Source of the DNA: Lentisphaerota bacterium | Lineage (GTDB): Bacteria; Verrucomicrobiota; Kiritimatiellia; CAIQIC01; Lenti-01 | Length of the DNA: 34,394 nucleotides | Assembly: GCA_012511885.1 (NCBI GenBank) | Contig: JAAZFE010000110.1 | Location: 1-34,394 of the forward strand | Reading direction: 5' to 3' | Part shown: positions 1-34,394 of the stretch, one piece after another | Layout of the letters: every line of letters begins with the position of its first letter | How positions within the stretch are numbered: position 1 is the first letter of the stretch | The notes under the pieces: generated by a model | Told to the model about the DNA's origin: nothing | Database searches by the model: none | The model's input: the letters and a program-made list of their open reading frames with translations, nothing else | Program-made: the position numbers and the translations under genes

Positions 1-3000
1 CCCGCCGCGTTCACCGCCCGAATCCTCACGCTGTATGTCGTCCCATTCACCAAAGCGCCCGAACCACTTGACACCGTTGTAATCGTCAAGGGCGATGTCG
101 CCTTGCCCGCCGACTTCCACGTCGTGCCACCATCCGTCGAATACTTGTAGTCCGTTATCTCAGAACCACCATCATCACCCGGCGCGCTAAACGCCACCTC
201 AAGCTGAGCATTCCCCGGCGTAATCCCTGTAATCGTCGGCGCACTGGGTTCCGAAATCGGCGCCTCAACCACAAGACCTCTCACCGTCAAACTGCTCTTG
301 CCGGCGCTCTGTTCATTGAAATACCAAGTGCCGCCAGCCTGAGTAGCCCCCCACGACACCACTCGGAAGGTCACCACACTGCCCGCCGCCAGGTCTTGCA
401 ATGCGCTAATCGCCGAAAGATCAATCGCCGCCTGGGGATTGCCAGCCGCCGCAACATTATCCCCCCAAGTCAATTCACTGTCCAAATCCACAAACCCGCC
501 CGAATCAACCTGATATTGCCACTGCCCCGTGGTGGGACCCGTCGCCGAACGGCGAATGTTGTAGGGCGCAATCTCGCCCAACGACAACACATAACCCGGC
601 TTCGCAGTCACCGTAAATGTGGCATAACTCCCTGCGGTAATCGCCGCCGCCTTGGTCTCGTGATTAAACCCAACGCCGCCCCAGGCATTCCCCGCTGCGC
701 TTCCCGGCACCGTCACTCCCGGCCCGCGCGTCAAACCGCCCACCGTCACATCATCATGCCGGTCCGTCGCCGCCATCGGGCTGGTCCCGCCATTCTCTAA
801 ACCATAAAACCCCCACAAGGCAATCAACTCGCCCAGCGATTTCGTCGTCGCCGACTCCACCTCAGAATACGCACTCACGCACGACGCATTCTCCGCCCGC
901 ACCCGATAATAATAGGTCGTCTCCGAATCCAGCCCCTCCACCAGATAGCTCGTCACATTCTCGACATCCAAATCCTCATACCCATCAACAAAACCACCGC
1001 CACCAACCGGCTCCCATTCAAAATCGTCCACATAAATGGTCGCCGCAGTACGATAAATCTGGATGCGATTAACATCTGCACGGTTGATCTGGATGGTTCT
1101 TGTTTGAGGGGTGGTTCCCACAGTGAACGACGAACCACTCCACGTCTGTCCATCATCGGTCGAAATATTGACTTGATACGCCCCTGAAGCCGTACTGGCT
1201 GAGATGACAAATGAGACCTCCCCCACGCCGCCGGTAATCTTCGGCGTGGCAATAAAAGCGCCGGTCTGAGAGCGTATTTGACAAGAATAAGAGCCCGAAA
1301 CAGCCCCGACGGTGCCCCGAATAATACCATTTGCCTGACCGTACCACGTCCCGGAGGACAGCATGTAAGTGGTCGTTGCCGTATAGGCTTCCGGCAATCC
1401 CGACTCGAAATCTTCAAAACTGCCCGCCTTCGTCTCAAAATCCTCAGACAAACTCACATCCAGCCGATACCCCGTCGCCCCGTCCACCGCCGACCAGTTC
1501 GCGCGGAAACTGCTGGACCCCTCCTGCGAAGCCTCCCCAATTTCTGGCGCCGCCGGACAGGTCAGGGCGCTGCCTGTTGCCGGACTGGTCTGCCGATAGT
1601 TGATCCCTTGATCCACGCCGCTGGTCGCCACCGTGCCCTTATAGGCAAACACTTCCACATAATAGGTCGTGCCCGCCGTCAGCCCCGTCACCTCCACCGA
1701 GGTGCCGCTCCCGCGATACACCACATAGCTGCCACTGCCCAAATCCGCCCCGCTGCCAAACGCCGCATTGGCGCTGTGCAGCGTCCCGTCGGTCGGAGCC
1801 GTCACCGCCGCGTTGCCCGCCCGCACCACCACAATCGCGCCATCCGCGTTCGCCCCCGCCGTCCACGAAATCTTCATCCCCGTCGCGGTAATGGGATCAA
1901 TGTTCACATTGCTCGCCTGCCCCGGCTCCGTAAAGAAGCTCCCTTGCGCGGAATACCCCGTCCCGGCCGCGTTATCCGCGTAGCCTCGATAATAAATCTT
2001 TGTTCCTTGGCCCAACCCCGTGCGCTCATGCGTAAAATCACCCGTGCCCGTGCCAGTGACCGCCGTCTTGTTGCCGGTCGGATTCACACCGGTTCCCCAC
2101 ACCGTCCCGCGCGAATCCAGCGCCGCCGCCCCGCCCAATCCCGTCACATTCGCCCCCAGCGTCGCGGTCGTCTGCCCAATCCCCGTCGCCGTCGGCGTCG
2201 TCAGCGTCGGCAGCGTGACTATCGTCTGCGCCCCGCCCGCCGTCGTCGAACCGCTCTTGTTGCCCGCCGTGAAGGTGAAATTACCCGTGGTCAGCGCACT
2301 AACGCTGATCGTCTTGCCGCCCGTCGGCGTCGCCGCAATATCCGCCGTAATAAAGATATACCCCGTGTTACCCGCATTGATCGTCTGGTTCAACGAGGAC
2401 AGCGAATGCGAGCCCGTGCCCAAACTGGCGGTAATCGTGCCCAACAGCGTGTCACTGCCCGTCTCCAGCGTGTTATCCGCCGAATACCACACCTTGAAGT
2501 TGGCAATATCCGTCGCCGCATAAGTTCCCGCCGAGGTGAAGCTCACCCCCGTCAGCACCGCCTTCGCCGTCGTCACCGCCAACTGCGACTTGTGCAGCAC
2601 CACCGCCGCCTTCCCCGCCCCCACTTCCGCCGCCGCCACCTGCGTCCCGTTGTTCCCCAGCACAATCGTCGGCGTCGCGGCGGCAGTGGTCACCTCCTGC
2701 GTGCCCGAGTTCTCGCTCACGCACGAATCATTCTCCGCCCGCACCCGGTAGTAATACTTCGTGTCCTGCTCCAACCCCGTCACCACTTGGCTCGTCCCCG
2801 CGACCGCCAGATTTTCATAACCCGACACAAAGGCAGGCCCGCCGCCACTGCTCGTCCCAACGAAGAAATTGTCGAGGGAGATACTCGCTCCGTTATAGAT
2901 GCGGAGTTGGTAATTCAAAACGTTTTGGCCGTTATTGGGGACGACCTTATATGTCATTTTCGTCCATGACGCCGCATTCCCATTATAACTGCCTGGCTGC

Positions 3001-5450
3001 AAGTTATCCCCGGAAACCACCCCTCCTGAAGCCCACGAGGCCCAAATGCGCACGTTCCCACTGCCCTTATACCAATAGCTGTTCTCGTATTCCGTCACGC
3101 CATCGCCCGCAATCGTGACGGCCTGTCCAAAGTGGCGCGTGGCGGAGGGAGCACAGAGGGCGTTATAAGATCCTTCTTGAGGATCTGTGCTCTGGATGGT
3201 GATATCACTCCCCCCATTGTTCGTCCAACTTGTCAAATTGCCCGTTTCAAATCCGGGATTTGTCATCAAATTAACCGACCCACCCGTGAACGTCGGACTG
3301 GTGCTCACATCCAGCCGATACCCGCTCGCCCCAGTCACCGCCGACCAGTTGGCGGTGAAACCGCTGCCGCCCACCGCAGTCGCCGCCGCCACGGTCGGAA
3401 TCTCCGTGCAGGTAATCTTGCTGCCGGCCAGCGGGCTCGTCGTGCGATAATTCTCCGCGCCATCGCCGCCGTTGAAGTTGTAAATCCGCACATAATACAC
3501 TGTCCCCGCGCTCAACCCCGTCAGCGCCACGCTCGTGCCGGTCCCCTTATACACCACCTTGCCCCCGCCCAGCGCAGTGCCGCCCCCGCCATAATTCGCG
3601 TTCGCCGTGTACGTCGTGCCATCCACGGGATGTGCCGACAAGTCACTGCTTGCCCGCACCACCACCAACACCTTCGTGCTCACCCCGCTCCAGTTGATCG
3701 TCATGCCGGTCGTGCTAAACGCGCTGAACGACAGCGTGGTCGGACTGGCAGCCGGTTCCGCCGCCATCGTGCTCGCGCTCGCCGTCACCCCCGCCGAATA
3801 ATAATTATTATTTACGCTGTAGAACTTGTAGTCATACGCCGTATCCGCCGCCAGCCCCGTATTGTTGAAGCTTGTCCCCGATCCGTTATACACCACCGTG
3901 CCCGACCCCAAACTCGCACCCGCCGAATAACTCGTGCCCTGCGTCGGCTCCGTCCACGATGTCCCCGATGCCTTGCGCACCACCATCACATTGTGACCCT
4001 GCGCATTCTTGCTCCACGATAAATCAATCTGACTCGTCGGGCTCCCCGAATTGCGCGTCGCCGACTGCCCGCTCGGATTGTTCAGCGCAACGACCAGAAA
4101 ATAGCTTTCTGCCGTAAATCCGCCGCCGGTGGTATGCTCCCAATCCCCATCCGCATACCAGGTGCAACCATCTTTTGAAAATCTTCCCGCGAAATACCAG
4201 TTGCCCGTGTCCGTAAATTGCTGTTCATTCTGCTTGGATATCCAAACGCGGTTGTCATTGCCATCCATTCGCGACCAATCCGCCCCGCGCCAGGTCCAGC
4301 CCGAACCGGTCGTGTTCCGTCCAAGGCCGTATTCAACCGTGTAGCCGGTCGTATCTTGATTTAACGCAAATTCAAACTGATACAGCAGGTTATCCCCTAA
4401 ATAATTAGTCCAAATCTGCGCCCCCCGGTTATACAATGCGTGCCAATAATCCCCGCACCCCGCCGCTGAAGTCGTCCCGGAGACCGCCACATTTTTGGTG
4501 GTTGCTCCCGTGCTGGTGGCCGCCACATTGCCGGAAAATGACCCCGCCGAAGCTCCCGTCAAGCGCACATAGACCGTGCTGCTGGCGACGGTGCCGCTGG
4601 AAGGTGTGAACGCAATGGAACTGTCATAACCCGAACCTAATGTCTTGGACACCTCAAACCCAGTTGGTGCAGTGACCGTAATGTCGCCCGACAAATCACT
4701 CCCCGACACTGTCAACTGCTGCGCCGCCGACGGCGTCCCAACCGTCGTGCTGAACGCCGTCGGCGAGCCCGAAAGCGTAATCGTGGGGTTCGCCGCCGTC
4801 CCTATCCCCTGAATCACAATATCACGCAGACGCTTTTGGCTAGCACTATTGCTTCGATTGAAGCGAATGCGCATGGTCGCCGATGCTGCGGAAATATTTA
4901 CCTGACTATTCAGATAGGTTGTACCTGAAGGCGTATCAGAACTACCTGCGGTCGTCCAAGTGGAGCCGTCGTCCAATGAATATTCCACCGTCACAGGCCC
5001 ATCTCCCCCAGTTCCGTACTTGGCAACAGACAGATTGACCCTTACCGAAGCATGTGCGCTCGCATCGAATTTTGGAGTCGTGATGGTACTCGTATTCTGG
5101 GCTGTCATATGGGCATAACCTTGTGCAGCCGTAGCCCAAGTAATATCCACCGCACTCCAACCCGATGGTGCGCTGCCGGTTCGCAGTGTTTCGCTTAATA
5201 AAGTCGTCTGCCCCATCGCCGTCCCCGCACCGGCCAGCAATCCGCCCGCCACCACCGCCGCCACCCCCCGCCGCATCGCGCCACCCCGCATCCCGCGCCG
5301 CGACTCCACACCCCTCCCGCCCCGCTCGTCGCGGGCGGCCGGTCCGGACTGACCCTTCTCAGGCGCGGCGCACCGCCCGCCCGCCAACAGCCAATCCGCC
5401 GCCCTCATCCAAAAAGGCCGCACAGTCCAAGCAGTGTGTATGGTTTTCAT
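1..5450 (-). CDS. Giant secreted/surface protein with repeated fibronectin type III-like domains (C-terminus beyond the window edge)
   Basis: Not in the ORF track because it runs off the edge. Minus-strand frame from ATG at 5450; frame checked at several points (about 4000, 3306, 1455, 1). Signal peptide-like segment MRRGVAAVVAGGLLAGAGTAMGQ (internal ATG at 5276). Repeated 'ANWSAVxGAxGYRLDVSxS' and 'YYRVRAENxSCVSE' FnIII-type motifs. The true start may be 5276 or 5291 rather than 5450. Confidence 0.85.
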   Translation of the reverse strand, partial: MKTIHTAWTVRPFWMRAADWLLAGGRCAAPEKGQSGPAARDERGGRGVESRRGMRGGAMRRGVAAVVAGGLLAGAGTAMGQTTLLSETLRTGSAPSGWSAVDITWATAAQGYAHMTAQNTSTITTPKFDASAHASVRVNLSVAKYGTGGDGPVTVEYSLDDGSTWTTAGSSDTPSGTTYLNSQVNISAASATMRIRFNRSNSASQKRLRDIVIQGIGTAANPTITLSGSPTAFSTTVGTPSAAQQLTVSGSDLSGDITVTAPTGFEVSKTLGSGYDSSIAFTPSSGTVASSTVYVRLTGASAGSFSGNVAATSTGATTKNVAVSGTTSAAGCGDYWHALYNRGAQIWTNYLGDNLLYQFEFALNQDTTGYTVEYGLGRNTTGSGWTWRGADWSRMDGNDNRVWISKQNEQQFTDTGNWYFAGRFSKDGCTWYADGDWEHTTGGGFTAESYFLVVALNNPSGQSATRNSGSPTSQIDLSWSKNAQGHNVMVVRKASGTSWTEPTQGTSYSAGASLGSGTVVYNGSGTSFNNTGLAADTAYDYKFYSVNNNYYSAGVTASASTMAAEPAASPTTLSFSAFSTTGMTINWSGVSTKVLVVVRASSDLSAHPVDGTTYTANANYGGGGTALGGGKVVYKGTGTSVALTGLSAGTVYYVRIYNFNGGDGAENYRTTSPLAGSKITCTEIPTVAAATAVGGSGFTANWSAVTGASGYRLDVSTSPTFTGGSVNLMTNPGFETGNLTSWTNNGGSDITIQSTDPQEGSYNALCAPSATRHFGQAVTIAGDGVTEYENSYWYKGSGNVRIWASWASGGVVSGDNLQPGSYNGNAASWTKMTYKVVPNNGQNVLNYQLRIYNGASISLDNFFVGTSSGGGPAFVSGYENLAVAGTSQVVTGLEQDTKYYYRVRAENDSCVSENSGTQEVTTAAATPTIVLGNNGTQVAAAEVGAGKAAVVLHKSQLAVTTAKAVLTGVSFTSAGTYAATDIANFKVWYSADNTLETGSDTLLGTITASLGTGSHSLSSLNQTINAGNTGYIFITADIAATPTGGKTISVSALTTGNFTFTAGNKSGSTTAGGAQTIVTLPTLTTPTATGIGQTTATLGANVTGLGGAAALDSRGTVWGTGVNPTGNKTAVTGTGTGDFTHERTGLGQGTKIYYRGYADNAAGTGYSAQGSFFTEPGQASNVNIDPITATGMKISWTAGANADGAIVVVRAGNAAVTAPTDGTLHSANAAFGSGADLGSGSYVVYRGSGTSVEVTGLTAGTTYYVEVFAYKGTVATSGVDQGINYRQTSPATGSALTCPAAPEIGEASQEGSSSFRANWSAVDGATGYRLDVSLSEDFETKAGSFEDFESGLPEAYTATTTYMLSSGTWYGQANGIIRGTVGAVSGSYSCQIRSQTGAFIATPKITGGVGEVSFVISASTASGAYQVNISTDDGQTWSGSSFTVGTTPQTRTIQINRADVNRIQIYRTAATIYVDDFEWEPVGGGGFVDGYEDLDVENVTSYLVEGLDSETTYYYRVRAENASCVSAYSEVESATTKSLGELIALWGFYGLENGGTSPMAATDRHDDVTVGGLTRGPGVTVPGSAAGNAWGGVGFNHETKAAAITAGSYATFTVTAKPGYVLSLGEIAPYNIRRSATGPTTGQWQYQVDSGGFVDLDSELTWGDNVAAAGNPQAAIDLSAISALQDLAAGSVVTFRVVSWGATQAGGTWYFNEQSAGKSSLTVRGLVVEAPISEPSAPTITGITPGNAQLEVAFSAPGDDGGSEITDYKYSTDGGTTWKSAGKATSPLTITTVSSGSGALVNGTTYSVRIRAVNAA

Positions 5451-5704
5451 ATCGCACTCTCTCGTTTTCTTCCAAACTCCAAAAGGGGGTCATTCCCGCA
5501 ACCTAGCAAATCCAATCCCACCAAACCAACCCCCTCGCAACACCCGCCCCGCCCCCCGCCCCTCCGCGAGGAACCCTGCCCTTCGGTTCTTCTGTCGTCC
5601 TTCCCGGCGCCCCGCGCCCCCCAAAAATCCGCCCCGGCTCCAATCGGTCCCCCAGCCCCAAATCTGCGCTCTAATCGGCGCCATCTGCGGACGAAACCCG
5701 GCTC

Positions 5705-5734
5705 CCGACGCTCCACTGTCCGCACGCGGGTCAT
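5705..5734 (-). repeat. Start-tag repeat copy A (orphan, no MNT downstream)
   Basis: Minus strand ATGACCCGCGTGCGGACAGTGGAGCGTCGG; core GCGGACAGTGGAGCGKCGG shared with copies B, C and D. Confidence 0.85.
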
Positions 5735-6147
5735 GCTTGCCCCCCTTCGGAAGATATTGCCTTTGTTTCCAGCAACGCCAGGAGAACCCCTCGCAACTGA
5801 TCGGCTTTGGCCACCAATTTTTTAGCGCGAGTGGGCGAGGGGTCGTCTCCCTCATAACGGGTCAGTACCGCGCATTGAGTAAGTTGGCGGCACATATCTT
5901 GCCAAACGCGCATGGACGCATCTTCGGGGAACGCCCGGCGCATCAATGCCGATACATCGTGAATCCGCGGAGGCGCAATCCCCTGCTGGACGAGAAGCGC
6001 CTTCAATGTTTTTTCTACCGCTTGCTGCGCGTGCAAACAAACGGTGTCCCATGGAATGCGCGCCGATGCCAAATTGTTTTGGACATTCAGCCAGTCGTTC
6101 TCTGCCTTGCGAAGCCAGACAGCCACACCCTGTTCACGCGCGGTCAT
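5731..6147 (-). CDS. HEPN domain protein (MNT partner, module 1)
   Basis: MTAREQGVAVWLRKAENDWLNVQ...CLHAQQAVEKTLKALL...RIHDVSALMRRA: HEPN (PF05168-type) pattern. Start trimmed from ORF 5731..6282; overlaps the upstream MNT by 14 bp. Confidence 0.85.
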   Translation of the reverse strand: MTAREQGVAVWLRKAENDWLNVQNNLASARIPWDTVCLHAQQAVEKTLKALLVQQGIAPPRIHDVSALMRRAFPEDASMRVWQDMCRQLTQCAVLTRYEGDDPSPTRAKKLVAKADQLRGVLLALLETKAISSEGGQA

Positions 6148-6541
6148 ACAGCACAATCCCTTCCTCTTCGACCGCGTCCACGATAAACCCTGCGCCGCGC
6201 AGGGCGGCGGCTGCTTCTCGCGGCGTATAGACGATGAAATCCATCGCCCACGTCCGATCCTCAAACAACCGGTCCATCGCAACAGCGCGCATCATCCGAT
6301 CCGAGCGGGTTTCCATCACGACAAACAAATCAATATCGCTGTCCGCCCGGGCATCGCCCCGCGCCCGGCTCCCGAACAGCACCACCCGCACCGGCGCGCA
6401 CTCCCGCACAATCCGCTCCGTAATGCTGCGCAACAGCCCCGCCTCCAGCCCAACTTCGGCATTCCCCGGCAACCCCGCCCAAGGCATCCCCTGCCTCGCG
6501 CGCGCCACCCGCCGCCGCTCCACTGTCCGCACGCTACTCAT
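6134..6541 (-). CDS. MNT-type minimal nucleotidyltransferase (module 1)
   Basis: VVLFGSRARGDARADSDIDLFVVM: GS...DxD nucleotidyltransferase motif; N-terminal MSSVRTVERRR tag. Confidence 0.9.
   Translation of the reverse strand: MSSVRTVERRRVARARQGMPWAGLPGNAEVGLEAGLLRSITERIVRECAPVRVVLFGSRARGDARADSDIDLFVVMETRSDRMMRAVAMDRLFEDRTWAMDFIVYTPREAAAALRGAGFIVDAVEEEGIVLYDRA
6512..6541 (-). repeat. Start-tag repeat copy B
   Basis: Minus strand ATGAGTAGCGTGCGGACAGTGGAGCGGCGG at the MNT1 start. Confidence 0.9.
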
Positions 6542-7026
6542 GCCCGTTCCCCCTTCGGCTTTTTGGCAGATGCCGTCTTAGGCAATGCCGTTTTTGAACT
6601 GTTTGAAGTAGAGGTGGAGGTTGGGTCTAACTCAAACTGCTTAATAAAATCACGGCACTGTGCAACCAAGGCGGCTGAGTCCTGCACATCCTTTTTGGCC
6701 GACTCCAAATCCCCAACAAAAGTCCAGTCATAATCTGCCAATTGACGGTTGCCAAATAACCGATGGAGGATTTTGGCAGACTCCTTCTCGAAGGTTCCAG
6801 TGCGGACAAATCGAGAATTGAATGCTCCAATCGTTTGAGCATGCGAACGAAACTCAAGCCTCTCTGTCGCCAAAACAGCCGTTATGGCATGAAAAGCGGC
6901 ATAATAAGCGTGGGTGGTGGCTTCCTCCCAATATCCGGCCTTCAGTTCACGCCGGGCCGCCGCCAGCTTCCTTTTTGCTTTGGCCAGCATTTGGCGCAAG
7001 ACCGTTCTGGAAATGGCGCGGGTCAT
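6538..7026 (-). CDS. HEPN domain protein (module 2)
   Basis: MTRAISRTVLRQMLAKAKRKLAAARRELKAGYWEEATTHAYYAAFHAITAVL: HEPN helix pattern. ATGA overlaps with MNT2 stop and with MNT1 start. Confidence 0.85.
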   Translation of the reverse strand: MTRAISRTVLRQMLAKAKRKLAAARRELKAGYWEEATTHAYYAAFHAITAVLATERLEFRSHAQTIGAFNSRFVRTGTFEKESAKILHRLFGNRQLADYDWTFVGDLESAKKDVQDSAALVAQCRDFIKQFELDPTSTSTSNSSKTALPKTASAKKPKGERA

Positions 7027-7361
7027 AGCTCCACCCCTTCCCGCAGAATATTCCATCCCAACGGCGATTGTTGGACTTGCTCCCACTGCTCCGGGCTATA
7101 AACTAGCGCAGTGCAGAGCTGATCGGTTTCCAGCAGCAATTGCGCGCCCGTAGCCATCACCGTCTCGCGTTCTTTCTGCGTGGGCGAATCCAGCACCACC
7201 AGAAAATCATAATCGGAACCGGCATGGGCATCGCCGCGGGCACGCGAGCCATACAAGGTGATCAACCGCACCTGCCCCGCCAATTCAGCGCGAAGCGCCC
7301 GCGCATATCGCCGCGCAAGCTGCGGTGCCCGCCGACGCTCCACTGTCCGCGCGCCGCTCAT
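7023..7361 (-). CDS. MNT-type nucleotidyltransferase (module 2)
   Basis: LITLYGSRARGDAHAGSDYDFLVVL motif; N-terminal MSGARTVERRR tag. Confidence 0.9.
   Translation of the reverse strand: MSGARTVERRRAPQLARRYARALRAELAGQVRLITLYGSRARGDAHAGSDYDFLVVLDSPTQKERETVMATGAQLLLETDQLCTALVYSPEQWEQVQQSPLGWNILREGVEL
7332..7361 (-). repeat. Start-tag repeat copy C
   Basis: Minus strand ATGAGCGGCGCGCGGACAGTGGAGCGTCGG at the MNT2 start. Confidence 0.9.
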
Positions 7362-7368
7362 CGCGCCA

Positions 7369-7490
7369 CTCCTGACTCACGACTCCCGACTCGCGACTCC
7401 CGCCTCTCAATTCCGAGCCTGCTGGCGACTGCCTCCTGCCCCCACTTGGACATTGGATTTGAATATTGAATATTGGATATTGCCTCCCCC
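7369..7490. repeat. Short-period intergenic repeats (GACTCNC 7-mers; ATTGGATATTGAATATTG-type)
   Basis: 'gactcacgactcccgactcgcgactcccg' followed by 'attggacattggatttgaatattgaatattggatattg'. Confidence 0.8.
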
Positions 7491-7662
7491 CTCCTGCCCC
7501 CTGTCCCCTGCCCCAGCCCCCCTCCGCGCTCTTCGCGCCTCTGCGAGAGACCCGGCTGTTCGGCTCCCCGGCTGTTCCTTCTGGCCCCTGTCTCCTGACC
7601 ACTGGCTACTTCCGTTGGCACCTGAGCCAGTGAAAGAGAAACAAAAATTGGGGCATGCCGCT

Positions 7663-8070
7663 TCATTTCTTCTGCTCCCTTGAACCACCCGGACTGGGCA
7701 AAAGCAACGCCAACTGTTCCCTGCAACGGTCCATGGCATCAATGGCCAGCGCCGCCTGTTCGCGGGTGGCATCGACGCCGGGATAGCGAAATGCGATGGC
7801 ATACTGCGAAAGCAATTCCAAATCATTGCGAAGCAATTCCGTTAGAGCTGAACATGGCGGACATTCTGCCAATAACACCACAAGGTCATGAACCTTGCGG
7901 ATCGGTTGGTTGATTGATTCCAAAATGGCTTTGATGGTTTTCTCGACGCACTGCTGGGCATGAAAACACGCACTGTCAAAGTTCGGGCGCTTCCGTGCGC
8001 GAAATTCCCGCCGGGCGGAAACCGCATCCGCTTCAGCCTTCTGCAACCACGCTTTAACGGCGCTTTTCAT
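7663..8070 (-). CDS. HEPN domain protein (module 3)
   Basis: MKSAVKAWLQKAEADAVSARREF...NFDSACFHAQQCVEKTIKAILE...HDLVVLLAECPPC...YAIAFRYPG: HEPN signature. Start trimmed from the ORF. Confidence 0.9.
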   Translation of the reverse strand: MKSAVKAWLQKAEADAVSARREFRARKRPNFDSACFHAQQCVEKTIKAILESINQPIRKVHDLVVLLAECPPCSALTELLRNDLELLSQYAIAFRYPGVDATREQAALAIDAMDRCREQLALLLPSPGGSREQKK

Positions 8071-8368
8071 ACAGCACCTTTCCCCGCTCCAGCACCGAGC
8101 AGATGAATCCATCGCGGTCTTGCACGCCGCGCCGGACTTCACCCGGAGTCTTGACAATCAAATCCAGCGGAAACGACCGCGGAATCCGGCGGCGAATCTC
8201 CAGCGCACGATCAGCGCCATTTTGCGCCCCCGCCATCACCACCATCAAATCCACATCGCTGTCCGCCGTGGCCCGGCCTTCCGCCATCGAACCAAACAGG
8301 ATGACCCGCTCCGGATGGAACTGATCCGCCAAGCGATCCACATACTGCTGGACCTGCCGCATAATCAT
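8054..8368 (-). CDS. MNT-type nucleotidyltransferase (module 3)
   Basis: ERVILFGSMAEGRATADSDVDLMVVM motif; lacks the RTVERRR start tag. Confidence 0.9.
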   Translation of the reverse strand: MIMRQVQQYVDRLADQFHPERVILFGSMAEGRATADSDVDLMVVMAGAQNGADRALEIRRRIPRSFPLDLIVKTPGEVRRGVQDRDGFICSVLERGKVLYEKRR

Positions 8369-8397
8369 GGCGCACTCCGCTGCGTTCGAGGGGCTGC

Positions 8398-8740
8398 AGA
8401 AGGGGTCAGTCCTTGCATTGTCGCAACCAAGGGGGCAGTCCTATTCCCATCTGCCCGATTCGTTTTGCCCGCGGGGTCACCGACCCCGCCTACAGTCAAA
8501 CCCATTCCGCAACCTGTAGCCGGTCTCGTTGAGGCCGGTGTTCTTCCGCGTTCGTGCGCGTAATTCGTCACAAAAGGGGTCAGCCCTATATGATGATGTT
8601 TTGGGCCCTGTCCAGCGCTATGGACGCTGGCGGCACGCGGCATGGCCGAGCCACCGCGCCCAGCGGGCGCACCTACAGTCCGATCCAAGCCAGACCGCCG
8701 ATTCGCATCCAGGCGCAATGGCTGCCGTGTTTCTAACCGC
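8398..8740. repeat. Hairpin-rich intergenic repeat block with RAAGGGGTCAGYCCT-type motifs
   Basis: 'agaaggggtcagtcct' (8398) and 'caaaaggggtcagccct' (8571); perfect hairpin GCGGGGTC-ACC-GACCCCGC (8471-8489); CCGGTCTC-GTT-GAGGCCGG; CCAGCG...CGCTGG. Confidence 0.7.
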
Positions 8741-8747
8741 ACCGTGC

Positions 8748-9155
8748 TCATGCCCGTGCCCCTTCGCGAAGTCGCGTGGGCACCCATTCCAGCGCCACAC
8801 GCGCTTTCTGCGCCGCCGCCAGGGCTTCCTCCAACGGAATTTCACGCCAGTCATCCGGGTAACGGCTTTGTGAAGCATAGTCGGTCAGCTCCGTGGCGAT
8901 TGCCTCCAAGTGCGACACCTCCGGGCGCGTCTTGGCGCAAAGCGCCACCAGGCGGCGTAAATTGTGCGTGCGCTCCACATGGCGATTTTCTTGCGTTAAA
9001 AGAGCTTTCAACGCCTTCTCCACGCATTGGTACGCATGATAGCAGGTCACATCGGTCACAGGCGGCACCTGCGCCGCCATAACCTCCGCCGTGCGCAAGT
9101 CATTGGCAGCTTTAGTCAGCCACCGGCCCACCGCTAATTGGAGCGCATCAGCCAT
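8748..9155 (-). CDS. HEPN domain protein (module 4)
   Basis: MADALQLAVGRWLTKAANDLRTAEVMAAQ...CYHAYQCVEKALKALLTQENRHVERTHNLRRLVALC...DYASQSRYPDDW: HEPN signature; overlaps MNT4 by 8 bp. Confidence 0.9.
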   Translation of the reverse strand: MADALQLAVGRWLTKAANDLRTAEVMAAQVPPVTDVTCYHAYQCVEKALKALLTQENRHVERTHNLRRLVALCAKTRPEVSHLEAIATELTDYASQSRYPDDWREIPLEEALAAAQKARVALEWVPTRLREGARA

Positions 9156-9540
9156 AGCACAACACCCCGTTTTCATGCACCTCGCGCGCCAATGTGTTGG
9201 CAATCCCGCGCTGCTCTTCAAATTCACCGGTGCCCATGACCGATACATCCAACGCAACCGCCGGAGAGGAAAACAAACGATGAACTTGCAACTGAATGTC
9301 ACGATGGCTGGTTTCGCCATCCAAAAGAATCAGCACATCCACATCGCTCTCCAGCGTCGCTCCGCCCGTCACGCGAGAGCCATAAACGTGAATTTGTGTC
9401 GGGCGAATCGCCTCCGCGATTTTCTCCACGACCAAGCGGACCAGCGGATCCTCGCCGCGGTACAACACAGTGCCCGGAGTCAAAGTCGTTCGTTGCCCCC
9501 GCGCCGCCCGCCGCCGCTCCACTGTCCGCACGCTGCTCAT
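9148..9540 (-). CDS. MNT-type nucleotidyltransferase (module 4)
   Basis: IHVYGSRVTGGATLESDVDVLILLDG; N-terminal MSSVRTVERRR tag with ATG at 9540 (the ORF track start at 9582 is an alternative). Confidence 0.85.
   Translation of the reverse strand: MSSVRTVERRRAARGQRTTLTPGTVLYRGEDPLVRLVVEKIAEAIRPTQIHVYGSRVTGGATLESDVDVLILLDGETSHRDIQLQVHRLFSSPAVALDVSVMGTGEFEEQRGIANTLAREVHENGVLCYG
9511..9540 (-). repeat. Start-tag repeat copy D
   Basis: Minus strand ATGAGCAGCGTGCGGACAGTGGAGCGGCGG at the MNT4 start. Confidence 0.9.
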
Positions 9541-9989
9541 CGCGCAACTCCTCGCACTCGACCCTCTGCCGCCCTCATCCAAAAAGGCCGCAATGTTCCG
9601 CAGGTATGTCGTGTTCTCATCGTTTCACTCACTCGGTTGAGTTGCTCGCAAAATCCCGGTAAAAATGTTGTTCCAAACTGCTTCGATCTCGTTTCTTCGC
9701 CACGCGCACAACGATCCTTCGCTCCCCTCAATACATGTGTGCACAATCCCAGACATTTATATATAACAAACATCCTCTATTCCCCCTTCCCTGTCAAGGC
9801 GCTAACACGATCCCAACAATCCCCCCCCCAAAAAAAATAACAACCGCCACCCATGCTACCTTGCAGCACAAGGTACCCCCCAAAATCCCGCATTCACCCA
9901 TTCTCGCATTTCCCCGACTCCCCCTCCCCAGTTCCGTAGCCTGTAGTCTGTCGTCTGTCGTCTCTGGTCTGCGCGGCGCAGCCGCGCCC

Positions 9990-10690
9990 CCTCCTCCCGC
10001 TTGCGCTCCTCTTGCGTCCCTCGCGCCTCTTGCGTTAAAAATGCGCCCCAGCGCCAACGGTAGGTGCCTGTCCGCCTCGGGCGAAACGCATCGCGAGACA
10101 TCCCCCCCCCAAAAACAACCGCCACCCCCTATGCTACCTTGCGTTACAAGGTACCATGCCCCCCCTCCCCTCCTCTTCCCCTTTTGCGTTTTTTGCGCGC
10201 TTTGTGGTTCCCCAAAAATCCCGCAATCTCGCATTCCCCCCCTCCCCCATTTCCTCCTGCCCCCCCTTTTGTGTTTTTTGCGCTCTTTGTGGTTACAAAA
10301 ATCTCTTCCCCCGCTTGCGCTCCTCTCGCGCTCCTCGCGCCTCTTGCGTTAAAAAATGCGCCCCAGCGCCAACGGTAGGTGCCTGTCCGCCTCGGGCGAA
10401 ACGCATCGCGAGACATCCCCCCCCAAAAAACAACCGCCACCCCCCATGCTACCTTGCGTTACAAGGTACCATGCCCCCCTTCCCCTCCTCTTCCCCTTTT
10501 GCGTTTTTTGCGCTCTCTGTGGTTCCCCGAAATCCCGCAATCTCGCATTCCCCCCCTCCCCCATTTCCTCCTGCCCCCCCCTTTTGTGTTTTTTGTGCTC
10601 TTTGTGGTTACAAAAATCTCTTCCCCCGCTTGCGCTCCTCTTGCGTCCCTCGCGCCTTTTGCGTTAAAAATGCGCCTCCCTGGCACTTCG
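9990..10690. repeat. ~315-bp tandem repeat, about 2.2 copies
   Basis: 'taggtgcctgtccgcctcgggcgaaacgcatcgcgagacatcccccccc' at 10061 and 10376 (period 315); 'atgctaccttgcgttacaaggtaccatgcccccc' and 'tttgtggttacaaaaatctcttcccccgcttgcgctcctc' recur at the same spacing. Confidence 0.9.
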
Positions 10691-11052
10691 CACCTGAAAC
10701 CTTTTACCAGCCAGCGTCAGCTGGCGTCTACAGTCAGTCGTCTTCTGGTCTTCGGTCTCGCGGCGCAGCCGCGCCCCTCCTCTTCCCCTTTTGCGTTTTT
10801 TGCGCGCTTTGTGGTTACAAAAATCTCTTCCCCCGCTTGCGCTCCTCTCGCGCTCCTCGCGCCTCTTGCGTTAGAAAAACAGCACCCCCTGGCACCTTGC
10901 ACATGAAACCTGCCACCGCGGCGGCCCCGCCGCCCCCGGCCCTCAAAAATCGTCAAAAAGCGTTGTTTTGGACGAATTTGGGGTTTTTGACCGTTTTCCG
11001 CGCGGCAACCGCCGCGCTGTAGGTGGGCCCGGTGAGCCCGCCTGCCGCGCAC

Positions 11053-11159
11053 GCAAAACCTGAGCTTTTCACTTTCCGCTAAAACTTTCGGAGCAATTTT
11101 TCCTACGCTGTGTCCCGCATGGGCGGGACACATCGCGGACGCCTCGGCGATGCGTCCCT
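11053..11159. repeat. Perfect 107-bp direct repeat, copy 1
   Basis: gcaaaacctgagcttttcactttccgctaaaactttcggagcaatttttcctacgctgtgtcccgcatgggcgggacacatcgcggacgcctcggcgatgcgtccct; identical to 11848-11954. Contains hairpins TGTCCCGC-ATGG-GCGGGACA and GGACGC...GCGTCC. Confidence 0.95.
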
Positions 11160-11171
11160 ACCAAAATCCCG

Positions 11172-11801
11172 CTACCACGAAATCACCCTCCTCTCCCCCC
11201 GCTTGCGCTCCCCTCGCGTCTCTTGCGTTAAAAAAATGCGCCCCCCTGGCACTTCGCACCTGAAACCTGCCCTCCGCCCTTGCCCCCCTCCGCGCTCTTC
11301 GCGGCTTTGCGAGAGACCCGGCTGTTCAGCTCCCCGGCTGTTCCTTCTGACTCCTGGCTTCTGACTACTGTCTTCTCGCCCCCGCTCATACAGCGCAATG
11401 CCTTCCGTTTCCACCTCATCCACGATCAACCCCACCATGCCGCGGTCGCGCTCGACCTCTTGCGGCGTGTACACCAGCAAATCCATCGCCCACGGACGCG
11501 CCCCAAACAGCGCCAACACCTGCGCCGTGCGCTTGTAAAAATCCAGCGAACTCTCCATCTCCACAAACAAATCAATATCGCTATCCTCCCGCGCATCGCC
11601 CCGCGCCCTCGAACCAAATAGCACCACCCGTCGCGGAGAAAACTCACGCACAATCCGCTCCGTAATGCTGCGCAACAGCCCCGCCTGCAGCCCGATTTCG
11701 GCATTCCCCGGCAACCCCGCCCAAGGCATCCCCTGCCTCGTGCGCGCCCCCCGCCGCCGCACCGCTGCCGCCCGCCGCTCCCCTGACATCACCCCGCTCA
11801 T
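11172..11801 (-). CDS. Orphan MNT-type nucleotidyltransferase whose C-terminus reads into repeat sequence (possible remnant)
   Basis: VVLFGSRARGDAREDSDIDLFVEM; N-terminal half near-identical to module 1 MNT (RQGMPWAGLPGNAExGLxAGLLRSITERIVRE). No HEPN ORF downstream; after ...IALYERGREDS the frame enters intergenic-type repeats. Confidence 0.65.
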   Translation of the reverse strand: MSGVMSGERRAAAVRRRGARTRQGMPWAGLPGNAEIGLQAGLLRSITERIVREFSPRRVVLFGSRARGDAREDSDIDLFVEMESSLDFYKRTAQVLALFGARPWAMDLLVYTPQEVERDRGMVGLIVDEVETEGIALYERGREDSSQKPGVRRNSRGAEQPGLSQSREERGGGQGRRAGFRCEVPGGRIFLTQETRGERKRGERRVISW

Positions 11802-11847
11802 GTTTCGCCCCCCTCCGGTTCAGACCTAACGGCCTTCAAACGCTCAA

Positions 11848-11954
11848 GCAAAACCTGAGCTTTTCACTTTCCGCTAAAACTTTCGGAGCAATTTTTCCTA
11901 CGCTGTGTCCCGCATGGGCGGGACACATCGCGGACGCCTCGGCGATGCGTCCCT
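11848..11954. repeat. Perfect 107-bp direct repeat, copy 2
   Basis: Base-for-base identical to 11053-11159, same orientation, offset 795 bp; flanks the orphan MNT gene. Confidence 0.95.
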
Positions 11955-12202
11955 TCTACCAAAATCCCGCATTCACGCATTCACGCACTCCCCCTCCTCC
12001 TACAGTCTGTTGTCTGTCGTCTCTGGTCTGCGCGGCGCAGCCGCGTCCCCTCTCCCGCTTGCGCTCCTCTTGCGTCCCTCGCGCCTCTTGCGTTAAAAAT
12101 GCGCCCCAGCGCCCCCTTTTATCAGCCAGCGTCAGCTGGCGTCTACAGTCTGTTGTCTGTCGTCTCTGGTCCGCGCGGCTCCGCCGCGCGCCCCCCCCCC
12201 TG

Positions 12203-13186
12203 TCAGTCCAATACCAGCTTCACCCCAAACGCCCCCCGCACGACGCCCTCAGGAATATCCAAAATTTTCACCTCAATCTCATACTCATCATCGCCCGCAA
12301 CAATCGGATACCCCACCTGGATTTGCTCCTGCACCCCGTTCTCCTCATCCCCGGTCAGTTCGGCAACGTAGAACAACTGATAGGCCTTGCCGGGAACCGA
12401 CCGCCACTTCACCTTGATGGGCCGGGCCGGCCTCTTGCCGGGCGATGCCATCTGGGGGCCTGGTTCTCCCAAGCGAATGTCGGCGAAGGCCAGCAGCGAC
12501 GTCGCATCCGTCGGATCCGTTCCCGCCAGCCACTCGTGCCAGTTGCTGATCCCGTCCCCGTCCGCGTCATCAACCCGGTTGGTCACCCCCATCAGGAGGG
12601 CGTGCGACACCGTAAACGGATCATCAGGATGCGCCCAGCCTTCGGTATTGATCGGCTCGGCAGGGCCAAACTCCAGCACCAGCATGTTGTAGGCCGGACC
12701 GGGCACCGTGACCACCTGCGAGTCCGCGTAGAATGTCGCATTCGACACTTCGGCCGCGTTGTAGGCCCGTCCGAAAACCCGCTTGCCGGTGGACGGGCGA
12801 TTCGTCAGCGCCAGACAAAACAGGCCCAGATCCTGACGCGACGCGTTGATGCCCACATGGCCCCAACTGCTGTTCGACGCCACCAGCGGATTGGACGGGT
12901 GCGATTCCCCCTGAGCGTTGAGTTTGAAATTCTCCGGACGCCGGGGGTCGTTGGTATAGGCTTCGCGCAGCTCCACCCGCGAATGGCCCTGGCCGCAGGC
13001 GCTCATCCCGGGCATGGGGCGGCCAAATGGATCCAACACCGGCTGGATATTGCCGGCATAAAGTGATTGCGGATAAAACCCCTCGACCGCTTTCTGGGGC
13101 TCCTCATTGCCGAAAGCCGGAGACACCGCCGCCGCGGCAAGCAACAAGACCATGCCCATTGCCAACCCGACCGCCGGCCATTTCAT
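12203..13186 (-). CDS. Secreted protein with calcium-binding-like DADGDGISNWHEWLAGTDPTD motif
   Basis: Signal peptide MKWPAVGLAMGMVLLLAAAAVSPAFG; C-terminal 'DADGDGISNWHEWLAGTDPTDATS' as in TSP3/EF-hand-like tails. Start trimmed from the 390-aa ORF. Confidence 0.8.
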   Translation of the reverse strand: MKWPAVGLAMGMVLLLAAAAVSPAFGNEEPQKAVEGFYPQSLYAGNIQPVLDPFGRPMPGMSACGQGHSRVELREAYTNDPRRPENFKLNAQGESHPSNPLVASNSSWGHVGINASRQDLGLFCLALTNRPSTGKRVFGRAYNAAEVSNATFYADSQVVTVPGPAYNMLVLEFGPAEPINTEGWAHPDDPFTVSHALLMGVTNRVDDADGDGISNWHEWLAGTDPTDATSLLAFADIRLGEPGPQMASPGKRPARPIKVKWRSVPGKAYQLFYVAELTGDEENGVQEQIQVGYPIVAGDDEYEIEVKILDIPEGVVRGAFGVKLVLD

Positions 13187-13414
13187 GCCGCTATAATTTG
13201 GCGTTCTGTTTACCATCACCAGCCCAGACCGCGCGACAAACGCTCCCGCGCTCGCCCCGCGAGTCTCTCTATTCTTTGTCACATCTTCAATGGACATTGG
13301 ATATAATCCAATCCCTGATGGAAAAGTGCACCACGTTCTCAGAAATTGCAAGTGCAAATTTAACCGTTTTTTCATTTTTCAAGTTCACCCTTCGCGTCTC
13401 CACATGAGCCTGGA

Positions 13415-13600
13415 TGATTCACGCGACAAGTCCGGCCCGGATGCAAGGCGGGCGGGGTGAAGCTGTATGGACAACCTGCGAGCCCCGAATAACGCCGCAG
13501 ACGGGTTGGAATCGTCGCGCCGAAGGGCAACATGGCTGAAAATTGATGAAAACCTGAACCTGCTACTCTGCAGTGAAATAAAACCGTTTCAGCCATGTTG
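13415..13600 (+). other. Candidate degraded structured RNA, possibly a group II intron 5' fragment
   Basis: 'cacgcgacaagtccggcccggatgcaaggcgggcggggtgaagctgtatggacaacctgcgagccccgaataacgccgcagacgggttggaatcg' resembles intron domain I style sequence by eye only; no RT ORF and no domain V recognised nearby. Confidence 0.25.
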
Positions 13601-13686
13601 ATGAATAATCCAGGTGAGACCGTCTGCTCCCCATAAACGCGCCAGCGTGTATGTAGTTTGTCCTCTCGCAACCGCGCCCCCCCCCC

Positions 13687-13894
13687 CCTCGACTCTCGAC
13701 ACTCAAAAACAGCCATTTTTGCCCCGTTTTCAGGAAATTTTGCTAGTTTTTGACGAATTTGGACCGTTTTGGCCGATTTTTTCTCGTTGTGGGCCGTTTT
13801 CCACCGTTTCCACAATTGCCGCCCCCCCCCCCGCGGGGCGCTCCCAAAGAAAACTATCTGCCCGATCCGTCTGATCCGACTGATCTGTCTGATC
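13687..13894. repeat. Composite intergenic element I: GACTCTC repeats + phased T-tracts + 9-bp GATC array
   Basis: T-tract starts at 13716,13727,13738,13747,13758,13767,13777,13787,13797,13807; GATC at 13864,13873,13882,13891. Confidence 0.85.
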
Positions 13895-14052
13895 GTTGCA
13901 TCTGGCGCAGCCGCGCACGCTTCCCCGCTTCTTCTATGCTGGCTCCGCGACGGGGCGGCTCAATATCTTAGGTTTTGTGTGCCGCAGCCCATTCATCCAA
14001 ATTTGTAACCCAATCCGCCCATATTTCTCCACATAACTTCAAAAAATTGCAA

Positions 14053-14138
14053 TTTTCCCATGTTTTATTCCCAAAATCGTTCGTTTTTACCCATTTCTGC
14101 TCCTTTTTTGCCCGTTTTTGCCCGGTTTTGCCCGGTTT
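14053..14138. repeat. Phased A/T-tract array
   Basis: Tract starts at 14053,14063,14073(A),14084,14094,14104,14115,14126,14136. Confidence 0.85.
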
Positions 14139-14383
14139 CGCGTCCGTCTCGATTTGTTTCTGGGCGAAAAAATCTTTCGCCCCTACCCCCCCTGCGGCCC
14201 CCGAGCCGCCCCCCAAAAATAATTTGTGTCCATTCGCGTCCATTCGCGGTTCAAACCCCATTCTTTGTGTTTTTTGTGTTCTTTGTGGTTCCCCAAAAAT
14301 CCGCAATCGACCATTCCCGCACTCTCGCAATCTCGCAATTCTCTCTCCCTTTTCTCCTGCACTTCGGCTATAATGCGTCCCTT

Positions 14384-15136
14384 ATGAACATACTGCACAG
14401 CCAAACGGTGGAATATCTCCGTTATCTCAAAGAACAGGGCATCACCCATGTTCCGGGTACCAGCAAACAGCCCGTCACGCCGGTCAAACGCGCTCCAAAA
14501 GCTGCCCCTGATCCCGCCCCCGCCGCCCCTCCTCTTGCCGGCGCCGCGCCACGAGGCGGCTTGACCCAGTCGGTGGAATTGCAGCTCATCACCGACGAAG
14601 TGGCCGCCTGCCGACGCTGTCTCCTGCACCGCACCCGCACCCGGACCGTCCCCGGTCAGGGCGCTCTGCGGCCCGATGTCATGTTTATCGGCGAAGGTCC
14701 CGGCGCCAACGAGGACGAGCAGGGCATTGCTTTTGTGGGCCGGGCGGGACAACTGCTCACCCGCATGATCGCCGCCATGGGCTACACCCGCGACGAAGTG
14801 TTTATCGGCAACATCGTCAAATGCCGCCCCCCCGGCAACCGCGTTCCCTCGCCCGAGGAAATGAACGATTGCATCCCCTATCTCAAACGGCAAATCGCGA
14901 TTATCCAGCCCAAACTGATCGTCTGCCTTGGCGCCACGGCGGCCCGCGGCCTCGTGCAGGAAACTCTGCCCATCGGCAAAGCACGGGGACAATGGCGCGA
15001 ATTCGAGGGTATTCCCGTCATGTTGACCTTCCACCCCGCCTATCTCCTGCGCGACGGCACCAAAAAAGGCGCCTGCTGGTCCGATCTCAAGGCCGTCCTG
15101 GCCCGCCTGGGCAAAACCCCGCCCAAACCCGCGTAG
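14384..15136 (+). CDS. Uracil-DNA glycosylase, family 4 (4Fe-4S type)
   Basis: [60 protein letters not shown] motifs; start trimmed to ATG 14384. Confidence 0.93.
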
Positions 15137-15151
15137 GCCCAGCTCGGAAAA

Positions 15152-15334
15152 CCCTCGACGCTCGACCCCCGGCTCTCGAAAAACGCCAACAACGCCGTTT
15201 GGGGTCAAATTCTGCCTGTTTTTGACGAATTTGGGCTGTTTTTGGTCCATTTTTGGCCGATTTTGGCCGATTTTGGACGTTTTTGGGCAGCTTCCGCCCC
15301 GATCTGTCTGATCCGACTGATCTGTCTGATCATT
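15152..15334. repeat. Composite intergenic element II: GACNCTC-type repeats + phased T-tracts + 9-bp GATC array
   Basis: T-tract starts 15198,15210,15219,15230,15239,15250,15261,15271,15280; GATC at 15301,15310,15319,15328. Confidence 0.85.
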
Positions 15335-15420
15335 TTACCTTGCCACCAGCAGTCGCACCAGCGGCGCAGCTGCGGCGCGCGCCGCTTGCTTCCCCAGGCC
15401 GGGACAAGTATTCTAGCCGT

Positions 15421-17205
15421 ATGAAAAAACTCCCGGTTTTGTTGCTGACGTTGCTTGTGTCCCTCCGGTTGGCTGGGGCCGATTCGCCCCCGCTCGGGTC
15501 TTTCCCCACCGCCAGCGGCTCGCTGTTCCGGGTGTGGGCGCCCTTCGCCAAATCGGCCGCCGTGGCCGGCGAGTTCTCGGACTGGCAGCCGCGCGACATG
15601 GACGCCATGGACACGGACGGCATCTGGAGTCTTTTTCTCCCCGAGGCCCGCGAAGGGCAGATGTACAAGTTCATCTTTAACGGCGACAACTGGAAACGTG
15701 ATCCGCGCTCGCGGCAGGTGGAACACTCCGACGGCAATTCCATCCTGTATGACCCCGCGGCCTTTGACTGGGGCGCGGTCCGCCCGCCCGAGATGCCGCG
15801 CGAGGATCTGGTGCTCTATCAACTGCATGTGGGCACATTTGCCGGTTGCGCGCCTCCGGCCACGTTCGACGACGCGATCAGTCGCCTCGATTATCTGAGC
15901 GGCCTGGGAATCACCGGCATTCAACTGATGCCGGTCAACGAGTTCCCGGGCGGGCTGAGCTGGGGGTACAATCCCGCCGACCTTTTCGCCATTGAAAGCG
16001 ACTACGGCGGGCCCGACGCCCTCAAGCGGTTCGTGCGCGCCGCCCACGCCCGCGGCATGGTTGTGCTGGCCGATATCGTCCATAACCACTATGGCCCCAC
16101 GGACCTCGACCTGTGGCGTTTCGATGGCTGGCACGAACAGGACTTCGGCGGCATCTACTTCTATTGCGACAGCCGAATCCATACTCCCTGGGGCTCGACC
16201 CGCCCCGATTTCGGTCGGCCCGAGGTGCGCGCGTTCATCCGCGACCAAGTCTTCATGTTCCTCGAAGAATATCGCCTGGACGGCTTCCGCTGGGACTCGG
16301 TTTACAACATCCTCCACAGCGATCACGGCTTCAATCCGCAAGGACGCGACATGTTGCGCGAAATCAATATGGACATGGCCCAGACCCATCCGCACGCGCT
16401 GCGCGTGGCCGAGGACACCGGTTTCGAGCACGACCTCCATTTCCAGGCCCAATGGGACATCGGCCACCGCTGGGCGCTCTTCAACCAACTGTCCACCGCC
16501 CACGATCCCGAGCGCGATATGCACACGATTGCCGGCACCCTGACCGACTGGCCCGGATTCCAGCGCGTCATCTTTACCGAGGCGCATGACTATGTGGCCC
16601 ACATGAACGACCAGCGCAGCCGCGTGCCCTCCATGATTCATCCCGACGAACCCGAAAGCATCTGGGCGCGCAAGCGGGCCCTGCTCGGCGCCGCCATGAT
16701 CTTCACCACGCCGGGCATCCCCATGATTTTTCAGGGACAGGAGATGCTGGAAACGCAGGCCTTCCACGACGACACGCCCCTGCGCTGGGAACGCGCGCAG
16801 TCCCACGCTGGAACGGTGCGGGCCTACACCGATCTGATTCGTTTGCGGCGCAATCTTGACGAAACCACCCCCGGGCTGCGCGGCGACCAGGTGCGCGTGG
16901 ACCTGCTCGACAACGAGCGCAAGCTGATCGCCTTCTCCCGCTGGCAAAGCGACCGCCCGGACGAACCGACCTTCGTCGTGGCCAATTTTTCCGCCGTGGA
17001 CTATGCGGAGGACGCTCCCGTCATCCCGTTCCCGGCCCCCGGGTTGTGGCAACGACGCTTCAACAGCGACTCCACAGCCTATGCCGAGGATTTCGGCAAT
17101 CTGGGCCCCGAGAGCGTGGTCATCCAAGCCGACACTCCCGCCGCGCCCGTCCCCATGGGCCGCTACAGCCTGCAAATCTTCTCCAAACTTCCCCCGGCTG
17201 AATAA
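15421..17205 (+). CDS. Secreted GH13 family alpha-glucan-acting enzyme (branching enzyme/trehalohydrolase-like)
   Basis: Signal peptide MKKLPVLLLTLLVSLRLAGA; E-set/CBM48-like N-terminus; LADIVHNHYG, GFRWDSVYNIL, RVAEDTGF, FTEAHDYVAH GH13 motifs. Confidence 0.9.
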   Translation: MKKLPVLLLTLLVSLRLAGADSPPLGSFPTASGSLFRVWAPFAKSAAVAGEFSDWQPRDMDAMDTDGIWSLFLPEAREGQMYKFIFNGDNWKRDPRSRQVEHSDGNSILYDPAAFDWGAVRPPEMPREDLVLYQLHVGTFAGCAPPATFDDAISRLDYLSGLGITGIQLMPVNEFPGGLSWGYNPADLFAIESDYGGPDALKRFVRAAHARGMVVLADIVHNHYGPTDLDLWRFDGWHEQDFGGIYFYCDSRIHTPWGSTRPDFGRPEVRAFIRDQVFMFLEEYRLDGFRWDSVYNILHSDHGFNPQGRDMLREINMDMAQTHPHALRVAEDTGFEHDLHFQAQWDIGHRWALFNQLSTAHDPERDMHTIAGTLTDWPGFQRVIFTEAHDYVAHMNDQRSRVPSMIHPDEPESIWARKRALLGAAMIFTTPGIPMIFQGQEMLETQAFHDDTPLRWERAQSHAGTVRAYTDLIRLRRNLDETTPGLRGDQVRVDLLDNERKLIAFSRWQSDRPDEPTFVVANFSAVDYAEDAPVIPFPAPGLWQRRFNSDSTAYAEDFGNLGPESVVIQADTPAAPVPMGRYSLQIFSKLPPAE

Positions 17206-17226
17206 GCGGTAGCTGCTCTCCCCCTG

Positions 17227-17435
17227 AGGACTCGACTCTCGACACCCGACTCGCGACTCTCAAAAAGCGCCGTTTTTGACGCATTGGGGACGTTTTTGGG
17301 CAATTTGGGACCGTTTTTGGCCATTTGGGGCGTTTTTGGCCCGTTTTGGCCTTTTCAGCCGTTACCGGCAGTTGCCGACAAACCCCGTCTCGATCTGTCC
17401 GATCAGTCGGATCCGTCTGATCTGTCTGATCTTTT
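17227..17435. repeat. Composite intergenic element III: GACTCTC repeats + phased T-tracts + 9-bp GATC array
   Basis: Main T-tracts at 17273,17293,17314,17333 alternating with TTGGG half-steps at 17285,17304,17324; GATC at 17392,17401,17410,17419,17428. Confidence 0.85.
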
Positions 17436-17502
17436 TACCTTGCCCCTTGCACCAGCCAGCGGTAGCTGGCGTGTCTCCAGTCTGGTCTGTGCGGCGGGGG
17501 CT

Positions 17503-18183
17503 TCAGGCCAGAAGGCCGTCGCGCAACTCGACATGCCGTCGGCAATAGCCGGCCAGCGCCTCGTTGTGGGTCACGATGATCAGGGTGAGTCCCTCGCCAG
17601 CGGCCAGCTCGAAGAGATAGCGCAGGACATCCTCGCCGGTTTTGGAGTCGAGGTTGCCGGTGGGCTCGTCGGCCAGAAGCAGCTCGGGCGCGTTCATCAG
17701 GGCGCGGGCCAGCGCCGCGCGCTGCTGTTCGCCACCGGACAGCTCGTTGGGCCGGTGCGGGGCGCGTTCGGCCAGCCCCACCCGATCGAGGAGCATGGCG
17801 GCCCGCTCGCGCAGGCGCTTGCCGTGTAAAAACGCGCCGTGGGCGCTCAGCCCGGGCAGGAGCACGTTCTCGAGCACGGTCAATTCCGGCAGCAGGTGAT
17901 AGGCCTGGAACACAAATCCGATGTTGCGCGCGCGCAGCGCGCTGCGCTCGCGGTCCCGCGCGGCATAGAGGTCGCGTCCGCGGTAGAGGACGCGTCCGGC
18001 GGTGGGCCGGTCCAGGCCGCCCATGATCTGCAGCAGGGTGCTCTTGCCCGCGCCGCTCATGCCGGTGATGGCCAGCGATTCGCCCGCGGCCACGCGCAGG
18101 GAAACGCCGCGCAGCACCTCGATCCGGCGCGAACCCATCGGGAACGAGCGGTGGACCTCCACAACGTCCAGCAGATCAGTCAT
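17503..18183 (-). CDS. lolD: Lipoprotein-releasing ABC transporter ATP-binding protein
   Basis: Walker [46 protein letters not shown]; overlaps the LolC/E gene. Confidence 0.93.
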
Positions 18184-19405
18184 AGCGCAATGCCTTTACG
18201 GGATCCAGCCGCGCCGCCTGCCAGGCGGGGATCACGGCCGCCAGCGTGCAAATCACCAGCACCGACACCGCGACCAGGGCCACGTCGGCCGCCACGGTGC
18301 GCGAGGGCAGCTCGGCAAGGTGGTACAGCTCTTCGGGCAGCAGTTTCATCTCGAAGCGGTTGTCGAGAAAACGCAGCAGGTGGTTGCGATATTTGAGCAC
18401 CACCAGGCCGGTCGCAATGCCCAGGGTGGTGCCCAGGACCCCCTCGACCCACCCCTGCCAGAAAAAGACCCGCATGATCGATCCGGCGGAAAAACCCAGC
18501 GAGCGCAACAGGCCGATCTCGCGCGTTTTCTGCACCGTGACGGTGATCAGCGTGTTGGTAATGCCGAAGGCGGCCACGATCGTGATGAAGATCAGCAGAA
18601 AGAACATCATGTTCTTTTCCACCCGCAGGGCGGCGAACAACTGACGGTTTTGCTCCATCCAAGTGGTCACCCGCGCGCGGTGGCCGAGAAGCTCGCGCAG
18701 GCTGCCGGCCACGCTGCCCGCCGCGTAGGGATCGTCGGTCATGACTTGGATGGCCTCAAACGCGGCGCCGCCGCAAAACTCGCGCGCGTCCCAAAGCGAA
18801 CCGATCACATAGCCGGCGTCGAACTCCCACATGCCCATCTCGAAAATGCCCGCCACGGTCATCTCGGTGGGCAGCATGATCTCGTCCTCGCTCAGGAAAG
18901 TGGCCGGCGAATAAACCGTCAGGGTGTCGCCCACCCCCACCCCGAGACGGTCGGCCAGATTCCGCCCGAGCAAAACGGAATGGTCCTCGACGCTGAACTC
19001 GCCCTCGAGCAGGTTGTCGGCCAGCCGGCTGACCCGCCCCTCGCGCTCCGGATCAATGCCGCGCAGCAACGGGGTTTCGATCTGTCCGCCGGGCTTCTGG
19101 ATAAAGACGAGGCTTTGCAGAAAGGGCGCGGCGCCCTTCACGCCCGGCGCCGATTCGATCAGCTCGCATAGCTCGTCCTCGTTGTCGTCCAGACCGCCGG
19201 ACACGGCGACCGTGAGATGGGCGTTGAAGTCCAGAATCTTGGTGCGCCACATATCGTCGAAACCGGTCATGACCGAGAGCACGATGATGAGCACGGCCAC
19301 GCCCAGCAGCACGCCCAGCACGGACAGCACCGTCACCACCGAGAGGAATGTCCTCTTGGGCTTGAGGTACTTCAGCGCCAGGAAAAGGGAGAATGGCAGG
19401 GTCAT
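18176..19405 (-). CDS. Lipoprotein-releasing system permease (LolC/LolE family)
   Basis: N-terminal PFSLFLALKYLKPKRTFLSVVTVLSVLGVLLGVAVLIIVLSVMTGF; FtsX-like C-terminus ITVTVQKTREIGLLRSLGFS. Confidence 0.93.
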   Translation of the reverse strand: MTLPFSLFLALKYLKPKRTFLSVVTVLSVLGVLLGVAVLIIVLSVMTGFDDMWRTKILDFNAHLTVAVSGGLDDNEDELCELIESAPGVKGAAPFLQSLVFIQKPGGQIETPLLRGIDPEREGRVSRLADNLLEGEFSVEDHSVLLGRNLADRLGVGVGDTLTVYSPATFLSEDEIMLPTEMTVAGIFEMGMWEFDAGYVIGSLWDAREFCGGAAFEAIQVMTDDPYAAGSVAGSLRELLGHRARVTTWMEQNRQLFAALRVEKNMMFFLLIFITIVAAFGITNTLITVTVQKTREIGLLRSLGFSAGSIMRVFFWQGWVEGVLGTTLGIATGLVVLKYRNHLLRFLDNRFEMKLLPEELYHLAELPSRTVAADVALVAVSVLVICTLAAVIPAWQAARLDPVKALRYD

Positions 19406-20874
19406 TCTGCGGGGGGCTCCTCGGGACGCGGCTGGCGGATTTTCATTTGAGGAAAGAGCATGACTTCGCGCACACTTTCCTCGCCGGTCAGAATCATCAC
19501 AAGGCGGTCAATACCGATGCCCATGCCGCCGGCGGGCGGCATGCCGTGTTCGAGGGACCGCAGGAATTCTTCGTCCAGCTTGCCGGCGTCGCCGCCGGAC
19601 TGCTCGAGCAGGCGCGCGCGCTGGTCGAGGGGATCGTTCAGCTCGGTGTAGCCCGGGGCCAGCTCGCGCCCGCGCACGACCAGCTCGAACACATCCACCA
19701 GGACGGGATCGTCCTCGCAGCGCTTGGCCAGCGGCACCAGCTCGGCGGGCAGCCGGGTCACAAAGGTGGGTTGCCAGAGCGTCCGCTCGATCAGCTTGTC
19801 ATAGACCTCGTGAGTGATCTGCGCGTGGGTCATGTCGTCGGGGATGTCGAGCTCTTTGCCGCGGGCCCAGTCGCGTACGGCCTCGAGCGGGCGCTCGAAC
19901 CAGTCCCGGTCGGCGTGTTCGCGCAGCAGGTCGTGATAGGTCACAACGCGCCAGGGGGGGGTGAGGTCCACCGGCTCCTGGTCCTCCCGGCCCACCCGGC
20001 AGGTGCCGAACAGCTCGAGCGCCGCGCCGCTGATCAATTCCTCGATCAGCTTCATCATGCCGCGCACATCGGCATAGGCCTCGTAAATTTCCAGCGCGGT
20101 AAACTCCGGATTGTGCGAGCGGTCGAGGCCCTCGTTGCGGAAGTTTTTGCCCAGCTCGAACACCTTGTCGTAGCCGCCAACCATCAGGCGCTTGAGATAG
20201 AGTTCGGGCGCGATGCGCAGGAACATGGACTGCCCCAACGCGTTGTAGTAGGTCTGAAACGGCTCGGCAATCGCCCCGCCGGCCAGCGACTGCAGCACCG
20301 GGGTTTCCACCTCGAAATAGCCCCGCGCCTCGAGCTCGCGGCGCAGATAGGAAAGCAGGCGACTGCGCGTGTCGAACACCCGGCGCACATGCGGATTGGC
20401 AATCAGGTCCAGACAGCGCTGCCGATAGCGCAGCTCGGTGTCCTGGAGACCGTGCCATTTTTCGGGCAGCGGATGCAGCGATTTCGCCAGCAGCTCCCAG
20501 CGCTGCACCTTGATGGACGGCTCCCCGGTGCGGGTGGTGAACAGTTCGCCTTCCACGCCGATAAAATCGCCCAGGTCCACCGCCTTGAACGCGGCAAACG
20601 ATTCGTCGCCCAGCGCGTTTTTCTGCAGATAGATTTGGAACTTGCCGGTGCCGTCCTGCAGGTGAGCAAACGAGCTTTTGCCCATTTCGCGGATTTGCAC
20701 CACGCGGCCCGCCGCCCGCACGGAGCGGCCCTCGGCAAACTCCGCGCGGATGGTTTCGAGCGATCCCGTCCGCTCGAAAGCCCGGCCATAGGGACGATGC
20801 CCGGCCGCCTTCAAGGTCTCCAGATTGGCCAGCCGCTGCTGGCGAAACTCCATTTGATGCGCGCTCAATTCCAT
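19402..20874 (-). CDS. lysS: Lysyl-tRNA synthetase, class II
   Basis: GRVVQIREMGKSSFAHLQDGTGKFQIYLQ; FELGKNFRNEGLDRSHNPEFTALEIYEAYAD; PPAGGMGIGIDRLVMILTG. Confidence 0.97.
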   Translation of the reverse strand: MELSAHQMEFRQQRLANLETLKAAGHRPYGRAFERTGSLETIRAEFAEGRSVRAAGRVVQIREMGKSSFAHLQDGTGKFQIYLQKNALGDESFAAFKAVDLGDFIGVEGELFTTRTGEPSIKVQRWELLAKSLHPLPEKWHGLQDTELRYRQRCLDLIANPHVRRVFDTRSRLLSYLRRELEARGYFEVETPVLQSLAGGAIAEPFQTYYNALGQSMFLRIAPELYLKRLMVGGYDKVFELGKNFRNEGLDRSHNPEFTALEIYEAYADVRGMMKLIEELISGAALELFGTCRVGREDQEPVDLTPPWRVVTYHDLLREHADRDWFERPLEAVRDWARGKELDIPDDMTHAQITHEVYDKLIERTLWQPTFVTRLPAELVPLAKRCEDDPVLVDVFELVVRGRELAPGYTELNDPLDQRARLLEQSGGDAGKLDEEFLRSLEHGMPPAGGMGIGIDRLVMILTGEESVREVMLFPQMKIRQPRPEEPPAE

Positions 20875-20984
20875 GGAACATCCTTGCGTTGAAAAACGCG
20901 CCCACCCTACCCCGCCTGCCCCTGAAAAATCAATCACCATCCCGTCTTTTCTCGACGCCCCGGCTTTGCTAGGGTTCGGTTTTC

Positions 20985-21911
20985 ATGTCGGCAGACCCCT
21001 CCAACTTGTCCACGCCCGCCGTACTGGCCATCGGCCATTTCGACGGGGTGCATCTTGGCCACCAGGCCATCTTCCGGACGGCGCTCGCGGCGGCCAGGGA
21101 ACATGGCGGCACAGCCGGCTGCCTGACCTTCTCGCCCCACGCGGCCGTGGTGCTTGCTCCGGAGCAGGCCCCCCTGCTGCTGGCCACCCCCGCCCAGAAC
21201 CGGGCGTACATTGAAGCCTGCGGTATCGCCTCGATCCATGTCCTCCATTTCACCCGCGAGCTGGCCGCGCTCGAGCCCGCCGGCTTTATCAACATGCTGC
21301 GCGAGCGGTTCGTCAACCTGCGCGAAATCACTGTCGGCAGCGACTTCACCTTTGGGCGGAACCGCGCGGGCAACGCGGATACCCTGCCCGGGCTGGCTCG
21401 AGCCGCGGGTCTGACCGCCCGCATCCTGCCGCATGTGGCGGTGGATGGCGCGCCCGTTTCGAGCACCCGCATCCGGGCCGCTGTGGGGCGCGGCGACATG
21501 ATCGCGGCGCGCACCATGCTGGGGCGCTCCTTCGCGCTGGCTGGCAAGATCATCCGCGGGCAGGCCGTCGCCCGTACCCTCGGCTTTCCCACCGCCAACC
21601 TCGCGCCGCACCTCCCGATACGTCCGGCTCCGGGAGTCTATGCCGCCCGCCTGATCCTGCCCGATGGCGCCTACCCCGGCGCGTCGTTCATTCCGGATAC
21701 GGCCGATCCGCGCCAGGCCCACTTTGGCGACATCGTCGAAATCCATGTGCCCGGCTTCGAGCGCGATCTCTACGGACAGGAGGTCGAGATCTCCTTCACG
21801 GCGCGCCTGCGCGCTCATCAGGTGTTCGCCGACTCCGCCGCCGCCATCGCGCAAATCGGCGAGGATGTCCGCCAGGCCCTAGCCGCCGACGCCCAGCTTG
21901 CCGCGGATTGA
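20985..21911 (+). CDS. ribF: Bifunctional riboflavin kinase/FAD synthetase
   Basis: LAIGHFDGVHLGHQAIF; SSTRIRAAVGRGDMIAARTMLGRSF; RTLGFPTANLAP. Confidence 0.96.
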   Translation: MSADPSNLSTPAVLAIGHFDGVHLGHQAIFRTALAAAREHGGTAGCLTFSPHAAVVLAPEQAPLLLATPAQNRAYIEACGIASIHVLHFTRELAALEPAGFINMLRERFVNLREITVGSDFTFGRNRAGNADTLPGLARAAGLTARILPHVAVDGAPVSSTRIRAAVGRGDMIAARTMLGRSFALAGKIIRGQAVARTLGFPTANLAPHLPIRPAPGVYAARLILPDGAYPGASFIPDTADPRQAHFGDIVEIHVPGFERDLYGQEVEISFTARLRAHQVFADSAAAIAQIGEDVRQALAADAQLAAD

Positions 21912-22018
21912 ACGGCCAACGCTCCGCGCCAGCGCACCGGGGCAATTTCATTTTTCCGCGCTTGTCAAACCCGCCGTCAGGTCCCATCATTGGTCATGTC
22001 AAGGAACGAGGTGCCGCC

Positions 22019-22858
22019 ATGATCAAAAACATACTCTTTGGTGCGGACGGTTCGGCGCACGGCCATATTGCCCGGGACTACGCCATGGATCTGGCCCTGC
22101 GTCTGGATGCCCAGCTGGCCGCGGTTCACGTGGTGGATTCGCGCATGCTGGATGTCCCGCTCATCGCGCCCCAGTCCGGCGTACTGGCCTGGAATCCGCG
22201 CGTCTTCGACGGCCTGCAGGAAACCCTGCGCGCGCGCGGCGAGGAGATTCTGACCGAATCCCGTGAACGCGCCAAGGAAGCGGGCATCAGCCTGACCACC
22301 TTCCTCGAGTTCGGCCCCCCCGCGCAGGTCCTGCTGGACATCCAGGCCAAGACCGAACTGCTCGTTCTGGGGCGGCAGGGCAACTACACCGGTTCGAGTC
22401 CCGAGTTCACGGGTTCGACCATGGGGCGTGTCATCCGCCGCGCGAGCCGCCCCTGCCTGATCACGCCGGACCGTTTCGAGCCTGTCAGCCGGATCATGGT
22501 CAGCACCGACGGCTCCCCCACCGCCACCCGCGCGCTGCACGAGGCCGTCGAGCTGGCCAACGGTCTCAAGACGCCGCTGATCATTCTGGCGGTGGCCGAA
22601 CGCGGCGACGAGCTGGATCAGGCGCAAAAGAACGCGGTCGAAGCGCACAGCCTGGCCCGCGCGCACGAATGCGCCGCCGCCACCCTGACCGCGGTCGGCC
22701 CGCCCGGCCCGCTGCTGCTCGAGAAGGCGGCCGAAACCGGTTGCGACCTGATCGCTCTCGGCTCGCACGGCCACGGCTGGATCGTGAGCCGCCTGATGGG
22801 CAGCGTGGCGGCGCACGTCATCTGTCGCGCCACCATCCCGGTTCTCCTGGTGCATTGA
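22019..22858 (+). CDS. Universal stress protein with two tandem Usp domains
   Basis: MIKNILFGADGSAHGHIARDYAMDLA ... RIMVSTDGSPTATRALHEAVELA ... GCDLIALGSHGHGWIVSRLMGSVAAHVICRATIPVLLVH. Confidence 0.93.
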   Translation: MIKNILFGADGSAHGHIARDYAMDLALRLDAQLAAVHVVDSRMLDVPLIAPQSGVLAWNPRVFDGLQETLRARGEEILTESRERAKEAGISLTTFLEFGPPAQVLLDIQAKTELLVLGRQGNYTGSSPEFTGSTMGRVIRRASRPCLITPDRFEPVSRIMVSTDGSPTATRALHEAVELANGLKTPLIILAVAERGDELDQAQKNAVEAHSLARAHECAAATLTAVGPPGPLLLEKAAETGCDLIALGSHGHGWIVSRLMGSVAAHVICRATIPVLLVH

Positions 22859-22859
22859 C

Positions 22860-23420
22860 ATGCGCAGCCTGCGGCTCATCGCCTGTCTCGCGCTGCTGCC
22901 CGCCGCCGCCGGCTGCCTGGTGCGCTCGGTGCATCCATGGCTGACCGACGACTCGCTCGCGACGGAACCCGCCCTGGCCGGAACCTGGAGCGACAACCAA
23001 CAGCAGCTCACCGCCGTTTTCACCGCGACGAACCAGCGCTACACCGTCGAAACCACCGACCGCGACCAGGTGACGGTGCAGCTTACCGCCGGCCTGCACC
23101 GGATCGGCGACACCCTCCTGCTGCAGGTTGCTCCCGGCGAGCAGAAAAGCTGGAACAACTTCGTGCTTCTCTTCACTCACATCCTCTACAAGGTGCGCCT
23201 CGACGGCGACCGGCTCACGTTGCATCCGCCGGATGTCGAAGTCTTCGGTCGGCTGGCCGCCGAGGCCAATCTGGCGCTGCTGGCCGACAGCTCCGCTTCC
23301 AACGGCTATGTGCTGACCGGCTCCCAGGGGCAGGTGGAGACCTTCCTGTGCGGACATCTGGACACGCCGGGCTTCTTCAAGGAGGAACCGGACTTTACGC
23401 TGCGACGGATCCAGCCCTGA
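22860..23420 (+). CDS. Putative lipoprotein
   Basis: Lipobox LLPAAAGC in MRSLRLIACLALLPAAAGCLVRSVHPW; starts 2 nt after the Usp stop codon. Confidence 0.8.
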   Translation: MRSLRLIACLALLPAAAGCLVRSVHPWLTDDSLATEPALAGTWSDNQQQLTAVFTATNQRYTVETTDRDQVTVQLTAGLHRIGDTLLLQVAPGEQKSWNNFVLLFTHILYKVRLDGDRLTLHPPDVEVFGRLAAEANLALLADSSASNGYVLTGSQGQVETFLCGHLDTPGFFKEEPDFTLRRIQP

Positions 23421-23439
23421 CCGACCGGCACCGCGCGGT

Positions 23440-23979
23440 TCAGGCGCGGGCCGGTTGCAGCAACGCGGCGATGCGCCGGGGCAGGTCGTTGCGGTTGGCG
23501 GCATCCACGACCATCACAGTGAACGGCGTGCCGGTTTCCCGCAGATGGGCCAGCCAGCGTTCCAGCGCCCGCTCCTGAATCACCGCCAGCCAGGGTATCT
23601 CCGCCCGAAACGCGGCCCGCACCCCGGCAACAAAGGACGCGGCGCGCAACTCGATCGGCCCAAGCTCGTCAACCACCACCGGGCGGTCCGCCGCGCCCGC
23701 CTCGAGGCAGGGCAGCGCGGCCGAATGAAAAACGTCCGCGTCCAGCTCGTAGGGCGCTTCGCCTTCCTCCGCGGTGTCGGCCACGCGCCGGGCGATGGCG
23801 ATGGACGCCCCCCCCCAGGGCTCGAGATAAAGCACGGGCGCGCCGCGCTCCGCCCCCCCCCAATGCGTGCGGAAGCCGACGGGCCGCGTCCAGCCCAGCA
23901 GCTCCATCGCGGCGCGGGCCACGGTGCTTTTCCCGCTGCCGATGGGACCGGTCACCACGACATGGGCCGCGGGCGGCAT
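23440..23979 (-). CDS. THEP1-like NTPase / P-loop nucleoside-triphosphatase
   Basis: VVVTGPIGSGKSTVARA Walker A; VVVDELGPIEL Walker B. Confidence 0.75.
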   Translation of the reverse strand: MPPAAHVVVTGPIGSGKSTVARAAMELLGWTRPVGFRTHWGGAERGAPVLYLEPWGGASIAIARRVADTAEEGEAPYELDADVFHSAALPCLEAGAADRPVVVDELGPIELRAASFVAGVRAAFRAEIPWLAVIQERALERWLAHLRETGTPFTVMVVDAANRNDLPRRIAALLQPARA

Positions 23980-23980
23980 C

Positions 23981-25594
23981 TCAGGCCTCTTCCGCCCCGG
24001 GCCGGGTGGCGGCCGGCTTGCGTCGCCGCCGCAGGGCATCCATCAGATCGCCCAGTTCCTGGAAACGAAACACCCGCGCCAGGCCGAAATACACCGCCAT
24101 GCCCAAGCCGATGGCCAGAGGCACCGCGATCAGCCGCGCCAGCTTGAGCGAAACCATCGTGTCCAGCCATGGAGTCAGTCCGCGCAAAACCAGCAGGGCC
24201 GCCAGGGCCATGCCGACGGCCGCGCCGAGCGCCCGCGCCCACCCCGCCAGGATCCCGCGGATGCGAAACGCGCCCAGCCGCCGATAAAGAATCCAGCCCA
24301 GCGTCAGGCCGTACACCCCCTCGGAAATCACCGTGGAAAGCGCCATGCCCGCGTGCTTCCAATACTCCCGCAGGAACACCGCCGAAAGAATGTTCAGGGT
24401 CAGGTTCAGCCACACCGTGCACAGCCCGACCTTGACCGGCGTGCGGGTGTCCTGCAGCGCGTAGAAGGCCGGCACAAACACCTTGGCCAGACAGAACACC
24501 ATCAGCCCCGGCGCGTAGAACGACAAAGCCCGCGCGGTCAGGAAGGTGCTTTCCGGATTGAACGAGCGGTATTCAAAAATCAGCTCAATGATCGGCCGCG
24601 AAAGAACGAACAGACCGATGGCCGCGGGGGTCATCACAAACAGGAGCACGCGCAGGCCGTGCTGAACGGCCCCGCGCATGTCGTCATACTTCTTTTGCGC
24701 GGCAAACTCCGATAGCACCGGCAGCAGCACCGTCCCCAGCGAGGTCGCCAAAATGCCCTGCGGAAAATAAATCAGCCGCTCGGCGTAATAGAGCGCCGAC
24801 GGCGCCCAGGCGCCCACCAGATAGAGCGCGATGAAGCTGTCCAGCATCACATTGACCTGGTTGACCGCCAGCCCCAGGGCCGAGGGCCCCATCAGCCAGA
24901 ACACGCGCTTGACCTGCGGGTCGCGCCAGTCGGCGTCAATGCCCGGCCTCCAGCCCACCCGCACCAGCGCGGGCAGTTGATAGGCCAGTTGCACCGCCCC
25001 CGCCACCAGCACCGTCCAGGCCAGCATCTTGATCTGGCGCTCCGCCCCCCCCGACACCAGTGGCACCAGGAACAGAATCGAGAGAATCCACGTGATGTTC
25101 AGCAGCGCCGGGGTGAAGGCCGACACCGAAAACAGGCGGTAGGAATTGAGCACGGCCATGGCCAGCGCGGCCATGCAAATGAAGAGCACATAGGGCAGCA
25201 TGATCCGCGCCAGCGGCAGCACCGCCAGCGCCTTCTCGCTCACGAACGGCATGCGCAGCCAGATGGTCATCCCCAAAATGCCCAGCGCCACGATCGCCAG
25301 CAGCCCCCCCAGCACCAGGGTCACCACCCGCCGCGCCAGACGCCAGGCCGCGGCCTCGCCCTCGTGGCGGCGCGTCTGCATGAACACCGGCAGAAAGGCC
25401 GCCGACAGCGCCCCCTCGCCGAACAGCGCGCGGAACAGGTTGGGCAGCCGGAACGCCACCACAAACGACGACATCGCCAGCGAGGTCCCGAACACGCTCG
25501 CCGTCAGAATGTCGCGCACCATCCCGAGGGCGCGGCTCAACATCGTGAAGCCGCCCACGGTGATCGCAAACCGGATGACGTTGCGATTCTTCAT
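23981..25594 (-). CDS. murJ: Lipid II flippase / MviN family
   Basis: SRALGMVRDILTASVFGTSLAMSSFVVAFRLPNLFRALFGEGALSAAFLPVF; multiple TM helices; ATGA overlap with nth. Confidence 0.96.
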   Translation of the reverse strand: MKNRNVIRFAITVGGFTMLSRALGMVRDILTASVFGTSLAMSSFVVAFRLPNLFRALFGEGALSAAFLPVFMQTRRHEGEAAAWRLARRVVTLVLGGLLAIVALGILGMTIWLRMPFVSEKALAVLPLARIMLPYVLFICMAALAMAVLNSYRLFSVSAFTPALLNITWILSILFLVPLVSGGAERQIKMLAWTVLVAGAVQLAYQLPALVRVGWRPGIDADWRDPQVKRVFWLMGPSALGLAVNQVNVMLDSFIALYLVGAWAPSALYYAERLIYFPQGILATSLGTVLLPVLSEFAAQKKYDDMRGAVQHGLRVLLFVMTPAAIGLFVLSRPIIELIFEYRSFNPESTFLTARALSFYAPGLMVFCLAKVFVPAFYALQDTRTPVKVGLCTVWLNLTLNILSAVFLREYWKHAGMALSTVISEGVYGLTLGWILYRRLGAFRIRGILAGWARALGAAVGMALAALLVLRGLTPWLDTMVSLKLARLIAVPLAIGLGMAVYFGLARVFRFQELGDLMDALRRRRKPAATRPGAEEA

Positions 25595-26262
25595 GGCGCC
25601 GGGGCGGCGGGCTGCGCCGAAGGGCACAGGTCCGCCACCGGGCAATTCGCGCAGTCGGGCTTGCGCGCGTAGCAGCAGCGCCGCCCGTGGAACACCATCG
25701 CATGCGACCAATCGGTCCAGTCCTTCTCCGGCACGATGTTGCCCACCTCGCGCTCGATCACCACCGCGTTCTTCTCGCCCTTGCGCACAAACCCCAGCCG
25801 GTTCGAAAGCCGGATGAAGTGGGTGTCCACCACCAGGCCCGGATGGCCAAAAATCGTGCCCCAGAGCAGATTGGCGGTCTTGCGGCCGATGCCGGGCAGC
25901 GTCGTCAGCACATCGAAATCTTCGGGCAGCTCTCCGCCGAACTCCTCATCCAGGCGGGCCATCAGCGCGCGCACATTCTTGGCCTTGTTGCGATAGAATC
26001 CGGTGGAATAGAACTCCTGTTCGAGCGTTTCCTGGGGAACCTTGGCCCAATCCGCCGGCGTGCGATACTTCGCGAAAAGCGCCGGGGTGACCATGTTGAC
26101 CCGGCGGTCGGTGCATTGCGCCGAGAGGATGGTGGCCACGGTCAGCTCGGTGGGCGTGGTCCAATCCAACTCGCATTTGGCGTCCGGATAGCGCTTGCGC
26201 AGGCGGCGCAGAATCTTCCGCGCGCGCTCCTGTTTCTGCTTCAACGATTCTCGGGCCATCAT
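25591..26262 (-). CDS. nth: Endonuclease III
   Basis: ATILSAQCTDRRVNMVTPALF; LPGIGRKTANLLWG; VDTHFIRLSNRLGF; C-x6-C-x2-C-x5-C cluster motif. Confidence 0.96.
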   Translation of the reverse strand: MMARESLKQKQERARKILRRLRKRYPDAKCELDWTTPTELTVATILSAQCTDRRVNMVTPALFAKYRTPADWAKVPQETLEQEFYSTGFYRNKAKNVRALMARLDEEFGGELPEDFDVLTTLPGIGRKTANLLWGTIFGHPGLVVDTHFIRLSNRLGFVRKGEKNAVVIEREVGNIVPEKDWTDWSHAMVFHGRRCCYARKPDCANCPVADLCPSAQPAAPAP

Positions 26263-26282
26263 CGCCTCCTCATCGGGCCGGG

Positions 26283-26999
26283 TCAGCCCTCCTCTTCGGC
26301 TTCGGCGGCTTCCTCGGCAAGGTCTTGCAGCACCAGCAGGCGGCCGCTGAAATAGGGGCCCGGGAACTGCTCCTCGAGCAGCGACGGCCCGGCTTCGGCA
26401 GCAAAGGCCTCCGCCAGCGCGTCGTAGTCCGAGCGCTGGAAATGCAGCGCCGCCTCGATGCGTCCCGTGGCGCGGTTCTGCGCCATGAAGCACAACTGCT
26501 CCGGGGTGGAATCGAGCGGATTGAACAGCAGGTTCATCTGACCGGCCGGCAGCTTCTCCGGGTTGCGCCGATACATCAGATATTTGATGTGCTCGACCAG
26601 GCGCGCATCCATCTGCTGCTCGCGCAAAAAGACGCGCTCGACCAGTTCGCCCGGCTCAATCACCAGATGAATCTCGGGCAAAGGCACGTCCGTCGGCATC
26701 AATTGGTCCAGATTGCCGACCGTGCGGGAAAAGTCCGCCACCACTTCGTCCAACGTGCGCCCGTTGTTCACCGGATCAAGAAACACCATCAGCTCCCGTT
26801 CGAGATGCCGGTAAACCAGCGGTTTGCTCACCGCGAAACTCCCCGCGCAGGACGCGCAGGTCACCCGGTTGATTTCGCCTTTGAGCAGCCGTTCGTGCAG
26901 TTCGGGTTCGCGGTCAATGTCGAGCACGTCCCACAACGCGACCTCCTGCTCGTGCTCGCAGAGCGGACAGCGGATTGGATGCTGACGGGTAGTAGCCAT
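26283..26999 (-). CDS. CpXC domain-containing protein
   Basis: RCPLCEHEQEVALWDVLDIDREPELHERLLKGEINRVTCASCAGSFAVSKPLVYRHLERELMVFLDP, CpXC (PF14353)-like. Confidence 0.8.
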   Translation of the reverse strand: MATTRQHPIRCPLCEHEQEVALWDVLDIDREPELHERLLKGEINRVTCASCAGSFAVSKPLVYRHLERELMVFLDPVNNGRTLDEVVADFSRTVGNLDQLMPTDVPLPEIHLVIEPGELVERVFLREQQMDARLVEHIKYLMYRRNPEKLPAGQMNLLFNPLDSTPEQLCFMAQNRATGRIEAALHFQRSDYDALAEAFAAEAGPSLLEEQFPGPYFSGRLLVLQDLAEEAAEAEEEG

Positions 27000-27033
27000 T
27001 AGCGGGCCATCATCCGGCCCCCACCCCAAAAAA

Positions 27034-28206
27034 TCAATGCCGAACCACCGCCGCGGCGTCCGCGCGGCGTCGTTTGCGCCACTCGCTCCGCCAGGGATGG
27101 CGTAGCAGCCGCAGGGGCCGGATCAGGTGATAGAGCCGGTAGAGCGCGGGCGGCAGCGGCACCGCCTCCATATCGCCCAGCGTGGGGATCAGCGCCCACC
27201 CCGCCATCATGCGCCAGCGCTGGCGGGCCAGATCCATCGCGTCGCGCTCGAAGAGCAGGCGTTCGAGCATCGGGCGGCGCGTCGGCTCCGGGCCGATGTC
27301 CTCGAGGCGGACTCGCGCGGCCAGCTTCCGCGCGGCGCCGGCCTCCGCCAGCGCCTCCGCCGGCCCCGACAACCGACTGCCCAGATGCTCGCGAGCCAGG
27401 CGCAATCCGATGCCCAGGATGGTCTCCTGCCGCCACGCGCGAGCCAGGGCGCAGGCCTCGCCGTGTTCCTCCACCGAGAGTGCCTGCCACAGCCCGGCCG
27501 CGTCCGCCACCCAGGCCAAGCGGTCCCAGGCGTGGTGCGCGCCATGGCGGCAGGCGTGCAGCAGCGCGTGCACCGGATGAGGCGCGCGGACGCTCCGCCC
27601 GCCGATTTCCAGCGCCGCCGCCCGCGCGCGCATGTCCGCCGCGGCGCGGCGCGACGGCGCGAGGGCATCCGTGCCGTGCCCGACTTCGATCAGCCGCTCG
27701 TCGCGCGGATGGCGCAGGGCCGTCTCGATCCCCGCGCGGCGCGCGCAGGCCGCCACCCGCGGCGGCAGGGGCGACCACGGCTCATAGCCGTTCTTCTCCA
27801 GCGCGGCGACGGCCTTCTCCAGCTCCCTGGCGGGCACCCACAAATCAATGTCGTCGCTCACCCGCCATTCCGGCAGCGGATAGGCCTGGCGGGCCAGCGC
27901 CGGACCCTTCAGCACGAGAAAAACCACGCCGGCCCCCTGCCAGATCGCGGCAATCCGCCCGAGCTCCTGCTCGAGGCGGGTCATCTGCTGCGCCAGTGCC
28001 AGCACCCGGCGGCGGAAAAACGCGCGGTCCTCCTCGACCAGCCCCGCCGCACAAAGCGGCACCACGCGATGACGCTCCGCCAGCGCCAGCAGATCGGCGG
28101 GCTCCACGCCATCGCGCAGCGCGACACTCCCAAGCCGCCCGGCCAGCGCCGCGGCGCAGGCCTCGCGCAATACACCAAACACGGGCGGAATGACGGGCGA
28201 ACTCAT
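27034..28206 (-). CDS. NTP_transf_5-like nucleotidyltransferase family protein
   Basis: FLVLKGPALARQAYPLPEWRVSDDIDLWVPARELEKAVAALEKNGYEP. Confidence 0.8.
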   Translation of the reverse strand: MSSPVIPPVFGVLREACAAALAGRLGSVALRDGVEPADLLALAERHRVVPLCAAGLVEEDRAFFRRRVLALAQQMTRLEQELGRIAAIWQGAGVVFLVLKGPALARQAYPLPEWRVSDDIDLWVPARELEKAVAALEKNGYEPWSPLPPRVAACARRAGIETALRHPRDERLIEVGHGTDALAPSRRAAADMRARAAALEIGGRSVRAPHPVHALLHACRHGAHHAWDRLAWVADAAGLWQALSVEEHGEACALARAWRQETILGIGLRLAREHLGSRLSGPAEALAEAGAARKLAARVRLEDIGPEPTRRPMLERLLFERDAMDLARQRWRMMAGWALIPTLGDMEAVPLPPALYRLYHLIRPLRLLRHPWRSEWRKRRRADAAAVVRH

Positions 28207-28601
28207 GGCTTCTTTTTTGGCGCCAGCCACCTGTTGACGAGCTTTCGCGGCGGATGAACCATTCGGAACACCAGCCGCTGCCAGGCGGCGAGCGGAACTC
28301 GTCCGGCGACTTGTTCAAGCCGTACGTGCTCGGGCTTGCCGTATCCGGAATCACCGCGACAGTCCACGGAGTCTTCGCGCACGGCGACCACCCGGTGCAG
28401 TATCGGCTCGTTTTCGCCGCGCCAGAACAGCACGATGTCGCCGCGGCGCAACGGACGCCCCCCCAGCGGCGTCACGCGCACTTTTTGCCCCTCGCGCAGC
28501 CAGGGCAGCATGCTAACGCCGCGCACGCGGAACAGCACGGATTCCCCGCGCGACAGCGTGTCGCGCAGCACCGCCAAAAACAACTGCTGATCAGTCCGCA
28601 T
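28203..28601 (-). CDS. S24/S26-like signal peptidase family protein
   Basis: GVSMLPWLREGQKVRV...RGDIVLFWRGENEPILHRVVAV; ATGA-type overlap with the NTP_transf_5 gene. Confidence 0.8.
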   Translation of the reverse strand: MRTDQQLFLAVLRDTLSRGESVLFRVRGVSMLPWLREGQKVRVTPLGGRPLRRGDIVLFWRGENEPILHRVVAVREDSVDCRGDSGYGKPEHVRLEQVAGRVPLAAWQRLVFRMVHPPRKLVNRWLAPKKKP

Positions 28602-28613
28602 AACTCAACGCCA

Positions 28614-28716
28614 GTTTCCACAGCGTGGAAAAACGAAGCAAGAGTTTTCCACGCCATGGAAAGTTTTTCGCCAAGTTTTCCACGCCATGGAAAAAAGTTT
28701 TCCACGCCGTGGAAAA
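28614..28716. repeat. Palindrome array, cluster 1 (4 copies of TTTTCCACGCCRTGGAAAA-type)
   Basis: CCA-core starts 28618, 28649, 28680, 28702. Confidence 0.92.
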
Positions 28717-28726
28717 CTACAGCCCC

Positions 28727-28862
28727 AAAAAACGCCCCCCAAACACCCATTTCGCCCCAGCCCAAAAAACACCCAAATAATGCCAAAAACACTGTATTTC
28801 AGCCGTTTTGGGCCCATTTTTGCCCTCAAAACACCCTTTTTTGCCCCGTTTTTGACCCGAAA
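28727..28862. repeat. Phased A/T-tract block between the palindrome clusters
   Basis: A/T tracts at 28727,28741,28750,28764,28775,28785,28797,28806,28817,28828,28837,28849. Confidence 0.75.
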
Positions 28863-28863
28863 C

Positions 28864-28935
28864 TTTTCCACGCCATGGAAAGTTTTTTTGGGATTTTTCC
28901 ACGCTATGGAAAATAGTTTTCCACGCCGTGGAAAA
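28864..28935. repeat. Palindrome array, cluster 2 (3 copies)
   Basis: CCA-core starts 28868, 28899, 28921; same 31/22-bp spacing as cluster 1. Confidence 0.92.
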
Positions 28936-28968
28936 CAGGCCCGGCCCGGATGTTGCCGCTTATTTCTG

Positions 28969-31900
28969 CTATTCGCCTGGCTCGTCGAGGAAGACTTCGA
29001 TGCCGCCGAACCACGCGTCGGCGGCCGGGCTGGTGACGACCATGCCGGGAATGCCCCAGCCCAGCGAATTGGTGCCGCCGCCGTCGGTCCAGTTGGTCCA
29101 GTAGAGCAGGCGGTAATAGCGGCTGGCGCTGGCGGGGAAGGTGAAGCGGATGGAGCCCTCGAGAAGGGGATCATCGGTCCAGTTGAGTCGCAGCACGCTG
29201 TTGGAGTCGGTGGGATCGGTGTCGGCAACATATTCCTGCCAGGTGGTCATGCCGTCGCCGTCGGCGTCGGCGTCGGGGCCGTAGGCGGAGGCGTTGGGAT
29301 CCAACCCACGGGCGATGAGCCACTGCTCGAAGAGCGTGGGATCGGGGCCCGGGTCTGCATCCGGATCGGCGGTGCGGAATTGTCCGGTCACGTAGTCGCC
29401 GGTCATGCCACCCGCCAGGATGGGGCGCACGCGGTAGTGGTAGGTCATGCCGGCTTGCAGATTGGTGACGGCAAGCGGAGTGCCGACGACCACTCGGGCG
29501 TCATAGCCGGGCACGAAACCGGCGGAAAACACGAAGGGATAAAGGGTGATGTCGTCAATGTTGAAGCGGTCGTCCGTGCCCGTAGTCTTGAGGATTTGGA
29601 TGCGCACGCCACCCGTGCGGTTGAGGTTGGTGACGCTGAACAAGGTGAGATCGGTGGAATCGACCACAAAGTCGCCCACGGAGGTCCAGGTGGCGCCGGC
29701 ATCGGTGCTGATTTCAACGCGCCCCTCGGTGGCGGCGTCTGTGCCATATTTGCCGTAGTAGAAGGTGATGGCGTTCAGTCCGCCGGACACGTCCTCATTC
29801 ATGCGCAAGTATCCGGTGGCGGCGTCGGTGGCATTCGAGCGGACGCGCGCGGAGCGGGCGCCATGTTTGCGGTCATTGTCCAATGCGCCAATGAGCGCCT
29901 CGTTGAGCTCCCATGACACGCCATTGAGCAGGACGGAATTGGCGGCGTAGCCGTTTTTGCTCGCATCCTCAAAATCGGCGACATAGGCGGCGGGCGCATC
30001 GCCGGCTTCATCGGTGAAATCGGCGCGGGTGTGCACGTCCACTTCATAGCCGATGGCGCCATCCACGGGAGTCCATTCCACCATGGCGCTGTCCTGCGTG
30101 ATGTGACTGCTCCAGACATCGAAGGGCTCCTCGTCAGGCAGCGGGGCATAGGCATAGGGCATGATGGTGATGTCGTCAATGTTGACGCGATTGCCGTTGT
30201 TGCCGTCCACCATGAGCCAGCGCAAATAGGTGGAGGTGGTAATTTCCAGCGTGAGGTTGGTTGCGGCGAAGGCACCGATGATGCCGTCGGCCACCGCTTC
30301 CGCTTGGGTGGTCCAGCTGATGCCGTCGGGACTGGTTTGCAGTGCAACCGTGCCGCGGCTGTCACTGCTGAACATGGCGTAATGGAAGGAGACGGAGTGG
30401 ATGCCGTGCTCGAACGGGGCGGTGCTTTGCAAGACGCCGTTCGTTGGCGAGTCGGCGGAAATGAAACGCAGGCGCAACGAGGACTCGCCGTTTTTCACGT
30501 CCGTTTGCGTGCTGCCCCGATATCCGTTGAGAATGTACCAATCGCGCGGTTCGATGGTGGGATGGAGGCAGATCGTTTGCTCACCATAGATGGCGCCAGG
30601 CTTCCCGTTGGTGTCGAAATTGATGAGCATTTCGTCGCCGAAAACCAAGGGGCTTTCTTCGATGGTGACAGCGTTGGTGAAGGTGAAAGTGCCGCCCAGG
30701 ACGCCATCCACGTCGTCGAGCGTGACCACCGCGTCATAGGTGCCAACGGCGACCGGCGTGGCGGGCAGATACACCACGGAATAGCCCAGCCCGACGGGAT
30801 CGGTGCGGAACTGCGCGGTGTGCGGCAGGCCGTCTTCCACCGCCACGACGGGCGCGACCAGCTCGCAGGCGGCCACGACCGGATCGAGCGGGATGAAGGG
30901 CAGAATGAGCAGGTTGTCAAGATTCGCCTCCCCCGCGCCGCCGCTGCCGTTGCCCACCCAGCGCAAGCGGAATTGCGCCGGCCCCAGCACCTGAACGGGC
31001 AGCTCGAAGCGGGTCAGCTCGCTCACGCCCTCTGTGCTGAAAATGGCGAGCACTTGCCAACCCGAGGTATGCTGCACCTCCACGAACAACGTGACGCCCG
31101 CGCTGTCGCCGTACGACGCGGCATCGAACGAGAGGCAGGCGATGCCGTTGGTGAGCGCGCCCTGCAGCGTCATGGCGCCGGAGTTGCGCAGGCGCGCGGC
31201 GCGAAGGCCGTCCATCTGGTCGCCATCCGCATTGCCCCCGCTCACCGCCACAATGGCCTCGGAGAGCACCCATTGGCGGCGGTCCAGCGTGAGCGGCGTT
31301 TGGCTCTCGAAGCTGGTCTTGGCGGCGGCGTCTTCGAAGTCAATCTGGTAATTATCATTATAATAGGGATCCGGGTCGTATTCGTTCGGAATGCCGTCGC
31401 CATCGATGTCGTCGTCGCACGCGTCCCCCACCCCGTCGCCGTCGGTATCGGCCTGGTCAGGGTTGTATTCATAGGGGCAGTTGTCCAGCTCGTTGGCCAC
31501 GCCGTCGCCGTCAATGTCCCAGTCGCAGGCGTCGCCCACGCCGTCGCCGTCGGTGTCGAGTTGCAGGGGATTGTATTCTTCGGGGCAGTTGTCGCAGTCG
31601 TCGGGTATGCCGTCAGCGTCCAAATCGCCCACGGCGATGACAATTTCGCCGCTGACCTGCCCGACATTGGGCGCGCCGGGCGTGGCGGGCGCCACCGTCC
31701 AGTCGCGCGCGACCAGCACCCGATTGGGCGCCTGCGGGCAGTTGTCGCTGCCGGGATCAATGCCAATATCGTGCAAATAGATCGGACTTCCCGGCGGCAC
31801 GAGGCGCGAGACAGTGCCCGGATTGTTGACATCAATGTTGTGCGACTTTCCGTCGCCACTATGCCATAGCACGGCATCCAGAATGTTGCTGGAGGGGCCG

Positions 31901-34107
31901 TAGAGAATCAGCGCGTCGGGTCCGTTCTGCAAGAGACCGGGTAGTGTGAAATGGGATTGAGGAACCGTGTCCACATTCTGCCCAATCACCACAAAGCCCA
32001 GCGGCTTGCCCTCGACATCCAGCACGCCGGAATTGGGCACGACAAAATCCGGAAAGGTGAAGGTCCAGAGAAGCTCGGCTTGATTGGTATCGCCATTGTA
32101 GTGGCGAATCGAATATCCCGTCAGGTCCGTGCCCGCATGGGCAATCAGCTCGACGAACTCATTGACGTCGGTGCCCGCCCCATTCGCGCGCACTTCGTTG
32201 AAGAGCGGCGTGGCGTAATCCAGGAAGCCAATGATGGGGAAGGAAAATTCAATGATGCCCGATGTTTTGGTGGTGACGCCGCCGCCGCCTTCAAAGGAAT
32301 AGCGGACGTAGTATTCGAGCAAATCGCCTTCGTTTTTCCCCGGATTGAGCTGCGGCGTGATCCACGTATTTCCAGCCGTATTCGTCATCGCCACTTCGTT
32401 CCACGCTCCGCCCTGAATGCGGAACACCGCGGTGGCGGTCAGGTTCGATGCCTCGGAGTTGGCGACAATGCTCGCCGTGATCGCGAAGGCGTTGGTCGCG
32501 CGCGGAACGGTCGGCTCCAAGGCGGGGCCGGACAAAATAATGGCGTCCGCCGCGCCAATGGCCTGATGCTCGCCGGGGGTCGCGGCGTTCATGTCCGCCG
32601 TAATCGTCCATTCGCTCGAATCCCAATTCTCCAACGGGTCCGAGACTCCCTCCACGCGCGCGGCGACGGAATTGGGATAGTGCCACGCGCTCGAGGATTG
32701 GCCTATTTCGCCATACATATCGGTGATGCGACCGCTCATTTGCAGCGCCACCGCCGCATAGCCGTCCAGCGCGGTCAGGGCGTTGGCCTCAAAATCTGCC
32801 GCAACGCCCCACACCGATTGGAACGTGCCGGAGGATGCCGCCACAAGATAGGTTCCGCCCGCGGGTATGGAGCCGCTCAGTGGAATGACGGCCGTGGCAA
32901 ACATGGATCCCCCTGCATAAATCGCCAGCGAATAGTTGGTCAGGCTCAGCGGCTCCGCGCCCGTGTTGCACAGCTCGACATAGCGCGCGCCGGGCGACGA
33001 ATGGGAAACTACTTCGCTGATGATGCCCACCGGCGTCAGCCCCGCCATTTCATCCATCAAATGGAAGTCGGCAAACAGCATCAAGTGATCTGACGCGCGC
33101 ACGCTGGTATCCGCCCGCGGCGGACTCCCATACTTGGGCAAGCCCACCCCGACACCGTCTTTTTCCGAGTGATAGACCTCGCCAACAGGCGCGCCATACG
33201 CGCTGGTCATGATTTCTTCGCTGAAATAGATGTAGTCGAGGCGGTGTCCCGGATTGCCATCCTGCTTGATGTGGGTGTAGGTATCCGCATCTCCCGTGTG
33301 AGCGGTCTCCACCAGATGCATGTTCGCCACTTCCGGCCCCAGCCGGTCGGTGGGATACAGCCGGTAGGGCAATTCCCATGCGGAATTGGTGAACCACGGG
33401 TAATCGAATCCGAGTTCTCCGGGAACGAATTTTCCCGCCGCCAAATGCTCTTCATAATAGGCCAGGGGGAACGATTCATGCTGGCTGATCTCGATCGAAT
33501 CGTTGAAGTCGCCCATGACCGCATATTCGGTGTCGAGCGGAAGCTGCTCCATCAGGTTGGTGATGTATTGCCCCGTCCGATAAATCTCGAAACCGCGCTT
33601 GAGCCTCGATAGTTTGTCTGTCGTGCCCGACTTGTTGTGCAACGAAAACACATGAAACGGATTGAGCGCGCCGGGCACCTGAATGACGGCATGAATCGGC
33701 CAGCGCGTGAACTCCCTGGCGGCGGGATCGGTATAGTTTTCCATGACATGCTGCGCCGCCACCATCGGGAACTTGCTCCAAACCCCCGCCCGCATGGAGG
33801 TGGAAGTCCATCCGCCGTCGGTTATGGCATAGTAGGGATAGCCCAGAGCGGCCGCCATCTCCAGCCAGGCGGCCATGCTTTTGGCGTTGAGTTCTTGAAA
33901 ACAAACAATGTCCGGCTGCACCCGCAGAAAAATATCCTGAACCGCCCAATAGTCGTCGTCGGGATTGTCATGGCGATTGTCTGAGGTGTCTATCCCCTGC
34001 TCCACATTAAACGACGCAATGCGAACCGATACCGCTCCCGCGGATTGGCATAGCAACCAGCCTAAACACAAGATACCCAGCCGACGAATTAGTTGGTGCC
34101 GCCTCAT
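28969..34107 (-). CDS. Giant secreted multidomain protein: endonuclease/exonuclease/phosphatase + lamin-tail domains + thrombospondin type 3 repeats + FnIII/MBG-like domains
   Basis: Signal peptide [55 protein letters not shown] (EEP); '[64 protein letters not shown]' TSP3; lamin-tail-like '[35 protein letters not shown]'. Confidence 0.9.
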
Positions 34108-34267
34108 CTTTCGCCTGCTGAATTCAATATCATGCCAGCATCCTAACCAAATAGTAACAATCAGGGAAAGCCTATACCCCATACGAAGACCGCCTGAGTT
34201 CCGAAATGGGACACCCGGGAAGCTTGCTGTTTTTGGACGAATAGATGCTGTTCAATTGAGTAAAACA

Positions 34268-34394
34268 GGTTCTTCGTAATATTTTATGGTGGGAGCGGGT
34301 TTGTGAGTGTTGAGTCACTGTCCGTTTTTTGTCCATGATGAGGCATGAATACAACCAATAAACATTACGCGCAGTTACTGGGTCTTGTTGCCCC
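34268..34394 (+). mobile_element. Probable left end of an ISL3-like insertion sequence with the start of its transposase
   Basis: GGTTCTTCGTAATATTTTATGG resembles ISL3 terminal repeats; ORF from 34345 MNTTNKHYAQLLGLVAP... resembles the N-terminus of ISL3 transposases. Truncated by the window edge. Confidence 0.5.

Follow-up and report, generated by a model that had tools for sequence, protein, structure and literature searches.

In bacteria, helical periodicity of A-tracts has mostly been described as an average over whole genomes, and what it serves is unclear. Helically phased A-tract clusters in prokaryotic intergenic DNA have been proposed to aid compaction of the nucleoid, and the published signals are statistical, averaged over genomes and often close to 11 bp (PMC516772, PMC3431218, PMC3940949). 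The arrays described here share with them A/T tracts at the helical period and a concentration in intergenic DNA, but they are discrete, run continuously for up to 12 tracts without a centre, follow a rigid 10.26-bp lattice in a genome of 62% GC, and add a T-strand bias as well as flanking repeat modules. The periodicity is concentrated in countable arrays of one lineage and is nearly absent from its relatives.

Comparable in organization are the BIME/REP elements, in which short modules, palindromes among them, form mosaics dispersed over intergenic DNA (PMC2817692, PMC6379681), with REP elements serving as targets for some insertion sequences (IS; PMC1525189). The elements reported here are likewise dispersed intergenic mosaics of several short motifs in a recurrent order, and IS elements insert at them. 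In contrast to BIMEs, however, palindromes are present without forming an alternating REP core, this place being taken by a presumably curved T-tract array; moreover, the order of the modules is preferred and they also occur alone. Helically periodic AT/GC arms are furthermore a feature of the E. coli gyrase binding motif, a degenerate 130-bp sequence enriched in BIME-2, in which arms with a period of 10.75 bp extend over 47 bp on each side of a 36-bp non-periodic centre (PMC6379681). In another domain of life, the Periodic An/Tn Clusters (PATC) of C. elegans are non-coding A/T runs phased at the helical period (PMC7725773). Their germline anti-silencing role is inapplicable here, and no homology is implied. 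Finally, cyanobacteria carry short tandem heptamer repeats (STRR) in intergenic DNA. The TAACTGA repeats of Beggiatoaceae are tandem, intergenic heptamers as well (PMC4679880). Unlike in either case, the heptamers and GATC nonamers of the present elements only flank a putatively curved array, and their sequences differ. Our best reading is a BIME-like mosaic around a strongly curved segment that would serve nucleoid architecture.

Sequence data and sampling

The window, i.e. the whole stretch of 34,394 nucleotides analysed, is contig C80 of a draft genome (a Kiritimatiellae MAG of 2.49 Mb in 166 contigs, 84.6% complete). Its assignment to the Kiritimatiellae follows from the relatives of its uracil-DNA glycosylase. 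The survey of arrays covers 1.27 Mb, about half of the genome, taken as stretches and partly masked; in seven short contigs the letters are given as N. The contigs sampled first had been picked for their GATC matches, which is a caveat for the sample. Genes were called with a simple hexamer model.

Three composite copies in the window

A sequence-only reading of this DNA had proposed that a composite element of GACTCTC-type heptamers, a helically phased T-tract array and GATC repeats every 9 bp recurs three times in the same block order. This order is indeed found at all three places (Table 1), with degenerate heptamers in copy 2, and the 9-bp spacing of GATC can be read in each of them. The copies share one orientation and are intergenic, as had been claimed, beside a UDG-superfamily gene (udg), a GH13 alpha-amylase-type gene and an ABC-transporter ATPase gene. 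The motif TTTTTGACGAATTTGG, described as frequent within the T-arrays, is present in copies 1 and 2 but not in copy 3. That the copies are more than random low complexity was likewise confirmed: their helical phasing was matched by 1, 0 and 0 of 2000 dinucleotide shuffles each for copies 1, 2 and 3, respectively, and the reversed GATC pattern has no match in the genome.

Three features had been overlooked. An array without GATC block, upstream of udg, places the tracts A6, T4, T4, A4, T5, T3, T6, T5, T4 and T3 on one lattice (14041-14138). Additional modules, CGGCAGNTGCCG and GGCGC palindromes, follow the T-array and precede the GATC block. A MITE-like repeat (13409-13614) with inverted ends CCTGGATGATTCA...TGAATAATCCAGG lies immediately upstream of copy 1; its end motif has 34 matches in the stretches read, five of them near arrays.

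Table 1. Positions of composite copies and their blocks in the window, and of insertion sequence ends elsewhere in the genome (the latter with the label of the stretch).
Feature	Position	Strand	Remarks
Copy 1, whole composite	13687-13894	+	heptamers, T-tracts, GATC nonamers
Copy 1, heptamer block, GACTCTC GACACTC	13690..13706 (units 13691-13704)	+	
Copy 1, phased T-tract array	13716..13809	+	10 A/T tracts of at least 3, resultant 8.4 of 10
Copy 1, GATC nonamer array	13864..13894	+	4 GATC at 9 bp
Array without GATC block, upstream of udg	14041..14138	+	best-phased of the window, 9.6 of 10
Copy 2, whole composite	15152-15334	+	heptamers, T-tracts, GATC nonamers
Copy 2, degenerate heptamer block	15155..15177	+	from sequence and six-copy alignment
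Copy 2, phased T-tract array	15198..15284	+	resultant 8.1 of 9
Copy 2, GATC nonamer array	15301..15331	+	
Copy 3, whole composite	17227-17435	+	heptamers, T-tracts, GATC nonamers
Copy 3, heptamer block	17231..17261	+	four units
Copy 3, phased T-tract array	17262..17356	+	resultant 8.2 of 9
Copy 3, palindromic module CCGGCAGTTGCCG	17365..17377	+	follows the T-array, precedes the GATC block; other copies have it at this position too
Copy 3, GATC nonamer array	17392..17431	+	5 GATC
Multi-copy IS ends abutting arrays	L046 97, L047 97, L048 97, L050 97, L053 138, L076 9120, L117 7834		

The composite across the genome

Beyond the window, the same genome contains three further composite copies on contigs C35, C56 and C119 (the last contig ends before the heptamer side), giving six in total. 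The copies align across the boundary of heptamers and T-tracts (CTCAAAAA), the GATC block and the 3' flank, all of them conserved; the ends are degenerate. A T-preceded tandem GATC pattern (GATCNNNNTGATCNNNNTGATC) has 10 matches genome-wide and a broader GATC array pattern has 17, with none for the respective controls. Nine GATC arrays of at least three units could be read together with their surroundings, and in six of these a phased T-array of the same orientation lies 5'; the chance of six such pairings from proximity alone is about 0.001, although they do not count as six independent events because copies 2 and 3 have a common 3' flank. The strict order of heptamers, T-array and GATC block was encountered four times in about 1.27 Mb as compared to 0 of 1330 random placements.

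The blocks nevertheless lead lives of their own. Of the 133 T-arrays, no more than 6 are followed 3' by a GATC array and 127 are not. Among 39 heptamer clusters, 20 are not close to any array, and relatives carry GATC nonamers that lack a T-array, in part within genes. Each block therefore represents a repeat class of its own, and the classes are also found joined in a preferred order; among the remaining heptamer clusters, 10 stand 5' of a T-array, as opposed to about five for each other arrangement. Accordingly, the proposal of one family with a fixed order stands in part, supported by the alignable copies and the strict order, but the composite is not an obligatory unit. The outcome that would have spoken against the proposal, blocks scattered independently through the genome in no preferred order, applies in its first half only, since the blocks are independent, yet ordered when together. 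Heptamer and GATC blocks are simple tandem repeats in that adjacent units are copies of each other. On contig C24 (L065 1836-2322), three tandem mosaics consist of heptamers, a T-array, CGGCAGTTGCCGG, CGCCATGGCGCGTCAGCGCC and GCCGAGCCCCAGCTCGGC.

A straight lattice of T- and A-tracts

By a loose rule, 133 T-arrays were counted in the 1.27 Mb. Five of them fall inside genes, 62 have a gene on both sides, and 66 border a contig end, where assembly-breaking repeats would be expected. An array is present in about 15% of gaps of at least 150 bp (39/254, R at least 4), and strongly phased windows make up 3.4% of intergenic DNA but 0.04% of coding DNA and 0 of 7490 shuffled windows. In 281 kb of intergenic sequence, T4 tracts on the same strand peak at distances of 10-11, 20-21, 30-31, 41-42, 51-52 and 61 bp, with 205 pairs at 10 bp as compared to about 20 in the troughs and about 25 after shuffling. 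A/T tracts of at least 4 bp thus recur at the helical repeat over several turns, and A- and T-tracts keep one strand-independent phase, as in curved DNA; A-runs in the flanks are also in array phase (R 0.69-0.85 within 20 bp), an effect that fades at about 60 bp.

The distance variance in 39 chains of at least five tracts stays between 1.06 and 1.50 from lag 1 to lag 7, whereas permuted spacings rise from 1.06 to 6.4 and were as low as observed in 0 of 500 cases at lags 2-6 and in 0.6% at lag 7. As the variance hardly grows over seven turns, a random walk from independent linkers is rejected; successive spacings correlate at -0.48. The fit yields a lattice period of 10.26 bp (95% CI 10.19-10.32) with a residual of 0.61 bp, and a windowed estimate on raw lags, which is confounded by decay, was left out. 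The fitted value is near the spacing of about 10.3 bp per turn at which A-tract DNA curves most strongly. Slippage of a tandem 10-bp unit is rejected by the variance test together with the dissimilar linkers, 566 of 824 being distinct and those inside an array barely more alike than those of different arrays (0.51-0.53 versus 0.57). The straight lattice, the mostly unique linkers and the in-phase A-tracts are what intrinsic, planar curvature calls for and what slippage of units would not leave behind.

Gene context and insertion sequences

A preference of the element for gene 3' or 5' ends, suggested earlier as a point to check, did not emerge from the 62 intergenic arrays: in tandem gaps the two orientations of the T-strand relative to the genes are balanced, 16 versus 18. 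Arrays occur in 34 tandem, 15 divergent and 13 convergent gaps, proportions that follow the available intergenic length. Unrelated to gene strand, the T-strand favours the C-rich strand of the contig (47 versus 17, p about 2e-4; L026-L125).

The arrays also seem to draw insertion sequences. For a multi-copy IS, 7 of 9 insertions have an end no more than 250 bp from an array, a distance within which 16.5% of intergenic bases fall (p about 9e-5; positions in Table 1). This is consistent with arrays acting as structurally distinct targets, comparable to REP elements for some IS (PMC1525189). The transposase of this element begins with MKYHRITQEER and is presumably IS30-like.

Distribution among relatives

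Array matches with G/C-containing linkers number 68 (overlapping) in this genome, 16 in the congener G002 and 26 in G043, a member of a distant family of the class. Any such match was found in 21 of 195 genomes of the phylum, mostly one to three each, and with a looser pattern other family members carry some arrays as well. The arrays are hence largely restricted to this lineage and one distant family. The lattice test gave the same outcome in G043 and in loci of the family, more weakly owing to smaller numbers. An apparently array-rich genome, G029, was dismissed, as its matches had AT-rich linkers and none were left once G/C-containing linkers were required; likewise, a 12-tract array on contig 13 of G002 was dropped, since by eye it most likely encodes the lysine-rich tail of a protein.

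At individual loci, a phased array with unalignable linkers is found upstream of udg in G002 too, at a comparable position, and an array lies near a xanthine-dehydrogenase-like gene (named by eye) in both G010 and the present genome. Positional conservation was seen at only two or three loci, too few as proof because about 15% of the longer gaps hold an array anyway. Divergent array pairs (an A-array followed by a T-array, with a centre of about 8 to 130 bp) were seen on G010 C12 and C35, G043 C40 and G001 C489.

Possible roles of the arrays

On balance, we lean towards a dispersed mosaic intergenic repeat with a curved-DNA core, the phase of which is probably under selection and which would provide architectural sites of the nucleoid. 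The analysis establishes what the elements are composed of, their lattice, the common phase of A- and T-tracts, the position between genes, an orientation independent of gene strand and a distribution restricted to a lineage; bending in solution, selection on phase and the architectural role itself are inferences. The likeliest seat of function is the T-array alone. The core would comprise about 100 bp in which every helical turn has one T-tract or in-phase A-tract of 4-6 bp, and heptamers, small palindromes and GATC nonamers would be separate modules flanking it in a preferred order, either travelling with curved sites or accumulating at them. If the general A-tract values of 15-20 degrees of bend per tract hold, an array of about 100 bp may be expected to bend by perhaps 80-120 degrees in total, as a rough extrapolation. 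DNA bent to this extent would lend itself to loop apices, to binding of HU or to wrapping. Rather than acting as gene-specific promoters or terminators, the curved sites could form a pre-bent loop or superhelix apex to which HU or another general protein of the nucleoid, or gyrase, would bind. HU is encoded twice in the genome; it does not explain the distribution of arrays, since it is universal in relatives, those without arrays included. The preference of T-tracts for the C-rich strand is not predicted by pure curvature, and that most of the phylum has almost no arrays can be explained by a repeat burst in one lineage just as well as by a function.

Such a burst would also suit an unlikely alternative, namely that short tandem repeats and small palindromes gather in gaps through copying and insertion, as a selfish or neutral mosaic whose phase is inherited and not selected. 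Blocks found singly, six alignable copies, the tandem triplicates on contig C24, IS ends beside arrays and the lineage-specific burst are all in its favour, whereas under neutral indels the spacings should drift as in a random walk, which the variance test rejects, linkers are mostly unique while phase is held within 0.6 bp, A- and T-tracts are in common phase, and arrays are convergently present in G043. Gyrase is a rival as well, if not the favourite, and a rather improbable one: the phased arrays would be arms wrapping the C-terminal domains of GyrA, making each element a strong loading site like BIME-2 in E. coli. A periodic GC preference in all gyrases tested (PMC12324340), the periodic arms of the E. 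coli motif and the palindromes beside the periodic stretch agree with this, but the arrays lack the two-armed arrangement around a central gap, their period lies below that of the motif, and gyrase is universal whereas the arrays are not; owing to the period and the missing gap we do not favour it.

Very improbable is a role as transcription signals, i.e. U-tract terminators or UP-element-like promoter DNA. Copies 2 and 3 begin 16-26 bp past the stop codon of the same-strand upstream gene, and some arrays lie 100-250 bp ahead of a start codon; terminators or promoters in general are nonetheless ruled out by the even strand orientation towards upstream and downstream genes and by the gap statistics, and in-phase A-tracts on the other strand would make no sense as RNA signals. 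Histone-positioning DNA was excluded because an archaeal-type histone fold (PF00808 profile only) was detected in 0 of 38 genomes, with archaeal controls positive. A more speculative extension, to which we give little credence, is that this lineage has an architectural protein of its own, or a variant gyrase, that recognizes the rigid 10.26-bp T-tract lattice, so that the arrays would be bacterial counterparts of nucleosome-positioning DNA, about every 10 kb along the chromosome, with ends marked by the modules. Returning to the architectural sites favoured above, phase has been kept while linkers diverged, which makes selection on periodicity, and its reader, directly testable.

Other repeats and genes in the window

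The window holds several features apart from the arrays. Small minus-strand ORFs at 5731-9582 include, by eye, several pairs of nucleotidyltransferase (MNT) and HEPN type, some of which are preceded by a common short peptide-coding repeat (VRTVERR). A 315-bp direct repeat with 2.2 copies at 95% identity occupies positions 9996-10676. Immediately before udg, at 14228-14290, are other short tandem repeats, GTCCATTCGC and TTCTTTGTG, typical of such genomes.

Follow-up and report, generated by a model that had tools for sequence, protein, structure and literature searches.

Helically phased A/T-tract arrays in the intergenic DNA of a Lentisphaerota bacterium, with predicted curvature and in-register insertion of an IS30-family element

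Periodic A-tracts in bacterial genomes, with a proposed role in the nucleoid, are already known (Tong and Mrazek 2014, PMC3940949). In cyanobacteria a strong signal at about 11 bp lies mostly in coding DNA and periods of about 10 bp tend to be intergenic (PMC4132750). In C. elegans the Periodic An/Tn Clusters (PATCs) are non-coding, strongly periodic A/T clusters dispersed through the genome (PMC7725773). An anti-silencing effect is a further mark of PATCs. Among insertion sequences, some are known to target REP sequences (PMC1525189), curved or AT-rich targets were reported for IS2, IS231 and IS10 (PMC3299598), AT-rich target sites were described for ISApl1 of the IS30 family (PMC10916398), and for IS30 itself insertion into hot spots or into its own ends is described (PMC9333248).

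The DNA analysed here is a stretch of 34,394 nucleotides from a Lentisphaerota bacterium (contig JAAZFE010000110.1; the window). It resembles the prokaryotic A-tract periodicity in its helical-phase A-tracts, predicted curvature and proposed nucleoid role (PMC3940949, PMC4132750), but in contrast to the diffuse, mainly coding cyanobacterial signal at about 11 bp (PMC4132750) it carries discrete dense arrays of 5-12 tracts that are intergenic and have a period of 10.3 bp. Like the PATCs of C. elegans (PMC7725773), these are periodic An/Tn clusters in non-coding DNA, dispersed through the genome, whereas the arrays here are bacterial, mostly under 150 bp each and G+C-spaced, and the likeness is not one of descent. 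As with REP-targeting IS elements (PMC1525189) a transposase lands on a repeated extragenic feature, yet the target here is the helical phase of A/T-tracts within variable sequence and not a palindromic repeat. The preference for bent or AT-rich targets is shared with IS231, IS10, IS2 and ISApl1 (PMC3299598, PMC10916398); unlike those cases, a register of 10.2 bp can be followed for 60 bp or more beyond both ends, and insertion falls in a GC spacer at a fixed distance to the nearest tract. Our search of the open-access literature found neither dense, phased intergenic arrays described for this group nor an IS inserted in register with such arrays. The arrays of the window and the features around them are the following.

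13705 to 13809, forward strand: array A, AAAAA followed by T-tracts at 13716, 13727, 13738, 13747, 13758, 13767, 13777, (13787), 13797 and 13807
14041 to 14138, forward strand: array B, AAAAAA at 14041, AAAA at 14073 and T-tracts over 14053-14136, in a single helical phase
14384 to 15136, forward strand: uracil-DNA glycosylase (UDG) superfamily gene (PF03167, E 9.5e-39), 3' of arrays A and B
15198 to 15284, forward strand: array C, T-tracts at 15198, (15210), 15219, 15230, 15239, 15250, 15261, 15271 and 15280
15421 to 17205, forward strand: GH13 alpha-amylase / CBM48 glycosidase gene (PF00128, PF02922), between arrays C and D
17262 to 17355, forward strand: array D, phased tracts with a chain of 6 at 17293-17347
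17503 to 18183, reverse strand: ABC transporter ATPase gene (PF00005, E 2e-35), convergent to array D
28741 to 28880, no strand assigned: weaker AAA/TTT periodicity of 10-10.7 bp, adjoining TTTTCCACGCCATGGAAAA palindromes

Arrays A and B lie between a divergent gene pair, array C between the UDG and GH13/CBM48 genes, and array D between the convergent GH13 and ABC ATPase genes. The initial annotation had described arrays A, B and C by their tract starts and spacings, and every one of these is present as positioned; the tracts are generally T-tracts as it stated, except that 13787 and 15210 are TT only and 14073 is AAAA, so that array B mixes A- and T-tracts. Tract spacing is 10.1-10.3 bp in all three. 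Their longest phased chains of T3+ tracts number 7, 6 and 7 (A, B and C), lengths that were matched in 0/1000, 2/1000 and 0/1000 dinucleotide shuffles of each local stretch. A Fourier analysis of AA/TT against shuffled sequence, one of the two checks on which the initial claim was to stand or fall, gave peaks at 10.1, 10.3 and 10.3 bp with a power of 22, 18 and 27, all above the maxima reached by shuffles in the 9.8-10.8 band (11, 13 and 12). Array D, the weaker stretch near 28741-28880 and the genome-wide extent of the arrays were missing from that annotation. In the weaker stretch the cluster-level phase coherence is no higher than random; the TTTTCCACGCCATGGAAAA palindromes beside it are repeated at 28615-28935, and their general form occurs 68 times in the sample with both strands counted.

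The predicted intrinsic curvature is supported by a dinucleotide-wedge model (Bolshoy/Trifonov values, 90-bp stretches), in which arrays A, B and C are the top-ranked 90-bp stretches of the window at 121-147 degrees per 90 bp. Array A is predicted to bend by about 134 degrees per 90 bp. The highest predicted value of the window, 147 degrees per 90 bp, belongs to array B (from 14051), and array D reaches only 46 degrees. A set of 44 arrays averages 114 degrees, against 36 degrees (sd 20) for random genome 90-mers, and 38 of the 44 exceed the random 99th percentile; a control repeat with an out-of-phase 12-bp unit gives 35 degrees. The arrays thus have two marks of phased A-tract curved DNA, namely A/T tracts that follow the helical period over several turns above chance and a predicted bend well over the genome background.

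The genome is a MAG of 2.49 Mb in 166 contigs, 84.6% complete and about 62% G+C. Array statistics were obtained from about 0.78 Mb of stretches (4 short contigs excluded) together with pattern counts over the whole genome; the first 20 stretches had been picked for having hits, and L021-L040 form the unbiased sample. The in-phase triple TTTTN{6,7}TTTTN{6,7}TTTT occurs 605 times in the whole genome, versus 4 times for the off-phase control TTTTN{10,11}TTTTN{10,11}TTTT. In the unbiased sample of 264 kb the distances between A4+/T4+ tracts form a comb at 10.3-10.4 bp that extends over at least six turns. Coding and intergenic DNA were separated with gene calls from a simple custom hexamer model, by which 195 in-phase triples of a sample of about 773 kb are intergenic and none falls within the 627 kb called coding. 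Under a looser definition (at least 4 T3+ tracts) 55 of 58 arrays are intergenic. Arrays of at least 5 tracts have a density of about 54 per Mb, and the four arrays of the window belong to a set of roughly a hundred intergenic patches of predicted bent DNA in this genome.

How the tracts are spaced bears on what is conserved in them. Spacing averages 10.25 bp (sd 0.85) over 41 arrays. The variance of tract-to-tract distances goes from 0.72 at lag 1 to 1.07 at lag 7, where independent steps would give 5.06. Unequal tract lengths add some centre noise to the lag-1 value, so the point to retain is that cumulative drift is almost nil across seven turns although the spacers differ. The tracts act like jittered points on a lattice. 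It is established for A-tract structure that the narrow minor groove sits toward the 3' end of the tract. If the position of the minor groove is what is conserved, A-then-T pairs should therefore lie slightly wider and T-then-A pairs slightly closer than whole turns. The offsets from whole turns were +0.66 bp for A-T, -1.40 bp for T-A and -0.13 bp for same-strand pairs, with the signs expected for a bend locus toward the 3' end of each A-tract, though the base preceding a T-tract is often A, which may contribute. The same signs were found in the same-genus genome G047 and the distant genome G042; in G017 the signal is weaker, with an A-T offset near zero. The sequence thus shows that A- and T-tracts occupy one helical phase and are equivalent to each other.

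These measurements weigh on the reading of the arrays as degenerate 10-bp minisatellites, in which a decamer TTTTTGGCCG would have been copied by slippage and then mutated, the phasing being a functionless by-product of unit length. Tandem Repeats Finder does report 10-20 bp repeats in portions of arrays B, C and D, there is a weak unit consensus G(N)CC(R), spacer identity is slightly higher within arrays (48% between adjacent units, 48-50% within arrays) than between them (42%), and the same intergenic regions hold other degenerate short repeats. Against it stand the missing drift over seven turns, the alternation of A- and T-tracts in one phase with opposite offsets and the non-integer mean period of about 10.3. 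We consider this reading unlikely. As the sole explanation a simple minisatellite is ruled out by the absence of drift and the equivalence of A and T phase, and it is retained as a rival for the origin of the arrays: a mutational origin of the units is possible, some intergenic space being filled with other degenerate repeats.

The best explanation in our view is that the arrays are shape-constrained curved intergenic DNA, probably of chromosome-architectural use and exploited as a transposon landing site, and that conservation concerns the helical phase at which narrow minor-groove sites recur, not the sequence; we give this explanation as a whole a probability of roughly 0.6. Short A- or T-tracts alternate with variable G+C-rich spacers at a period held to about 10.3 bp, and the bends of successive tracts would add in one direction. 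The arrays would be physically bent inside the cell and natural selection would maintain their helical phase. The host might use them as plectoneme apices or HU-bound bends placed between genes, and an IS30 element may exploit them as harmless landing places.

The position of arrays relative to genes is informative here. Their density is 0.62 per kb between convergent gene pairs and 0.13 per kb between divergent ones, an excess that is only suggestive since the counts are small (11 vs 2 arrays) and arrays of one island are not independent. We found no constant distance or orientation of arrays to flanking genes, and T-tracts lie on the coding strand in 8 cases and on the template strand in 12. 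That the arrays serve transcription, as curved promoter-upstream DNA or termination regions, would agree with their intergenic placement, the convergent excess and the link of curvature to promoters and terminators in the literature (cited in PMC4132750), but it is very improbable given the inconstant distance and orientation and the location of the gene-upstream arrays of the window well over 100 bp from start codons, outside -40 to -90. A promoter or UP-element reading was ruled out because neither distance nor strand relative to genes is constant. An RNA element was also rejected, with no Rfam match in the window and a mixed T orientation relative to genes.

A role in the nucleoid or in supercoiling would agree with arrays that are exclusively intergenic and keep no set distance to genes. 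Xenogeneic-silencer binding, which had been suggested at first, was not supported: a search limited to the H-NS (PF00816) and Lsr2 (PF11774) families detected neither in the 84.6% complete MAG, whereas two HU homologues were detected. A docking platform for an AT-binding nucleoid protein or a xenogeneic silencer would suit A-tract arrays within a G+C-rich genome, which favour minor-groove binders, and could draw on the HU homologues; we nevertheless hold it to be quite improbable, as the H-NS and Lsr2 families were not found and the flanking genes are ordinary (UDG, GH13, ABC transporter), not obviously foreign islands. An architectural host role for the curved arrays is the most likely one, because they are intergenic, stand in no fixed relation to gene starts, ends or strand, and occur in a genome where HU but not H-NS or Lsr2 was found. 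We identified no architectural protein of the host that is specific to them.

Further features were noted in the window and the sampled stretches. A MITE-like element of 206 bp (13409-13614) lies directly left of array A with inverted ends CCTGGATGATTCA / TGAATAATCCAGG; the 0.78 Mb sample contains this end 42 times, and several contig ends carry it too. On the T strand, arrays A, C and D are each followed by degenerate 9-bp repeats GATCTGTCT (13864-13895, 15300-15332 and 17387-17432), and GTCTGATC is enriched 3' of arrays. The palindrome AGTATTACGATTGTNCACAATCGTAATACT recurs in intergenic DNA near arrays (L015 at 2453, the 5' end of L029, and L172). At 9996-10676 and its surroundings there is a tandem repeat of 315 bp, built of degenerate text-like modules (cttgcgctcctcttgcgtccctcgcgcc...), within about 7 kb (4.9-12.2 kb) almost without confident genes. 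The window ends (34250-34394) in a repeated mobile-element end common to contig C132 (L135), and a repeat is therefore probably where the contig stops. The closest relatives of the UDG of the window come from MAGs of Kiritimatiellae, Lentisphaerae and Verrucomicrobia. A TATAAT at 14369-14374 lies only 9 bp before its start codon, and since TATA boxes are found at a like distance before UDG in L041, L042, L044 and L047 as well, leaderless transcription of this gene is suggested.

Many arrays sit at contig ends, the cause being a repeated element. Going inward, its two ends read ...CGCGTTCCAGAGGCTATTGCAACAGGAGG and ...CTTGTTAGCCAGTAGCTATTGCAACACCAGGG. The reading frame beside the second end is a C-terminal fragment of 94 aa of an IS30 family transposase (NF033563, 100.4 bits with a cut-off of 80). 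Both end types carry GCTATTGCAAC reading inward as related inverted ends. From this shared sequence, their equal numbers (14 + 14) and an open frame starting inside the first end, the two appear to belong to one element. The bin lacks a full-length copy; contigs stop within the element, which leaves both flanks of an insertion unpaired. A short target duplication (2-3 bp) is a further mark of the IS30 family.

A coherent phased array was present within the adjacent 120 bp at 17 of 28 IS30 junctions, whereas the background is 7.3% of intergenic 120-mers and 1.1% of all 120-mers (p = 5e-13 against the intergenic rate). With a stricter control of intergenic stretches ending 5 bp after a tract (14.7%) the enrichment gave a p of 3e-8. 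As both junctions can stem from the same insertion, left and right ends were also tested apart against the intergenic rate, with 11/14 (p 9e-11) and 6/14 (p 3e-4) respectively. The other 11 junctions fell short of the coherence threshold; in seven of these there were fewer than three tracts. By eye, other repeated contig-end elements showed no such association with arrays. The centre of the nearest tract lies 7.0-9.5 bp from the terminus at 14 of 14 left ends and 4.5-9.0 bp away at 13 of 14 right ends, and, moving away from the element at either end, the A/T fraction swings from about 0-0.3 to 0.7-1.0 and back with a period of 10.2 bp over 60 bp. The element therefore occupies a GC spacer, and the tracts around it keep a constant helical phase. 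Because of this fixed position relative to the tracts, the transposase, or a host factor acting with it, responds to the array, which suggests that at least one protein reads array shape.

The opposite relation, in which arrays were created or spread by mobile elements such as IS30-like or MITE-like modules, might explain the many arrays at contig ends made by the IS30-like element, the recurrent modules that flank arrays (CGACACTC, GCAGCTGC, GTCTGATC) and the one array pair that shares flanks at 92-95% identity. We give it hardly any credence, since most arrays are not close copies of each other and both the IS30-like transposase and the element end are absent from the genomes G047, G111, G117, G123 and G042, all of which bear arrays. 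The arrays therefore do not depend on the element; it is the element that uses the arrays. The transposase fragment matched distant IS30 relatives in G030, G158, G152 and G167.

Among relatives the ratio of in-phase to off-phase triples, 605:4 in this genome (G000), is 123:9 and 44:2 in the same-genus genomes G047 and G158, near 70:3 in several family members, and 497:25, 361:44 and 118:4 in the distant genomes G042, G017 and G167. Most of the 193 genomes of the class have few hits of either kind, or both kinds in similar number. Array density thus differs at least tenfold among relatives, from which we infer that it changes quickly, and this variation argues against an essential role. In G047 an array lies about 220 bp upstream of its UDG gene (L042, 5737-5781); arrays at the same gene are absent in L041 and L047. 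As other family members lack an array at UDG, positional conservation was dropped and we make no claim at the level of the site; array positions are not conserved among family members, so that selection at any one site is no more than a possibility.

Taken together, the arrays are real and genome-wide, are predicted to bend DNA and are used in register by at least one transposition system, and by inference they would also serve the host. We put forward more tentatively, with the odds somewhat against it, that a lineage of Kiritimatiellia maintains a genome-wide set of intergenic DNA-shape elements, a bacterial counterpart of PATCs with a helical code read by proteins, and that the IS30-like transposase would be its first identifiable reader, choosing targets by helix-register shape and not by sequence. 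What intrinsic curvature does in bacterial chromosomes has stayed obscure, as its signal is usually weak and distributed over coding DNA. In this genome it is gathered into discrete arrays that can be cloned, and natural transposon insertions show the position on the helix at which a protein engages them. The question of curvature thereby becomes testable, and attention is drawn to a transposase whose target preference is unusual in being based on shape.
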